From an uncultured Alphaproteobacteria bacterium (GTDB taxonomy: Bacteria; Pseudomonadota; Alphaproteobacteria; UBA11222): a stretch of DNA of 64,000 nucleotides. Shown piece after piece: positions 1 to 64,000 of the stretch. The notes under the pieces were generated by a model that was not told the DNA's origin, made no database searches, and worked only from the letters and a program-made list of their open reading frames with translations. The DNA is taken from positions 2,501-66,500 of the forward strand of contig CAMYID010000022.1 in assembly GCA_947258435.1 (NCBI GenBank), written 5' to 3'. How positions within the stretch are numbered: position 1 is the stretch's first letter; each line of letters starts with the position of its first letter. Position numbers and translations under genes: made by a program.

Positions 1-588
1 GAGCTGTTCCGGTTTCAGCCTCCCGGCGAGCCGGATGCGGACTATTTCGACGAAAACGGCAAGACGGCACGCAAGGCGCTGATGAAAACGCCGATCGACG
101 GCGCGAGACTGTCGTCAGGGTTCGGCCCGCGCAAACATCCGATTCTGGGCTATACCCGCATGCATAAAGGCACCGATTTTGCCGCCCCGCGCGGCACGCC
201 CATCATGGCGGCAGGCAACGGGACGGTTGAAATCGCCGGCCGGAATGGCGGTTACGGCAACTACATCCGTATACGCCATAATGGACAGTATAAAACCGCC
301 TATGCCCATTTATCCAAATTCGCCCAAGGCATCCGCAAGGGGGCAAGGGTCCGCCAGGGTCAGACGATCGGTTATGTCGGCAGCACCGGCCGTTCGACAG
401 GACCGCACCTGCATTACGAGGTGCATTTCAACGGAAAACAGGTCAATTCGCGGACATTGAAGCTGCCAACGGGGCGGTCCCTGCAGGATTCAGCACTGGT
501 CGCATTTCATCGCGCGCGCGATGAAATCGCGCAGGAACGCATCGCAATGGGCGCGCGCCCTGTGCAAAGAGCAGATGCCGATGACTGA
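1..588 (+). CDS. M23 family metallopeptidase, C-terminal part (5' end outside window)
   Basis: The reading frame is open from base 1, so only the last 195 residues are present. The visible part is a complete LytM/M23 zinc endopeptidase domain, which cleaves peptidoglycan cross-bridges or acts as a degenerate amidase activator in the periplasm. Zinc-ligand motifs are visible: H and D in MHKGTDFAAP, and HLHYE after the GSTGRSTGP glycine/serine stretch. The lead-in YFDENGK..ARKALMKTP is typical of the alphaproteobacterial long M23 proteins that carry an N-terminal SPOR- or OapA-like region, which would lie upstream. The stop codon overlaps the start of the next gene by 8 bases, suggesting translational coupling. 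The family call is secure; whether it is catalytic or an activator is not decided here. Confidence 0.93.
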   Translation, partial: ELFRFQPPGEPDADYFDENGKTARKALMKTPIDGARLSSGFGPRKHPILGYTRMHKGTDFAAPRGTPIMAAGNGTVEIAGRNGGYGNYIRIRHNGQYKTAYAHLSKFAQGIRKGARVRQGQTIGYVGSTGRSTGPHLHYEVHFNGKQVNSRTLKLPTGRSLQDSALVAFHRARDEIAQERIAMGARPVQRADADD

Positions 589-1210
589 AAATCAGACACA
601 GAATTTCCGTGTACCGCTGATATTGCTTGTCTTACTGATCCCGGTTTTCATCTGGTCCTGGTTCGAGCCTTACGACAGGCTCGTCTGGTGGCTTGAGGCC
701 AGCCCCGCGATAATCGCCATTATCCTGCTGGGCGCGACTGCGCACAGATTCCGGTTTACCGACCTTGTCTATATCCTTGTGGCGCTGCATGCGGTGGTGC
801 TTCTTGTCGGCGCGCACTACACCTATGCACGCATGCCACTTTTCAACTATATCAGCGAGATGCTGGAGCTTGGCCGCAATCACTATGATCGGCTCGGTCA
901 TGTCTTTCAGGGGTTTGTACCCGCCATTGTAGCGCGGGAATTATTGCTGCGCACCTCACCATTGCGACCGGGAAAATGGCTGTTTGCCCTGATCGTGCTG
1001 AGCTGCGCAGGTATCAGCGCAGTCTATGAAATCATCGAATGGCTAAGCGCCGAAATCGGCCATGACGGGTCGGAAGACTTCCTCGGCTCGCAAGGCGATA
1101 TCTGGGATGCGCAGAAAGATATGCTGCTGTGCACGCTGGGTGCGATGGCGGCACTGTTCTTGCTCGCACGCCGCCATGACCGACAGCTTGCCAGGCTAAC
1201 CGCGCGCTAG
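581..1210 (+). CDS. DUF2238 (YjdF-type) integral membrane protein
   Basis: A 209-residue polytopic membrane protein of the DUF2238/YjdF family, whose function is unknown. Hydrophobic segments are visible near the N-terminus (VPLILLVLLIPVFIWSW), then two around AIIAIILLG and LVYILVALHAVVLLVG, then KWLFALIVLSCAGISAVYE and a last one before the basic C-terminus. The conserved acidic/His patches typical of the family are present: NHYDRLGH, YEIIEW and the GSQGDIWDAQKDM block. An in-frame ATG lies at 575; 581 was preferred for its spacing from the AAGAG at 566-570 and gives an ATGACTGA overlap with the upstream M23 gene. It faces ectD tail to tail across 44 bp. Confidence 0.85.
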   Translation: MTENQTQNFRVPLILLVLLIPVFIWSWFEPYDRLVWWLEASPAIIAIILLGATAHRFRFTDLVYILVALHAVVLLVGAHYTYARMPLFNYISEMLELGRNHYDRLGHVFQGFVPAIVARELLLRTSPLRPGKWLFALIVLSCAGISAVYEIIEWLSAEIGHDGSEDFLGSQGDIWDAQKDMLLCTLGAMAALFLLARRHDRQLARLTAR

Positions 1211-1254
1211 ACAGGCATCGGCCTCGCACCGGCGGCACCGGAACACTCCCGGGC

Positions 1255-2127
1255 TCAGCCCTGCCGATGCGCGATGAATTCAGGTCTGGGGACAGTAGCG
1301 CCAAAGGGCTGCACAAGCCGGTTGCTCACCGCATTGAATACAAAGAACGCATTGCTGCGCGGATGCGGCGTAATATTGCTGCTTGAGCCATGCATCAGAT
1401 TGCAATCGAAAAACAGCACAGACCCCGGCGGCCCCGTCACAGAATAGATGCCGCACTGGGAAATCAAATCGGTCAACACCTTGTCATCGGGCGTTCCGAA
1501 ATATTGTTCCTTGAGCGACTGCTTGTAATGGTCGCGCGGTGTCACCCCCGGGCAGCCAACAAACTGGCGATGCGAGCCGGGAACAAGAAGCATCGGCCCG
1601 TTGGTCGCAAAATTCTCACGCAGGGCAAGCACGACGCTGACCGCCCGCATGCGCGGCATGCCGTCTTCCACATGCCAGGTTTCGAAATCGGAGTGCCAGT
1701 AAAACTCCCGCCCGCGAAACCCTGGCTTATAATTCAAACGACTCTGGTGCAGATAGACATCGTCATTCAAAATGAAGTGGACGAAATCAAGGATTCGCGA
1801 ATCGTTCGCCACTGCACCGAAAGCCGCACTGAACAGATGAATATCGAACACCGTGCGAACACAATCGTCCGCACCTGGCTCGGTGATCACCTCTTCATGT
1901 TGACGCAGCGTCTTATCCTGACGGATATGCTGCATCTCGCGATTAAGCGCCGCTACTTCTTCGGAAGAAAACAGTTCAGGGAAAAAACAGAAACCCTGCT
2001 CATCAAACTGCCGGGCTGCGTCTTCCCCATAGGGACAGTTCTGCCATTGACTGTCATACAAGACGGGATCGCGCCGCGACGTGATTTGCGGCGTTGCCCC
2101 GGTTCGCGATGGATAGTCGTTACGCAT
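1255..2127 (-). CDS. ectD: Ectoine hydroxylase
   Basis: Fe(II)/2-oxoglutarate dioxygenase that converts ectoine to 5-hydroxyectoine in the cytoplasm, using O2 and 2-oxoglutarate. The protein is 290 residues, the usual EctD length. The family signature is clear: FYWHSDFETWHVEDGMP at about residues 142-158, giving iron ligands H145 and D147, and the distal ligand H246 in DCNLMHGSS. PGSVLFFD precedes the last ligand, and SNAFFVFNAVSN follows it, as in characterised EctD proteins. It is the last gene of the minus-strand ectABCD cluster, 57 bp after ectC, so the cell can make hydroxyectoine as well as ectoine. Confidence 0.96.
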   Translation of the reverse strand: MRNDYPSRTGATPQITSRRDPVLYDSQWQNCPYGEDAARQFDEQGFCFFPELFSSEEVAALNREMQHIRQDKTLRQHEEVITEPGADDCVRTVFDIHLFSAAFGAVANDSRILDFVHFILNDDVYLHQSRLNYKPGFRGREFYWHSDFETWHVEDGMPRMRAVSVVLALRENFATNGPMLLVPGSHRQFVGCPGVTPRDHYKQSLKEQYFGTPDDKVLTDLISQCGIYSVTGPPGSVLFFDCNLMHGSSSNITPHPRSNAFFVFNAVSNRLVQPFGATVPRPEFIAHRQG

Positions 2128-2184
2128 GGTCTTTCTAGAAGTTTATATGGATTTTCTCCTGCTCTCAAACCGCTGCACGGGACC

Positions 2185-2583
2185 CTATTGACCGGCGACT
2201 TCGGCCTCCGTCGGATAGGCGCCCGTCTCATCATGCACTTCCTTGCCATGTAATGGCGGATTGAACACACAGGCAAACTTGAACTCGGTTTTTGCACGCA
2301 AGATATGCTTGTCATGCTTATCGAGGATGTAAATCGTGCCCGGCGAAATCGGATAAACCTTGCCATCGGCGACGGTTTCAACCTCGCCTTCTCCGGATAT
2401 GCAATAGACGGATTCCAGATGGTTCTTGTACCACATATGGGTTTCGGTTCCCGCATAGATAGTGGTGATATGAAACGAAAACCCCATCCCGTCATCTTTC
2501 AGCAGCAGCCGCGTACTTTCCCAGGTTTTCGAAGTAACCCTGCGATCGGTGCGATCGGCATCCTGCAATTTGCGTACAATCAT
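2185..2583 (-). CDS. ectC: L-ectoine synthase
   Basis: Cupin-fold enzyme that closes N-gamma-acetyl-2,4-diaminobutyrate to ectoine with loss of water. The start chosen is the ATG at 2583 ([16 protein letters not shown]), giving 132 residues, the family norm of about 130; the frame stays open upstream but that extension runs into ectB and is not conserved. Cupin motifs are visible: [21 protein letters not shown], then a second box with [14 protein letters not shown]. The glutamate and histidine iron-ligand region (E in HLESVY, H in KHDKH) is intact. It lies 55 bp downstream of ectB in the same operon. Confidence 0.96.
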
Positions 2584-2638
2584 GATTATTCCATCTTGTG
2601 TATGGTTACGGCTCTTCTGAACAAATAAGACGTTCGCG

Positions 2639-3952
2639 CTATGCGGCCTTGCGGCCAAGCTCCCGCATCACCTGGCCAACAGCCTTGTCCAGAATATCGA
2701 GGCCTTCATCAAGTTCGGCATCGGAAATCGTCAATGGCGGCAGGCACTTTACAACCTGATCCTCAGAGCCGCTTGTCTCGATGATCATATTGTTTTCAAA
2801 GGCGCTGTTGCTGATTGCGCCGGCGATATCACCACTGTCGCATTCAATACCACGCATCATGCCACGGCCTTTTGCCATCAGCTGCTCCTTGCCGTGACGG
2901 TCCACGATATCCTGCAGCCGTTGCGCAAGATGATCGCCCTTGCGTTCGATTTCCCTGCTGAAGCTGTCATCAGCCCAGTAATGGGAAATCGCCTTCTCCG
3001 CGGTGACAAAAGCATGATTATTGCCCCTGAACGTGCCGTTATGCTCGCCCGGCTTCCACTTGTCATATTCGGGTTTGATGAGCGTCACGGCAAAGGGCAG
3101 CCCAAAACCGCTCAGCGATTTCGACAAGGTCACAATGTCAGGGGAGATACCGGCATTGTCAAAACTGAAGAAAGTTCCCGTACGCCCGCAGCCAGCCTGA
3201 ATATCATCGATGATCAACAGCATATCGTGCGCCCGGCACACTTTTTCCAGCCGCTGCAACCAGCTGAAGCTTGCGACATTCAAACCGCCCTCGCCCTGCA
3301 CGGTTTCAACGATCGCGGCCGCAGGCAGATCGAGCCCGCTGCTTGGATCACTCAGCATGGCATCAAGCAGTTCGATCGTATCGAGCTTGTCGCCAAGATA
3401 ATTGTCGAACGGCATCGACGTCGCACCCGTCAGCAACAGACCCGCCGCATCCCGGTGATGGGAATTTCCGGTGGCCGCCATCGCACCGACCGATACGCCA
3501 TGGAACCCGTTTGTGAATGAAATGACATTCTGTCGCCCGGTCACATTGCGCGCCAGCTTCAATGCCGCTTCGACGGCATTGGTGCCCGTGGGGCCGGTGA
3601 ACTGAACCATATAGTCCATATTACGCGGATTGAAGATGTTCTCCCCCAACCGTGACAGGAAAGCTTCCTTGGCGGCGGTATGCAAATCCAGGCTGTGGGT
3701 GATACCGCCACGGCCGATATATTCAAGCAACGCGTCGCGCAGTATCGGGTTGTTATGGCCATAATTCAAACTGCCCGCGCCGGCCAGAAAGTCGATATAG
3801 CGCGTACCCGACTGGTCATAGACAACCGCGCCTTCCGCCCTGTCGAAGATCACCGGAAATGCGCGTGCATAACTCTGAACTTCAGATTCCATTTCCTCGA
3901 AAGTTGTCAGATCCTGCTCTGTGTCAGTTTCCGTTTCCTCGACGATTTGCAT
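2639..3952 (-). CDS. ectB: L-2,4-diaminobutyrate aminotransferase of ectoine synthesis
   Basis: Class III PLP-dependent aminotransferase that makes L-2,4-diaminobutyrate from aspartate beta-semialdehyde and glutamate, the first committed step to ectoine. The protein is 437 residues, somewhat longer at the N-terminus than many EctB proteins (acidic leader [11 protein letters not shown]). The PLP lysine is K278 in [10 protein letters not shown], and the pyridine-ring aspartate lies in [14 protein letters not shown] (D249/D250). [13 protein letters not shown] and [15 protein letters not shown] are family blocks. A good ribosome site, AAAGGTGGAA, precedes the ATG. It is the second gene of the operon, 57 bp after ectA. 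Confidence 0.96.
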
Positions 3953-4009
3953 GATTCCACCTTTGTTAGAATGTTGTTTTCTGGTTTCAGTTGCGACCGC
4001 GCTGCAGCG

Positions 4010-4513
4010 TCACACTGCGGCGACAGGTTCGAACGGCCCGATCTTAAGAAGAAATTCACTGGCATGACCGCCTGCCAGGTGCATATCCTGATCGAAATAT
4101 TTTTCCTCCGCACACTGTGCATCGAGGTTCTTTGCGAACTTTCGGAAAAAAGCCCAGGATGAGGCATTCGTCCGGGTAATCGTCGTATGAACACACCGAA
4201 CTCCGGCATTTTCAGGGCGCCGCAGAATGTGCATCAGCATTTGCCCTGCTACCCCGGTACCACGCGCGGTCTCACCGACCGCGACCTGCCAGACAAATAA
4301 AGTGTCGGGCGCATGCGGCAACCGGTATCCGGACAGAAAACCGACGACCGCCCCTTCTGATTCCGCGACAGCACAACTATCGGCGAAATGCGTGCATTGC
4401 AGCAGATTGCAATAAAGGGAATTGGTATCAAGCGGCGGGCAAGCGGCTATCAGCCGATGCACGGCGACCCCGTCTTCGGCGTCCGGCTTTCGAATTGTCG
4501 GTCCAATGGTCAT
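4010..4513 (-). CDS. ectA: L-2,4-diaminobutyrate N-gamma-acetyltransferase
   Basis: GNAT-fold enzyme that acetylates the gamma-amino group of diaminobutyrate with acetyl-CoA. The protein is 167 residues. Family features: PPLDTNSLYCNLLQC near the N-terminus for substrate binding, VWQVAVGETARGTGVAGQML as the acetyl-CoA loop (R/Q-x-x-G-x-A variant), and TTITRTNASSWAFFRKFA, matching the EctA consensus near the C-terminal helix. It is the first gene of the ectABCD operon. No ectR-type MarR regulator gene and no dedicated aspartokinase (ask_ect) lie next to it. The ribosome site is weak (AATAATTC before ATG). Confidence 0.95.
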   Translation of the reverse strand: MTIGPTIRKPDAEDGVAVHRLIAACPPLDTNSLYCNLLQCTHFADSCAVAESEGAVVGFLSGYRLPHAPDTLFVWQVAVGETARGTGVAGQMLMHILRRPENAGVRCVHTTITRTNASSWAFFRKFAKNLDAQCAEEKYFDQDMHLAGGHASEFLLKIGPFEPVAAV

Positions 4514-4598
4514 TGAATTATTGCAATAGCGCGCAGCCCCGCCTGTGGCGCATGGCTGCCATGTCCTGATTGTATCTGGCCAATGAACATCGCTCCCT

Positions 4599-4627
4599 TA
4601 ACAAACATGTATGACCCCGCATGTCAA
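4599..4627 (-). promoter_or_regulatory. Candidate promoter of the ectABCD operon
   Basis: On the minus strand a perfect TTGACA (4627-4622) is followed after 17 bases by TTGTTA (4604-4599), a poor -10. It lies about 85 bases before the ectA start. The surrounding 4514-4767 stretch is distinctly AT-rich for this genome and otherwise carries no gene. The -35 is seen directly; its use as a promoter is inference. Confidence 0.35.
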
Positions 4628-4718
4628 CAGCCACACATATAATCTTTGTACAGATGGCTATTTACAGTTTACCCATCTTTCATTTGCACGTAAGTGCGGC
4701 GTAGCACAACCGCAGGAT

Positions 4719-4746
4719 CCCCGCCACCAGATGAATCGCGGCGGGG
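4719..4746 (-). terminator. GC-rich stem-loop after clpB
   Basis: CCCCGCC (4719-4725) and GGCGGGG (4740-4746) form a 7-bp stem, extendable by a few pairs with one bulge, with a 14-base loop. It sits 22 bases beyond the clpB stop and before the ect promoter region. There is no following U-run on the minus strand, so it is at best a weak intrinsic terminator. Confidence 0.35.
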
Positions 4747-4767
4747 ACCTGCCAAATTATACGGCGC

Positions 4768-7362
4768 TCAGGCGGCCTGCTTTACGTCCTGTCCGTTGAT
4801 GCGCAGCCCGTCTGCGCCGGCATCAACCGATACTGTTTCGCCATCCCTTATATCCCCGGCCAGCAGCTGTTCGGCAAGCGGGTTCTGCAGACTGCGCTGG
4901 ATAACCCGCTTGAGCGGCCGTGCGCCATAAACCGGGTCATACCCCGCATTCGCCAACCAGTTCAACGCGCCCTCCTGCAACTCCAGGGTGATCTTGCGAT
5001 CCGCAAGCAACTGCTTGAGGTGCCCGATCTGGATTTCCACAATACCCGTCATATTCTCCCGGCTCAGGCGGTTGAAGAGCACAATTTCATCCAGCCGGTT
5101 AAGAAATTCCGGCCGGAAATGCGCGCGGACCACATTCATCACCGCCTCGCGTGCATTCTCTGCAGGCTCGCCATCCGGCAGCGCCGCCAGGTGGTCAGCC
5201 CCCAGATTGGAGGTGAGAATGATGATTGTATTGGTGAAATCCACAGTCCGCCCCTGACCGTCGGTCAGCCGGCCATCATCGAGAACCTGTAACAGGACAT
5301 TGAAGACATCAGGATGCGCTTTTTCGATCTCGTCGAACAGCACGACCTGATAGGGCCGACGGCGAACCGCCTCGGTCAGCGCGCCGCCTTCGTCATAACC
5401 CACATATCCAGGTGGTGCGCCGATCAGCCGGGCGACCGAATGCTTTTCCATATATTCGGACATGTCGATCCGGGCAATTGCACTGTCATCATCGAACAGG
5501 AAGGCTGCCAGCGCCTTTGTCAGCTCGGTCTTGCCGACCCCGGTCGGACCGAGGAACAGGAACGAGCCGATGGGGCGCGACGGATCCTGCAGCCCGGCGC
5601 GCGCGCGGCGCACCGCATGGGCAACAGCACCCAGCGCCTCATCCTGTCCCACCACGCGGTGACCCAGCAGTTCTTCCATCTGCAGCAGCTTTTCACGCTC
5701 GCCTTCCAGCATCTTATCGACCGGAATACCCGTCCAGCGCGACACGATACTGGCAACATGTTCGTCGGTCACCGCCTCTTCAAGGCTGTGCCGCTCGCCG
5801 GCTTCCTCGGCGCCGCGCAGCTTCTGCTCCAGCTCCGGGATCACACCGTAAGAAAGCTCGCCCGCGCGCGCCAGATCACCTTCACGCTGCGCCTGCTGCA
5901 ATTCATTGCGCGCCTGATCGAGCTGCTCCTTGAGCCGGTGCGCCCCGGCAAGCTGCTCCTTTTCCGCCTGCCAGCGCGCGGTCAGATCCGTGGATTGCTG
6001 CTCAAGATCAGCCAGCTCCTTTTCAAGATTTTCCAGCCTGTCTTTGGATCCCTGATCGGTTTCCTTGCGCAATGCCTCGCGTTCGATCTTGAGCTGAATG
6101 ATCCGCCGATCAAGTTCATCGAGCTCTTCGGGCTTGGAATCAACTTCCATGCGCAGCCGGCTTGCCGCCTCATCGACAAGATCAATCGCCTTATCGGGCA
6201 AGAACCGGTCGGAGATGTACCGGTTCGACAGGGTTGCCGCAGACACGATCGCACCATCGGTAATCCGCACACCATGATGCAGCTCATATTTCTCTTTCAG
6301 GCCGCGCAGGATGGAAATTGTATCCTCGACGGTCGGTTCGGCCACAAATACCGGCTGGAAACGGCGGGCAAGCGCGGCATCCTTTTCCACATGCTTGCGA
6401 TATTCATCAAGCGTCGTCGCGCCGATACAGTGCAACTCGCCCCGCGCAAGCGCCGGCTTCAGAAGATTGGAGGCGTCCATGGCCCCTTCCGAGGCACCCG
6501 CGCCGATAATCGTATGCATCTCATCAATGAACAGTACGATTTCGCCGGCAGCACTTGTGACTTCCTCAAGCACCGCCTTCAGCCGCTCTTCAAATTCGCC
6601 GCGATATTTCGCACCGGCGATCAGCGCGCCCATATCAAGCGCCATCAGCTTCTTGTTCTTGAGGCTTTCGGGCACATCGCCATTGATGATGCGCTGGGCC
6701 AGCCCTTCCACGATTGCCGTCTTGCCAACGCCGGGTTCGCCGATCAGAACAGGATTGTTCTTGGTCCGCCGCGACAGCACCTGAATCGTGCGCCGGATTT
6801 CCTCATCCCGGCCGATCACAGGGTCGGTCTTGCCATCGCGTGCCGCGGCGGTCAGGTCGCGCGCATATTTTTTCAGCGCGTCGAAACTTTCCTCCGCTGT
6901 CGGATTATCGGCCGTACGTCCCTTGCGCAGATCATTGATCGCGGCATTGAGCCGTTCGGCGGTGACATTGGCGTCTGCAAGGATTTTCGCTGCTTTCGAC
7001 CCTGCCGCCAGGGCTACTGCCAGCAGTAGCCGTTCGGCGGTGACATAAGCATCGCCCGCCTTTTTCGCCAACTCCTCGGCCTGTTCAAAAAGCTTGGCAA
7101 GCTGCTGGCTGAGATGCAGCTGACCGGCACCCGGACCGCTGGCGGAGGGCATTCTGGCCAGCTCCTCCTCAACCGCGCGGCGGGCCTGCTCGGGATCGCC
7201 GCCGGCCGAACGTATCAGATTGGCCGACAGGCCATCCTCATCGTCAAGCAGCACTTTCAGAATATGTTCGGGGGTATATTGGCCGTGACCGCTCCGCTGG
7301 GCGAGGGTCTGGCCCGCCTGGATCATTCCGCGCGAACGTTCGGTATATTTTTCAAACTGCAT
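4768..7362 (-). CDS. clpB: ATP-dependent protein disaggregase ClpB
   Basis: Hsp100 disaggregase of 864 residues, the standard ClpB length. It threads aggregated proteins through its hexameric pore together with DnaK-DnaJ-GrpE, all encoded later in this window. Visible domains: the N-terminal repeat domain ([15 protein letters not shown] onward), first AAA module with Walker A GEPGVGKT and Walker [10 protein letters not shown], long coiled-coil middle domain rich in E/K/Q (around residues 400-530), second AAA module with GPTGVGKT and [12 protein letters not shown], and the C-terminal D2 domain. Pore loop [13 protein letters not shown] and [13 protein letters not shown] are present. A GAGGT ribosome site precedes the ATG. 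No convincing sigma-32 promoter was found immediately upstream. Confidence 0.98.
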
Positions 7363-7722
7363 TTTCTACCTCATAAGCACGTTTGCCATCCGCGATGCTG
7401 CGCAGATATATGCACCCCGATCGGGCATGCATGGCGACGCCTTCTTCAACAATGCAGCACAAGACGCACTGCCCCGGCCAGCCCCGATCCGGGCGCCAGC
7501 CGCAGGCCTTATTTGGGAAGCTTCGGGGTCTGCTGCAAGGTTGGAAATGCAAAAAGCAGCGGGGCAAATTGCCGCAAATCAACCTGATACGCGGCAGCTC
7601 TGCCAGGAAAGCAGAGCTGTGCCCGCCTGCCGTTGCAGGGCAAAGGTTCCGGTGTCCGCCCCTGCCTGTCCTTCTGATTTTTCGCCGCGGGGTCGCTAAA
7701 CAGGCGGGTCGGGAAATTGCAC
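7363..7722. other. Gene-free stretch between the DUF4167 gene and clpB
   Basis: These 360 bases hold the clpB leader and the 3' flank of the DUF4167 gene. Open frames here are short and have no protein-like composition. The one clear structure is a stem-loop at 7595-7619, listed separately. I see no tRNA-like or riboswitch-like fold. Confidence 0.5.
7595..7619 (-). terminator. Perfect 9-bp stem-loop upstream of clpB
   Basis: CAGCTCTGC (7595-7603), a 7-base loop, then GCAGAGCTG (7611-7619): an exact inverted repeat in the clpB/DUF4167 intergenic region. On the minus strand it follows the DUF4167 stop by about 100 bases. It has no adjacent U-run, so terminator is a guess; a structured clpB leader or protein-binding dyad is also possible. 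Confidence 0.35.
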
Positions 7723-8232
7723 CTAAACCTGTGCGGGCTGCTCATCGGTTTCGGCAGAGGCAGCCGAGTTGGATTCATCTGACGCCGGCGCCGCAGCGGC
7801 AGCGGTTTTGCTCCTGCCGCCCTTTTCATTGCCCGTGTCAGCCGCCTCTTCATCGGTCGCCGCATTATTGGTGCGCCCGTTTCGGCGCCCGCCGCCATTC
7901 GCACGCCGCCCCTCACGTTCCTTCGGTGCCTCCGGATCGGACCCATTTTCCCTGTTCTGGGTCTGGGGCTGGGATTGCGCCTGAGACTGCGCCTGAGCGG
8001 CCGCCATCAAACGGAAATAATGCTCGGCATGCTGCAGATAGTTCTCTGCCCCCACACGATCGCCCGACGCATTAGCGTCACGGGCAAGCGATTGATATTT
8101 CTCATAAATATGGGACGCATTGCCGCGAATTTTCACATCCGGGCCGTTACTGTCAAATGTCCGGTTTGGATTATTGCCATGCGATTTCCGGCCACGGCCG
8201 CGCGCACGCTTATTATTCTGATTGGTTCTCAT
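7723..8232 (-). CDS. DUF4167 domain protein
   Basis: A 169-residue protein of the DUF4167 family, found mainly in alphaproteobacteria and of unknown function. The N-terminal half carries the domain: a basic, Asn/Arg-rich start (NQNNKRARGRGRKSHG), then GNASHIYEKYQSLARDANASGDRVGAENYLQHAEHYFRLM, which is the family hallmark. The C-terminal half is low-complexity (Q/A repeats, then R/G and E/A-rich) and probably disordered. The basic start suggests nucleic-acid binding, but that is inference. It lies in the usual place between prmC and clpB. Confidence 0.88.
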   Translation of the reverse strand: MRTNQNNKRARGRGRKSHGNNPNRTFDSNGPDVKIRGNASHIYEKYQSLARDANASGDRVGAENYLQHAEHYFRLMAAAQAQSQAQSQPQTQNRENGSDPEAPKEREGRRANGGGRRNGRTNNAATDEEAADTGNEKGGRSKTAAAAAPASDESNSAASAETDEQPAQV

Positions 8233-8622
8233 ATTGAGTAGATCTCAGATATCACGTTAAATCCCGCAAATTTGTTGCAGACTGGCTGCATCCAACATCC
8301 GCGGAACAATCGGGCAAAGCCGAAACTGCCCAATCAGTCCCGCATCATCAGCGTTTGTTCAAGGAACGGTTTGGGACGCAAACGCCCCATATAACGCTAT
8401 CGATTATCCATTCCGGTTCTTTCGAAACCGCATTTCACCTGCGATATAGCTGGATAATCGCGAGAGCTTCAAAAGCTCAATCGCTCCGGTGACGTTAGCC
8501 GGTTCCTGTGATATTTCCAACCCTTTTCTCACCGCTAACCGACGCTTTATCCGTTCAAATTCAAAAAAGGGGTCCTGTTTTCCCAAGCTGCGGCAAACAC
8601 TGCATCGAAATTCCTGAAAAAT
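8233..8622. other. Gene-free stretch between prmC and the DUF4167 gene
   Basis: 390 bases with no convincing gene. A 60-codon frame (8404-8586, minus) needs a TTG start, has no ribosome site and no recognisable family. A small dyad, GAGCTT-CAA-AAGCTC, lies near 8464-8478. The region is more AT-rich than its neighbours and presumably carries the promoter of the DUF4167 gene and the 3' end of the prfA-prmC transcript. Confidence 0.4.
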
Positions 8623-9516
8623 TCAGCGCCCGGTCCCGACAATTACCCGCGCCACACCGGCCAAATCCTGCCAGGGCGGATGCACAACCATCCCATGCGT
8701 GCGTAACAGGGATGTGACGGGACCTGCTTGACCCATCCCCACTTCGAGGATCACCGTGCCTGCCGGTTGCAGCAAATCATGCAGCGAATTCGTTATCACC
8801 CGGTAAAAATCGAGACCATCCGCCCCGGCAAAAAGCGCGTCTGCCGGGTCATAGTCGCGCACCTCGGGCGCAAGTTCGGATCTTGCACCGACCGGTATGT
8901 AAGGCGGATTTGCAATAACCAGGTCAAACGGCGCGCCAACACTTTCCTGCCAGCCTTTCCGCAGCAAATCCGCCTGTCGCCATTCACTGCGCCCGTCAAC
9001 CCCGTGGGTTAGCGCATTCTGATGCGCAAGCCGCAGCGCGGCGGGTGAAATATCGATACCTGTCCCGCTTGCCCGCGGCAATTCCGACAGCAGCGCAATC
9101 AGCAAACAGCCGCTGCCGGTTCCCAGATCCGCGATCCGGACAGGCCGCATCGGATCGCCAAGCATGGCAAGTGCGGCTTCAATCACTGCCTCACTATCAG
9201 GGCGCGGATCAAGCGTTGCGCCATTCAGCGCAAATGTCATTGACCAGAATTCACGCCGCCCCAGAATGCGCGACACCGGTTCGCGCTTTTCCCGGCGCGC
9301 GACGAATGCCTCAAACTGCGCCTGCTGCGCCGCGTCGATTGCGCTATCGCCCTGCCGGATCAGGCGTGCCTGATCCCATCCCAATGCAGCCCCCAACAAC
9401 AGCCGGCAGTCCTGCACCGCATTCGGCACCCCGGCAGAAGATAGCCGCCGCGCAGCGATGCGCAACAACTCGTCAATAACGGGCGCAGTCCCGCAGATAT
9501 CCGCGCCGCAACGCAT
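8623..9516 (-). CDS. prmC: Peptide chain release factor N5-glutamine methyltransferase
   Basis: SAM-dependent enzyme that methylates the glutamine of the GGQ motif in release factors RF1 and RF2, needed for efficient termination. Start at 9516 gives 297 residues, near the family norm; the frame is open further upstream but would overlap prfA. Motifs: N-terminal helical domain with DPRPDSEAVIEAAL (usually RPETE), SAM motif I DLGTGSGCLLIAL (130-142), acidic motif GIDIS, and NPPY at 203-206, which clamps the glutamine. It starts one base after the stop of prfA, its substrate gene, a classic operon pairing. Confidence 0.96.
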   Translation of the reverse strand: MRCGADICGTAPVIDELLRIAARRLSSAGVPNAVQDCRLLLGAALGWDQARLIRQGDSAIDAAQQAQFEAFVARREKREPVSRILGRREFWSMTFALNGATLDPRPDSEAVIEAALAMLGDPMRPVRIADLGTGSGCLLIALLSELPRASGTGIDISPAALRLAHQNALTHGVDGRSEWRQADLLRKGWQESVGAPFDLVIANPPYIPVGARSELAPEVRDYDPADALFAGADGLDFYRVITNSLHDLLQPAGTVILEVGMGQAGPVTSLLRTHGMVVHPPWQDLAGVARVIVGTGR

Positions 9517-9517
9517 G

Positions 9518-10606
9518 TCAGCCTTCCGCCTCCAGCCCCATACTGGCCAGACGGTCGGCCTGATCATGGGCAATCAGCGGATCGATAATCTCATCCAGCG
9601 CCTCACCGGTAATGACCCGGTCAAGCTTGTACAGCGTAAGATTGATACGGTGATCGGTCACCCTGCCCTGTGGAAAGTTATAAGTCCGGATCCGCTCCGA
9701 CCTGTCGCCGCTGCCCACCTGCCCTTTGCGGTCCGCGGCCCGTGCCGCCTCTGTTTCCTGACGCTTGTGATCATACAGTTTGGCACGCAGCATCGTCATC
9801 GCTTTCGCGCGGTTCTTATGCTGTGACTTTTCATCCTGACACTGAACAACCACCCCTGAGGGCACATGGGTGATGCGCACCGCGCTGTCGGTGGTGTTGA
9901 CATGCTGCCCGCCCGCGCCTTGCGCGCGGTAGGTATCGACCCGCAAATCCTTCTCGTCGATATCGATATCGACCTCCTCGGCCTCGGGCAGTACGGCGAC
10001 CGTTGCCGCGGAGGTGTGAATTCTGCCCTGGGTTTCGGTTTCAGGCACACGCTGCACCCGATGTACGCCGGATTCATATTTCAGCTTGGCGAATACATCC
10101 TGCCCGCTGACGCGCCCGATAATCTCCTTAAACCCGCCAACATCGCTTTCGGAAGCCGACATGATCTCCACCTGCCATCCCCGGTCGGCGGCATAGTTCT
10201 GATACATCCGGAAAAGATCGCCGGCAAACAGCGCCGCCTCATCACCCCCGGTCCCCGCGCGCACCTCCAGGATGGCATTCTTGCGATCCGCCTCATCCTT
10301 GGGCGCCAGCAAGACCAGCATGCGATTCTCAAGCCCGGGCAGCCTGTCTTCAAGCTCCTGCGCTTCTTCCTGCGCCATGGACCGCATCTCCGCATCGGTT
10401 CCCGGATCGTCCAGAAGCTCTTCAACCCCCGCCAGCTCGGCGCGCGCGGCGCGCAGTTCGGACACTGCCTTGGCAACAGGCGAGAGTTCAGCATACTCGC
10501 GCGACAAAGCGACATATTCATCGGGCGGCAGATTCTCCGCCATCCGCGCTTCAAGCTCCTGATGCCGTGTCAGGACTTCGATCAGTTTTGCTTCAGGTAT
10601 TCGCAC
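9518..10606 (-). CDS. prfA: Peptide chain release factor 1
   Basis: Class I release factor (362 residues) that recognises UAA and UAG in the ribosomal A site. Visible: [18 protein letters not shown] with the GGQ that triggers peptidyl-tRNA hydrolysis (methylated by PrmC, encoded next), and the stop-codon recognition tripeptide in [12 protein letters not shown], where PET takes the place of the E. coli PAT (PxT). [20 protein letters not shown] is a strong RF1 signature near the C-terminus. It forms a two-gene unit with prmC. Confidence 0.98.
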
Positions 10607-10681
10607 CGGTCACTCAATAGGCTTGTCGCAAGCCGCCCCCGTCCTTTCCGGAGCGCTTGCCTGTTTCATTATTCCGGCCTG

Positions 10682-11815
10682 TCAGGCCTGCATGGGGGTT
10701 TCGGCGGCGCTCGCCATGTCCCGCCCGGCCATTTCGGCGGCTTTTTCTTCCACCAATGCGACAATATGATCGATCATTCCGTCATTTTGCAATTTATGGT
10801 CGGGTATCCCCGCGACATAAACCATGCCGCTGCCCGCGCCGCCACCGGTAAAGCCGATATCGGTTTCGCGCGCTTCCCCCGGGCCGTTGACGACGCAGCC
10901 GATGATCGAGACCGTCACGGGCTGTGAAATATGCGCGAGCCTTTCTTCCAGAAGCTGAACGGTTCTGATCACATCAAAGCCCTGCCGCGCGCAGCTGGGG
11001 CAGGATATGATACTGACGCCACGGTGACGCAGATTAAGCGCCTTGAGCAGTTCAAATCCGATCCTGATTTCCTCGACCGGATCGGCGGACAACGATACGC
11101 GTATGGTATCGCCAATACCCGCCCATAACAGCGATCCCATACCGATGGCGGATTTGACGGTGCCGGTTGTCAATCCACCCGCTTCGGTTACTCCCAGATG
11201 AATGGGAAAATCCCCCGCCTCGGCCAGCCCCTGATAGGCGGCGGCGGCCAGGAACACATCCGATGCCTTGACGCTGATTTTATACTCCCTGAAATCATGC
11301 TCTTCGAGCAGATTGGCATGATAAAGCGCGCTTTCGACCATCGCTTCGGGGCATGGTTCACCGTATTTTTCCAGAAGATGGCGCTCAAGCGAGCCGGCAT
11401 TCACCCCAATACGGATAGAACAGCCATGATCGCGTGCGGCCTGCACCACATCGCGCACACGCGCAGACGATCCGATATTCCCCGGATTAATGCGCAGGCA
11501 GGCCGCCCCGGCCTCAGCCGCTTCAATCGCCCGGCGATAATGGAAGTGAATATCGGCAACAATCGGCACCCGGGCCTGACGGGTAATATCGCGCAGTGCC
11601 GCTGTCGCCGCCTCATCGGGGCAGGAAACACGCACGATATCCGCCCCCGCATCTTCCAATGCACGAATCTGATTCAGTGTCGCGACCGCGTCACCGGTGA
11701 CTGTGTTGGTCATCGATTGCACGGTGATCGGCGCATCACCCCCGACAGGAACGTCGCCGACAAAAATCTTGCGCGACTTCCGCCGCCGAATTTCACGATA
11801 AGGTCGCACACTCAT
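10682..11815 (-). CDS. ispG: 4-hydroxy-3-methylbut-2-enyl diphosphate synthase (flavodoxin-type)
   Basis: [4Fe-4S] enzyme of the MEP isoprenoid pathway, reducing MEcPP to HMBPP. 377 residues. The N-terminal TIM-barrel half carries the family block VQSMTNT, the barrel continues through DIHFHYR and LRINPGN, and the C-terminal half has the cluster cysteines in [13 protein letters not shown] and [13 protein letters not shown]. It lies 75 bp upstream of prfA in transcription order. The residues after VVNGPGEA are normal for the bacterial form; there is no long insert as in the plant/Chlamydia type. Confidence 0.97.
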
Positions 11816-11939
11816 ATGAGGTAAATCCCGCCTGAAAGCGTCATTCTGTATTCTGTTCTGCCGGTACTAATATGGGTTCCGGTCGCGCCGGATGCGAGCG
11901 CTATCTGTCCTAGGCCCGATTATCACCACACTTGTCAAG

Positions 11940-13151
11940 CTAGCGATCCCGGCCAGCCCGCAAATCCGCCGGATCAAGTGACAGATCGCGCACAACCTCC
12001 CCGGCCGGCCCGAAAGCGGGCAGTTGCTCCCCATCCAGTATGGCTGCCAACGCCCCCGCATCACCCACCGTCAGGCGAATCCCGGCCTGATCAGGTACCG
12101 CGACCACTTCATCCGCCGGGAGCAGACGCGCAAGCAACACATCCCCCGAACCGGTCGATAGCTGAATCCAGACATTCTCAAGGGCCCGTAATTGCACAGC
12201 CCCCTCACCGGCAGTCGGCGACCGCCCCTCGCCCAGCGGAGCGGCAGGCGCCGCCGCCTGTTCCGCTGCCGCTTCTTCAGCCGCGATCTCTTCTGAAACG
12301 GGCGCATCGGATGCCGTTGCGGGCTTTTGCCGCGGCAACCGCGTGACAATAGCAGGCGGCACCCCTTCCGCAACCTCGCTCATCGCATCCGGTTGCGGCA
12401 GCCCCGCCGGCAATTGCGCAACATCTTCCGCTTCACGCAATTCGATGTCCGCAGACCCACCGCCCGCGTCGGCAGGAACCTCCGCGAGGGGTCTTTGCGC
12501 TGCAGACTGAGCGGTTGTCTCCCCGACAGCGTCGCCCCCTTCATCTTCCGGCAAGGCAGAGCTGTAGAATTCCGCGCGGGTGGGGCGGTTCCCGAATGCG
12601 GCCATGTCCGTACTTTCCTCATCGCGGGCAGAAACCGCAGCGCTGTCAGGCCCGGCCGGAATCTGCTGTTGCAGCCGCGCGGGGACATCGGCAACCAGTT
12701 CCCGATCGTCGGGCATTTCCCACTCCGCCTGCCGGAAATAGTACCAGCCGCCATAAAGAACCCCGGCACATAACAGCGCGACAATGACCGTCACAGGGCT
12801 GGGGGCACGGGATTCACGTTCAGGCTCGGGAAAATGCAAATCCTCCGGCATCAGCCTGGGAACGTCTGTTTCGGATTTCAGCCGCAGAATGATCTCATCA
12901 GGATCAAGACCGACAAAGCCGGCATAGGTCCGCACAAAACCGCTGACATAGGTCGGCCCCGGCAGTTCCGCGAACCGCCCGTTTTCAATCGCCGTCAGAT
13001 GAGTTTCACTGATACGAATTGCACGGCAAATATCCTCCACCGTGTAATTGGCCGCAAGCCGGGCGCGATGCAGATCATAACCGACCCCCCGATAGGGGCC
13101 GTCCTCGCGATCCGCTGAATTCACAATTTCGCTATTGGTCGCTTCCATCAC
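11940..13151 (-). CDS. RodZ-like helix-turn-helix membrane protein (DUF4115)
   Basis: A 403-residue bitopic protein. Residues about 20-92 form a Cro/RodZ-type HTH (DLHRARLAANYTVEDICRAIRIS, then YVSGFVRTYAGFVGLDPDEI). A single membrane helix follows at about 119-138 (PVTVIVALLCAGVLYGGWYY), then a long Ala/Pro/Glu-rich periplasmic linker and a C-terminal DUF4115 domain (LENVWIQLSTGSGDVLLARLL to the end). E. coli RodZ links MreB filaments to the cell-wall elongation machinery; alphaproteobacterial homologues of this form are common next to ispG, as here. The cell-shape role is inferred from the family, not shown by the sequence. Confidence 0.87.
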   Translation of the reverse strand: MMEATNSEIVNSADREDGPYRGVGYDLHRARLAANYTVEDICRAIRISETHLTAIENGRFAELPGPTYVSGFVRTYAGFVGLDPDEIILRLKSETDVPRLMPEDLHFPEPERESRAPSPVTVIVALLCAGVLYGGWYYFRQAEWEMPDDRELVADVPARLQQQIPAGPDSAAVSARDEESTDMAAFGNRPTRAEFYSSALPEDEGGDAVGETTAQSAAQRPLAEVPADAGGGSADIELREAEDVAQLPAGLPQPDAMSEVAEGVPPAIVTRLPRQKPATASDAPVSEEIAAEEAAAEQAAAPAAPLGEGRSPTAGEGAVQLRALENVWIQLSTGSGDVLLARLLPADEVVAVPDQAGIRLTVGDAGALAAILDGEQLPAFGPAGEVVRDLSLDPADLRAGRDR

Positions 13152-13255
13152 TTACCCTTCGGGTGGACGTTGCGGATTTGTATAATCGCAAATTGGCCGC
13201 TGCGGGCTACCCCATCTGAACAAAAGAACCGGCGGCGCGCAAGGTCACAGCCATG

Positions 13256-15523
13256 TCACACAGGCACCTGTTGACTTGCAGCAAATGCCATAAGCTGTGT
13301 CCTGATATCTTCCCTGTTGGTGCGGATAAGACCGTCCATGAAGTCACCGATCGCCGAAACATCGAGATTGACCAGCATCAGCTTGACCGGCCCGATGGAA
13401 ATCGGGGACATCGATAAATTTCTGAAACCAAGCCCGATCAGCGCCATCGCCTCAAGCGGGCGGCCGGCCAGCTCCCCGCACAGGCTGAGCGGCACCTGAT
13501 GCGCGTCGCATTCACGCACAATGTGACTGAGAAGCCGCAACCCGCCGGCGCTCAGTGAATCGTAGCGCCCCGCAAGCTTGGGATTACCGCGATCATAGGC
13601 AAAGAAAAACTGCAGCAGATCATTCGATCCTACCGAAATGAAATCGACAAGCGGCAGCAGCCGGTCAAGCTGCCAGACAAGCGCGGGAACTTCGAGCATC
13701 GTTCCCACGCGCAGGCCGGCCGGCTTCGCAACCCCAAGCCGGTCCATCCTGGCAAGCTCCTCATCGACCATCGCGCGGGCCTGAACAAATTCCGCAATAT
13801 CGCAAATCATCGGGAACATGATGTTGAGCTCCCGGTCCGCGCCCGCCGCCAGCAAGGCGCGCAACTGGTAACGCAACAATCCCGGCCGCTCCATCGCCAG
13901 CCGCGTGGCACGCCAGCCCATTGCCGGGTTTTCCTCCCGCCCATGCTCCAGATATGGCAGCGCCTTGTCGGCACCGATATCCAGTGTACGGAACAGAACC
14001 CGCCGATCGCCAGCCGCCTCCAGAACACGCATATAGAGCCGCCGCTGTTCCTCAAACCTTGGAAAGACAGCGGAAATCAGGAATTGCAGCTCTGTCCGGA
14101 ACAAGCCGATACCCGTTGCACCGGTATGGTCAAGATGCGGCAGATCGACCATCAGACCCGCATTGATTTCCAGATTGACCGCAACGCCATCCTTGCTGAT
14201 CGATGGCTGTCCACGCAAGGCCTCAAACTGCGCCTGCCGCTTGGCCTCCACGGCCATACGTTCCGCATATGCAGCGCGCACATCCTCGGCGGGGCGCAGA
14301 TAAACCGCACCCGATTCGCCATCCACGATAATCGCGTCACCGCCCTGCACCCAGTCGAGTATGTCATTCGTCCCGCCCACCATCGGGATTTCCAGCGCCC
14401 GCGCCACAATCGCCACATGCGACGTTCGGCTGCCTTCTTCGAGCACAATGCCCGCAAGTTTGGACCGGTCATAATCGAGCAGTTCCGCAGGCCCCATCGT
14501 ATGCGCGACGACAATGGCGTTTTCGGGCAAATCCTCCGCCGAGGGCACATTTGTCTGCCCGGTCAGATGCCGCAGCAGCCGATTGGCCAGATCGTCAAGA
14601 TCCTGCAGGCGCTCGCGCAGATAAGGCTGGGTGACCTTCTGCATCCGGGCGCGGTTTTCCATCTGCACCCGCTCGGCGGCGGCGGCGGCGGTCAGACCGG
14701 AATCAACCGCCTCGTGAAGCCGGGCGGTCCAGCCTTTGTCCTGGGCAAACATCTGATAGGCCTGCAAGACCTCGCGATGTTCACCGGCACGCGCAAGCTC
14801 GCTTGAGCGCAGCATCCTTTCCACAGACTGCCGCAATGACTGCAGCGCTTCATCAAGCTTCTGCCGTTCCTCGGCCGGATTGACCGCGATGATCTGGGTG
14901 ATATCGACACGCGGTTCATGCAACACCACCTCGCCCATCACAATTCCTTCCGCCAGGCCAATACCGTGCAGACGGTGAGAATGTAACGCATCGATCTGGT
15001 CGGTCGCTTCGGTGACAACCGCGACAAGCGTGCCCGATGCGGCAACCTCTGCCAGCACCATGGCCACGGTTTCGAGGGTCTCAAGTTCCTCATCGACATA
15101 GCTGCGCATGGTGCGGTTCTGCACCGCCAGAACGCCGATCACACGCCCGCCGCGCATGATCGGTACACCCATCATGGATTTGTAGATCTCTTCGCCGGTT
15201 TCAGGCCGATAGGCGAATTTCGGATGCGCCTGCGCATCGGACAGATTGATATGTTTGGCGGTCTGCGCAACCGTGCCGATCAGCCCCTCGCCAATCTGCA
15301 GGAATGTCTGATGTACAGCGTCGGAATTGAGTCCTTCGGTGGCGTATAGCTCCAGCCTGTTATCGCCGCGCAGCAGATAAAGCGAACAGACTTCCGCCAC
15401 CAGATTGGCAGCGATAGCACTGACGACCAGATTCAGGCGCGTCTGTGTATCCTGCGGCTCCGCCATGATCTCGCGAAGCCGCCGGAGCAGGACGCGCGGA
15501 CCGAGTGGGGAGCCCTGCGGCAC
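13256..15523 (-). CDS. ptsP: Phosphoenolpyruvate-protein phosphotransferase of the nitrogen PTS (EI-Ntr)
   Basis: First phosphoryl carrier of the PTS-Ntr relay (EI-Ntr to NPr to EIIA-Ntr), which senses nitrogen and potassium status. 755 residues. Domains: N-terminal GAF (about 20-165, EVCSLYLLR...GVLAVQNR), PEP-utiliser N-terminal helical domain, swivelling His domain with the phosphorylated H369 in GSRTSHVAIVAR, and the C-terminal TIM barrel with LFRTELQFL, SVGSNDL and LSLCGELAG. The GAF domain separates it from the sugar-PTS enzyme I. It follows lysC by 84 bp on the same strand; NPr and EIIA genes are not in this window. Confidence 0.96.
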   Translation of the reverse strand: MPQGSPLGPRVLLRRLREIMAEPQDTQTRLNLVVSAIAANLVAEVCSLYLLRGDNRLELYATEGLNSDAVHQTFLQIGEGLIGTVAQTAKHINLSDAQAHPKFAYRPETGEEIYKSMMGVPIMRGGRVIGVLAVQNRTMRSYVDEELETLETVAMVLAEVAASGTLVAVVTEATDQIDALHSHRLHGIGLAEGIVMGEVVLHEPRVDITQIIAVNPAEERQKLDEALQSLRQSVERMLRSSELARAGEHREVLQAYQMFAQDKGWTARLHEAVDSGLTAAAAAERVQMENRARMQKVTQPYLRERLQDLDDLANRLLRHLTGQTNVPSAEDLPENAIVVAHTMGPAELLDYDRSKLAGIVLEEGSRTSHVAIVARALEIPMVGGTNDILDWVQGGDAIIVDGESGAVYLRPAEDVRAAYAERMAVEAKRQAQFEALRGQPSISKDGVAVNLEINAGLMVDLPHLDHTGATGIGLFRTELQFLISAVFPRFEEQRRLYMRVLEAAGDRRVLFRTLDIGADKALPYLEHGREENPAMGWRATRLAMERPGLLRYQLRALLAAGADRELNIMFPMICDIAEFVQARAMVDEELARMDRLGVAKPAGLRVGTMLEVPALVWQLDRLLPLVDFISVGSNDLLQFFFAYDRGNPKLAGRYDSLSAGGLRLLSHIVRECDAHQVPLSLCGELAGRPLEAMALIGLGFRNLSMSPISIGPVKLMLVNLDVSAIGDFMDGLIRTNREDIRTQLMAFAASQQVPV

Positions 15524-15607
15524 TATCCTGTATCCTTTGATGCTGTCGCTTTCATGGCGTCTACAAACATTCCGCTACCCGTCACTCTGCGCCCGTACCG
15601 AACGGTG

Positions 15608-16828
15608 CTACGCGGCATCCAGCCCATAGGCGGTGTGCAATGCGCGTACCGCCAGTTCCGTATACTCCGCCGCGATAAGCACGCTGACCTTGATCTCGGA
15701 GGTCGAGATCACCTGGATATTAATACCTTTTTCCGCCAATGCGGCGAACATCCGTTGCGCGACGCCTGCATGGCTGCGCATCCCGACGCCGATTACCGAT
15801 ATCTTTGCAACGTTTGAATCGGTCAGAAGTTGCGCATAGGCAATCCGGTCCCGCACCTCGGTCAAGATCGCCGCGGTCCGTTCCAGATCAGCGCGTCCGA
15901 CTGTGAAGGTAATATCTGTCGCCGCCCCATCTTCGGAAATATTCTGTACGATCATATCGACATTCACATTGGCATCCGCCAAAGAGCCAAAGATGCTCGC
16001 CGCGACCCCCGGGCGGTCCGCGACACGCGTCAAGGTGATCTTTGCTTCATCCTTGGAATAGGCGATCCCGCTGACGACTTCCTGTTCCACGATCTCTCCT
16101 TCATCACAAACAAGCGTTCCTGGCTTATCTTCAAAACTTGACAAAACCTGGACGCGGACATTGTGCACCATCGCCAGCTCTACCGAACGGGTCTGCAGGA
16201 CTTTCGCACCCTGGGACGCCATTTCGAGCATTTCTTCATAGGTGATTTTATCAAGCTTGCGCGCCTGCGCAACGATCCGCGGGTCGGTGGTAAACACCCC
16301 CTCGACATCGGTGAAAATATCGCACCGGTCCGCGCCGATGGCCGCAGCCAGCGCCACCGCGCTTGTATCCGAACCGCCGCGCCCTAATGTCGCGATCCGG
16401 TTGTCGGGCGCAAGCCCCTGAAACCCGGCGATAACGGCAACCTGCCCCTCGCCCAGCCTTTCTTCGAGCAGCACCCCGTCAATCCCCAGAATGCGCGCCG
16501 AGCCATGCACCGAACTGGTTGATACAGGTATCTGCCAGCCCAGCCATGAACGTGCGGAGACATCAAGACTTTGCAGCGCCAGGGCCAGCAATCCTGCCGA
16601 AATCTGCTCGCCTGCGGAAACCACCACATCATATTCGCGCGCATCATGCATCGCTGAGGCCTGCCGCGCCAGATTGACAAGATTATCGGTCGTACCCGCC
16701 ATTGCGGACACAACCACCGCCACCTGATTGCCGGCATCCACCTCCCGCTTGACGCGGTTGGCGACATGCCGGATACGCTCGATATCTGCAACGGACGTGC
16801 CGCCGAATTTCATGACCAAACGGGCCAT
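15608..16828 (-). CDS. lysC: Aspartate kinase
   Basis: Phosphorylates aspartate, the entry step to lysine, threonine and methionine, and here also the source of aspartate semialdehyde for ectoine, since no ectoine-specific aspartokinase is present in the window. The start chosen is MARLVMKFGGTSVAD at 16828 (406 residues, the typical class-2 length); a 64-residue upstream open extension has no conservation and was rejected. KFGGTS and GRGGSDTSAVALAAA mark the kinase domain; two C-terminal ACT domains (about 265-400, KITLTRVADRPGVAA and ISVIGVGMRSHAGVA) are expected to bind lysine/threonine for feedback control. Divergent from ubiG. Confidence 0.96.
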   Translation of the reverse strand: MARLVMKFGGTSVADIERIRHVANRVKREVDAGNQVAVVVSAMAGTTDNLVNLARQASAMHDAREYDVVVSAGEQISAGLLALALQSLDVSARSWLGWQIPVSTSSVHGSARILGIDGVLLEERLGEGQVAVIAGFQGLAPDNRIATLGRGGSDTSAVALAAAIGADRCDIFTDVEGVFTTDPRIVAQARKLDKITYEEMLEMASQGAKVLQTRSVELAMVHNVRVQVLSSFEDKPGTLVCDEGEIVEQEVVSGIAYSKDEAKITLTRVADRPGVAASIFGSLADANVNVDMIVQNISEDGAATDITFTVGRADLERTAAILTEVRDRIAYAQLLTDSNVAKISVIGVGMRSHAGVAQRMFAALAEKGINIQVISTSEIKVSVLIAAEYTELAVRALHTAYGLDAA

Positions 16829-17048
16829 TCTCTCGTAAACCTGTTTATTGTTTCCCTGGATACGCCGATTGTCGCCGCATTCTTTGCCGCAGCAAGCATG
16901 GCGGCGCGGTCCATACGGTAACGCATGTATTGCGCGGCTTGCCATGCGGTGAGGCGAGGCGTATCCATACTGAATTGAGACGGCACGCGCAAGCGGCGCT
17001 ACTTGCACGCATCGCCACAAGTGCCGACAATGCCCACGGAACCAAGCG

Positions 17049-17807
17049 ATGATCAGCGGCCCGAGAACAGCCCCCGAAAATACGGTCGACCCGGAAGAGG
17101 TTGCGCGGTTTTCCGCGATGGCGGATGAGTGGTGGGATCACAATGGCCCGTTTCGTCCGCTGCACAAGTTCAACCCTGTCCGGCTGAGCTTCATCAGGGA
17201 CCAGATCTGCGCACATTTTCAACGCAATGCCGCGACAGCGCGCCCATTTGAAGGATTGCGGCTGCTCGACATCGGATGCGGCGGGGGCTTGTTGAGCGAA
17301 CCGGTCTGCCGGCTGGGCGCGCAGGTCACCGGCGCGGATGCGTCAGCAGAAAATATCGGCTGCGCGAAAGCGCATGCGGCGCGGCAAAATCTGGATATCG
17401 ACTACCGGAACGTCACCACGGACGCGCTGATAACCGAGCCTGCGCGGTTCGAGGTAATCCTCAATATGGAAGTTGTTGAGCATGTCGCCAATCCCGACGC
17501 CTTCATCATGCAATGCGCATCGCTCCTGGCGCCGGGCGGGCTGATGATTCTCGCCACACTGAACCGGACAGCCAAGGCTTATGCTCTGGCGGTATTCGGA
17601 GCGGAATATATTCTGCGATGGCTGCCCAGGGGAACCCATGACTGGAACAGGTTTCTGCGCCCGCAGGAACTGACCGCCATGGTGGAAAAAGCCGGACTGT
17701 CGCTCGGCGATCTGACCGGGGTGAGCTATAATCCGCTGCTTGACCGGTGGCGGCTGTCGGACGATCTTGCCGTCAATTACATGCTGAGTGCGATCACCGC
17801 GCGTTAA
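17049..17807 (+). CDS. ubiG: Ubiquinone biosynthesis O-methyltransferase
   Basis: SAM-dependent enzyme that carries out both O-methylations in ubiquinone synthesis (2-polyprenyl-6-hydroxyphenol and 3-demethylubiquinol). 252 residues. EEVARFSAMADEWWD followed by GPFRPLHKFNPVRLSFI is the UbiG N-terminal signature; SAM motif I is LLDIGCGGGLLSE; NMEVVEHVANPD and RGTHDWNRFLRPQEL are further family blocks. It is divergent from lysC across 220 bp and convergent with the DUF1178 gene. Confidence 0.97.
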   Translation: MISGPRTAPENTVDPEEVARFSAMADEWWDHNGPFRPLHKFNPVRLSFIRDQICAHFQRNAATARPFEGLRLLDIGCGGGLLSEPVCRLGAQVTGADASAENIGCAKAHAARQNLDIDYRNVTTDALITEPARFEVILNMEVVEHVANPDAFIMQCASLLAPGGLMILATLNRTAKAYALAVFGAEYILRWLPRGTHDWNRFLRPQELTAMVEKAGLSLGDLTGVSYNPLLDRWRLSDDLAVNYMLSAITAR

Positions 17808-17862
17808 GATTCAGACAAGCAAGTCCGGAGCGGCAACAGGCTGCACCTGCGCAGATGAAAGG

Positions 17863-18291
17863 TCAGTTATCCCGGTCCGGCCAGGGAATCGGTGCAACCT
17901 CAATCCCTTCCTCATGCAGTTCGCGCACCTCGTCAAGACTGGCATCGCCATAGATGTTGCGCTGCTCGGTCTCGCCATAATGGATTTTGCGCGCTTCCTC
18001 GGGAAAGCGTTCCCCGACATGTTCGGAATTGCTTTCGACATAGTCGCGGACAGCGCGCATGACGGCGCGCATCTTGCCCTGATTTTCCGCTGCCATCGCG
18101 GCGCGTTGCGCATTCCTGCTGTTGTTCTTGCGGCCAACTTGCGGCGCCATCAACGCTTTTGAGATTTTTTTCGATTCGCAGACCGGGCAAACAAGCTCTC
18201 CCGCCGCAAGCTGGGTATCAAAGGCGGCACTGTCGGAAAACCATCCCTCGAAGGAATGCTCCTTATCGCAAATCAAATCATAGCGGATCAT
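17863..18291 (-). CDS. DUF1178 family protein
   Basis: A 142-residue protein of the DUF1178 family, widespread in proteobacteria and of unknown function. The N-terminal part holds a small zinc-ribbon-like unit: IRYDLICDKEHSFEGWFSDS with C8, and VCPVCESKKISKALMAP with a CxxC pair. The C-terminal half has the usual VRDYVESNSEHVGERFPEEARKIHYGE block and ends with acidic residues. The position next to ubiG is not informative about function. Confidence 0.9.
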   Translation of the reverse strand: MIRYDLICDKEHSFEGWFSDSAAFDTQLAAGELVCPVCESKKISKALMAPQVGRKNNSRNAQRAAMAAENQGKMRAVMRAVRDYVESNSEHVGERFPEEARKIHYGETEQRNIYGDASLDEVRELHEEGIEVAPIPWPDRDN

Positions 18292-18351
18292 TCAGATTAC
18301 CATTAATTTGTGACAGTTATGATTTCGCCACTATGTGGATTGGCTACTTAA

Positions 18352-18885
18352 ATGGGCATTGTCGGCAAAAGCAACAATATTTCACCCTGGATAGCCAAGC
18401 ATGCGGCCCTCATTGCGGATGGCGCGGAACTGCTTGATGTCGCCTGTGGCAGCGGACGGCACGGCCGTTTTTTTCTTGAAAGAGGCTGTCATGTCACCGG
18501 GATCGACCGCGATATCAGCGGGCTTGGCGATCTGCGCAACCATCCGCACTTTACCGCTATCGAATGCGATCTCGAGGCAGTTGACACTGTCTGGCCGGTT
18601 GAGAGCGGCCGATTTGCCGGGGTGATCGTTACCAACTACCTCTGGCGCCCCCTATGGCCGCATCTGATTGCATCCCTCGCACCGGGCGGCATCCTGCTCT
18701 ACGAGACTTTCATGCAAGGCCATGAGCAATTCGGACGCCCCAGAAACCGCGATTTTCTTCTGCAACCCGATGAGCTGCGAACAGTCTTTGGCGATGCGCT
18801 GGAGATCATTGCATTTTGGCAGGGTCAGGATCCGCAGCCTGCCATGCGCCAGCGGATCTGCGCCCGCCGGCCACACACACCCTGA
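18352..18885 (+). CDS. Class I SAM-dependent methyltransferase (TehB-like)
   Basis: A 177-residue small methyltransferase. SAM motif I is LLDVACGSGRHGRFFLERG, followed by an acidic motif GIDRD at the end of strand 2 and the strand-4 motif GVIVTNYLWRPLWPHL. The final part, SLAPGGILLYETFMQGHEQFGRPRN, resembles methyltransferases annotated as TehB/thiopurine-like. The substrate is unknown. It starts 60 bp from the divergent DUF1178 gene. Confidence 0.8.
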   Translation: MGIVGKSNNISPWIAKHAALIADGAELLDVACGSGRHGRFFLERGCHVTGIDRDISGLGDLRNHPHFTAIECDLEAVDTVWPVESGRFAGVIVTNYLWRPLWPHLIASLAPGGILLYETFMQGHEQFGRPRNRDFLLQPDELRTVFGDALEIIAFWQGQDPQPAMRQRICARRPHTP

Positions 18886-18949
18886 TCGAGGGCAGAACCG
18901 CGATAGCGGGGGTTTCACCGCCACACCCATCGATACTGCCCGTGTCCGC

Positions 18950-19801
18950 TCAGCCTTCTTCCTGCCGCGGCACAGGAACCGCATAATCCACATCATGGGT
19001 CAGCGCCGGAACCTGTCCGCGCGCCTTTGCGATTAATGCCGTATCGATTTCAGCCGTGACGAAACCAACCTCCGTCCCCGCATCGGCCAGCACCTCGCCC
19101 CAGGGAGCAATGATCAGGCTGTGACCAAATGTTTTCCGCCCGTCCCCGACATGCGTTCCCGTCTGGGCCGGCGCAAAGACATAGCAACCTGTTTCGATGG
19201 CCCGCGCGCGCAGCAGAATATGCCAATGCGCCTCACCGGTGAGCTTTGTAAAGGCGGCGGGCACTGTCAGGAAGTCCGCACCGGCTTTCGCCAATGAACG
19301 GTACAGATGCGGGAAGCGGATATCATAGCAGACCGACAGTCCAAGCCGCCCCCAGGGCAGATCGGCCAGCACGGCCCGGCATCCGGCGGCGAACGCCTTG
19401 GATTCGCGATAACGTTCGCCATTCGGAAGATCCACATCAAACATATGAATTTTGTCATATGTCGTCACGATCTGGCCACGCGGATCAAACAGAAAGGATC
19501 GGTTGGCAACCTGTGTCTCGCCCACACGGATGGGGATCGAACCGATCAGCAACCAGACCTCCAGCTCACCGGCCAGGGTGCCGAACGCCGCCACCGCCGG
19601 ATCTTCATCCTGACCGAAAGTCGTTGAGCGGATAACATCGGGACGCAGTTTGGTCACGATTGAGGTGACCTCCGGTGTCAGGATAAAATCCGCTCCCTCC
19701 GCCCGCGCAGCCCGGGCGAGCTCGGTGACCATTGCGACATTTTCCGCAATGACATCGGTTGAATTCAGCTGCAGACAGGCAGCGGTGAATTTATCGTTCA
19801 T
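18950..19801 (-). CDS. Carbon-nitrogen hydrolase, Nit1-like (possible deaminated glutathione amidase)
   Basis: Nitrilase-superfamily amidase of 283 residues with the catalytic triad visible: E44 (LTPEVTS), K117 (YDKIHMFD) and C158 (LSVCYDIRFPHLYR). DVDLPNGERYRES and the long block through HWHILLRARAIETGCYVFAPAQTG match the Nit1/YbeM branch, some members of which repair deaminated glutathione. The immediately following gene is a glutaredoxin and gshB is elsewhere in the window, which fits a glutathione-linked role. The exact substrate is inference. Confidence 0.88.
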   Translation of the reverse strand: MNDKFTAACLQLNSTDVIAENVAMVTELARAARAEGADFILTPEVTSIVTKLRPDVIRSTTFGQDEDPAVAAFGTLAGELEVWLLIGSIPIRVGETQVANRSFLFDPRGQIVTTYDKIHMFDVDLPNGERYRESKAFAAGCRAVLADLPWGRLGLSVCYDIRFPHLYRSLAKAGADFLTVPAAFTKLTGEAHWHILLRARAIETGCYVFAPAQTGTHVGDGRKTFGHSLIIAPWGEVLADAGTEVGFVTAEIDTALIAKARGQVPALTHDVDYAVPVPRQEEG

Positions 19802-19858
19802 CTTTCAGCACTCTGGCATCTTTCAGCACTCTGGTCTCAGAATCTGGAAAATATCGTC

Positions 19859-20116
19859 CTATTCCGCCAGCAGCGGATCAAGCTTTCCCGCCGCATCCAG
19901 CGCATAAAGTTCATCGCACCCGCCGATATGCCGCGTGCCGATGAAAATCTGCGGCACGGTATAGCCGCCGCGCGCGCGGCGCGTCATCTCATCGCGTGCG
20001 CCCGGTACCGAATTGACATCGATTTCATCATAATCCGCCCCTTTCTTGTCCAGCAGGCTTTTCGCCCTGTGGCAATAGGGACAGATCATCGTCGTATAAA
20101 TTGTAACTGCCGGCAT
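19859..20116 (-). CDS. grxC: Glutaredoxin 3
   Basis: Dithiol glutaredoxin of 85 residues that reduces disulfides with glutathione. Start at 20116 (MPAVTIYTT) was preferred over an ATG four codons upstream. Active site CPYCHRAKSLLDKKG near the N-terminus, TVPQIFIGTRHIGGCDEL with the cis-proline TVP and the glutathione-binding GGCDEL. It lies 57 bp after the Nit1-like gene's start side in the same strand order comF - grxC - nit, a common alphaproteobacterial arrangement. Confidence 0.96.
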   Translation of the reverse strand: MPAVTIYTTMICPYCHRAKSLLDKKGADYDEIDVNSVPGARDEMTRRARGGYTVPQIFIGTRHIGGCDELYALDAAGKLDPLLAE

Positions 20117-20285
20117 AATCCGCCTCATTCTCCCATTCTTTCAGACCATATATGTAGCGCATATGCGTCCCGCGCGCGATCGCAGGCAAGCTGTCATACC
20201 GCCCAAGACAAATACACCTTTGGCCATAGCTCCCCAATACGGGGTCCGTGCCGCTTCACGTCAGACTATACGCCGGAATTCAGAA

Positions 20286-21065
20286 TTACACGAATGTGTC
20301 GACCGGACGGACGACCCGCGCCAGTGTCAGAATATCAACCCGCACAGCCCCCAGCGCTGTCAACGCGCGGGCGCAGCTTTCGGCGGTCGCGCCACTTGTC
20401 ATGACATCGTCGATAACAGTAATGCGCGCCCCGGCAACCGCATCTTCATATTGCGGAGCAATGGCAATCGCACCTTTCAACTGCCTGTAACGCGCGGTGC
20501 GGTTCATACCCTTAAGCGGCGGTGTCGAGCGCACCCGCCGTAACATATCGGCGATTACCGGCTTACCCGTCAGCCGCCCGATATGGGTCGCCAGAACAGC
20601 CGATTGATTGTAACGCCGCTGAAGAAGGCGCTGCCAATGCAAAGGGACAGCGACAATATAGTCCGTATCCTCAAGAATTTCGGCACCGGCACGCGCCATC
20701 CATCTGGCAAATGCGGGGGCGCCTTCCAGCCTGTCGCCATGCTTGAAAGTGAGAATCATCGGCCGGCTGTGCGCGTCGTAGGCAAATACAGCCCGTGCCC
20801 GGTGCCAGCCCGGCGGGCGGGCGATACAGGCCGGACAAATCTGTGCCGGGTCGGCAGCAATCCGATACGGGAAAGGGCCGCCGCAACAATTGCAAAGCGG
20901 CGCGGTGATAAAATCCAGTTCGCGCCAGATCTGTGGCGAAAGCTGCCCCTGGCGATCGACGATTTCGCCGCTTGCCAGACAGCGTGGCGGCAGCAGCAGA
21001 TCAAGCAGTCTGCCGGCCCCGTACCGCACTATTCCCGCCAATGCGCTCATAATATTTTCGGCCAA
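20286..21065 (-). CDS. ComF family protein (double zinc ribbon plus phosphoribosyltransferase fold)
   Basis: A 259-residue ComF/GntX-type protein. The N-terminus has cysteine pairs of a zinc ribbon (PPRCLASGE, LCNCCGGPFPY, ICPACIARPPGW). The rest is a phosphoribosyltransferase-like fold: VAVPLHWQRLLQRRYNQS and the PRPP-loop VIDDVMTSGATAESC. ComF is needed for DNA uptake in Bacillus and Haemophilus, but the alphaproteobacterial relatives are not proven competence factors and may have a role in replication-fork maintenance. The two ATG codons near the start (M1, M5) are not distinguished. Confidence 0.9.
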   Translation of the reverse strand: MAENIMSALAGIVRYGAGRLLDLLLPPRCLASGEIVDRQGQLSPQIWRELDFITAPLCNCCGGPFPYRIAADPAQICPACIARPPGWHRARAVFAYDAHSRPMILTFKHGDRLEGAPAFARWMARAGAEILEDTDYIVAVPLHWQRLLQRRYNQSAVLATHIGRLTGKPVIADMLRRVRSTPPLKGMNRTARYRQLKGAIAIAPQYEDAVAGARITVIDDVMTSGATAESCARALTALGAVRVDILTLARVVRPVDTFV

Positions 21066-21171
21066 TTGACCTGCTGCCCCCCACCGGGGCTATAGTGCCG
21101 CTCAGACAATCACCATACAAGCGCCGTCTGCGCGCACCCTTCAATCAGTAACGTAAGATTGCCCCGCTGCA

Positions 21172-22092
21172 ATGGACGATAATCTGACCGGACCGTTTGA
21201 CAGACGCATGCGCCGCCTGCGGCGCGATCGCGCGGCCGGTCGGTTTGCGGCGCAGGATTTTCTGGTTGCCGCCGCCGCCAGGTCGATTGTTGAACGGCTG
21301 GGCGAGATTAACCGCCGTTTCGATACCGCCCTCGATCTGGGCTGTCATATCGGCATCTTCGGCGATACCGCCCGCAATCTAGAGCCAGAGAAGATTGGCC
21401 ATCTTTTACAGTGCGATCAATCGCCGCGCATGGTCGAACAAGTGCCAACCGCCCAACGGCTTGTCGCAGATGAGGAAGCCCTGCCATTCGCCCCGGCAAG
21501 TTTCGATCTGATCGTCAGCGCATTGTCGCTGCATATGGTCAACGACCTGCCCGGCACGTTGCTGCAAATCCGGCAATGCCTGAAACCGGACGGGCTGTTC
21601 ATCTGTGCGATGTTCGGTGGCGAAACCCTGACCGAACTGCGGCAGGCTTTCGCCCGCGCCGAGATCGAGCTGGAAGGCGGCATGAGCCCCCGCATCGCAC
21701 CCTTTACCGACATGCGCGATGCCGGCGGTTTGCTGCAACGGGCGGGCTTTGCCATGCCTGTCACCGATTACGAGACCCTGACCGTGACCTACCCCTCGAT
21801 CTTCAGGCTGATGCAGGAATTGCGCGATATGGGCGAAAGCAACAGCCTCAGCCATCGGCATAGGCATTTCTCCCGCCGACAGACCCTGCTGCGCGCCGCG
21901 GAAATCTATCATGAACAGTTCGGTGCGCCGGAAAACCGCATCCGGGCCAGTTTCGATATTATCTATCTGACAGGTTGGGCACCCGCACCCGATCAACCCA
22001 AGCCACTGCGCCCCGGCTCTGCTCGGATGCGGCTTGCCGATGCGCTGGGCACCCGCGAAACCGTGCTGCCCGGCGATAAGTCCGGGCAATGA
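21172..22092 (+). CDS. NDUFAF5/BioC-like SAM-dependent methyltransferase
   Basis: A 306-residue methyltransferase of the branch that includes mitochondrial NDUFAF5, an arginine hydroxylase acting in complex I assembly. Motif I is LDLGCHIGIFGD (the usual GCGxG is changed to GCHIG); LIVSALSLHMVNDLPG and LIQRCLKPDGLF-like blocks follow. The C-terminal NRIRASFDIIYLTGWAP and KPLRPGSARMRLADALG are diagnostic of this alphaproteobacterial/mitochondrial group. Found divergent from comF, a conserved neighbourhood. A methyl- or hydroxyl-transfer role on NADH dehydrogenase is inferred only from the family. Confidence 0.85.
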   Translation: MDDNLTGPFDRRMRRLRRDRAAGRFAAQDFLVAAAARSIVERLGEINRRFDTALDLGCHIGIFGDTARNLEPEKIGHLLQCDQSPRMVEQVPTAQRLVADEEALPFAPASFDLIVSALSLHMVNDLPGTLLQIRQCLKPDGLFICAMFGGETLTELRQAFARAEIELEGGMSPRIAPFTDMRDAGGLLQRAGFAMPVTDYETLTVTYPSIFRLMQELRDMGESNSLSHRHRHFSRRQTLLRAAEIYHEQFGAPENRIRASFDIIYLTGWAPAPDQPKPLRPGSARMRLADALGTRETVLPGDKSGQ

Positions 22093-22207
22093 CGTGACGC
22101 TCACCCTGAAGCCGAAAGCAGGAAACCGCGCGACCCTGTCCGTGCCCGGCAACGCTGTTTCCGGGCACATTATTCTCTGACAAATCCGGATTCGCCGACA
22201 CGTCCGC

Positions 22208-22606
22208 TCAAAGCAGATCCTGCAAATGCGCGATCAAAGGTGCATCAGCCGGCGGCATCGGATAATCGCGCAGCCGGGCGGGCCGGACCCATTTCAACTG
22301 CTGCCCTTCCAGGGGCTGACAGACCCCTTCCCATCTGCGGCAGACATAGAGCGGCATCAGCAGATGAAAATCCGCATAGCCATGGGACGCAAAACTCAAA
22401 GGCGCAAGACAGGCAGCGGTGACGTCAATGCCCAGCTCTTCACGCAATTCACGAATAAGGCAGGCCTCCGGCGTCTCGCCCTCTTCCAGCTTGCCGCCCG
22501 GAAACTCCCATAATCCGCCCAGCATTTTTTGCCTGGGACGGCGCGCCAGCAACACGCGTCCATCCGCGTCAAGCAGCGCACAGGCAGCCACAAGCAGGAT
22601 CGGCAT
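22208..22606 (-). CDS. mutT: 8-oxo-dGTP diphosphatase MutT
   Basis: Nudix hydrolase that removes 8-oxo-dGTP from the nucleotide pool. Start at 22606 (MPILLVAACALLD) gives 132 residues; it overlaps the GNAT gene stop in a TGATG junction, indicating translational coupling. The Nudix box is intact: GGKLEEGETPEACLIRELREELGI (G-x5-E-x7-REUxEExGU). LLARRPRQKMLGGLWEFPGG precedes it, as in the MutT branch. It is the third gene of argJ-GNAT-mutT, an arrangement known from many alphaproteobacteria. Confidence 0.95.
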   Translation of the reverse strand: MPILLVAACALLDADGRVLLARRPRQKMLGGLWEFPGGKLEEGETPEACLIRELREELGIDVTAACLAPLSFASHGYADFHLLMPLYVCRRWEGVCQPLEGQQLKWVRPARLRDYPMPPADAPLIAHLQDLL

Positions 22607-23184
22607 CAACCCGCCTCCCAAAGGAAACGATTCAGCATCCGCTCCCCGCCGCGATCGGGCAGATGACTTCGCTGACCGCTCTTGAGCCTGAAACCGCATT
22701 TGCGCAACACAGCTTCGGACGCAAAATTCTCGTGGAATGCGACCGCCTCCAGAACCGTGATCCCCCATTGAAACCGGACCTGACGCAATAAGGCGGCAAG
22801 CGCCTCGGTCGCGTAACCCTGCGACCAGTATTGCCGGCCGATCCAATAACCGACCTCGGCGAGCATACCATCGCGATTGACGGCCATTGCACCGATCAGA
22901 GCGGTATCGGATGTGCGCTGAATGCCCAGCAGAATTTCCTCTTCCTCCTCTTCATCATCAGGTTGCCATGCATCAAGGATCATGTTCTCCGCATCGCGCT
23001 GGGTGAAGGGAAAGGGCTGGCTGACAGTCTGCTTGATCAGATCCCAGTCATTGGCCAACGCCGAGATCCGCGGCGCATCCTGCAACAGCAGCGGGCGCAG
23101 GATAAGCCGCGGCGAACGGATGACGACGGCTTCGGGATCTGAGGGGAACGCCGAAAAATAACTGTTAGCTGCGATAATCGGCAT
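22606..23184 (-). CDS. GNAT family N-acetyltransferase (RimJ/RimL-like)
   Basis: A 192-residue acetyltransferase of the RimJ/RimL type. SPRLILRPLLLQDAPRIS at about 24-41 is the typical start of the fold, and the acetyl-CoA loop region reads YWIGRQYWSQGYATEALAALL (Q-G-Y-A-T). An acidic run of glutamates sits near residue 77. The substrate is unknown; relatives acetylate ribosomal protein N-termini or small amines. It overlaps argJ by 20 bases upstream and mutT by one base downstream, so the three are likely cotranscribed. Confidence 0.88.
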   Translation of the reverse strand: MPIIAANSYFSAFPSDPEAVVIRSPRLILRPLLLQDAPRISALANDWDLIKQTVSQPFPFTQRDAENMILDAWQPDDEEEEEEILLGIQRTSDTALIGAMAVNRDGMLAEVGYWIGRQYWSQGYATEALAALLRQVRFQWGITVLEAVAFHENFASEAVLRKCGFRLKSGQRSHLPDRGGERMLNRFLWEAG

Positions 23185-24463
23185 TTATTTCGATATAGCG
23201 ATGGGTCAGATCACAGGTCCAGACAGTCGCTTCCCCCCGTCCGACACCGACATCGACGGTGATGTCGATTTCCTTGTTCTTCATATATTTGCCGACCGTC
23301 GCTTCCTTATAGTCGGGATCGACCATACCGTCGCGGGCAACCGTTACGCCGCCAATATCGATGCGCATGGCATCGCGATCGGCCGCCTCACCCGCCTTGC
23401 CGACCGCCATGACGATCCGCCCCCAATTGGGATCTTCCCCGGCAATCGCAGTCTTGACCAAAGGCGAATTGGCAATCGAATTGGCTATTTTTCGGGCTGC
23501 CCTGGCATTCGCCGCACCGCTTACCGTGACCGTGACGAATTTCGTCGCCCCTTCGCCATCGCGCACGATCTGCTGCGCCAGCTCGGTGGCGACCTCGGCA
23601 AGCTTTTCCCGAAAATCGCGCAGCCGCGGATCGCCGGGCCGGTTGACCGGGCGATGTTCAGCGCATTTCCCGGTCGCAAACAACATCACCGTATCGCTTG
23701 TCGATGTATCCCCATCGACGGTGATCATGTTGAAACTGTCATGCACGGTGAGCATCAGAAGGGTCTGCAACACCTCAGCGGGGATCGCGGCGTCAGTGAA
23801 GATATAGGCAAGCATCGTCGCCATATCCGGCGCGATCATACCCGAACCTTTGGCAATGCCGTTGATCGTCACCTGAACCCCGTCAATCTCGGCCGTTGCT
23901 GTGGCAAGCTTGGGAAATGTATCGGTCGTGCAGATCGCGCTGGCCGCCTGTATCCAGCCATCGGGCGCAAGGCTTCCGGCCAGCACGGTAAATTTCCCGA
24001 CGATCTTTTCAGTTTCCAACGCTTCGCCAATCACGCCGGTCGAGCCGACGAAAACATCGCCGCGCCGGCAACTCACCGCTGATGCCACCGCCGAGGCGAT
24101 GGCGGTCGCCGCCTCGAACCCCGCCTTGCCGGTGAAAGCGTTTGCGTTCCCGGCATTGACCAGCAAGGCCCGCGCATTGCCGCGCCCTTCCTGCAGCCGC
24201 GACTGGCACCATTCAACCGCCGCCGACGGTACTTTCGAGGTTGTGAAAACACCCGCCGCCGATGTGCCGGTTTCCATGACCGCAAGCATCAGATCGTGGC
24301 GTCCCTTATAGCGGGTACCGCTTTGCGCCGTAGCCAGGCTCACCCCGGCGATCGCGGGAAGTTCGGGAAAGCTTTTCGGGGCAAGCGGCGAAACCGGCGC
24401 TTTCGGTTTACGCGCCGAACCGCTGCGCCGGGGCTTGACCGCTTTGGGTTTCTTTTTGGGCAC
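23165..24463 (-). CDS. argJ: Bifunctional ornithine acetyltransferase / N-acetylglutamate synthase
   Basis: Moves the acetyl group from N-acetylornithine to glutamate in arginine synthesis; many forms also acetylate glutamate with acetyl-CoA. The autocleavage and nucleophile site is visible as KGSGMIAPDMATMLAYIFTD (Thr of MATML becomes the N-terminus of the beta chain). The frame is open to 24604; I chose the GTG at 24463 (start of PKKKPKAVKPRRSG) because it has a weak GAAG site and gives 432 residues. An ATG at 24529 is possible. Even so the protein carries a lysine/arginine-rich N-terminal tail of about 20 residues before the conserved SPLAPKSFPELPAIAGV. Confidence 0.93.
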   Translation of the reverse strand: MPKKKPKAVKPRRSGSARKPKAPVSPLAPKSFPELPAIAGVSLATAQSGTRYKGRHDLMLAVMETGTSAAGVFTTSKVPSAAVEWCQSRLQEGRGNARALLVNAGNANAFTGKAGFEAATAIASAVASAVSCRRGDVFVGSTGVIGEALETEKIVGKFTVLAGSLAPDGWIQAASAICTTDTFPKLATATAEIDGVQVTINGIAKGSGMIAPDMATMLAYIFTDAAIPAEVLQTLLMLTVHDSFNMITVDGDTSTSDTVMLFATGKCAEHRPVNRPGDPRLRDFREKLAEVATELAQQIVRDGEGATKFVTVTVSGAANARAARKIANSIANSPLVKTAIAGEDPNWGRIVMAVGKAGEAADRDAMRIDIGGVTVARDGMVDPDYKEATVGKYMKNKEIDITVDVGVGRGEATVWTCDLTHRYIEINADYRS

Positions 24464-24645
24464 AGCGGACTTCGTGCGCTTACGGTCTGCAAGCGGGGCC
24501 AATGAAGCGACTCCATAATAAAAGGGCATGCGCCGGTCCATTTCGTCATGACCGCGGCAGACCCTGTTCGTTAACCGGTACCCCCCGGTACCCAATATCC
24601 GCAAACATTAACACACACCATAACCGCGACCAAGATCTGACGCCG

Positions 24646-24674
24646 TTGACAGGGCGCACAGCGGCGCTTATTTC
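24646..24674 (+). promoter_or_regulatory. Candidate secA promoter
   Basis: TTGACA at 24646-24651, 17-base spacer, then TATTTC at 24669-24674, about 78 bases before the secA start, in the divergent region with argJ. The -35 is perfect and the -10 poor; the promoter call is inference. Confidence 0.35.
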
Positions 24675-24751
24675 TCTGACCAGTCACCGGGCCTGTATGG
24701 CCACGCCTTGCGAGATGAAGTCATGGCGCGCAAATCGGGAGTTTTCTCCAT

Positions 24752-27484
<2,733 letters not shown>

Positions 27485-27495
27485 ACGATGTTACC

Positions 27496-27528
27496 GCGGA
27501 TACAGCCGGCCCCGGCTTGCTGTACCGC
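27496..27528. terminator. Bidirectional stem-loop between convergent secA and an unknown gene
   Basis: An imperfect long stem: GCGG-A-TACAG at 27496-27505 pairs with CTGTA-CCGC at 27520-27528, with an inner CCGG/CCGG pair. It begins 12 bases after the secA stop and ends at the stop of the convergent small gene. The U-run is weak (CTATTTG). Placement suggests a shared terminator. Confidence 0.45.
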
Positions 27529-27815
27529 TATTTGTAAAAGGCGGTCAGAAATACAGTTGCGCCCCCGACCGTAAATTCGCCTGCACCGATTTTTGTGAAG
27601 CCGTCCGGCGCGGTATCGCCTGCCGGAACAAAGCTGACTTCGCTGCCCGCAGCCGCGCCTGTTTCAAACGCCATCCAGTTGAGCGACCGGCCATCATCGG
27701 ACGTCATCCCGAATGCACAAAGCAGATTTCCCGAGATCGACAGTTTATTGCTGGCAAATGCCGCAATCTCGGCAAGCGAAGTATCGGCGGGAAATAAATT
27801 CAACTGATATGCCAT
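27528..27815 (-). CDS. Small protein of unknown function
   Basis: 95 residues, no family recognised, no signal peptide or membrane helix. The sequence is balanced and protein-like (AYQLNLFPADTSLAEIAAFA, then SFVPAGDTAPDGFTKIGAGE and a hydrophobic end GGATVFLTAFYK). A GGGGATCATGATATG context precedes the start, a moderate ribosome site. It is the last gene of a four-gene minus-strand set with three lipoprotein genes, 31 bp after the nearest, so it probably shares their transcript. Nothing in the sequence indicates a reaction. Confidence 0.55.
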   Translation of the reverse strand: MAYQLNLFPADTSLAEIAAFASNKLSISGNLLCAFGMTSDDGRSLNWMAFETGAAAGSEVSFVPAGDTAPDGFTKIGAGEFTVGGATVFLTAFYK

Positions 27816-27846
27816 ATCATGATCCCCGCTTTCGGATGGTCGCGGA

Positions 27847-28548
27847 TTAGCTCAACTGCCTGCAGGCAGCCACGGCTGCGCCGCCTTCTTCGCCCAGTAC
27901 CCGCACAAGACTGTCATCAATGATCACATCGAAATCCGTCAACCCGTCGTACAGCGCAACAAACTGCGCAGGGGGCGCACCGGTTTCTGTGAAAGGCCTG
28001 TATTCCGGCATATCTTTCAGCCGCGCCATGATCGACGCGATGGCTGAACCTTCAGCCGCATCTGCCATATTGTTGCGCAGCTCATTCAGGCATGGGCTGA
28101 TCGCGCCGAGCAGGATTTTTCCGGTTGCCGAGGGCGCGGCCAGCGGCTTTACCAATCCGAACAGTTGCAGGGTAGCACCGGGCGATTGCGCGATTTTCTT
28201 TGCCGCCGCGCCTGTCGCAAATCCGTTTGAAATCGTCAGATCGTCGTCTTTGCCGCCTTTCCAGAATGCCCCGGCCCTGACGTCGTAATTCGATATCAGG
28301 CTTTTGGCTTCGCGAACCCCGTCCGCATCCGCCTCGCGGGTGGGCGGCACGACGGCGTAAACCTCCCGCTTATAGGCAACGCTCAGCTCGACCGGCTCGG
28401 GTACCGTCGCCGCGGGACTGAAACCGACCGCGATTGCCGTTTGCGCTCTTTCATAAAAGGCGATTTGGTTATTTGTTTCGCACCCGCCCAGCGCAAGAAG
28501 CAGCATGACGGGCAGCATGGGCAAAACCATTGCACAGCGCGCCATCAT
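27847..28548 (-). CDS. Uncharacterised lipoprotein (paralogue of the adjacent one)
   Basis: 233 residues from the ATG at 28548, which overlaps the upstream gene's stop as TGATG. A clear lipoprotein signal peptide, VMLLLALGGC, places the lipidated cysteine at residue 23. The following region (IAFYERAQTAIAVGF..P..VELSVAYKREVYAVVPP...AKSLISNYDVRAGAF...DLTISNGFATGAAAKKIA) aligns by eye with the neighbouring lipoprotein over about 80 residues (shared Y-x-x, YKR, VP, S-x-IS, DL, ATG-x-AA pattern). The rest of the protein (residues about 120-233) is unique, with a DLTISNG-to-C-terminal soluble domain of unknown fold. Likely periplasm-facing; function unknown. Confidence 0.68.
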   Translation of the reverse strand: MMARCAMVLPMLPVMLLLALGGCETNNQIAFYERAQTAIAVGFSPAATVPEPVELSVAYKREVYAVVPPTREADADGVREAKSLISNYDVRAGAFWKGGKDDDLTISNGFATGAAAKKIAQSPGATLQLFGLVKPLAAPSATGKILLGAISPCLNELRNNMADAAEGSAIASIMARLKDMPEYRPFTETGAPPAQFVALYDGLTDFDVIIDDSLVRVLGEEGGAAVAACRQLS

Positions 28549-28919
28549 CAACTTTCCCCCTCGCGAAAGCACTTCATGAAATCGCTGTTCTGGGATTGAC
28601 CGGCATTGCTTTTTGCAACCGCGTCACCAAATGCAACCGCGGCATCCCCGGTCGCAAGATCTTCATAGACCGCAAGGTCGAACAGACGCTCTTTCTTAAG
28701 CCGTGTGCAGGAGATGACCGAAACGGCTTCGCCATCCTTTTCCGCCTCGGGCACAATCGTTGCGAAACGCCGCTTGTAGCCCAGCACGGCATGCCCGCTT
28801 TGTTCCGGTGTGGAGGCGGATACATCAAGCCCCACAGTTGTCTTCTGATAGTAGTAGATCGTATCGGTACAGCCGGCCAGCATCGTGACCAGCAACAAAG
28901 CTATGGCAAGCTGCCGCAT
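28548..28919 (-). CDS. Uncharacterised short lipoprotein (paralogue of the adjacent one)
   Basis: 123 residues from the ATG at 28919 (MRQLAIALLL); an ATG five codons upstream is less likely to be the start of a signal peptide. The lipobox VTMLAGC puts the modified cysteine at residue 17. The mature part (TIYYYQKTTVGLDVSASTPEQ, GYKRRFATIVPE, SVISCTRLKKE, DLAVYEDLATGDAAVAFGDA) appears to be a shorter version of the first half of the next gene's product. It overlaps the upstream lipoprotein gene by 19 bases and the downstream one by one base, so the three are a tight operon. Two further cysteines (ISCT, MKCF) could form a disulfide. Confidence 0.68.
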   Translation of the reverse strand: MRQLAIALLLVTMLAGCTDTIYYYQKTTVGLDVSASTPEQSGHAVLGYKRRFATIVPEAEKDGEAVSVISCTRLKKERLFDLAVYEDLATGDAAVAFGDAVAKSNAGQSQNSDFMKCFREGES

Positions 28920-29419
28920 TGTGCCCCCTCGCAATAACGCAATGATGCGTTGCCCGGAAATCGACTGTTATACCGAAGCGAGCGCATGATCGTCTGGCCC
29001 CGTCCGACCGGAGCCATATTCATCCATGTGTTCAGTCCGAGTGTCAAGCCAGCGACCGGCGCGCCAAAGCTGACATGCAGGCCCATTGCGCGCCCATCGA
29101 CAAATTGCGGCGCGCCGGAACCGTCGGGCCAGCGGCAAAGCCCCCACTGGCTGGTTTGGCCGTGAAGAATACCGGGCCCAAGCTCGATGTTCGGCACCTC
29201 CTCATATGCTTTTGCGAACAGATATGTCCGATCCGCCCAGCCGATGGTCATCGACCGGTCGACGGGATCATTTGCCACCGACAGGCCAAATCCGCGCATC
29301 CGCAACATCTGGCTTTGCGCCGTTTCAATCTGCTGACAGTGAACCATGCCGCCCAGCCGGCCCGCACAAGCCGACAATGAAAACAGGATCAATGCCGCAA
29401 TCAGCACCCGACTATTCAT
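28901..29419 (-). CDS. Uncharacterised lipoprotein with extra cysteines
   Basis: 172 residues from the ATG at 29419 (MNSRVLIAALILFSLSAC), with the lipidated cysteine at residue 18; a longer frame reaching 29584 would bury the signal peptide and was rejected. The mature domain has four more cysteines (VHCQQ, GLCRW, RYCEGAQCG) that could pair in the periplasm, and a GADRTYLF/ QTSQWGLCRWPDGSG aromatic section. It shows no obvious relation to the two lipoproteins after it. No family recognised. First gene of the operon. Confidence 0.66.
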   Translation of the reverse strand: MNSRVLIAALILFSLSACAGRLGGMVHCQQIETAQSQMLRMRGFGLSVANDPVDRSMTIGWADRTYLFAKAYEEVPNIELGPGILHGQTSQWGLCRWPDGSGAPQFVDGRAMGLHVSFGAPVAGLTLGLNTWMNMAPVGRGQTIMRSLRYNSRFPGNASLRYCEGAQCGSLP

Positions 29420-29622
29420 CGGCCATATCCCGTGCGCAGACCGCTGAAATGCAGGCGCAGAAGCTTCGTCTTGTGCTGCCCAAGCCGCTGCATGAGACAT
29501 ATCAGGCCGATCAGAGAGACCGGCTTCTGGACGTTGCCGGGTTTCTGCGGCTGGCAAGATTCGGTGATTGATGATCGTTTGCACGCGATGAGTATCGGTC
29601 TCAGGCGGCTCCTTGTTTCGGT

Positions 29623-30909
29623 CTACTTCTGAAACCGACTGCGATGATGTGCGAGAAAAGGAAAGTGTCGCGCGTCCAGTCCAGATATTCGGAAACCCGG
29701 ATCAAGCCCCAGCCGAGAGCGATTGTTGGTTGATATAAGCGACGAGATCCTGATCAGACCATCGTCGTCGAATGTAATCAGATTGCGGTCGAACAGTGCG
29801 TCGATGTGGGCGCACAGCAGAAGTCCGTTGAAGGGATCGAGCCGTTCCGCATTGGACGCCTCACGCCATGGCTTGATGTGTGAGGCGCGAAGCATCGCGG
29901 CATAATCGACGCCTGTAACCGGACACGCACTCTGCCAGAAAATCAACAGCGCATCGCGAAACTCACCCTGTCCGATCCGTGCGGCCTGTAGTCGTTCGCG
30001 CTCGGTGAGCGGGTCGTCCTCCGGTGCGACAACACGCACGTCCCCGTCCGGAGCTGAGATCGTCGTCCCATGTTTCAGCAGGTGTACCAACTCGTGAAGG
30101 CAGCTCGCATCGATCCCGATGGCGAAACCATGCCGCCCTTCGCTGGCGCGATGATCGGCATTGTACGCTGGAAATGCGCGCAGGTTGCTGTTGACGTAAG
30201 TCTTTACCGGATCGGGTAATGCGACGCCGCCAAGAGCGCGAAACTCATCGGCAAGGTCAATGTAGTGCGGATGGATCACCAGAGGCCGGGTCCTGGTCTC
30301 TCGCTTTACATAAACGACGAGTTCACCGCGGCGCAGCTGCAAGAGTTTTTTAGTTTCGTGGGTTCGCGAGAATCCAAGGTCGGATAGTCCTTCGATCAGC
30401 GCTTCTCCAGCCAGCATCCCGGTTTTCGTAGCCGGTTGACTGGCCGAGACTGGCAGCGCCATCTTTTCCGCATAGCGCGCCCAGCTTCGTACATTCTCTG
30501 TCGGCCAGTCCACGCGCAAAACCCCCACCTGATCAGATAGCTCGTGGCGCAACCTGGTCGCGAAGATGTCGACGGGCTTGCCTTGACCCGGGACGTCCCC
30601 CCGGTAGTCGCAAAGCCAGTCTGCCCTTCTTGTTTCTGTAAGCGTCGCATCAAAGAGTCCGACGAACACGGTTTCGTCCGGCTTTGGATTTACAAAGGCA
30701 GCCCAGATTTTGCGTTCACGGAAGATTGGCCGCCCGGCCTCCTGCGTCGCCTGATAGCGCTCAAAGCCTTTAGGGTCGTCGCGCCACAGATCATGCAGGG
30801 TCGCGAAGTCCTTACCTCGATTGGGAGTATGGTGCCGAATGACGCTGACATCGGCTGGTCTGATGCCCGCCGACGTCAGCAGTTCGTTGAATGTCATTGT
30901 CGAGCCCAT
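29623..30909 (-). CDS. Large HNH endonuclease of uncommon architecture (possible defence nuclease)
   Basis: 428 residues. The C-terminal HNH nuclease is clear: C329 in CPVTGVD, H344 in ASHIKPWRE, N361 in LDPFNGLLLCAH and H368, with HIDALFDRNLITFDDDG after it, as in HNH_2-type enzymes. The N-terminal ~150 residues (MTFNELLTSAGIRPADVSVIRHHTPNRG, then FERYQATQE, WAAFVNPKPDETVFVGLFD) resemble, from memory, a domain seen in front of other nuclease domains (GIY-YIG or HNH) and not otherwise named. A middle section (about 165-290, with RGELVVYVKRETRTRPLVIHPHYIDLADEF) is unassigned. GGAAAGC precedes the chosen ATG; an in-frame ATG four codons later also exists. Single gene beside an insertion sequence, with a palindrome just upstream. 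Restriction-like role is inference. Confidence 0.75.
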   Translation of the reverse strand: MGSTMTFNELLTSAGIRPADVSVIRHHTPNRGKDFATLHDLWRDDPKGFERYQATQEAGRPIFRERKIWAAFVNPKPDETVFVGLFDATLTETRRADWLCDYRGDVPGQGKPVDIFATRLRHELSDQVGVLRVDWPTENVRSWARYAEKMALPVSASQPATKTGMLAGEALIEGLSDLGFSRTHETKKLLQLRRGELVVYVKRETRTRPLVIHPHYIDLADEFRALGGVALPDPVKTYVNSNLRAFPAYNADHRASEGRHGFAIGIDASCLHELVHLLKHGTTISAPDGDVRVVAPEDDPLTERERLQAARIGQGEFRDALLIFWQSACPVTGVDYAAMLRASHIKPWREASNAERLDPFNGLLLCAHIDALFDRNLITFDDDGLIRISSLISTNNRSRLGLDPGFRISGLDARHFPFLAHHRSRFQK

Positions 30910-30924
30910 GCTTTCCGGTGAGCC

Positions 30925-30940
30925 ATGACCTAGAGGTCAT
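30925..30940. promoter_or_regulatory. Palindrome upstream of the HNH nuclease gene
   Basis: ATGACCT-AG-AGGTCAT: two exact 7-base arms with a 2-base centre, 15 bases before the nuclease start. The size and position suit a dimeric repressor or autoregulatory site. No binding protein gene is adjacent, so the role is inferred from position alone. Confidence 0.45.
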
Positions 30941-31094
30941 CGTCTGTGATGATAGACGTCAATTAATACCTGATCAAATCGCCTTCCGCCGGTTAGCCGG
31001 TGCGCTGCGCGTACCTTAGCAATCCGAGCGCGCATTTCTATGACCCGATCATAGCACTGTGTGACGTCAGCACCTACCGGAATGATTTAGCCGA
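30941..31094. other. Short gene-free stretch between the nuclease gene and the IS element
   Basis: 154 bases with no gene. A second smaller dyad is GACGTC near 30955. AT-rich sections (TCAATTAATACC) could hold the nuclease promoter. Together with the left non-coding part of the IS this makes about 380 bases without a gene. Confidence 0.4.
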
Positions 31095-31107
31095 CATTCC
31101 CCAGATG
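31095..31107 (+). repeat. Left terminal inverted repeat of the IS
   Basis: CATTCCCCAGATG, exact match to the reverse complement of 32713-32725; similarity continues loosely inward (GGGCC versus AGGC). Confidence 0.75.
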
Positions 31108-31291
31108 GGCCCCAAATTCGTCTCTGATGCTAGCCAAACGGCCTTCATATTGGAACCATAAAACACGCTTCCGCTTAAAAAGTGGATTTTTAGCCGCCGA
31201 GGCTTGGCCAAGTGGCGTTTACCGCTGAGTTTCAGTCGTTTTCGCATTATCCAGGCACACTTCGCCATCCGTCATCTCATGTTTCCTGCGT

Positions 31292-32635
31292 TCAGCCTGT
31301 CGCAAGGGATGGTGGTCGCAGTTCATCAATCCGCCGCAGGATTCTTCGGAACAGATCGCGGGGCACGGCGACCTCCGCCATCTGGAACGTGACGTAGCGG
31401 CCATGGCTGACGACCTTGGCGCCGATCTTGACCAGCTTTTCGCGGATCGTGGTCAGCGACCAGTGTTCGACTTCCTTCGGCAACGCCAGGGTTCGCATGA
31501 AGTTGGCGAGGTTGTAGGCCAGGGCGTGAAGCTGGAGCCGAACCTCGTTGTTGCGGAACTTGCGGCATGACAACCGCGTCCACTTGATGGCGTTCTTGCC
31601 TTCCTTGATCCACTGCTCGGCGGTGCCACGCTGATTGTAGAAGGCGACGACCCGTTCGGCCTTGCGGCTCAGGTTGGTGACGATGAAGCCGACGCGGGGA
31701 TACAGTTCACCCGGATGCCATTCGACTTTTGCCACAACCCGGCGTTTCCTGTCCCATGATCCGGCCTGATAGCTGAAACTGGCATAATGACGGCGGACAT
31801 GGTTGGGCGGGCGTCCGACCGGACGACGAAGAAGATGGGCGATGCATTCCTGGAGCACCGTGTTGGCCTTGATGCGAATGGCATACAGCATACCCTCGGC
31901 TTCGAGGTAGTCGTAGATGTCCGGTGAGGCGAACGCCGCATCGCCGCGAAAGTAGAGCCGAACTTGCCGTTCCTTATATCGCTCGACCACCGGTTTCAGG
32001 ACATCGAGCCAGCCGTCGGCACTGTGGACGTTGCCGGGACGCAAACGGCACCGTTCAAGGTCACCCATGTGGTTGAAAAGGAACAACGGGTGATAGCAGG
32101 TGCAGCCGAAGTGACCGTTGTAGGCCGTCCCCTCCTGGTCGCCGTAGGTTGGGCTGACGCTGGAATCCATGTCGAGGACCACGTCTTTCGGCGGTTTACG
32201 GTCGTGGACCCGGTCGATCCATGCACCGGACAGGGCCGCAATGTTGTCGTCGGTGGCCAGAAACCCGGTCTCGAAGCGTCCCATCTGGCTCGCCGACGCG
32301 GCCTGCTTGGCGACGGCACGACCGCCGACGATCCATCGCATCGCCGGATCGCGCCCGAGACGCTCGGCGTCGTTCACGTCTTCGTAGCCGCCGAGACGAC
32401 CGAAGGTGGATTGCCGGAACAGGCCCGTCATCCCATGTTGGCCATTCCTGCCAGTCCGAGGATCGACCAGATGTTCGCCGGCAATCTCGCTCAGTCCGAG
32501 AGCATCATCGAGTTCCCGGAAGGGAAGGAAGCCCGCGTCCGACGTGATCTTGGAACCGTGGAATTCCAGCTTCAGCCGACGGTCGAAATCGAGCCGTACA
32601 ACCCCGGTTTCCCCTTCACCCACCGGGTGAGCCAT
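31292..32635 (-). CDS. IS1380-family transposase
   Basis: 447 residues, full length. DDE catalytic core seen as D155 (VVLDMDSSVSP), D232 (YFRGDAAFASPD) and E340, with a complete YREK signature of the IS4 superfamily: Y333, R336, E340, K347 in YNQRGTAEQWIKEGKNAIKW. TSDAGFLPFRELDDALGL near residues 31-48 is the usual IS1380 N-terminal block. No stop or frameshift is visible, so it is probably active or recently active. Transposition is by DNA cut-and-paste. Confidence 0.95.
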   Translation of the reverse strand: MAHPVGEGETGVVRLDFDRRLKLEFHGSKITSDAGFLPFRELDDALGLSEIAGEHLVDPRTGRNGQHGMTGLFRQSTFGRLGGYEDVNDAERLGRDPAMRWIVGGRAVAKQAASASQMGRFETGFLATDDNIAALSGAWIDRVHDRKPPKDVVLDMDSSVSPTYGDQEGTAYNGHFGCTCYHPLFLFNHMGDLERCRLRPGNVHSADGWLDVLKPVVERYKERQVRLYFRGDAAFASPDIYDYLEAEGMLYAIRIKANTVLQECIAHLLRRPVGRPPNHVRRHYASFSYQAGSWDRKRRVVAKVEWHPGELYPRVGFIVTNLSRKAERVVAFYNQRGTAEQWIKEGKNAIKWTRLSCRKFRNNEVRLQLHALAYNLANFMRTLALPKEVEHWSLTTIREKLVKIGAKVVSHGRYVTFQMAEVAVPRDLFRRILRRIDELRPPSLATG

Positions 32636-32712
32636 CGAACTCTCTCCATTCCCAGATCAACCCTCTGATTCTTATAACAGAATCCGATCTTGGCATCATC
32701 AAAAGGCTGCCT

Positions 32713-32725
32713 CATCTGGGGAATG
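32713..32725 (-). repeat. Right terminal inverted repeat of the IS
   Basis: CATCTGGGGAATG on the plus strand, the exact reverse complement of the left repeat at 31095-31107. Confidence 0.75.
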
Positions 32726-32899
32726 GGGGTTCATATAAGTGTCTTACGATATCAAACGCCAAATGACACAGCCCGCTTTTCGGCAAATAGACTGGAAAAA
32801 GGTTCCCTGTCGCCGCAATATGGCACACACCCACGGCGAACAGCCATCGCCCGGGCCAGAACGTGCAAGAACCCATCAACAAGTCGAGGGAGACACCCC

Positions 32900-34075
32900 A
32901 TGCCGGCACCGCAACCCTTTACCGTGAATATTCCACAAGCCCGGCTTGACTGGATTCACCGCAGGGTGACGGAATTCGAATGGCATGAAATGCCCGATAA
33001 TGGCGGCTGGGATTTTGGAGCCAATCTCGACTATATGCGCGACCTTTGCGGCTATTGGCTGGACAGTTATGACTGGCGCGCGGCCGAAGACGCGCTCAAC
33101 CGGTTTCCGCAGTTTACGGTCGACATCGACGGTCAGCTTGTCCATTTCATCCATGAAAAAGGCTCGGCAGAAAAGCCCCGACCGCTGATCATTTCCCATG
33201 GCTGGCCGGGATCAGTATTTGAATTTCTGCATGTGATCGAACCATTGGCGCATCCTGAGCGGTTCGGCGGCAAGGCAGAAGACGGCTTCGATATCATTGT
33301 CCCGTCCCTGCCCGGCTATGGTTTTTCGGGAAAACCGATTGCCGATGGTGTGGTCCGTCCCATCGGGCCGCGCCGCATCGCCCGCTATTTCAACAGCCTG
33401 ATGACCGATGTGCTGGGCTATGACAGCTATCTGGCACAGGGGGGCGATTGGGGCAGCATCATTTCAGGCTGGATGGGGTATGATTTCGGCGCACCGGCCG
33501 GCAAATGTGCGGCCATCCACCTGAATATGTATGGGTTGCGGTCAGCCGATGCGGTGCCTGAAACAGCGGAAGAAAAAAAATTCGCGCAGGAAGCCGCGGC
33601 GGTTCAGGACCGTGAAATGGGCTATTTCCGGGAACAGGCCACCAAACCGCAAACACTGAGTTACGGCATGATGGATTCGCCGGTGGGGGCGTGCGCCTGG
33701 ATCGTGGAAAAATTCAATGGCTGGTCCGATACCGATGGCGACGATATCGAGTCCGCCTATAGCAAGGATCAGCTGCTCACCAATGTGATGATCTATCTGA
33801 CAACGCGCAGTTTCAATACGGCAACCTGGCTTTATCGCGGGCTGTTTGATGACGGCGATTTCGGGATCGGGCCGGGCGAACGGGTAAGCGTGCCGGTCGG
33901 GGTCGCCAACTTCCCCAAGGACTTTCTGGGCTGGCCACCGCGCAGCCTGGCGGAGAAAACCTATAACATCACCCATTGGACCGATATGGGTGAAGGGGGC
34001 CATTTCGCAGCCCTTGAGCGGCCCGAGAAGTTTGTCGCGGATATTCGCCTGTTTGCCCGCTCGGTCGCGCTGTAA
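32900..34075 (+). CDS. Epoxide hydrolase (alpha/beta hydrolase with EHN domain)
   Basis: 391 residues from the ATG at 32900 (MPAPQPFTVNIPQ), which has a GAGGGAGA ribosome site; the frame is open another 70 codons upstream, into the insertion-sequence end, and was not used. The N-terminal EHN domain (LDWIHRRVTEFEWHEMPDNGGWDFG) precedes an alpha/beta hydrolase core with oxyanion motif HGWPGS (100-105), nucleophile D183 in QGGDWGS, and the catalytic His in GEGGHFAALERPE. It should open epoxides to diols; the natural substrate is unknown. Confidence 0.93.
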   Translation: MPAPQPFTVNIPQARLDWIHRRVTEFEWHEMPDNGGWDFGANLDYMRDLCGYWLDSYDWRAAEDALNRFPQFTVDIDGQLVHFIHEKGSAEKPRPLIISHGWPGSVFEFLHVIEPLAHPERFGGKAEDGFDIIVPSLPGYGFSGKPIADGVVRPIGPRRIARYFNSLMTDVLGYDSYLAQGGDWGSIISGWMGYDFGAPAGKCAAIHLNMYGLRSADAVPETAEEKKFAQEAAAVQDREMGYFREQATKPQTLSYGMMDSPVGACAWIVEKFNGWSDTDGDDIESAYSKDQLLTNVMIYLTTRSFNTATWLYRGLFDDGDFGIGPGERVSVPVGVANFPKDFLGWPPRSLAEKTYNITHWTDMGEGGHFAALERPEKFVADIRLFARSVAL

Positions 34076-34106
34076 ACGCCTTTTCCTGCGTTTGATATGT
34101 GACGGA

Positions 34107-34871
34107 ATGACTACGCGCCAACCGGTTCTCAGGCTTGAGGGTGTCAGCAAGGCATATGGGGCAAAATGCGCGCTTGACGATGTGAGTTTTCAGATCGGGC
34201 GTGGACAGTTTGTGGCCCTGCTGGGCGAAAACGGGGCCGGTAAAACCACACTGTTCCAGATCCTGACCGGGCTTTACACAGCCGATCGCGGAACAATCGA
34301 GATTGCCGGCATTCCACTTGGTCAGGGAAACAGTATGGCCCGACAGCAGATCGGCGCGGTTTTCCAGGCGCCGACAATCGATGGCGAACGTTCGGCTGAG
34401 GCCAATCTGCTGTTTCATGCACGCCTGTTCGGCCTGTCACGCAACACAGCGCGCCGCCGCATCGACAGCCTTGCCGCGCAATTCGGTTTTACGGACAGTC
34501 TTGGGCAACCCATGCGAACATTGAGCGGCGGCATGCGCCGGCGGGTGGAGCTTGCGCGCGCACTCATCAACGCACCCGCACTCTTGCTGATGGATGAGCC
34601 GACCGTCGGACTTGATCCGGTCAGCCGCCGCCAATTGCACAGCGAGGTGCGGCAGCGTTGCGCAAGCGAAAATGTCAGCGCACTCTGGGCAACCCATCTT
34701 GTGGATGAAGCGGCAACCGCCGATCAGCTGCTCATACTGCACAGGGGCCGGCTGATTGCCGCTGACACACCGCAAGAGCTTCTTGTCCGGTTTGCTGCCA
34801 CCGATCTGACCACATTATTTATGCAGATCACGGATCAGGCTGACAGCAAGCGCTGGGCCAACAAAACCTAG
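34107..34871 (+). CDS. ABC transporter ATPase, ABC-2/PQQ-type, without adjacent permease
   Basis: 254-residue ATP-binding subunit. Walker A GENGAGKT (40-47), Q-loop VFQAPTIDGE, signature LSGGM (139-143), Walker B LLLMDEP (159-165), D-loop GLDP and H-loop WATHLVDEA. The block QIGAVFQAPTIDGERSAEANLLFHARLFGL and ALWATHLVDEA are close to the ATPases of the PQQ-dependent alcohol-oxidation export system (TIGR03864), but no permease or PQQ gene lies here. The next gene is convergent and overlaps its stop codon by four bases, so a partner must be encoded elsewhere. Start at 34107 (MTTRQPVLRLEGVSK) chosen; an upstream extension overlaps the epoxide hydrolase gene. Confidence 0.9.
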   Translation: MTTRQPVLRLEGVSKAYGAKCALDDVSFQIGRGQFVALLGENGAGKTTLFQILTGLYTADRGTIEIAGIPLGQGNSMARQQIGAVFQAPTIDGERSAEANLLFHARLFGLSRNTARRRIDSLAAQFGFTDSLGQPMRTLSGGMRRRVELARALINAPALLLMDEPTVGLDPVSRRQLHSEVRQRCASENVSALWATHLVDEAATADQLLILHRGRLIAADTPQELLVRFAATDLTTLFMQITDQADSKRWANKT

Positions 34872-35809
34872 GCCAGCTTGAGCAGGGTTTCAGGTGCCAC
34901 CCGGTGCGCCAATTCGCCGATCATGTGCGACAGATCCCGCTGCAGCTTGGCGAAACCGCGATGTTTCAGAATGCGGCGCTCATCCATATAGAGCGCGCGA
35001 TTGATCTCAATCTGCAGGGCATGCTGTTTCATTGCGGGCCGCCCGTAATGATCGGTGATAAAACCACCCGCATAGGGGTTGTTATGGATAACCGCGTACC
35101 CCAGCTCACGCAGGATATCGGAAACGATCGCCGTGATGTCCCCGCTGCAGGAGGTGCCATAGCGATCGCCGAGAATGATTTCCGGCTTCCGGCCGTCCTT
35201 GCCCGTCGCATAGACGCTTTGCGAGGGCATGGAATGGCAGTCGATCAGCAACACGCAGCCAAACTGCCGGCGGGTGCGGGCAAGAAGCTGCTCAAGCGCG
35301 GCATGATAGGGGTGGTAATAGGCCTCGATCCGGGCGGTCGCTTCGGTAAATGACAGCTTTTCGCGGTAAATCGGCTTGCCGTCGCTGACGACCCGCGCGA
35401 TCGTGCCAAGTCCGCCCGCAACGCGCATTGAGCGGGTATTGACATGGGCAGGCAACGGCTCGGCAAACATGGTGGGGTCAAGCTCGAACGCTTCACGATT
35501 CACATCAAGAAAAGCGCGCGGAAACAATGCCCTGACAAGCGGCGCGCCGGTTTCCGTCGCATGCGCGAATAACTCATCGACAAAAGCATCCTCCGACCGG
35601 CGCAAGGTCGCCTTATCAAGCGCCGAGGAGGCAATAAAGTCGGGGTGATAATCCGCACCGCTATGGGGCGAATTGAATATGATCGGGCTGGTCTGGCAAT
35701 CGGGGCGGCGGATTTCCATAATATTGCCCGGGCGCATGTCCGCGCGCTGCGCCTGCAACGCCTCCCCCGGCGTATCCAGCCAAATTTCTGCCGTATCAAC
35801 TTTATCCAT
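34868..35809 (-). CDS. N-formylglutamate amidohydrolase family protein
   Basis: 313-residue zinc hydrolase of the FGase family, typically removing the N-formyl group in the histidine-degradation route, though many stand-alone members act on other N-acyl substrates. Key parts: NSPHSGADYHPDFI, RRSEDAFVDELF, DVNREAFELDPTMF, DCHSMPSQ, GDRYGTSCS and NNPYAGGFITDHYG. It is divergent from cpdR, a neighbourhood conserved in alphaproteobacteria, so it may be linked to that regulator only by location. Its 3' end overlaps the convergent ABC ATPase gene by four bases. Confidence 0.88.
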   Translation of the reverse strand: MDKVDTAEIWLDTPGEALQAQRADMRPGNIMEIRRPDCQTSPIIFNSPHSGADYHPDFIASSALDKATLRRSEDAFVDELFAHATETGAPLVRALFPRAFLDVNREAFELDPTMFAEPLPAHVNTRSMRVAGGLGTIARVVSDGKPIYREKLSFTEATARIEAYYHPYHAALEQLLARTRRQFGCVLLIDCHSMPSQSVYATGKDGRKPEIILGDRYGTSCSGDITAIVSDILRELGYAVIHNNPYAGGFITDHYGRPAMKQHALQIEINRALYMDERRILKHRGFAKLQRDLSHMIGELAHRVAPETLLKLA

Positions 35810-35897
35810 ATCAGCTAATTCTATAAGGCCCCTCGCCCTCCGGCAAAAATAATGTGTTTATCCCGATCAAATCATTATTTGACATATATGTTACGCA

Positions 35898-35919
35898 GAT
35901 TGGCGATTATGTGCCAATC
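35898..35919. promoter_or_regulatory. Dyad GATTGGC-N8-GCCAATC in the cpdR upstream region
   Basis: Two exact 7-base arms with an 8-base spacer, about 150 bases before cpdR and 90 bases before the divergent amidohydrolase gene. Operator-like; binding protein unknown. Confidence 0.4.
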
Positions 35920-35930
35920 CGTTTACGCCG

Positions 35931-35949
35931 ATAAACAATAATTGTTTAT
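35931..35949. promoter_or_regulatory. Perfect 19-base palindrome before cpdR
   Basis: ATAAACAAT-A-ATTGTTTAT: exact 9-base arms and a 1-base centre, in an AT-rich island within GC-rich DNA. It lies 119 bases before the cpdR start, next to the dyad at 35898-35919. The symmetry suggests a dimeric transcription factor site. It does not match the CtrA box TTAA-N7-TTAA. Confidence 0.5.
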
Positions 35950-36067
35950 TCCCCATTTACGGTTCTGTGCGACATTTGCCCCATTCAAACAACGGATGGG
36001 CAGGGCCTGCGAATATTTCATGCGGGTAAGTGTACGGTTTGCCGCCTTATGCGGACCGGGGAGATTA

Positions 36068-36433
36068 ATGAGTATGGCTGTAATTTTATTAGCCGAAGAT
36101 GATGAATCCATGTGCCGGTTTCTGGCGCGTTCCCTTACCAAAGCCGGTCATGAGGTGACATCGGTTTTCAGGGGTGATCACGCCCTGCCCTATCTGGAGA
36201 CGGGCATTTACGATCTGCTGCTGACCGATATCGTGATGCCGGAAATGGACGGGATTGAGCTTGCGCGCCGCGCGGTTGAAATGCATCCCGGGCTCAGGGT
36301 TATTTTCATTACCGGCTTTGCTGCGGTTGCCCTCAACCCCAGTACCGAGACGCCGCACGGGGCGACGGTGCTGTCCAAGCCCTTCCATCTTCGCGAGCTG
36401 GTCGACGAGATCGAGCGCGCCCTGGCAGCCTGA
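36068..36433 (+). CDS. cpdR: Single-domain response regulator CpdR
   Basis: Receiver-only regulator (121 residues) which, when unphosphorylated, primes the ClpXP protease in Caulobacter to degrade cell-cycle substrates. Phospho-acceptor D54 in LLLTDIVMPEMDG, acidic pocket EDDES at the N-terminus, conserved lysine in LSKPFHLREL and T in FITGFAA; the sequence is close to characterised CpdR. Start at 36068 (MSMAVILLAE) follows a GGGGAG site; an ATG two codons later is possible, and a longer frame to 35942 overlaps the regulatory palindromes. ChpT/CckA partners are not in the window. Confidence 0.93.
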   Translation: MSMAVILLAEDDESMCRFLARSLTKAGHEVTSVFRGDHALPYLETGIYDLLLTDIVMPEMDGIELARRAVEMHPGLRVIFITGFAAVALNPSTETPHGATVLSKPFHLRELVDEIERALAA

Positions 36434-36460
36434 TCCCGCACCCGCGCTGACAATAGAGGA

Positions 36461-38023
36461 TCAGGGGCGCATCGTTGTCAGATAGGGCCCTGAGTTCTGC
36501 GCCAGTCGCGGCGCGATCCATTCCATCCATTCGCACAGCCGCGGGCGTGTCTCCCGCGGATCAATCAGTTCGTGTACGGAAAAAGATTCAGCGCGCGGAA
36601 ACGGCGATTGACTGGCCGCAAGCCGCGCCTCAAGCTCCGCACGGCGCGCCTCGGGATCATCAGCCGCGGCAATCTCACGCGCGAATGCGACCGCAACACC
36701 GCCTTCGACCGGCAAAGCCCCGGTTGCCGCCGACGGCCAGGACAGGACAAAACCGTCCGGTCCGAAATGCGCCGCACCCGCCACCCCGAACACCTTGTGC
36801 ACAATGATGCTCGCCCAGGGGACCCGGCTCTGCATCGCTGCCGCAATGGCGGCCGCCCCATGGCGGATGGTGCCCGCTTTTTCCGATTGTGACCCGATCA
36901 TAAAGCCCGGCTCGTCCACAAAGCTGATGATCGGCAGATTGAAACTGTTGCACAGATCCATGAAGCGGCGCGCCTTTTGCGCCGCCTGCGCGGTCATGGC
37001 ACCGGCATAGAAATGGCAGTCATTCGCCATCACCCCCACAGCATGCCCATTCAGCCGCGCAAGCCCGGTGATCAGGCTCGGCCCGAATTTCCGCGTCATC
37101 TCGAAGAAGCTGTCCCGGTCGAGCACCGCCTCGATCACCTTGCGCATTTTGAAGGGCTGGCGTTTGTTGCGCGGTACGATGTCGCGCAGCTTTTCCTCAC
37201 GCCGTTCAGGATCGTCGGTCGGCGCTACATAGGGCGCGCGCTCCCACACATTTTGCGGCAGATAGCTTAAAAAACGCGCGATCTGCTCAAGCGCATCGGC
37301 CTCATCTTTCGCGATATTGTCGATAACCCCGCTGCGGGCATGAACATCCGCCCCGCCAAGCTGTTCCTTGCTCAGTTCCTCACCGGTTGCCCGCGCCACG
37401 ACGGCCGGTCCCGCGATCAGCACCTGCGCATCTTTGGCCATCACCGAAAAATGCGACGCCACAAGCCGGGCGGCAGGCATGCCGGCGACCGCGCCCATGG
37501 CGGCGGTTGCCACCGGCACCTCCCCCAATACCCGCGCGATCGACTGGAAACGCGGGGTCGCGAAAACAGGATCACCGACCGGACGCGCTGGGCCCTTGCC
37601 GCCGCCTTTTGAGCCCGCCACACTGCCGCCGCCGCCTTCATGCAGGCGGATCAGCGGCAGCTTATAGGTCAGGGCGACATCTTCGGCATAAACGCTTTTG
37701 CGCAATCCCGCCGGGTTGGGCGAGCCACCTTTCAGGGTAAAATCCTCACCCCCCACAATGCAGCGCCGCCCACCGAGCTTGATAAAGCCAAGCACGTAAT
37801 TGGCGGGCTGAAAGCCGGTGAGCTCACCGGCATCGTTATATTCGGGCACCCCCGCCCCCTCACCCAGCTCCGAAAAACTGTCAGGGTCGGCAAGCCGGGC
37901 GATGCGCTCGCGAATCGTCAGCCGGCCCTTGGCATGATGGCGCGCAATCGCCGCCTCACCCCCCTGCTCTTTCGCCAGTTTGCGGCGGCGTTCGATCTCG
38001 CCGACTTCCTGTTCCCAGCTCAT
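36461..38023 (-). CDS. Acyl-CoA carboxylase carboxyltransferase subunit (PCC beta-like)
   Basis: 520 residues from MSWEQEVGEIERRRKLA. The whole carboxyltransferase (crotonase-like) double domain is present: HHAKGRLTIRERIA, LPLIRLHEGGGGSVAG, ASHFSVMAKDAQVLIAGPAVV (a SAFVVA-like block), LGGADVHARSGVIDN, ISFVDEPGFMIG and HGAAAIAAAMQSRVPWASIIVHKVFGVAGAAHFG. It transfers CO2 from carboxybiotin to an acyl-CoA. Unusually, no biotin carboxylase or biotin-carrier subunit is adjacent, so its substrate (propionyl-, acetyl-, methylcrotonyl-CoA or another) cannot be settled here. Confidence 0.88.
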   Translation of the reverse strand: MSWEQEVGEIERRRKLAKEQGGEAAIARHHAKGRLTIRERIARLADPDSFSELGEGAGVPEYNDAGELTGFQPANYVLGFIKLGGRRCIVGGEDFTLKGGSPNPAGLRKSVYAEDVALTYKLPLIRLHEGGGGSVAGSKGGGKGPARPVGDPVFATPRFQSIARVLGEVPVATAAMGAVAGMPAARLVASHFSVMAKDAQVLIAGPAVVARATGEELSKEQLGGADVHARSGVIDNIAKDEADALEQIARFLSYLPQNVWERAPYVAPTDDPERREEKLRDIVPRNKRQPFKMRKVIEAVLDRDSFFEMTRKFGPSLITGLARLNGHAVGVMANDCHFYAGAMTAQAAQKARRFMDLCNSFNLPIISFVDEPGFMIGSQSEKAGTIRHGAAAIAAAMQSRVPWASIIVHKVFGVAGAAHFGPDGFVLSWPSAATGALPVEGGVAVAFAREIAAADDPEARRAELEARLAASQSPFPRAESFSVHELIDPRETRPRLCEWMEWIAPRLAQNSGPYLTTMRP

Positions 38024-38157
38024 AGCGCATTCCTCAATCAAATCCGACAGCCACAGCCAATCGATATTGCGTGTAACAAGGCCAAATGCTCTTATACGCC
38101 AATTGGCAGATGAACAAAAAACGACCCTGGATTTCAGCGTATCGTCAGGAGGAATGG

Positions 38158-38493
38158 ATGGTCGCCGGCAACTCTCTTATTGAGGAGGTTATTGCAACAC
38201 TTCGCGCGCGCGTGGGAACCGAAAATGGCATCGATGCCAGCTGGAAATACGACCTTGGACCCGACGGACATATCTTCATCGATACAAAGAACTTACCACA
38301 TTCGATCGAACAGCGCGACGCACCCGCCGACTGCGTGATCGCGGTCTCGCTTGCCGATCTTCGCGCCATGCTGGCGGGCGAGATGGACAGCACGACGGCC
38401 TTCACCCAGGGCAAGCTGCATCTTTCGGGCAATATGGGTATTGTCGTCAAAATTGACACGATACTGGGCACAAGCCGTGCCGCCCAGGGCTAG
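38158..38493 (+). CDS. SCP2 sterol-binding domain protein
   Basis: 111 residues starting at the ATG after an AGGAGG ribosome site (38147-38152). The fold of sterol carrier protein 2 is apparent: DASWKYDLGPDGHIFIDTKNLPHSIEQR, DCVIAVSLADLRAMLAGEMDSTTAFTQGKLHLSGNMGIVVKIDTIL, where the GKLHLSGNMG motif is characteristic. It probably carries a lipid or fatty acyl group. It is followed 21 bp later by a lysophospholipase-like hydrolase, which suggests a lipid-remodelling pair. Confidence 0.9.
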   Translation: MVAGNSLIEEVIATLRARVGTENGIDASWKYDLGPDGHIFIDTKNLPHSIEQRDAPADCVIAVSLADLRAMLAGEMDSTTAFTQGKLHLSGNMGIVVKIDTILGTSRAAQG

Positions 38494-38514
38494 CGGCAAA
38501 CCGGCCGCCGGCCC

Positions 38515-39489
38515 ATGACCGAGCAATCCCCCCCGCCCCTTATCGACATTGCTGAAAACCCGGCCCCCGAGGGCGGCATTGTCCGATGGCTGACAGCGGC
38601 CGATCAGGTCAGGCTGCGCGCGGCATTCTGGCAACCGGGAGATACCGCAAAGGGCAGCTTTCTGATCCTGCCCGGCCGTACCGAATTCATCGAGAAATAT
38701 TTCGAGGTTTGCAATCAATTGCTGCAACGCGGCTTCGCGGTCGGCATTCTCGACTGGCGCGGGCAGGGGCTGTCGGACAGGCCACTGCGCGACAGCCATA
38801 AGGGCCATGTCGACACATTTTCGGACTATCTGACGGATCTGGATTGTCTGATCGCCGCCGCCCGGGCGCAGGCGCTGCCACCCCCCTACCGCATCCTTGC
38901 GCATTCAATGGGCGCGCATCTCAGCCTGCTTTACCTGTATAGACAGCCTGACAATATGGCGCAGGCCATCCTGTGCAGCCCGATGGTGCATATCCGCACG
39001 CAATTCATGATCCACGCACTCGCACGCACGGTTTCCTTTGTCGGAAACCTGTTCGGTTACGCAGAAGCCTATGTGCCGGGCGGCCGGGTTTATGATCCTG
39101 ACCGGGACAGGTTCGAGGGCAATCTGCTCACCGGGTCTGCCGAGCGCTTCGCCCGCACCGCCCATCTTGTGCGCGCCCATCCCCGGCTTGCGCTGGGGTC
39201 ACCGACCTATGGCTGGATGGAAGCCGCCTACCGTTCGATGGCCCGGGCCATACAGCCTGAATTCTGCGCCGCGATCACAACCCCGATCCTGATGCTGTAC
39301 GGCAGCGAGGAGAAAATTTCCGATCCGCATTATCAACGGCGCGTGGCCCGGCAGCTGCCCAACTGCACAAGCCACTGCCTGCAGGGTGCATCGCATGAAA
39401 TCCTGCAGGAAACAGATGCGATCAGAAACCGGTTCTGGCACGCCCTGGATACATTCTGCGGCATTGCTGCGGATGAGGCGCCGGGCTAA
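38515..39489 (+). CDS. Alpha/beta hydrolase, lysophospholipase (PldB)-like
   Basis: 324 residues. Alpha/beta hydrolase core with nucleophile motif AHSMGAHLSL (S in H-S-M-G), ILDWRGQGLSDRP, PGRTEFIEKYFEV and the C-terminal His in QGASHEILQETD. The region MGAHLSLLYLYRQPDNMAQAILCSPM is typical of PldB/monoglyceride-lipase relatives. No signal peptide, so it acts in the cytoplasm. It pairs with the SCP2 gene upstream and overlaps the convergent histidinol-phosphatase-like gene by four bases. Confidence 0.88.
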   Translation: MTEQSPPPLIDIAENPAPEGGIVRWLTAADQVRLRAAFWQPGDTAKGSFLILPGRTEFIEKYFEVCNQLLQRGFAVGILDWRGQGLSDRPLRDSHKGHVDTFSDYLTDLDCLIAAARAQALPPPYRILAHSMGAHLSLLYLYRQPDNMAQAILCSPMVHIRTQFMIHALARTVSFVGNLFGYAEAYVPGGRVYDPDRDRFEGNLLTGSAERFARTAHLVRAHPRLALGSPTYGWMEAAYRSMARAIQPEFCAAITTPILMLYGSEEKISDPHYQRRVARQLPNCTSHCLQGASHEILQETDAIRNRFWHALDTFCGIAADEAPG

Positions 39490-40313
39490 CCCCGACCGTC
39501 TGCCCGCGACAGCCGATCCCCCAGAAGCTGACAGGCCTGAGCATGTATCCGACTGTCGCCGGCGGCAATGACACGCCCGCCCTGATCCGCCGGACCACCA
39601 TCCCAGGCCGTGATGGTACCGCCCGCCGCCCTCACAATCGGAATCAATGCCTGAATGTCGTAGCTGTTCAGTCCCGATTCGATCACCAGATCGCACAAAC
39701 CGTGCGCCAGCATGGCGTAAGCATAACAATCGCCGCCATACCGGTTGAGCAGGCATTGATCCGCGACGGCGAGATAGGCATCGCGCTCCGCGGTGGTGGC
39801 AAACAGATCGGGGTGGGTCGTGGTCACCACCGCCTGCGCAAGATCCGCGCAGGGACGGGTCTGAAGCTGCTGCGTGCGCCCCCCATGCCATAAGAAGGCG
39901 CCAAGCCGGCTGCCGATAAACCGCTCGCCGGTGAAAGGTTGCTCCATGACGCCCAGAACCGGTGCGATACCGTCATGCAAACCGATCAGCACCCCCCACA
40001 TGGGCGAGCCGGTGACAAAGGCTCGCGTGCCGTCAATCGGATCGATATACCAGCAAAATTCGCTACTGCCGCCGCCCGCACCGAACTCCTCACCCTGAAT
40101 GCGATGCGCGGGATAGGTTTCTTCAATCAGCTTACGGATGACAAGTTCTGCCTGACGGTCCGCCTCGGTAACCGGATCGAAAGCCTGGGCAAGCTTGTTT
40201 TCGACGGCAATCGGTGCACGGAAAAAAGGCAGTATCGCCGCGCCCGCCCCGTCCGCCAGTCCACAGGCAAATGCAATCAGTTCCTGTAGCGCGCTATCAT
40301 CCAAATCGCTCAT
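39486..40313 (-). CDS. Histidinol-phosphatase HisN-like (inositol monophosphatase fold)
   Basis: 275 residues from MSDLDDSALQEL at 40313. The metal-binding motifs of the IMPase superfamily are present: ENKLAQAFDPVTEADRQAE, GEEFG, WYIDPIDGTRAFVTG (D-P-I-D-G-T) and the C-terminal Y/D region SGLNSYDIQALIPIVRAAGG. FVTGSPMWGVLIGL is typical of the HisN group that dephosphorylates histidinol phosphate. An inositol-1-phosphate phosphatase role cannot be excluded; an inositol-phosphate synthase is encoded at 57.7-58.9 kb. Confidence 0.85.
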   Translation of the reverse strand: MSDLDDSALQELIAFACGLADGAGAAILPFFRAPIAVENKLAQAFDPVTEADRQAELVIRKLIEETYPAHRIQGEEFGAGGGSSEFCWYIDPIDGTRAFVTGSPMWGVLIGLHDGIAPVLGVMEQPFTGERFIGSRLGAFLWHGGRTQQLQTRPCADLAQAVVTTTHPDLFATTAERDAYLAVADQCLLNRYGGDCYAYAMLAHGLCDLVIESGLNSYDIQALIPIVRAAGGTITAWDGGPADQGGRVIAAGDSRIHAQACQLLGDRLSRADGRG

Positions 40314-40399
40314 ACCCGCCCTCGCTACCGGCGGCGGGAAATCCGCCGCGCACCGGCAAAGCCTGCACCACGCAACCGGGCGCGACAACTATATATCCG

Positions 40400-42235
40400 C
40401 TATCTGTCCGCCGATTTCGCCGCGCGCTTGCGCAAATGCGGTTCCAGAAACAGTTTGCGCAGACGCAGATAATTCGGCGTGACCTCGACAAGTTCGTCAT
40501 CATCGATATAGGCAATCGCCTGCTCGAGACTGAGTGGACGGGGCGGGCGCAACCGCACCGCATCATCCTTGCCCGCCGCGCGAATATTGGTCAGTTGCTT
40601 GCCTTTGATCGGATTAACATCCAGATCATTGCCGCGGCTATGTTCGCCGATGATCATTCCCTTATAGACCTGCGTACCCGGCGCGATCAGCAGTTCACCC
40701 CGCTCTTCAAGGTTCCACAAGGCATAGGCAACAGATTTGCCGTCCGAGTTGGCAATCAGCACCCCGTTCCGCCGCCCCTGGATCGGCCCCTTATAGGGGG
40801 CATATTCATGAAAGGCGCGATAGAGAATCCCCGTACCACGGGTATCGGTCAGAAATTCGCCCTGATAACCGATCAGCCCGCGTGAGGGGCAATGCAGAAC
40901 GATTCGGGTCTTACCCGCGCCCGAGGGGCGCATATCGCGCAGTTCGCCACGCCGCTCGGCGAGTTTTTCGATGACGATGCCGGAAAATTCATCATCCACA
41001 TCGATCTGCACTTCCTCGACAGGCTCAAGCCTTGCGCCGGTTTCAGGATCCTCGCGGAACAGCACACGCGGCCGGCTGATCGACAGTTCAAAACCCTCGC
41101 GCCGCATCGTTTCAATCAGAATCCCAAGCTGTAATTCGCCGCGACCGGCAACCTCGAAGGCGTCTTTCTGTTCTGTCTCGCGGATCTTGATGGCGACATT
41201 GCCTTCCGCCTCCGCCAGCAACCGCTCGCGGATCACCCGGCTTTGCACCTTGTCCCCATCCTGCCCGGCAAAGGGCGAATCATTGGGCAGGAAGGTGACG
41301 GCAATCGTTGGCGGATCAACCGCTTCGGCCGGGATGGGCGTATCGATCGACGGATCGCACAAGGTATCCGACACGGTTGCCTTGGAAAAACCGGCCAGCG
41401 CGACGATATCCCCCGCTGACGCGGTATCGACACTCACCCGCTCAAGCCCGCGAAAGGCCAGCACCTTGCTGACCCGCGCGCTATCCACCTTGTTCCCGGC
41501 AAGATTGATCGCCCTGAAATTCTGATTGGGCCGCACGGTTCCGCTTTCGATCCGGCCGGTCAGAATGCGGCCCAGAAAGGGGTCCGATTCCAGCAGGGTG
41601 ACCAGCATTGAAAAGGGCGCATCGGCACGTTCGGTTGCGGCACTTCTGGGTGCGGGGACATAATCGAGGATCAGATCGAACAGCTCTTCCATCCCCTGAT
41701 CATCCTTGCGGCCTGGCTCGCTGCCCGCCCAACCCTCTTTGGCCGAGGCAAATAGCTGCGGGAAATCAAGCTGCTCGTCACTTGCATCGAGTGCCGCAAA
41801 AAGATCGAACACCTCATCAAATGCAGCATGCCCGCGTGCGTCGGGCCGGTCGATTTTATTGACGACAACAATCGGCTTAAGGCCGAGCCCCAAAGCTTTC
41901 GCGGTCACGAATTTGGTCTGCGGCATCGGGCCTTCGGCCGCATCGACAAGCAACAGCACCCCATCCACCATGGAGAGGATACGCTCCACCTCGCCGCCGA
42001 AATCCGCATGGCCCGGCGTATCGATGATATTGATGCGCGTATCGCGCCACATCACGCTTGTGCACTTGGCCAGAATGGTGATGCCGCGCTCGCGCTCCAG
42101 ATCGTTGGAATCCATGGCGCGTTCGGCCACCTGCTGATTGGCGCGAAAGGTACCGCTTTGCTTGAGCAGCTGATCGACCAGCGTTGTCTTGCCATGATCG
42201 ACATGGGCAATGATCGCGATATTTCTTAATGACAT
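40400..42235 (-). CDS. typA: Ribosome-associated GTPase TypA/BipA
   Basis: Translational GTPase (611 residues) of the EF-G family that aids 50S assembly, especially in cold or stress. G1 [16 protein letters not shown]2 ERGITI, G3 DTPGHADF and G4 NKIDRPDA are intact. C-terminal domains follow ([34 protein letters not shown]). Separate transcription unit; the next gene in the same direction is HisN-like, 86 bp downstream, and gshB ends 124 bp upstream. Confidence 0.97.
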
Positions 42236-42359
42236 GGAGAAGATGAATTTCCGCTAGGCCCGGTTTCGCAGCGGGCAAGGTGAAGGCGACACTGTAGCGC
42301 GCAGGGATAGCCCGCCACGCGCGCGCCCGCAAGTCCGATCCGCCGCCGCGCGAAAAAGC

Positions 42360-43298
42360 CTAGCGGCGTGATTCGATTGCATCCCAGACAAGCGCTGCGA
42401 TATCGGCGCCCCCGAAGCGCTTGACCTCCTGAATGCCGGTCGGTGAGGTGACATTGATTTCAGTCAGATAAGGGCCGATCACGTCGATCCCGACGAAGAT
42501 CAGTCCATTGCGTTTCAGGGTCGGACCGATTGCCGCGCAAATTTCCCGATCGCGGGCGGTCAGCCCGGTCGGTTCGGGGCGTCCCCCGACATGCATATTG
42601 GACCGGGTTTCACCTTTTGCCGGCACGCGGTTGATCGCGCCAACCGGTTCGCCATCCACCAGAATGATGCGCTTGTCGCCGCGCCGGACATCGGGCAGAT
42701 ATTTCTGGACGATCATCGGTTCGCGATAGAACTGGCTGAACACATCCATCAGGGAATTCAGATTCTCGTCCTCCGGCGTGACCCGAAAGACCCCCTCCCC
42801 GCCATTGCCGTAAAGCGGTTTGATGATGATGTCGTTATACCGCGCACGAAAGGCCCGCACCTCCTCGGGATCATTTGTGATCAGGGTCGCGGGCATAAGC
42901 TCGGGAAAATTGGTGACCAGCAGCTTTTCGGGCGCGTTGCGCACCTGGCCGGGATCGTTGACCACAAGGGTTCTCGGATGAATATGCTCAAGAATATGGG
43001 TGGCTGTGATATAGCCCATATCGAAAGGCGGATCCTGACGCATCAGCACCGTATCGAACTCACGCAGATGAACCATCTCCTGCTCGCCCAGGGTGAAATG
43101 ATTGCCCGCCTCGCGCCGCACGGTCAGGGCATGGCCCTTGGCGATGACTTCACTCTCGCGCAGGCTGAGATGCTGCGGCAGATAGTAAAACAGCATATGC
43201 CCGCGCGCCTGCGCCTCAAGCGCCAGCGCGAAACTGCTGTCGCCATTGATATCGATCCCGGCAACCGGATCCATCTGGATTGCTACTTTCAAGCTCAT
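42360..43298 (-). CDS. gshB: Glutathione synthetase
   Basis: ATP-grasp ligase that joins glycine to gamma-glutamylcysteine; 312 residues, the bacterial norm. N-terminal [32 protein letters not shown], the [19 protein letters not shown] block, [16 protein letters not shown], and the ATP-grasp end [21 protein letters not shown]-type sequence are all present. gshA is not in the window. It lies downstream of the SirB1 gene. Confidence 0.97.
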
Positions 43299-43417
43299 CT
43301 CTTTCTCTGTCGCGCCAACGGGCTCTGCCGCGCTGGCGGGCGGGTTGGGCAGCCTTTCGACCTGGCAATCCGGACTTCATCAGCGCCGGCCATGGCAGGG
43401 TTTTCCATCCAGTCTGG

Positions 43418-44314
43418 TCAGTTAAGGTGCTGACGCAGTTTTTCGAGCGCGACCTCGGCAAATTTTCGCAACTTCGGGTCCTGCGCATGGGTCCGGCACT
43501 GCCCCATCGATTCGATCGCCCCGCCAATATTGCCGCGCCGGGCCCGGATCATCCCCTGCTCATGCCACATCATCGCCTCTTTCGGCGCAATCATGAGCAT
43601 ACGCGTCAGGATTTCGTCGGTCCGCGCCAGATCCTGCGCCGCCACCGCGCGCGCCTTGATATTGTTGAGCAGCCGCAACAAAAGGGCGTGATCGCTGACC
43701 GGTTCATAGAATTCAGGCTTCAGCTCCGCCGTGCCGCCACCAAAATATTTCAGCAATTCACGCAGATCATTGGGCGCGAGAATTTTCCCGCCATTGAAAG
43801 GATCGAGAATGCATCGCGCTGCGCCATGGCCAAGCCGGATCAGGAAATGCGCCGGGAAGTTAATCCCCTCACATTGCCACCCCTGAGCACGCGCCGCCGC
43901 GATGTAAAGCAGCGCCAGCGCCACGGGCAGGCCCTTGCGCCGCTCGATCACCTGGATAAGATCGGCATTGCGCATATCCTCGTAATTTTCCCAATCCCCC
44001 TGATAGCCGAATTGCTGCCCCAATGTGGTAGCCAGCGCCGTCGCCCGGGCGGTCAGATCGTCGGGGTCTGCGCAATTGACGGCAACCGCTTTGTTCAGTT
44101 CCTCCAGATGCGCGTAATAGGGAAACAAAGAGGTCTCAGGCGCATCGAGTGCGGCGAGCGCCAGTCCCGCCGTCCCCAGATCCAGCCCCTGATCGGGGGC
44201 GGTATTGCCCACCGCACGCAACATGGTGCGCAACGCCTCGGCCTCCGCCCCGGCTTTCGCACCGGGCTGCCCGGCGAAATCTTCGCGCGAAAAATCTTCT
44301 TCATCCATATACAA
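43418..44314 (-). CDS. SirB1-type transglutaminase-like protein with TPR-like C-terminus
   Basis: 298 residues. The SirB1 block (RNADLIQVIERRKGLPVALALLYIAAARAQGWQCEGINFPAHFLIRL) is clear. Residues about 210-298 look like a tetratricopeptide pair (ALLLRLLNNIKARAVAAQDLARTDEILTRMLMIAPKEAMMWHEQGMIRARRG). The starting frame offers M1 or M3. The family is of unknown function; E. coli SirB1 lies beside the release-factor genes. Here it sits between gshB and the DolP-like gene. Confidence 0.85.
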   Translation of the reverse strand: MYMDEEDFSREDFAGQPGAKAGAEAEALRTMLRAVGNTAPDQGLDLGTAGLALAALDAPETSLFPYYAHLEELNKAVAVNCADPDDLTARATALATTLGQQFGYQGDWENYEDMRNADLIQVIERRKGLPVALALLYIAAARAQGWQCEGINFPAHFLIRLGHGAARCILDPFNGGKILAPNDLRELLKYFGGGTAELKPEFYEPVSDHALLLRLLNNIKARAVAAQDLARTDEILTRMLMIAPKEAMMWHEQGMIRARRGNIGGAIESMGQCRTHAQDPKLRKFAEVALEKLRQHLN

Positions 44315-44367
44315 AGTCTAGCGCAAGGCGAGGGTGAAAGGGAAATTTTGCCGCATGACCCTTGCGG

Positions 44368-45033
44368 TCAGCTTTGCGGTTGCGGCCGCTCCTGCTTTGT
44401 CCGCACATGGCTGACCACACGCTTCACACCCCGGATATTCCGGGCATAATTTGTCACCCGTTCAAGCTCATCGGCGCTGCGTGCGATCCCCAGCAGATAG
44501 ACCGAACCATTCACCGTCTCGACCGAATAATTGATGTCAAACACCTCCGAATCAGTCAGCATTCTGGTGCGGATCTGAGTGGTGATCCAGCTATCCTTGG
44601 CAAAGTTCACGATGCTTGAACGGTCAACGATCTGCAGTTCATTGATCACCTCTGTCACGCCGGCGGACCGCCACGCGACCATCGTTGCTGTTACCCTGTC
44701 ATCGGGCGTGGGCACCGTGCCGGTCAGCAGAACGCGGCCTTCCAGAACCTCAACGCCGACCTTGCGGAACAGCAGCTCATCCTGCTTCAGCAGCAATGCC
44801 TTGATATTGAACTGCGTGGTCGTGTCATCCACCGCATTGCCGACGGACCGTTCCTGCGCCACCGCTAACCCGGTGGTCGCAGCGGCACCGGCAACAGCGC
44901 CAGGCAGGGTGCAGCCCGACAGCAGCCCCGCGGTCGCCAGCAGCGCCGCAAGCGTTATCAACGCATGCCCGCGCCCGGTCCGTCGGCGACCGTCTTTAAG
45001 CAAGACACCTTTTTTCAGGAGAAAACCCGTCAT
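44368..45033 (-). CDS. BON-domain lipoprotein (DolP/YraP-like)
   Basis: 221 residues from MTGFLLKKGV at 45033, with a GAGG site before the ATG. Lipobox LLSGC puts the lipidated cysteine at residue 41 after a long basic n-region (KDGRRRTGRGH). Two BON domains follow (DDTTTQFNIKALLLKQDELLFRKVGVEVLEGRVLLTG and DSWITTQIRTRMLTDSEVFDINYSVETVNGSVYLLG). E. coli DolP is an outer-membrane lipoprotein that supports envelope integrity and the BAM complex; here the gene is also next to yraN, rsmI and an lpoA-like gene, as in E. coli. Confidence 0.88.
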   Translation of the reverse strand: MTGFLLKKGVLLKDGRRRTGRGHALITLAALLATAGLLSGCTLPGAVAGAAATTGLAVAQERSVGNAVDDTTTQFNIKALLLKQDELLFRKVGVEVLEGRVLLTGTVPTPDDRVTATMVAWRSAGVTEVINELQIVDRSSIVNFAKDSWITTQIRTRMLTDSEVFDINYSVETVNGSVYLLGIARSADELERVTNYARNIRGVKRVVSHVRTKQERPQPQS

Positions 45034-45077
45034 AACCACCTCATCCACTCGTTCCCTGCCCGGTCTGATACCGGTTG

Positions 45078-45476
45078 TCACACCCGCCATGCATCTTTGA
45101 GATGTTGCGGTAATATATGCCGCCACGACCGGATTCGCGAGCGATCCGCAGTGACCCACATCACATCAAAGCGCCAATCGTACTGCGCCAGCTGCGGGTG
45201 GTAAGCCATAAACTGTTCCGTCGCGCGGGTGATACGCCGCTGCTGCCGCCGCGTCACCGATAACACTGCCGCGGCCGCGCTGTCGCGTGCCTTCACCTCA
45301 ATTGCTGCGATCACCCGGCCCCGTTGCGCAACGATATCGATCTCCCCCACCCCGCAACGATAGCGGCGCGCCAGGATCCGGTAGCCGCGCGCGCGCAGCG
45401 AGAGCACACATAACCACTCCGCATCCAGCCCGCGACGATAGGCGCGCTGCCTTTTTCCCTCCCGCGCACGCCCCAC
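45078..45476 (-). CDS. yraN: UPF0102 nuclease-fold protein YraN
   Basis: 132 residues of the YraN/UPF0102 family, with an endonuclease-like core: GLDAEWLCVLSLRARGYRIL, then RCGVGEIDIVAQRGRVIAAIEVKAR (E-x-D...E-x-K catalytic-type pattern). The biochemical role is not established. It lies 8 bp after rsmI on the same strand and 44 bp before the DolP-like gene, so the three are probably one operon. Confidence 0.93.
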   Translation of the reverse strand: MGRAREGKRQRAYRRGLDAEWLCVLSLRARGYRILARRYRCGVGEIDIVAQRGRVIAAIEVKARDSAAAAVLSVTRRQQRRITRATEQFMAYHPQLAQYDWRFDVMWVTADRSRIRSWRHILPQHLKDAWRV

Positions 45477-45484
45477 GGGACAGG

Positions 45485-46405
45485 TTAATCCTGCCCGCTC
45501 AGCGCCAGCGCGCGCGCATAGACCTGCTTGCGCGGCAATCCGGTATCAGCTGTCACACGGGCGACCGCTTCCTTCAGCCGATACCGCGCAAGCTCTGCCT
45601 GAAGCCTGCTGTCCAGATCGCTTTCCAGCATATCGCCTGTCTGCCCCGGCACCGCTTCGGGACTGTCAATCAGAATGACAATCTCGCCCTTCGGCGGACC
45701 ATCTGCGCCATAACGTTGCGCAAGTCCGGAGAGACTGCCGCGCACCACCTCCTCAAAAAATTTGCTGAGTTCGCGCGCCACCGCCGCCGGCCGGTCTCCG
45801 AATATCTCGGCCATATCGGCAAGACTGGCTGCAAGACGCCGCGGCGATTCGAAAAAGATCAGTGTGCCGGGCACCGCGGCAAGCTGCCGAAGCTGCGCCT
45901 TGCGCGCGGCCTGACGCGGCGGCAGGAAACCGGCAAAGAAAAACCGGTCTGTCGGCAGGCCCGACAGGCTGAGCGCCATAACGGGCGCGCAGGCACCGGG
46001 CAGAGCCGACACATGCAGCCCCTCGGCCACCGCCATGCGCACAAGCTTATAGCCCGGATCGGAGATAAGCGGTGTGCCCGCATCACTGACAAGCGCGATC
46101 CGCGCACCGTCGCGCAAACGCGCGATAATCGCGGTGCGTACCGGGGCGGCACTGTGATCGTGATAGCTTTGGGTCGGCGTCGCGACCCCGTAATGCTGCA
46201 ACAGTCTGGCGGTGGCGCGCCTGTCCTCGCACATGATCACATCGCAGCCGCGCAGGGTCTCAAGGGCGCGCAGGGTAATATCGCCAAGATTGCCGATCGG
46301 TGTCGCCACAAGATAGAGCCCTGGCGGCAGTTTACTTGCCTCATCGCGGAGACTAGTCTCCGGCCTGGCCTGTTGCTTGTCCTGGAGTTTGCGCTGTGAA
46401 TTCAT
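45485..46405 (-). CDS. rsmI: 16S rRNA 2'-O-ribose C1402 methyltransferase
   Basis: SAM enzyme of the tetrapyrrole-methylase fold, modifying C1402 in the ribosomal P-site. 306 residues, slightly longer at the N-terminus than usual. GLYLVATPIGNLGDITLRALE at residues 28-48 is the classic start of the domain; GAPTQSYHDHS-like and VSDAGTPLISDPGYKLV are further signatures; FAGFLPPRQAARK and LIFFESPRRLAASLAD follow. Its start codon overlaps the start of the divergent LpoA-like gene by 10 bases. Confidence 0.96.
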   Translation of the reverse strand: MNSQRKLQDKQQARPETSLRDEASKLPPGLYLVATPIGNLGDITLRALETLRGCDVIMCEDRRATARLLQHYGVATPTQSYHDHSAAPVRTAIIARLRDGARIALVSDAGTPLISDPGYKLVRMAVAEGLHVSALPGACAPVMALSLSGLPTDRFFFAGFLPPRQAARKAQLRQLAAVPGTLIFFESPRRLAASLADMAEIFGDRPAAVARELSKFFEEVVRGSLSGLAQRYGADGPPKGEIVILIDSPEAVPGQTGDMLESDLDSRLQAELARYRLKEAVARVTADTGLPRKQVYARALALSGQD

Positions 46406-47892
46406 TCCGGCAAATCGTTTCCGTTTTCACCCGGTTGTATCGAGATCCCCAAATTAGCAAATTTCCGCGCCTGATCCCCGTTATTTTCGCATGCGCTCTC
46501 ACCGCCTGCGCGCAACAGCCGCCTTTTGCCGCACCGCCAACCGAGGCACCCGCCGCCCCGGCCACGTCGTCAGCCGGCAAAGCTCAACCCCCGATACCGC
46601 AATTCCCGCCCCTGCTGTCGCAACCCGTTCCTCAGGCCGCGACACAAGCACAGATACAGGCGCAAATACAGGCACAGGCGGATCGGAGGGCTGCCCTGAC
46701 ACAATCGCCGGCATTACGCCCCCCTGCGTCAGAAAATGCCCCGATCCGTGTCGGTTTGCTGCTGCCCCTGTCTGGCCCGCATGCCGCACTGGGCAATGCG
46801 TTGCTGCAGGCCGCACAGCTTGCCCTGTTCGATTTCGGCGATCCGCGCCTGTTTCTGCTGCCGCGCGATACAGCGGGCACGCCCGAAGGGGCGGCGCGCG
46901 CGACTGAAAACCTGATCGCGGAAGGGGCAGAAGTGCTGCTTGGGCCCGTATTTTCCGATGCGGTCACAGCCGCGGCAGACCCTGCGCGGCGCAACGGGCT
47001 CAACGTCATCGCCTTCTCAACCGACAGAAATGTGGCGGGCGGTAATGTCTTCCTGCTCAGCTTTTTGCCCGAACAGGAGGTTGAGCGGATCATCAGCTAC
47101 ACCCGGCAACAGGATATCTGGCGATTTGCCGCGCTGATCCCGGAGACCGCCTATGGCGATCGAATCGAAGAAGCATTTCGGCAGAATGCAGGCAATGCCG
47201 CGTCAATACTGCCGGGGATGACCGACCCTCCCCGCATCGCCCATTACTGGAACACGCCCGAAGCGATGCATGATTCCGCCAAAAGGATCGCCGATTATGA
47301 GGAACGCCGTCTGGCGCTCGCAGAACAGATCGAGCTTCTTGAAGAAAGCGCAGACCCCTTCGCCAAGGAAGCGCTGGAAGAGCTGAAGCGCCGCGAGACG
47401 CTGGGCGATGTCGACTATGACGCCATCCTGATCGCCGAGGGTGGCGCGGCACTTCGCGCACTCGCGCCCTTGCTGCCCTATTACGATGTCGACCCCTCGA
47501 AAGTGAAATTTCTGGGTACAGGGCTATGGAACGACCCCTCAATTCACCAGGAACCGGCCCTGATTGGCGGCTGGTTCCCCGCACCGCAACCCGAAGCGGC
47601 GGCCCGTTTCCGGTCAGAAATGCAGACCGTCTATGGCGCACACCCGCCGCCTGTGGCCGCGCTGGCCTATGACGCTATCGCACTGACCGCGGTATTGGCG
47701 CGCAACCCCTCAGCCACGACATTCAGCCGGCAGGCCCTGACCAACCCCGACGGATTTGTCGGGGTGAACGGATTGTTCCGGTTTCGCGAAAACGGATTAT
47801 CCGAGCGCGGACTGGCGGTGCTTGAGGTTATCAAAACCGGGACACGGGTCATCGACCCCGCACCCACACGCTTCGATCCGGTGCTGCGTTAA
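46396..47892 (+). CDS. LpoA-like penicillin-binding-protein activator lipoprotein
   Basis: 498 residues, GTG start; a TTG at 46435 is an alternative. Lipobox LTAC with C38 after a hydrophobic stretch LIPVIFACALTAC, then a disordered Pro/Ala/Gln-rich region (AQIQAQIQAQ repeats at about 80-95). From about 115 the periplasmic receptor fold begins (IRVGLLLPLSGPHAALGNALLQAAQLALFD). E. coli LpoA activates PBP1A from the outer membrane, and its gene sits beside rsmI and yraN as here. Many alphaproteobacterial members are called penicillin-binding protein activators; direct partner is inferred from family and context. Confidence 0.87.
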   Translation: MNSFRQIVSVFTRLYRDPQISKFPRLIPVIFACALTACAQQPPFAAPPTEAPAAPATSSAGKAQPPIPQFPPLLSQPVPQAATQAQIQAQIQAQADRRAALTQSPALRPPASENAPIRVGLLLPLSGPHAALGNALLQAAQLALFDFGDPRLFLLPRDTAGTPEGAARATENLIAEGAEVLLGPVFSDAVTAAADPARRNGLNVIAFSTDRNVAGGNVFLLSFLPEQEVERIISYTRQQDIWRFAALIPETAYGDRIEEAFRQNAGNAASILPGMTDPPRIAHYWNTPEAMHDSAKRIADYEERRLALAEQIELLEESADPFAKEALEELKRRETLGDVDYDAILIAEGGAALRALAPLLPYYDVDPSKVKFLGTGLWNDPSIHQEPALIGGWFPAPQPEAAARFRSEMQTVYGAHPPPVAALAYDAIALTAVLARNPSATTFSRQALTNPDGFVGVNGLFRFRENGLSERGLAVLEVIKTGTRVIDPAPTRFDPVLR

Positions 47893-47900
47893 TCCACCGC

Positions 47901-49094
47901 TCAAACCGCAGCCGTCAGATCGCGTAATATGGCATCAAGCAACAACTGTCCCTGCGCCGTAACGCCGAGCCGGTCACCGCGCCGCCACAACAAACCATCA
48001 TTTGAAAGCTGCATCATTCTGTCTTCCGGCAAGGGCGCACCGGCCAGCGCCGCATAGCGCGGCAACGAAATACCTTCCGCAAGACGCAATCCCATAATCA
48101 GCATCTCGCTTGCCTGCTCCTCCGGGCACAGAAGATGACGCGCCTCACGCCCGACACCGCTGTCGCGCACCGAGGCCAGCCATCTTTCCGGCTTGCGCAG
48201 ATTGGCGGTCGCGATCCGCTGCCCGTCAACCGACAGCCGTCCATGGGCGCCCGGGCCGATCCCCGCATAATCCCCGTAACGCCAATAGACAAGATTGTGG
48301 CGCGACTGACCGCCGGGCCGGGCATGATTGGAAATTTCATAGGCGGCGAGCCCGGCATCAGCGCAGATTTCCTGCGTCATCTCATAAAGAGCAGCCGCAT
48401 GATCAGCATCGGCCGGCGTAAAGACACCGCGCGCCACCGCCCCCTCAAACCCCGTCCCCGGTTCGATCGTCAGCTGATAAAGCGACAGATGATCCCCGGC
48501 CAGCGTCAGGGCTTCACGCAGTTCCGCCTCCCAGGCCCGCGCGCTCTGATCCGGGCGTGCATAGATCAGATCGAATGAAAAGCGGTCGAAATTCTCAGCC
48601 GCCAGATCAAGGGCCGCCCGCGCCTGCGCCACATCATGGCCGCGCCCCAGAAATCCGAGATCGCGATCGCGCAACGCCTGAACCCCGAGCGACAACCGGT
48701 TGACACCTGCGGCACGGAAGCCCGCAAACCGGCCTGCCTCAACGCTTGTCGGATTGGCTTCAAGGGTGATTTCGGGTGCCTGGCCGTAGCCCCATAACAT
48801 ATCGATCTTCTCGATCACCGCCGCAACGCTCGCCACCGGCATGAGCGAGGGGGTGCCACCGCCGAAAAATACACTGTCGACCCGCCGCCCCCCTGTCTCG
48901 GCGGCGTGAAATTCAAGCTCCCTCAGCAGCGCATCGCGCCACACCGCCTGATCGACGGTCTCGCGCACATGGCTGTTGAAATCGCAATAAGGGCATTTGG
49001 ACAGGCAAAAAGGCCAATGCACATAAACCGCAAAACCGGCGCGGTCTGCCTGGCCGTCGCCGGCGGGCGGTTCAGCTTGCGTGCGGGTCCGCAT
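47901..49094 (-). CDS. hemW: Haem chaperone / radical SAM protein HemW
   Basis: 397-residue radical SAM protein once annotated as an oxygen-independent coproporphyrinogen oxidase, now thought to bind and deliver haem. The [4Fe-4S] motif is [13 protein letters not shown] (CxxxCxxC) around residues 31-39, followed by the TIM barrel ([27 protein letters not shown]) and the HemN C-terminal domain. It lacks the extra cysteine motif of HemN. The start overlaps the rdgB stop by 23 bases, and the LpoA-like gene ends eight bases from its stop. Confidence 0.95.
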
Positions 49095-49707
49095 CGGCTT
49101 GCGGAAAGCAGGCGGCGATCAGCTGTGCGAACGCCACCGCGCGGTGACTGATGGCATGTTTGGCATCGGGCACCATCTCCCCAAAGCTCAGCTTGTGGCC
49201 ATCGGGGACGAAAACCGGATCATAGCCAAATCCCCTGTCGCCGCGTTTGGGAAAGACAAGCTGCCCATGCACTTCCCCGACGAAGGTTTCGCAATGCCCG
49301 TCAGGCCAGGCCAGCGAAAGCGCGCAGACGAAATAAGCGCGCCGATCCTTTTCCGCAGTGCCGCGCGCGTCCAGCTCGCGCTCGATCCGCGCCATGGCAA
49401 CATCGAAATCCTTCTCCGGCCCGGCCCAGCGGGCGGAATAGATCCCCGGTGCCCCGTCAAGCGCCATCACACATAGCCCCGAATCATCCGCCAGCGCGGG
49501 AAGCTGCGCGGCCTGGGCGGCGGCATGGGCTTTCAGCGCGGCGTTTTCGGCAAATGTCTGCCCTGTTTCTTCGGGCTCGGGCAGCCCCAGCTCGCCTGCC
49601 GACCGAACATCAATGGCAAAAGGGCGCAGCAGATCGGAAATCTCCCGCACCTTGCCCGCATTATGGCTGGCGACAATCAGCGTTGATCCGTCGAACCGGC
49701 GCGCCAT
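49072..49707 (-). CDS. rdgB: dITP/XTP pyrophosphatase
   Basis: House-cleaning NTPase that hydrolyses dITP, ITP and XTP; 211 residues. [20 protein letters not shown] at the N-terminus, [28 protein letters not shown] in the middle and [24 protein letters not shown] near the end are the family motifs, with the H-A-x-S-H-R-type SHRAVAF at the close. It overlaps hemW and follows rph by 5 bp: rph-rdgB-hemW is a conserved operon. Confidence 0.96.
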
Positions 49708-49712
49708 CGGCT

Positions 49713-50444
49713 TTAAAGCGCTTCAATCGCCGCCTGCTGCAAGGCGGTCAGCTCCGCAATGCCCTGCTGCGCAAGCTTCAGCAGATCGAGAAACCGGGCT
49801 TCCGAAAATGGCACGGTTTCAGCGGTTCCCTGAATTTCCACAATACCGCCTTTGCCCGTGATCACGAAGTTCGCATCCGCATCCGCCTCGCTGTCTTCAG
49901 GATAATCCAGATCAAGCACCGGCGCCCCGCGATAGATGCCGCAGGAAATGGCGGCCACCGAATCGATCATCGGCACCGCCTCGATCATGCCGCTTTTTTT
50001 CATCCCGGCGAAACACTGATAAAGCGCGACATAACCGCCGGTGATTGCAGCGGTCCGCGTGCCGCCATCCGCCTGTATGACATCGCAATCGACGACGATC
50101 TGCCGTTCCCCCATGCCTTCGAAACTCACAACCCCGCGCAAGGCACGACCGATCAGCCGCTGTATCTCAACCGTACGGCCCCCTTGTTTTCCGGCCGCCG
50201 CCTCGCGCCGCATGCGTTCATTGGTCGAACGCGGCAGCATGCCATATTCGGCGGTCACCCACCCTTGTCCGCTATTGCGCAGAAATGGCGGCACCCGGTC
50301 TTCGAGGCTGGCGGTGCACAGCACATGGGTATTGCCAAACCGGGTAAAACACGAGCCTTCCGCCTGGCGCGAATAGCCCGGTTCCAGATCGATCTGACGC
50401 ATTTCATCGGGGGCGCGGCCGGAGGGGCGTTCAATTGGCTGCAT
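49713..50444 (-). CDS. rph: Ribonuclease PH
   Basis: Phosphorolytic 3'-to-5' exoribonuclease that trims tRNA 3' ends; 243 residues, normal. [58 protein letters not shown] and [23 protein letters not shown] are family blocks, and [20 protein letters not shown] carries the acidic residues of the active site. First gene of rph-rdgB-hemW, divergent from hrcA across 85 bp. Confidence 0.97.
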
Positions 50445-50529
50445 GAAGATTCCTTGATATTTTGCGCAATTGGATAAATCTTACTATCACCCTTCTGTAA
50501 CGTGCCGCTGGCGGGGGGTCCAGATAATC

Positions 50530-51570
50530 ATGATCCAAGAACTGAACGAACGCTCACGCCATATATTCCGCTCGCTTGTCGAAGCCTATCTTAACGACGG
50601 CAGCCCGGTGGGATCGAAGACCATCAGCAGCCAGCTGCCGATGAGCCTCAGTCCTGCTTCGATCCGCAATGTGATGAAGGACCTTGAGTCGCTGGGGCTG
50701 ATCTATTCGCCCCATACAAGCGCGGGCCGGATCCCGACCCATGCAGGGCTGCGCATGTTCGTCGATGCGATGCTGGAAGTCGGCAATCTGACAGAACAGG
50801 AGCGCCGTCAGATCGAAACATCGGTGGCCGGTTCAACCGCCCGGCTTGAGGATATGCTGTCGGATGCCACAACGCGCCTGTCGGGGCTGTCGCGCTGCGC
50901 CGGGCTTGTCCTGTCGCCCAAACAGGAAACATCGCTCAAGCATGTCGAATTCGTTCAGACCGGACCTGAGCAGGCGCTGGTGATCCTGGTCAGCGAGGAC
51001 GGTAATGTGGAAAACCGGATCATCGGCCTGCCCCGGGGCATGACACCGGCGGCGATCACCCAGGCGACGAACTATCTCAATGCGCGGGTTCTGGGCCGGA
51101 CGCTTGCGGAAGCGCGCACCGATATCATGGGCGAGCTTGAAGCGCGCAAGGCGGAGCTGGACGAATTGACGACGAAAGTCGTTGAAGCCGGTCTTGCGAC
51201 CTGGGGCGGCAATGCGAGCGATGGCGGCAGTGCGCTGATCGTACGCGGCCGCTCGAACCTGCTGGAAGAGGTTCAGGGCGCAGAAGATCTTGAGCGAATC
51301 CGGGTATTGTTCGACGATCTGGAGCATAAGCGCGATCTTGTGCAGTTGCTTGAACTGTCGCAACAAGCCGAGGGGGTGCGGATTTTTATCGGCGCTGAAA
51401 ACAAACTTTTCAGCCTGTCGGGTTCATCGGTGATCATTGCACCTTATATGAATGCACGCGAACAGGTTGTCGGCGCGATCGGCGTGATCGGCCCGACGCG
51501 GCTGAACTATGCGCGGATTATCCCGATGGTCGATTACACCGCCAAGGTGATCGGGCAATTGCTTCGCTGA
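50530..51570 (+). CDS. hrcA: Heat-inducible transcription repressor HrcA
   Basis: 346 residues from [16 protein letters not shown]. HrcA represses groESL and sometimes dnaK through the CIRCE element (TTAGCACTC-N9-GAGTGCTAA). N-terminal winged HTH ([57 protein letters not shown]) is well conserved; the GAF-like core ends in [18 protein letters not shown]. First gene of the hrcA-grpE-dnaK-dnaJ run. No CIRCE copy was found anywhere in this window, so its targets (probably groESL) lie elsewhere. Confidence 0.97.
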
Positions 51571-51584
51571 CGGCCTTTCGCACA

Positions 51585-51626
51585 GGCATCAGAGGCATCG
51601 GACCCCCGGATCCATCGTCTGATGCC
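51585..51626 (+). terminator. Stem-loop between hrcA and grpE
   Basis: GGCATCAG (51585-51592) and CTGATGCC (51619-51626) are exact 8-base arms, with a 26-base loop, beginning 15 bases after the hrcA stop and followed by CCGGTTTATT. The long loop and weak U-run make it at best a partial terminator or an RNA-processing site. Confidence 0.4.
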
Positions 51627-51721
51627 CCGGTTTATTGACGGCGGCTAGCGGTATGTGGCACGGAAACTGCCTTGCGCCGCCACAACCGCTATCGCCGCGC
51701 CTTGCTTATTGAGAGGATTTT

Positions 51722-52462
51722 ATGACGCACCCGCAGGAACCGCACACTCAGGAAGACAAGAAACCGGCTGAGGAACAGGATGGGGTGGACGCGGCCGCCC
51801 GGCCCGCGGCAGATGCGCCGCAACCGGACCCGGATACGGAGAGCGGAGCGGACGACACCCTGTCCGCAGGTGCCGCCGATCCTGCTGAAGACGCGTCAGA
51901 TGAGGAATTGTCACCCGATGCGGTGATTGCCGAACTGCAGGCGCAGATCGCCACGCTCAAGGATCAGGCCTTGCGGGCCACGGCGGAGGCGGAGAATGTG
52001 CGGCGGCGGGCTGCCCGGGAAAAGGCTGACGCAAGCAAGTACGGCATCAGCAATCTGGCGCGCGATCTGTTGTCTGTGCCCGATAATCTCGCCCGCGCCA
52101 TCGACAGTGTGAGCGAAGAGGCGCAGCAGGCGGGCAGCGAAACCCTGCAGACCCTGCTCGAGGGGGTCAAACTGACGCAGAAAGAGCTGCTGCAGGTGCT
52201 GGAACGGCACGGAATTCAGCCCATTCACCCCGAAGGTGAAAAATTCGACCCGAATTTCCATCAGGCCATGTTCGAAGCGCCGGGCACCGGCCAGCCGGAC
52301 GGCACGGTGGTGCAGGTGGTCCAGACAGGCTATCTGATCGGCGAACGATTGCTGCGGCCCGCCATGGTCGGCGTGGCGAAGGGCGGCAATCCCGGACAGG
52401 GCGGAGACGGGCAATCGGCGCAGGAGCCCGCGCCGGGCAGTCAGCTGGATACATCGGCCTGA
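51722..52462 (+). CDS. grpE: Nucleotide exchange factor GrpE
   Basis: 246 residues, longer than E. coli GrpE because of an acidic disordered N-terminus (EDKKPAEEQDGVDAAARPAADAPQPDP...). GrpE releases ADP from DnaK. The long coiled coil (DAVIAELQAQIATLKDQALRATAEAENVRRRAAREKADASKYGISNLARDLL) and the beta domain (FDPNFHQAMFEAPGTGQPDGTVVQVVQTGYLIGERLLRPAMVGVAKG) are typical. GAGAGGA precedes the ATG. Followed by dnaK after 267 bp. Confidence 0.96.
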   Translation: MTHPQEPHTQEDKKPAEEQDGVDAAARPAADAPQPDPDTESGADDTLSAGAADPAEDASDEELSPDAVIAELQAQIATLKDQALRATAEAENVRRRAAREKADASKYGISNLARDLLSVPDNLARAIDSVSEEAQQAGSETLQTLLEGVKLTQKELLQVLERHGIQPIHPEGEKFDPNFHQAMFEAPGTGQPDGTVVQVVQTGYLIGERLLRPAMVGVAKGGNPGQGGDGQSAQEPAPGSQLDTSA

Positions 52463-52507
52463 CCGATGCACCAGCCGCACCCTTGGCGCACCACAATGCA
52501 ACAGAAT

Positions 52508-52525
52508 TGCGACAGTTCTGTCGCA
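52508..52525. promoter_or_regulatory. Dyad TGCGACAG-TT-CTGTCGCA before dnaK
   Basis: Two exact 8-base arms with a 2-base centre, 45 bases after grpE and 50 bases upstream of the candidate sigma-32 -35 box. A U-run (TCTTTTTTG) follows at 52544-52552, about 20 bases on. It could be a grpE terminator or a regulator site for dnaK; it is not CIRCE. Confidence 0.4.
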
Positions 52526-52575
52526 CAAACGCACCGGTTATGAGTCTTTTTTGTAGCATTTGCCATGACTGCAAG

Positions 52576-52604
52576 GTTGCGGTGCAATGGTGACAATCCT
52601 ATAT
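52576..52604 (+). promoter_or_regulatory. Candidate sigma-32 (RpoH) promoter of dnaK
   Basis: GTTGCG at 52576-52581, a 16-base spacer, then CCTATAT at 52598-52604, close to the alphaproteobacterial RpoH consensus CTTGAC-N17-CYTATNT. It lies 126 bases before the dnaK start, leaving a leader of over 100 bases. Seen in sequence; assignment rests on the known consensus. Confidence 0.5.
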
Positions 52605-52729
52605 ACCCAGCGAGTGGTCGTGTCGGGCGGGGCTTGCCCATCTGGCGCGAAACTGATCAAACGGAACAATTGGGGATTGGCAAGGGTGCTCTTTAAGGCC
52701 CGGTCAATCTGCCGCGGGAGTAAATGATC

Positions 52730-54646
52730 ATGGCAAAAGTAATCGGTATTGACCTTGGGACGACAAATTCCTGTGTCGCCATTATGGACGGGTCAAACCC
52801 CAAAGTAATCGAGAATGCCGAGGGCACGCGGACGACCCCGTCGATCGTCGCATTTGCCGATGATGGTGAACGGCTTGTCGGCCAGCCCGCCAAGCGCCAG
52901 GCTGTTACCAATCCGGAACGGACGCTGTTTGCGATCAAGCGTCTGATCGGGCGTAATTTCGACGACCCGACGGTGCAGAAAGACGCCAAGCTCGTCCCCT
53001 ACAAGATCAGCAAGGCTGATAATGGCGACGCCTGGGTCGAAGTGGATGGCGAGAAATATTCGCCCAGTCAGATTTCCGCCTTCATCCTGCAGAAGATGAA
53101 GGAAACCGCCGAATCCTATCTCGGCGAAACCGTCTCGCAGGCGGTGATCACCGTCCCTGCCTATTTCAGCGACGCACAGCGTCAGGCAACAAAGGACGCG
53201 GGCAAGATTGCCGGACTTGAAGTTCTGCGGATCATCAACGAACCGACCGCCGCCTCGCTGGCCTATGGGCTGGATAAAGAGGAAGGCAAGGTCATTGCCG
53301 TTTATGATCTGGGCGGCGGCACGTTCGACGTGTCGGTTCTGGAAATCGGCGATGGCGTGTTTGAAGTGAAATCCACCAATGGCGACACGTTCCTTGGTGG
53401 TGAGGATTTCGACATGCGTATTGTCGATTACCTTGCCACAGAGTTCCAGAAAGAGAACGGCATTGATCTGCGCAATGACAAGCTGGCACTGCAGCGCCTG
53501 AAGGAAGAGGCGGAGAAGGCGAAGATCGAGCTGTCCTCGACAACCCAGACCGAAATCAATCTGCCCTTTATCACGGCGGATCAGACCGGTCCCAAGCATC
53601 TGACGATGAAGCTGAGCCGGGCCAAACTCGAGTCACTTGTCGATGATCTCATTCAACGCACGGTCGAACCCTGCAGGACAGCCCTCAAGGATGCCGGGCT
53701 GAGCGCCGGCAATATCGATGAGATTGTGCTGGTCGGCGGCATGACACGGATGCCGAAAGTACGCGAAGTTGTTCAGAAGTTCTTTGGCCGCGAGCCGCAT
53801 AAGGGCGTCAATCCCGACGAGGTTGTTGCCATGGGCGCGGCAATTCAGGCCGGCGTGCTGCAGGGCGATGTCAAGGATGTGCTGCTGCTCGACGTGACCC
53901 CCCTGTCGCTGGGTATCGAAACCCTGGGCGGTGTGTTCACCCGGCTGATCGACAAGAACACCACAATCCCGACCAAGAAAAGCCAGACCTTCTCGACCGC
54001 CGAGGATAATCAGTCGGCCGTGACAATCCGGGTGTTCCAGGGCGAACGCGAGATGGCGGCGGACAACAAATTCCTTAACCAGTTCGATCTGGTCGGTATT
54101 CCGCCCGCACCGCGCGGCGTGCCGCAGGTCGAGGTTACCTTCGATATCGATGCGAACGGCATTGTGAATGTCAGCGCCAAAGACAATGCCACGGGCAAGG
54201 AACAGCATATCCAGATCCAGGCCTCAGGCGGTCTGAGCGATGCCGAGATCGACCAGATGGTCAAGGACGCCGAATCGCATGCCGAGGAAGACAAGAAGCG
54301 CCGCGAGAATGTGGAAGTCCGCAATCAGGCGGAACAGGCAATCCACACAACCGAGCGGACATTGTCCGATGCGGGCGACAAGGCCCCCGCAGAGGTCAGG
54401 CAGACAATCGAAACCGCGATGGCTGATCTGCGCACCGCGCTTGAGGATGAGAATGCCGGCAAGGACGTGCTGGAACCGAAAATCCAGGCGCTGATGGAAG
54501 CTTCGATGAAACTTGGCGAGGCAATGTACGCCCAGGACCAGGATACCGCATCGCAGGCCCCTGAGGATGAGGCCGCGGCAGGCGATGACGATGTCGTGGA
54601 CGCCGACTTCGAAGAAGTCGATGACGACAAGAAAGATCAGGCCTGA
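52730..54646 (+). CDS. dnaK: Chaperone protein DnaK (Hsp70)
   Basis: 638 residues from [15 protein letters not shown]; the ATG six bases earlier is less well spaced from GGGAG at 52716-52720. ATPase domain motifs: [78 protein letters not shown] and [14 protein letters not shown]. The substrate domain holds the linker [19 protein letters not shown]. The tail is acidic ([11 protein letters not shown]), typical of bacterial DnaK. Works with GrpE, DnaJ and ClpB from this window. Confidence 0.98.
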
Positions 54647-54697
54647 CAGCGGACCGTGCCAAAGGCATGCCGTATGAATGCCACATAAATCCATTTC

Positions 54698-54725
54698 CGG
54701 CAGGGCGCCACAGAACGCCCTGCCG
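54698..54725 (+). terminator. Intrinsic terminator-like hairpin after dnaK
   Basis: CGGCAGGGCG (54698-54707), 8-base loop, CGCCCTGCCG (54716-54725): a perfect 10-bp stem followed by CTTGTCTTTG. About 50 bases after the dnaK stop. Likely attenuates read-through so that dnaJ, 67 bp further on, is made in lower amount. Confidence 0.6.
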
Positions 54726-54791
54726 CTTGTCTTTGAAGACCAGAGGCAATTTCCAAACCAAATTCCGATAAAGCGATAGCAAACAAGAATT

Positions 54792-55922
54792 ATGACCCGC
54801 CAATGCTTTTACCAGACGCTTGGGGTGGATCGCGGCGCATCCCCCGAAGTCATAAAAAAGGCTTATCGCAAGCTGGCAAAGGAATACCATCCGGACCGCA
54901 ACCGCGATAATCCCGACGCCGAGACCACTTTCAAGAAGATCAGCGAAGCCTATGACATCCTGAAGGATGATCAGAAGCGGGCCGCCTATGACCGGTTTGG
55001 CCATGCGGCATTCGAAAATGGCGGAATGGGCAACGGACATGGCGGTGGCGGCTTTGGCTTTACCGATCTGTCCGACGTCTTCGACGATCTGTTCGGCGAT
55101 TTTATGGGCGGCGGACGGCGCGGCGGCAATCGCGGTCGTGGGGCAGATCTGCGATATAACCTCGAGGTTTCGCTCGAGGAGGCGTTTCACGGCAAACAGG
55201 AAACGCTGCATATTCCCACCACGGTCAGCTGCGAAGCCTGTCACGGCAGTGGCGCAGAACCCGGCACCCAGCCTACCACATGCCCGACCTGCGAAGGCAG
55301 TGGCAAAGTGCGCGCGCAACAGGGGTTTTTTACGATCGAACGAAGCTGCCCGGGTTGCAACGGGCGGGGCGTGGTTATCGAAACGCCGTGCACTGCCTGC
55401 CGGGGCGCGGGCCGCGTGCAGAAAGAACGCACATTGAACGTCAACATTCCTGCCGGTGTGGAAGAGGGAACCCGGATCCGTCTGTCGGGCGAGGGCGAAG
55501 CAGGCACCCAGGGCAGCGTCAGCGGCGATCTGTACATTTTCATATCCGTTACCCCACATCCGCTTTTTCAGCGTAGCGGCGCCGATCTGTTCTGCCGTGT
55601 CCCCATTTCCATGACCCGCGCAGCATTGGGCGGGCATATCGAGGTCCCCACCATGGCGGGCAAAAAAGCCCGGGTAACGGTGCCTGAAGGGTGCCAGAGC
55701 GGCCGCCAGTTCCGGCTGCGCGGCAAAGGCATGCCGGCCCTGCGCGGTGCCGGTCACGGCGATCTGTATATCGAGCTAATGGTGGAAACACCTGTTAACC
55801 TCACCAGGCGGCAAAAAGAACTGCTTGAGGAATTTGAAGAAGGTGGCAGTAGCGAAACCTCCCCTGAATCCCATGGCTTTTTCGCAAAAGTCAGAGAGAT
55901 CTGGGACGATCTGACAGACTGA
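54792..55922 (+). CDS. dnaJ: Chaperone protein DnaJ (Hsp40)
   Basis: 376 residues. J domain with the HPD motif ([30 protein letters not shown]), Gly/Phe-rich linker ([14 protein letters not shown]), zinc-finger domain with four CxxCxGxG repeats ([32 protein letters not shown]), C-terminal client domain. It loads clients on DnaK and stimulates its ATPase. A hairpin sits between it and dnaK. Confidence 0.98.
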
Positions 55923-56039
55923 GATTTGACCGCCGGTCCCGCTACCGCGCCAGGCATTTCCTGTCGCGCCGCCATCGGCTAAACTGATGGCGCATGCCAG
56001 TTTCGGTACATGCGTTCGTTTCATCTTCTGGATCATCAC

Positions 56040-56672
56040 ATGGCCTTATCTGTCATCGGTGCCGGTTTCGGACGCACCGGCACCTTGTCGCTTAAAGCCG
56101 CGCTCGAAACGCTCGGGATTGGCCGCTGCTATCATATGGTGGAAATCATCGCCAATCCGGACTTTGCCGCCGCCTGGGAACAGGCGGCCGATGGCGGACC
56201 GGTCGACTGGGACCGGGTTTTTGCGGGTTATGGCGCAACTGTCGACTGGCCGGCTGCGGCCTTTTACCGCGAACTTGCCGATTATTATCCCGGGGCGCGT
56301 GTGATTTTGACCGTCCGTGATTCCGAAAGCTGGTTTGAAAGCACGCAAAATACGATTTTCAGTCCCCTGGTCCGGCAACGAAACAGCGACAGTACAGGCG
56401 AAAACCGCGGCCGGATGGCAGAAAAAATCATTATTGAGGGGACTTTTAAGGGCCGCCAGCATGACAAGCAGGCCGCGATTGCGACCTATGAAGCCCATAA
56501 CCGGAAAGTGCAGGAGGTGATCGCCCCCGAGCGGCTGCTTGTCTATCATGTCGCCGAAGGATGGGCGCCGCTTTGCGATTTTCTGGGATATCCGGTGCCC
56601 GATACCCCATTCCCCAACGTCAATTCCACAGACGAATTCCGTCAGATGTTCGGCGGCGACCGGGCAAAGTAG
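56040..56672 (+). CDS. Sulfotransferase family protein (P-loop)
   Basis: 210 residues from MALSVIGAGFGRTGTLSLK; the 10 codons upstream are less likely to be translated. The PAPS-binding 5'-phosphosulfate loop GAGFGRTGTLSLKAAL is intact and IFSPLVRQRNSDS-type 3'-phosphate binding, EAHNRKVQEVIAPERLLVYHVAEGWAPLCDFLGYPVPDTPFPNVN closes the fold. These short proteins are abundant in marine alphaproteobacteria; their acceptor substrate is not known. It follows dnaJ by 117 bp on the same strand. Confidence 0.88.
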   Translation: MALSVIGAGFGRTGTLSLKAALETLGIGRCYHMVEIIANPDFAAAWEQAADGGPVDWDRVFAGYGATVDWPAAAFYRELADYYPGARVILTVRDSESWFESTQNTIFSPLVRQRNSDSTGENRGRMAEKIIIEGTFKGRQHDKQAAIATYEAHNRKVQEVIAPERLLVYHVAEGWAPLCDFLGYPVPDTPFPNVNSTDEFRQMFGGDRAK

Positions 56673-56688
56673 GATCGCCCCTTATCCG

Positions 56689-56740
56689 CACCGCTCACAC
56701 CTCGCCCCCATTGCCTCACCGCTAACCTCCACCGCTAACC
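56689..56740 (+). repeat. Short CACCGCTAACC repeats before mscS
   Basis: CACCGCTAACC at 56717-56727 and again at 56730-56740, spaced by 13 bases, with a degenerate third copy CACCGCTCAC at 56689-56698. They end 16 bases before the mscS start. Possibly chance, possibly a tandem binding site. Confidence 0.4.
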
Positions 56741-56755
56741 CCGGATGAAGCTGTT

Positions 56756-57613
56756 ATGAACGATTTGGAAATCAATCTGGATACCGCCGGAACGATCGTC
56801 GATACGGTCACTGAATTCGCGGTTGCCTACGGCTTTCAGATACTTGGCTCGCTTGTCATTTTTCTGATCGGGCTGAAGCTGACAAGCTGGGCCGGCGCCC
56901 GGACCGCACAATTCGCCCTTGGCCGCAATATCGACCAGACATTGTCTGTCTTTATCGGCAATGTCGTGCGGGTGTTGCTGCTGGCGCTTCTGGTCGTTAT
57001 CACCCTTGGTAATTTCGGAATATCCATCGCACCGCTGATCGCATTGGCCGGTGCTTCCGCATTCGGTCTGACCCTTGCCATTCAGGGACCGCTATCGAAT
57101 TACGGGGCGGGCTTTGCGATCATTCTGACGCGGCCCTTCGTGGTGGGCGACACGATTACCGTGCGCCGGGTCAGCGGTGTGGTTGAGGAAATCACCCTGG
57201 CTGCGACCGTTCTGATTGGCGAGGATACGGAAAAGATCACCATTCCCAACAAGGAAATCGTCGGCCAGGTCATCGTCAATTCCCATGACAAGCGGGTTGT
57301 TGAGACGCGCATCGCCGTCGCCGCGGATACGCAGATCGACAAGGCCGTCGCCAGCCTGCGCAATATGATCACCGCCCAGCTCAACATATGCAAAGAACCC
57401 GCCCCGCAGATCGGGATTCACGATTTTACCTATGGGGGGGTCGTGCTGGGCCTGCGTTACTGGACGCCCAGCCAGGGCTATTTCCAGACCCGCTATGCGG
57501 TCAATATCGCCGCGCTGGCCGCATTGCGCGAGGCGGGGTGCGAATTACTCGACAACCCGATCGGGGCCGATGCGGCGGCACTCAGCGCCGATCGCGAAAA
57601 TCAGCTTGAATAG
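56756..57613 (+). CDS. Small-conductance mechanosensitive channel (MscS family)
   Basis: 285 residues, three N-terminal membrane helices, the third with the Gly/Ala-rich pore packing pattern (LIALAGASAFGLTLAIQGPLSNYGAGFAII). Then the beta domain (RPFVVGDTITVRRVSGVVEEITLAATVLIGEDTEKITIPNKEIVGQVIVN) and the C-terminal alpha/beta cage. MscS-type channels open under membrane tension to release solutes on hypo-osmotic shock, fitting the ectoine-making capacity of this cell. Convergent with the ino1 gene. Confidence 0.94.
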   Translation: MNDLEINLDTAGTIVDTVTEFAVAYGFQILGSLVIFLIGLKLTSWAGARTAQFALGRNIDQTLSVFIGNVVRVLLLALLVVITLGNFGISIAPLIALAGASAFGLTLAIQGPLSNYGAGFAIILTRPFVVGDTITVRRVSGVVEEITLAATVLIGEDTEKITIPNKEIVGQVIVNSHDKRVVETRIAVAADTQIDKAVASLRNMITAQLNICKEPAPQIGIHDFTYGGVVLGLRYWTPSQGYFQTRYAVNIAALAALREAGCELLDNPIGADAAALSADRENQLE

Positions 57614-57717
57614 GTACCTGCCTACCGATGCATGAGAACCGGTGGCTGACAGGAGATTCCAACAACAGATAGCCAATAACGGCACCTGGGACAGATGCCT
57701 GCGCGCCGACCAAAGCG

Positions 57718-58857
57718 CTACTCCGCGGCCACATCGGTCATCTTGACCGGCGAGACGACACCGTCTTCCGCTTCCTTGCCGGCAATGAAGGCTTCACAGG
57801 CATCATGCGCAACCGAATCGCGCATCTGCCGCGGCGGGCTTTTCATGAAATAGGCCGATGGCGCCTCGATCGGGCCGCCCTGCCCGCGTTCCAGCGCAAG
57901 ACGCGCGCACCGTACCGCGTCAATCACCACACCGGCGCTGTTGGGGCTGTCCTGCACGGACAGGCGCATCTCAAGCTCGATCGGCGCGCCGCCAAAGCCA
58001 ACACCTTCCATGCGGATGAAGGCCACCTTGTTATCTTTCTGCCAGGGTACATAGTCTGACGGGCCGATATGAATATTGCCTGATGCGAGCCTGGCGTCGA
58101 GCTGCGACTGAACCGACTCGGTTTTCGATGTTTTCTTCGATTTAAGCCGTTCAACGGCCAGCATATTAAGGAAGTCGGTATTGCCGCCGGTATTAAGCTG
58201 ATAGGTCCGGTCCAGCAGATAGCCACGGTCGCCGAACAGCCGTGTCAGGGCCCGGTGGACAATGGTTGCGCCAACCTGGCTTTTGATGTCATCGCCGATG
58301 ATGGGGATGCCCGCCTGCGTGAACTTCTCCGCCCATTCAGGGTCGGACGCAATAAAGACCGGCACGCAATTGACCATTGCGACCCCCGCCTCAAGACAGG
58401 CGTGCGCATAATGACGAACCGCCTGCTCGGACCCCACGGGCAGATAGCAGATCAGCACCTCCGCCCCGCTGTCGCGCAAACTCTGCGCGATATCCACAGG
58501 CTCCGCATCGGCGGCCCGGAACGCTTCATCATCGTCATAATCGGACATATGCGGCGCAATGCCGTCAAGAACCGGCGCCATCTGGACAACCACACCCGAT
58601 GGGGGCAGTTCCGACTGAAACACCATGGTGCAGTTCGGCTTGGCGAAAATCGCTTCTTCAAGGGGTCGACCGACCTTGCGCCGGTCGATGTCGAAGGCCG
58701 CAACGACATCGATATCGCAGGGTTTCCAGCCACCAATATCGGGATGCATCAAACCGGCACTGGCTGCATTTTCGCCATCCGCATAAAAGGTGATGCCTTG
58801 AATCAAAGAGCTGGCGCAGTTTCCAACACCTGCGATCGCCACCCTGATCTTCGCCAT
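57718..58857 (-). CDS. ino1: Myo-inositol-1-phosphate synthase
   Basis: NAD-dependent isomerase that turns glucose-6-phosphate into inositol-1-phosphate. 379 residues from MAKIRVAIAGVGNCASSLIQG. The overall sequence follows the actinobacterial/archaeal short form (AGLMHPDIGGW, VFIASDPEWAEKFTQAGIPIIGDDIKSQVGATIVHRALTRLF, QLNTGGNTDFLNMLAVERLKSKKTSKTE, NIHIGPSDYVPW, DSPNSAGVVIDAVRCARLALERGQGGPIEAPSAYFMKSPP). NAD-binding GxGxxA-like GVGNCASS and the catalytic lysine block KSKKTSKTESVQ are present. Single gene; no phosphatidylinositol synthase neighbour. Product may feed inositol lipids or a compatible solute. Confidence 0.92.
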   Translation of the reverse strand: MAKIRVAIAGVGNCASSLIQGITFYADGENAASAGLMHPDIGGWKPCDIDVVAAFDIDRRKVGRPLEEAIFAKPNCTMVFQSELPPSGVVVQMAPVLDGIAPHMSDYDDDEAFRAADAEPVDIAQSLRDSGAEVLICYLPVGSEQAVRHYAHACLEAGVAMVNCVPVFIASDPEWAEKFTQAGIPIIGDDIKSQVGATIVHRALTRLFGDRGYLLDRTYQLNTGGNTDFLNMLAVERLKSKKTSKTESVQSQLDARLASGNIHIGPSDYVPWQKDNKVAFIRMEGVGFGGAPIELEMRLSVQDSPNSAGVVIDAVRCARLALERGQGGPIEAPSAYFMKSPPRQMRDSVAHDACEAFIAGKEAEDGVVSPVKMTDVAAE

Positions 58858-59297
58858 TCGCATTCAATCCTTCCATTTGGGACAGCAGAAACGACCACCG
58901 TCCAGAAACAAAGGCCCTGATCAGGCCCCCCCATCAGTTACAGCATGCGCATTCACCTTGCGCCGGCCAACTACCCTAAGCCAGCCTCGCATCTAATAAA
59001 AGGGGCCAAGAGTGTATGCGGTTTACCCCACAAGCAAATTGCCGAAATATGTACAATTTGTTACGCGGCTGCTTGATTCCTAAGCGATTTCGCGCATGGC
59101 TGTAAAGCTTGAAAGCATGGCAAACCCGTCGCCATTGTGACTTTCAAACCCGCCAAGGTGAAAAAAGCAGATAATGAACCGCGCCAACCGGCGGCACACG
59201 GGCAGGCGCGCACCGGCCTTGCCAGGCGATAATTGCTTTTGCCGGTGCGCACAGCTAAACCGGAACAATCGATTTCACCATCAACCCGTGCACCGCA
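58858..59297. other. Gene-free stretch between ino1 and the prolyl-tRNA deacylase gene
   Basis: 440 bases between divergent genes. Open frames on the minus strand here (up to 87 codons) have no ribosome site or family. AT-rich parts near 59036-59065 (CCGAAATATGTACAATTTGTTACG) are good promoter territory for both genes. No RNA gene fold recognised. Confidence 0.4.
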
Positions 59298-59807
59298 ATG
59301 GATCCGCTTGAAGCCGCGCAGCAACGCTTATTCGCCCGCCTGTCCGAACTCGACATCGCGGCGACCACCTACCGCCATCCGCCGCTGCATACGGTCGCTG
59401 AAAGTCAGGCTTATCGGAAAGATATGCCCGGCGCCCATTGCAAGAACCTGTTTCTGAAAGACAAGAAACAGCAATTTTGGCTGATTGTGATGCTGGAAGA
59501 CAGGCAGGTCGCGCTGAATCAGCTACCAGGACATATCGGATCGGCAAGGCTGAGTTTCGGCAAACCCGATCTGTTGCGGCAGGTGCTGGGCGTTCAGCCC
59601 GGATCCGTCACACCTTTCGCGCTGATCAACGATACCGCACAACAGGTCAATGTCATTCTGGACAAGGCGATGCTTGCCGCACCGCTGGTCTATTATCATC
59701 CCCTCGATAACCGCGCGACAACGGCATTGGCGGCAGACGATCTGCTGCGTTTCATCGCGTCCTGCGGCCACAGCCCCCGGATTGTCGATTTCGACGCGCT
59801 TGCTTGA
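59298..59807 (+). CDS. Prolyl-tRNA deacylase / YbaK-type editing protein
   Basis: 169 residues of the YbaK/ProX trans-editing family, which hydrolyses mis-charged Ala- or Cys-tRNA(Pro). PPLHTVAESQAYRKDMPGAHCKNLFLKDKKQQFWLIVMLEDRQVALNQLPGHIGSARLSFGKPDLLRQVLGVQPGSVTPFALINDT carries the substrate pocket and the conserved lysine of KNLFLKDKK. The sequence matches the ProXp-ala branch. Single gene. Confidence 0.9.
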   Translation: MDPLEAAQQRLFARLSELDIAATTYRHPPLHTVAESQAYRKDMPGAHCKNLFLKDKKQQFWLIVMLEDRQVALNQLPGHIGSARLSFGKPDLLRQVLGVQPGSVTPFALINDTAQQVNVILDKAMLAAPLVYYHPLDNRATTALAADDLLRFIASCGHSPRIVDFDALA

Positions 59808-59857
59808 ATTGAGCAAAAACCGCTACATCTCTACAGTAACGCAATATGTTAAAGGGT

Positions 59858-59869
59858 GCTTGTGCAAGC
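59858..59869. promoter_or_regulatory. Palindrome GCTTG-TG-CAAGC upstream of ybbN
   Basis: Five-base arms around a two-base centre, about 136 bases before the ybbN start and 40 bases before the tandem 16-mers. Possible operator; weak on its own. Confidence 0.3.
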
Positions 59870-59900
59870 GACAGGCGCGGGCAGGCCACATTCGTATGAC

Positions 59901-59932
59901 TACACCGGCGTACAACTATACCGGTGTACAAC
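59901..59932. promoter_or_regulatory. Tandem near-palindromic 16-mers before ybbN
   Basis: TACACCGGCGTACAAC (59901-59916) immediately followed by TATACCGGTGTACAAC (59917-59932): 14 of 16 bases identical, and each copy is built around a CCGG core with TA..TA flanks (near-palindromes). The pair looks like a two-site operator 73 bases before ybbN. No matching regulator gene is nearby. Confidence 0.5.
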
Positions 59933-60005
59933 AACACTGGCACAGGCGTAATCCCGATATGCGGCACCGCCCGGCCGCAAGACAAAGACAAGAAGGCAGG
60001 ATGCA

Positions 60006-60914
60006 ATGGAACCGGTAATTGGCGGCGGGACAGCAGATACGGCACAGACGCTCATCAAGGACAGCGACACCGCAAATTTCATGCAGGATGTTGTGGAAGC
60101 CTCCCGGACACGGCCGGTACTTGTCGATTTCTGGGCGCCCTGGTGCGGCCCCTGCAAACAGCTTACCCCGATTCTGGAAAACGCCGTTCAGGGCGCAAAT
60201 GGCGCGGTTTGCCTTGTTAAGATCAATATCGATGAAAATCAGCAGATTGCGCAGCAGCTGCGTATTCAATCGATCCCGGCTGTCTTTGTCTTCAAGGACG
60301 GGCAACCGGTCGATGGTTTCGTCGGCGCGCAACCTGAAAGCCAGATCAAGGCGCTGATTGAGCGGGTGGCAGGCCCGGTCGGCCCCTCGCCCGCGGAACA
60401 GATTCTCGAACTTGCCGGCCAGGCGATGGAAGCCGGCGATATCGAAGGCGCGGCGCAGGCCTATGGTCAGCTGCTGCAGCAGGATCAGAGCAACCCCGGG
60501 GCAATTGCCGGGCTTGCCAAATGCTATCTCCAGCTCGGCGACGCGGAACAGGCGAAACAGGTGCTTGCCCTGACACCGCCCGAACATGAGGATCACGCGG
60601 AAATCGCGGCTGCCCAGGCGGCCCTGGCGCTTGAGGAGAAATCCGGTGCGGTCGGTGATCTCGCGGCACTGGAAAGCAAGCTCGCAGCCAACCCCGCCGA
60701 CCATGAAAGCCGATTCGATCTGGCCGTGGCGCTGGCCGCGAAAGGGGAAAAACAGCAGGCGGCGGATCATCTGCTTGAGATTATCCGGCGCGAACGCGGC
60801 TGGAACGATGAAGCCGCCCGTAAACAGCTATTGAGCTTTTTTGAGATGTTCGGCGCAACAGATCCGGTCACGATCGCGGCGCGGCGCAGCCTGTCATCCA
60901 TTTTATTTTCCTAG
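60006..60914 (+). CDS. ybbN: Thioredoxin-fold co-chaperone YbbN/CnoX
   Basis: 302 residues. N-terminal thioredoxin domain with the active site WCGPCKQL and PVLVDFWAPW, cis-proline IPAVF, followed by TPR-like helices (PAEQILELAGQAMEAGDIEGAAQAYGQLLQQDQSNPGAIAGLAKCYLQ, then ESKLAANPADHESRFDLAVALAAKGEKQQAADHLLEIIRR). This is the CnoX/YbbN design, which protects and hands clients to DnaK and GroEL under oxidative stress. Followed at 22 bp by the Lon-N gene. Confidence 0.93.
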   Translation: MEPVIGGGTADTAQTLIKDSDTANFMQDVVEASRTRPVLVDFWAPWCGPCKQLTPILENAVQGANGAVCLVKINIDENQQIAQQLRIQSIPAVFVFKDGQPVDGFVGAQPESQIKALIERVAGPVGPSPAEQILELAGQAMEAGDIEGAAQAYGQLLQQDQSNPGAIAGLAKCYLQLGDAEQAKQVLALTPPEHEDHAEIAAAQAALALEEKSGAVGDLAALESKLAANPADHESRFDLAVALAAKGEKQQAADHLLEIIRRERGWNDEAARKQLLSFFEMFGATDPVTIAARRSLSSILFS

Positions 60915-60936
60915 GCGGTGGCGGAAAGGACGGGCA

Positions 60937-61638
60937 ATGGCAATCAATGCGCTTTATCAATCCACAAGCGATCTTCCTGAAAAGATCGCTGTCTTTCCTC
61001 TGGCGCGGGCACTGGTTCTGCCCCGGTCACAACTGCCGCTCAACATATTCGAACCGCGCTATCTGGCGATGATCGACGATACGATCGGCAATGACCGTGT
61101 AATCGGCATGATACAGCCAAGCGCCACCCAGCCCGCCAGTGGCATCCCCGTTGACAGCAACGGCCAGGACAAGCCCGCCCTGTGCAATGTGGGGTGTCTG
61201 GCGCGGGTCAGCTCCTTCCGCGAGAGCGGGGATGGACGCTATTTCATTATTCTGGACGGCATCTGTCGCTTCGAACTGGTCGAGGAAATGGCGGCAACGA
61301 CTTTGTACCGTCAGGTGCGCGCCAGTTATGCACCTTTTGCGATTGATCTGAAAAACCCGCAGGATCAGGAAAAAGAGATCGACCGGCAACAATTGCTCGA
61401 CACGCTGCGCGGTTATCTCGAACAGCGGCAACTGAGTGCTGACTGGAAGGAAATTGAGGCAACCCCCACCGCCGGGCTGGTCAACTCGCTGACAATGAGC
61501 TGCCCTTTCGAAATTACGGAGAAACAGGCCCTGCTGGAGGCCCCGACCCTGATTGAGCGGAATGAATGCCTGCTTGCGCTGCTGCAGATGGCAAGCGCCA
61601 ATACCGGCAGCCCGCCCGACAATACCCCGCTGCAATGA
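60937..61638 (+). CDS. Lon N-terminal substrate-binding domain protein
   Basis: 233 residues from MAINALYQSTSDLPEKIAVFPL with a GGAAAGG ribosome site. PUA-like LON-N domain only (LARALVLPRSQLPLNIFEPRYLAMIDDTIGNDRVIGMIQPS, GVWRG-type GCLARVSSFRESGDGRYFIILDGICRFELV); no ATPase or protease domain. Stand-alone LON-N proteins next to ybbN are common; they are suggested to aid quality control. Function unproven. Confidence 0.9.
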   Translation: MAINALYQSTSDLPEKIAVFPLARALVLPRSQLPLNIFEPRYLAMIDDTIGNDRVIGMIQPSATQPASGIPVDSNGQDKPALCNVGCLARVSSFRESGDGRYFIILDGICRFELVEEMAATTLYRQVRASYAPFAIDLKNPQDQEKEIDRQQLLDTLRGYLEQRQLSADWKEIEATPTAGLVNSLTMSCPFEITEKQALLEAPTLIERNECLLALLQMASANTGSPPDNTPLQ

Positions 61639-61666
61639 TGAAATTCGCCGATTGAGGGAATAAGAG

Positions 61667-61870
61667 ATGAGCGACGAAACGCCAAGCGTGGATCCGAAGT
61701 TACTTGAAATTCTGGTCTGTCCGGCCACCAAGGGGCCACTTGAATATGATGCTGCGGCCAATGAGCTGATCAGCCCGAATGCGCGTCTTGCCTACCCGAT
61801 CCGGGAAGGCATTCCCATCATGCTGCAGGATGAGGCACGGCCGCTGAACGATGATGAAAGCCACAGATGA
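61667..61870 (+). CDS. Trm112/UPF0434 family protein
   Basis: 67 residues: [53 protein letters not shown] is the full family. In eukaryotes Trm112 activates methyltransferases; the bacterial UPF0434 role is unknown. Its stop overlaps the next gene's start by four bases (ATGA). Confidence 0.93.
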
Positions 61871-62322
61871 GCAACGCTGCCTGGCCGACCGAAATCAAAC
61901 TCAAGCAGGCTGAGAATCTGCTTGAGCTGACATTCGACACCGGGGAAAGTTTTCGCTTGAGCGCGGAATATCTGCGTGTCGATTCCCCCAGCGCGGAAGT
62001 GAAGGGGCATGGCGCGGGACAAGAGGTGACGGTCCCCGGCAAACGCCATGTAAGAATTCTGAATCTGGATCCGGTCGGCAATTATGCCATCCGCATTCAT
62101 TTCGATGACGGGCACGATACCGGGCTTTATTCGTGGGAGTATCTTTACACACTGGGCAAGGATCAGGATGCACGCTGGAACCGCTATCTTGAGAAGCTTG
62201 CGGCGCAGGGGATGGACCGCGATCCGTTTCCCGATAAAAGTGCAAATGCGAAGCCAGAGCCCGCAGATGCCGGCGGCAAATCCCGTCAGTCTGCCGGGAA
62301 AATCAAATTCAACGACAGTTAG
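61867..62322 (+). CDS. DUF971 (gamma-butyrobetaine hydroxylase N-domain-like) protein
   Basis: 151 residues. Domain of DUF971: [82 protein letters not shown] with the H/D/H-type residues, then a Lys/Ala-rich tail. In Bacteria the domain alone is common, sometimes linked to Fe-S or Mrp proteins. No function established. Last gene of the ybbN - LonN - Trm112 - DUF971 run. Confidence 0.88.
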
Positions 62323-62382
62323 GTCGCAACCGTTGGGCGGTGACGGTCAGGCCATGGCGCTTACACGCCTTCGCGGGCATTA

Positions 62383-64000
62383 TCATTCGCCCGGTGCCGG
62401 CGAAATCCCGGCATCCGAAGTGTCGGCTGCCGCCGTTTCATCTCCACCCTGACTGCCCAGCCGGCGATCGCGGTAGCCGGTGATCAGCGCATAAGCCGTC
62501 GGCAGGACGAACAGGGTCAGCGCCGTTCCGACCAGAATGCCGCCGACAATGACAAGCCCGATCTGGTACCGGCTTTCAGCACCCGCGCCAGTGGATAACA
62601 CCAACGGCACCGCCCCCATCACCATGGCACCCGATGTCATCAGGATTGGCCGCAGACGCAGGGACGCCGCTTCTATCACCGCCTCACGCAGCGGCACCCC
62701 GCTATTGCGCAGCTGATTGGAAAATTCGACGATCAGAATACCATGTTTTGTGATCAGCCCGACCAATGTCACAAGTCCGATCTGACTGTAGATATTCAGT
62801 GTGCCGCCGAACAGATTGAGTGTCGCCAGCGCCCCGGTCAGGGACAGCGGCACGGTCAGCAGGATGACAAGCGGATCGACAAAGCTTTCAAACTGTGCCG
62901 ACAGGACAAGATAGATAAAGATCAGTGCAAGGACGAAGACGAAATATATCTCGGTGGACGATTCCTTGAATTCGCGCGACTGGCTCATATAGTCGATCTG
63001 AATATCGGGATATTTTTCCCGTACGATACCCTCAAGATGCGCCAGTGCCTCGCCAAGAGTATAGCCCGGTGCCAGATTGGAGTTGATCTCGGCTGAGCGC
63101 ATCTGATTGAAGCGGACAAGCTCACGCGGGGCCACGGATTCTTCCACCGACACAAGGCTGGAAAGCTGGACCATGTCGCCACTTTTTCCGCGCACATAGA
63201 TTTCGCCCATATCCTGGGGGTTGGTGCGTTCAAAATCCGCCAGCTGAACAACGACATCATATTGCTTGCCGCCACGCTTGAAGCGCGTTACCTGCCGCCC
63301 GCCCAGCATGGTTTCAAGCGTGCGGCTGATTTCTGCCACATCGATGCCCGCGTCTTTTGCCTTGTCGCGATCAATGGTCACTTTAAGCTCAGGCTTGTTG
63401 AGCTTCAGATTCGTATTCAGATTGACAAAACCGGGATATTTACGCGCCTCTTCCATGATTTCCGCAACCATGTTTTCCAGCGTCCCGTAATCAGCGCTCG
63501 ACAGCAGCACGATCCAGACCGGACGCGACCGGGGGCTTTCACCCAAAGAGGGCCGGTTGGTCGGGAATGCCAGAATACCGGGAATTTGCGCCAGGCGTCC
63601 GCCCATCTCGGCAACGACTTCGAACTGACTGCGTTCACGTTCCTCCCAGGGATGAAGATTGATGAAAGTCACCCCCTGATTGACCACCGGATCGCCCCCC
63701 GCCAGAAAGAATGTGTTAACTTCCGGTGTTGTCGCATAAATGGCTTCGGTCGCCGCAGCTCCGCGATCCATATAGTCGATCGTTGCATCTTCGGGCCCGC
63801 GAAAGACGCCCACGATCGTTCCACGGTCCTCAGACGGTGCAAGCTCGGTCTTCAACTGCGTAAACAGCACCCCGCCCAGACCAACAAAAATCACTGCGCT
63901 CACAATCACGATGAACCGGCGATCCAGTATCCGTTCAAGCAATTTGCGATAGCCCCCGATCAATGCATCAAGACCATTTTCAATGGCCACATATAACCGG
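62383..64000 (-). CDS. RND-type efflux transporter, C-terminal part (5' end outside window)
   Basis: The frame is open to the end of the window, so only about the last 538 residues (just over half a typical ~1040-residue RND pump) are present. Membrane segments: RRFIVIVSAVIFVGLGGVLF (TM7), then a large periplasmic loop (ELAPSEDRGTIVGVFRGPEDATIDYM to FKESST), then YFVFVLALIFIYLVLSAQFESFVDPL, LVTLVGLITKHGILIVEFSN and the last group ending VGTALTLFVLPTAYALITGYRDR. GEALAHLEGIVREKYPDIQIDYMSQS and GGRQVTRFKRGGKQYDVVVQL match the AcrB/MexB branch (HAE1). Likely drug or solvent efflux across both membranes with unseen adaptor and OM channel genes. Confidence 0.93.
   Translation of the reverse strand, partial: RLYVAIENGLDALIGGYRKLLERILDRRFIVIVSAVIFVGLGGVLFTQLKTELAPSEDRGTIVGVFRGPEDATIDYMDRGAAATEAIYATTPEVNTFFLAGGDPVVNQGVTFINLHPWEERERSQFEVVAEMGGRLAQIPGILAFPTNRPSLGESPRSRPVWIVLLSSADYGTLENMVAEIMEEARKYPGFVNLNTNLKLNKPELKVTIDRDKAKDAGIDVAEISRTLETMLGGRQVTRFKRGGKQYDVVVQLADFERTNPQDMGEIYVRGKSGDMVQLSSLVSVEESVAPRELVRFNQMRSAEINSNLAPGYTLGEALAHLEGIVREKYPDIQIDYMSQSREFKESSTEIYFVFVLALIFIYLVLSAQFESFVDPLVILLTVPLSLTGALATLNLFGGTLNIYSQIGLVTLVGLITKHGILIVEFSNQLRNSGVPLREAVIEAASLRLRPILMTSGAMVMGAVPLVLSTGAGAESRYQIGLVIVGGILVGTALTLFVLPTAYALITGYRDRRLGSQGGDETAAADTSDAGISPAPGE

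Follow-up and report, generated by a model that had tools for sequence, protein, structure and literature searches.

The protein described here, 428 residues long and encoded in a 64,000-nucleotide window (the whole stretch of DNA analysed) from an uncultured alphaproteobacterium, is probably a restriction endonuclease of type IV-like character, encoded by one gene and dependent on DNA modification. It joins an N-terminal domain like that of UzuA of the Uzume system, a middle domain resembling YgaC of E. coli (DUF2002), and a C-terminal HNH nuclease domain like that of VcaM4I. The reading frame starts with ATG and is uninterrupted over 428 codons on the minus strand, at the coordinates and strand given in a preliminary description of this DNA; with a frame of this length and three independent homology matches, the ORF is not a chance one. 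The features of the gene and its surroundings are listed in Table 1.

Table 1. Coordinates of the nuclease gene, its predicted parts and the adjoining features in the window.
Feature	Position	Strand	Basis
Whole gene, candidate three-domain modification-dependent nuclease, 428 aa	29623..30909	-	ORF and HMM matches
UzuA-type N-terminal domain, predicted PUA-like sensor, residues 1-165	30415..30909	-	UzuA match, model
YgaC/DUF2002-like middle domain, residues 166-290	30040..30414	-	Pfam, BLASTP, profile
Lead-in helix and HNH nuclease domain, residues 297-428	29623..30021	-	HNH_2, VcaM4I, Foldseek
Catalytic residues H344, N361, D370, D374	29788..29880	-	VcaM4I alignment
DDE transposase of the insertion sequence (IS)	31292..32635	-	PF13701, E 2.6e-136
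12-bp perfect inverted repeats of the IS	31095-31106 and 32714-32725		Repeat search
Segment with gene and IS, absent from same-genus genome G001	29420..32759	.	blastn

A full-length match to the HNH_2 profile (positions 1-66 of 66; E 1.2e-13) covers residues 329-381, and the VcaM4I chain 6yex is matched by residues 301-395 (E 2.5e-19). H344, N361, D370 and D374 align with H224, N241, D250 and D254 of VcaM4I, and their columns are invariant in a 33-row alignment of HNH domains. For VcaM4I the accessible text reports that mutation shows H224, D250 and D254 each to be needed for full activity (PMC7897488). Since the four catalytic residues are kept, the nuclease domain is complete, as the preliminary description had held. 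In a model of residues 161-428 the block-mean pLDDT is at least 93 from about residue 311 onward, and Foldseek searches with the HNH model returned VcaM4I (E 5e-9) and next TagI (E 8.7e-4), both described in the source passages available as modification-dependent enzymes (for VcaM4I, PMC7897488).

Chains of CBASS Cap5 also appear in this Foldseek list, at best with an E of 0.21, and they lend something to a different reading, in which the protein is a suicidal nuclease of abortive infection, triggered by a ligand or by infection, whose front part senses a small molecule or a phage protein much as HNH-bearing Cap5 senses cyclic dinucleotides. In the literature excerpts available, Uzume figures as a system whose mechanism is unknown, which would accommodate such a reading. 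However, no cyclase or partner gene adjoins the nuclease gene, and the HNH domain is far nearer to those of VcaM4I and TagI, so we consider a triggered suicidal nuclease very unlikely.

In 42 of 385 genomes of the class and 68 of 398 genomes of the phylum at least part of the query is matched, in most cases the HNH domain, which is also carried by 37 loci on viral contigs. The front parts that precede it are varied, and some of them were recognised by eye as EVE-like. On plasmids of Acidithiobacillus and Sphingobium, N-6 DNA methylases adjoin related HNH genes, and on the Pseudomonas aeruginosa plasmid pPAG5 (stretch 24773-29202 of the record) a related gene, split over two frames, directly adjoins HsdM and HsdS, with Zorya genes nearby. 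Because members of the family also occur beside methyltransferases in pairs of conventional look, an HNH domain of this type is not by itself proof of modification dependence. These pairings are what one would expect if the window protein were an orphan or solitary restriction enzyme with an unmodified recognition site and self-protection by a methyltransferase encoded elsewhere, and its own genome does encode, besides a second N6/N4 methyltransferase, a CcrM-like adenine methyltransferase (a strong match, yet under the curated cut-off). Nevertheless, the nuclease gene has no methyltransferase nearby, and no UzuA match was found in four plasmid HNH proteins, two of them methylase-paired, or in the front piece of the pPAG5 protein. 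We therefore regard an orphan enzyme as unlikely and retain modification dependence as the preferred reading.

The N-terminal domain is of the kind found in UzuA, a catalogued anti-phage protein. Residues 4-164 match the PADLOC model of UzuA, PDLC03973 (E 9.1e-20), over model positions 2-149 of 278 only. It is thus a front domain of stand-alone nucleases, as in the preliminary description. In an alignment of 27 rows, 17 columns are invariant, and all are kept in the window gene. One alignment that mixed N-terminal and HNH fragments (A12) was misaligned and not used, so each part has an alignment of its own; another (A2) held no stretch conserved enough to scan with. The N-terminal domain matches no Pfam family at E values up to 5, no EVE sequence-model match was found among the 27 rows, and a profile of the domain has no sequence match among PDB chains, including those of CMoRE and EVE.

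With 26 relatives in the alignment, structure prediction for residues 1-165 reached a pLDDT of 84.9 and a pTM of 0.82. Foldseek searches with this model gave nothing at E 0.001 or better; the top entries are THYN1 with 5mC DNA (E 0.014) and CMoRE (0.046), followed by a pre-60S ribosome chain (0.17), VcaM4I (0.2) and PH1033 (0.25). With VIA-align the best match is to residues 129-256 of CMoRE (Z 7.2, rmsd 3.5, 116 aligned), and CMoRE accounts for the first three of the 50 matches listed, the other 47 being ASCH, EVE, THYN1, McrB N-domain and YTH structures. The front domain of VcaM4I itself is matched at Z 4.7. A Z below 8 may reflect a mere common arrangement, and YTH entries recur many times among these matches; the fold match is therefore support and not proof. 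Base readers head the fold search of the front domain at middling scores, and the model suggests that residues 1-165 may adopt a PUA-like base-reader fold. The C-terminal domain of CMoRE binds 5hmC, according to the accessible text of PMC12923530.

Relatives of the N-terminal domain carry other rear parts. Proteins on Sphingobium and Phenylobacterium plasmids match the UzuA model end to end, and their rear parts differ from that of the window protein; in the Sphingobium protein the Pfam GIY-YIG match lies just under the cut-off (22.4 bits against 22.6). A GTDB pattern scan with the N-terminal domain returned 29 loci, none of them a three-domain copy; most are from Sphingomonadales, and by eye their rear parts show a GIY-YIG-like motif. 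Among the 32 N-terminal-domain loci from the viral and GTDB pattern scans, one (L041) runs off its contig end; at L064 the frame shifts near the end of the domain and then continues. The phylum search added a 578-aa protein in genome G730 with 50% identity over residues 4-163, whose rear part matches DUF3427 at the cut-off and T5orf172 weakly. It lies in a defence-like island with a reverse transcriptase, Vsr, a GHKL ATPase, a response receiver and an Mrr-type nuclease, and beside integrase-like and resolvase-like proteins. This G730 protein (L089:7603-9339) and three viral HNH proteins (L102, L109 and L128) have in common the pattern IAFAPSR..GY, by eye exact in L109 and G730 and looser in L102 and L128; the stretch is possibly another exchangeable DNA-reading domain.

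On plasmids, 13 of the 21 records with a relative of the front domain are typed as conjugative. The closest relative of the N-terminal domain, in genome G466 from the phylum search (67% identity over residues 4-119), is truncated there and adjoins a transposase of IS3 type, as read from the translation. Taken with the absence of the window gene and its IS from G001 (see below), these observations would fit a passenger nuclease of mobile DNA, serving competition between elements, bringing the host no benefit and decaying. The window copy, though, is open and keeps all its catalytic residues and all 17 invariant N-terminal columns, and a decaying passenger is in our view quite unlikely.

The preliminary description left the second domain unplaced. 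Residues 174-255 resemble DUF2002, although the Pfam match is weak: 20.2 bits (E 5.9e-4) by hmmscan and 23.2 bits in a six-frame search of the genome, against a cut-off of 23. In a single BLASTP comparison (E 3e-6) the middle domain and E. coli YgaC are 35% identical across 93 aligned columns, and with a two-row profile built without YgaC, 2g7j, the structure of YgaC, is recovered (E 0.011). The far stronger match of profile A10 to 2g7j (E 2.6e-40) was discarded as circular, because A10 includes YgaC. Structure prediction gave no usable fold for this part (pLDDT 28-59). No winged-helix match was found in the protein by sequence (Pfam).

DUF2002 was matched in one of 372 genomes of the class, the window's own, and among 398 genomes of the phylum the YgaC-free profile found two stand-alone proteins besides the window gene. 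The stand-alone proteins (L092 and L093, in G649 and G711) are about 120-130 aa long; L093, the sole one scanned, has no Pfam match at E 0.01, DUF2002 included. With the middle domain alone as query there was no plasmid match and no viral match. On pPAG5, however, a YgaC-like domain (E 2e-8) precedes the HNH domain behind an unrelated front part; similarity to that front part extends to stretches in Nostoc (in a DUF1524 protein) and Gemmatirosa plasmids. A short Acetobacter HNH protein may also have the middle domain (pairwise E 0.001).

The nuclease gene is accessory at this locus, since G001 lacks both the gene and the IS at the same site. In a blastn comparison of positions 27001-33200 with G001, 27001-29419 (80%) and 32760-33200 (86%) align, 25 bp apart. 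The adjoining transposable element of the preliminary description is a DDE-transposase IS whose left repeat lies ∼190 bp upstream of the start of the nuclease gene. Beyond it is an epoxide-hydrolase-like gene, and on the other side are lipoprotein-type genes and SecA (all read from translations). Synteny with G001 breaks exactly at ATG 29419, which is probably the start of the lipoprotein-type gene at 28901-29584, rather than the upstream GTG. The GC content of the gene (0.579) is like that of the window (0.59), so that foreign composition was uninformative as a sign of transfer. Neither the neighbouring ORFs nor Pfam matches of the neighbours include a methyltransferase or toxin gene adjoining the nuclease, in agreement with the earlier account.

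That account had also weighed a housekeeping family, conserved in single copy across the order at this location. The order-level search gave a match in one of six genomes, the window's own, and with the gene absent at the locus in G001 such a family was rejected; nothing was found in its favour, and a housekeeping DNA-repair enzyme is extremely improbable.

Elsewhere, no copy with all three domains turned up among 385 genomes of the class and 398 of the phylum, nor in scans of plasmids, phages and GTDB; since the pattern scans have low sensitivity, missing copies are no proof of uniqueness. The viral and GTDB pattern scans returned relatives of the N-terminal domain alone. None of 139 matching plasmid records covers 80% of the whole protein, none of three phage records does so, and viral contigs gave no whole-protein relative. 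A PADLOC scan of 57 of the 58 non-overlapping ORFs of the window, all except ORF 28530-28937, matched 18 models, 16 of them in one ORF; its output names no matching ORF save the query. The window gene sits in an ordinary region and not in a defence island. Defence islands do hold two genes related to parts of it, that of the G730 protein and the one on pPAG5, whose surroundings include HsdM, HsdS, ZorA, an EH-signature protein and a helicase. The type IV-like, phage-defence reading of the preliminary description is partly supported: the UzuA front, the VcaM4I-like nuclease, the accessory status and the islands of the relatives favour it, and the ordinary region and the middling fold match temper it.

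The protein can be set against several known systems. UzuA (PDLC03973/PDLC03974) shares the N-terminal domain, but its own C-terminus is a GIY-YIG nuclease, whereas Pfam finds no GIY-YIG in residues 165-428 of the window protein, only DUF2002 and HNH_2; for this reason we do not file it as UzuA. VcaM4I, an EVE-HNH enzyme, has the same four catalytic residues and a front domain of PUA-like fold, which the model of residues 1-165 matches at Z 4.7, but the front of the protein described here is not EVE by sequence and the YgaC-like middle domain is extra. CMoRE/PD-T4-3 (9u75), a 5hmC-specific enzyme, provides the best fold match with its C-terminal sensor, but differs in its nuclease, an N-terminal GIY-YIG, and in domain order. 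The PUA-wH-HNH enzymes such as HhiV4I, described in the accessible part of PMC11037411 as having three parts and 375-496 aa, are alike in the HNH end and the predicted PUA-like front, but the middle domain here resembles YgaC/DUF2002 and is not a recognised winged helix. YgaC, finally, is a stand-alone protein of 114 aa, and the version here sits within a nuclease. The protein is thus neither UzuA nor, by sequence, EVE-HNH, and most likely works like a modification-dependent HNH enzyme. In literature searches, with most subscription papers and the original Uzume report outside their scope, neither this architecture nor a role of the UzuA front as a reader was found described; there was no paper linking two of Uzume, UzuA and GIY-YIG, and no occurrence of the name DUF2002.

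We propose that the N-terminal PUA-like domain would hold a modified base in incoming DNA, that the HNH domain, probably dimeric, would then cut near the bound site, and that the region before it would restrain it until the target is bound, with phage defence as the presumed outcome. The YgaC-like domain may serve as a second DNA contact or as a spacer. Restraint and release are inferred because a PUA-like front with a VcaM4I-like HNH domain is the plan of known modification-dependent restriction enzymes; in VcaM4I, according to the accessible text, the HNH domains dimerise, a linker helix restrains them, and the authors presume release on binding of modified DNA (PMC7897488). The target is most likely a modified cytosine, because the nearest sensor structure binds 5hmC and the host genome shows no C5-cytosine methyltransferase but a CcrM-like adenine methyltransferase and a second N6/N4 methyltransferase. 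The search for the former (PF00145; control positive in 10 of 14 genomes) was made in a genome 95% complete, so its lack is not certain. With no such enzyme, the host's own DNA would carry no marks of this sort for a reader of modified cytosine to encounter.

The union of the UzuA front with a nuclease domain like that of VcaM4I, together with a predicted fold like that of base readers, offers a testable mechanism for Uzume, and the function of DUF2002 receives a first hint from the occurrence of YgaC-like domains in two HNH nucleases. We also raise, as a tentative and rather doubtful extension, that the UzuA front and the CMoRE sensor, whose authors report no homologues, are branches of one class of PUA-like readers of hydroxymethyl- or glucosyl-cytosine. 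The reader class would then have been joined independently to GIY-YIG in UzuA, to DUF3427 and a T5orf172/GIY-YIG-type end in the G730 protein, and to YgaC and HNH in the window protein. If this were true, Uzume would belong to type IV restriction, and the YgaC fold would be a second module for reading DNA, one so far undescribed.
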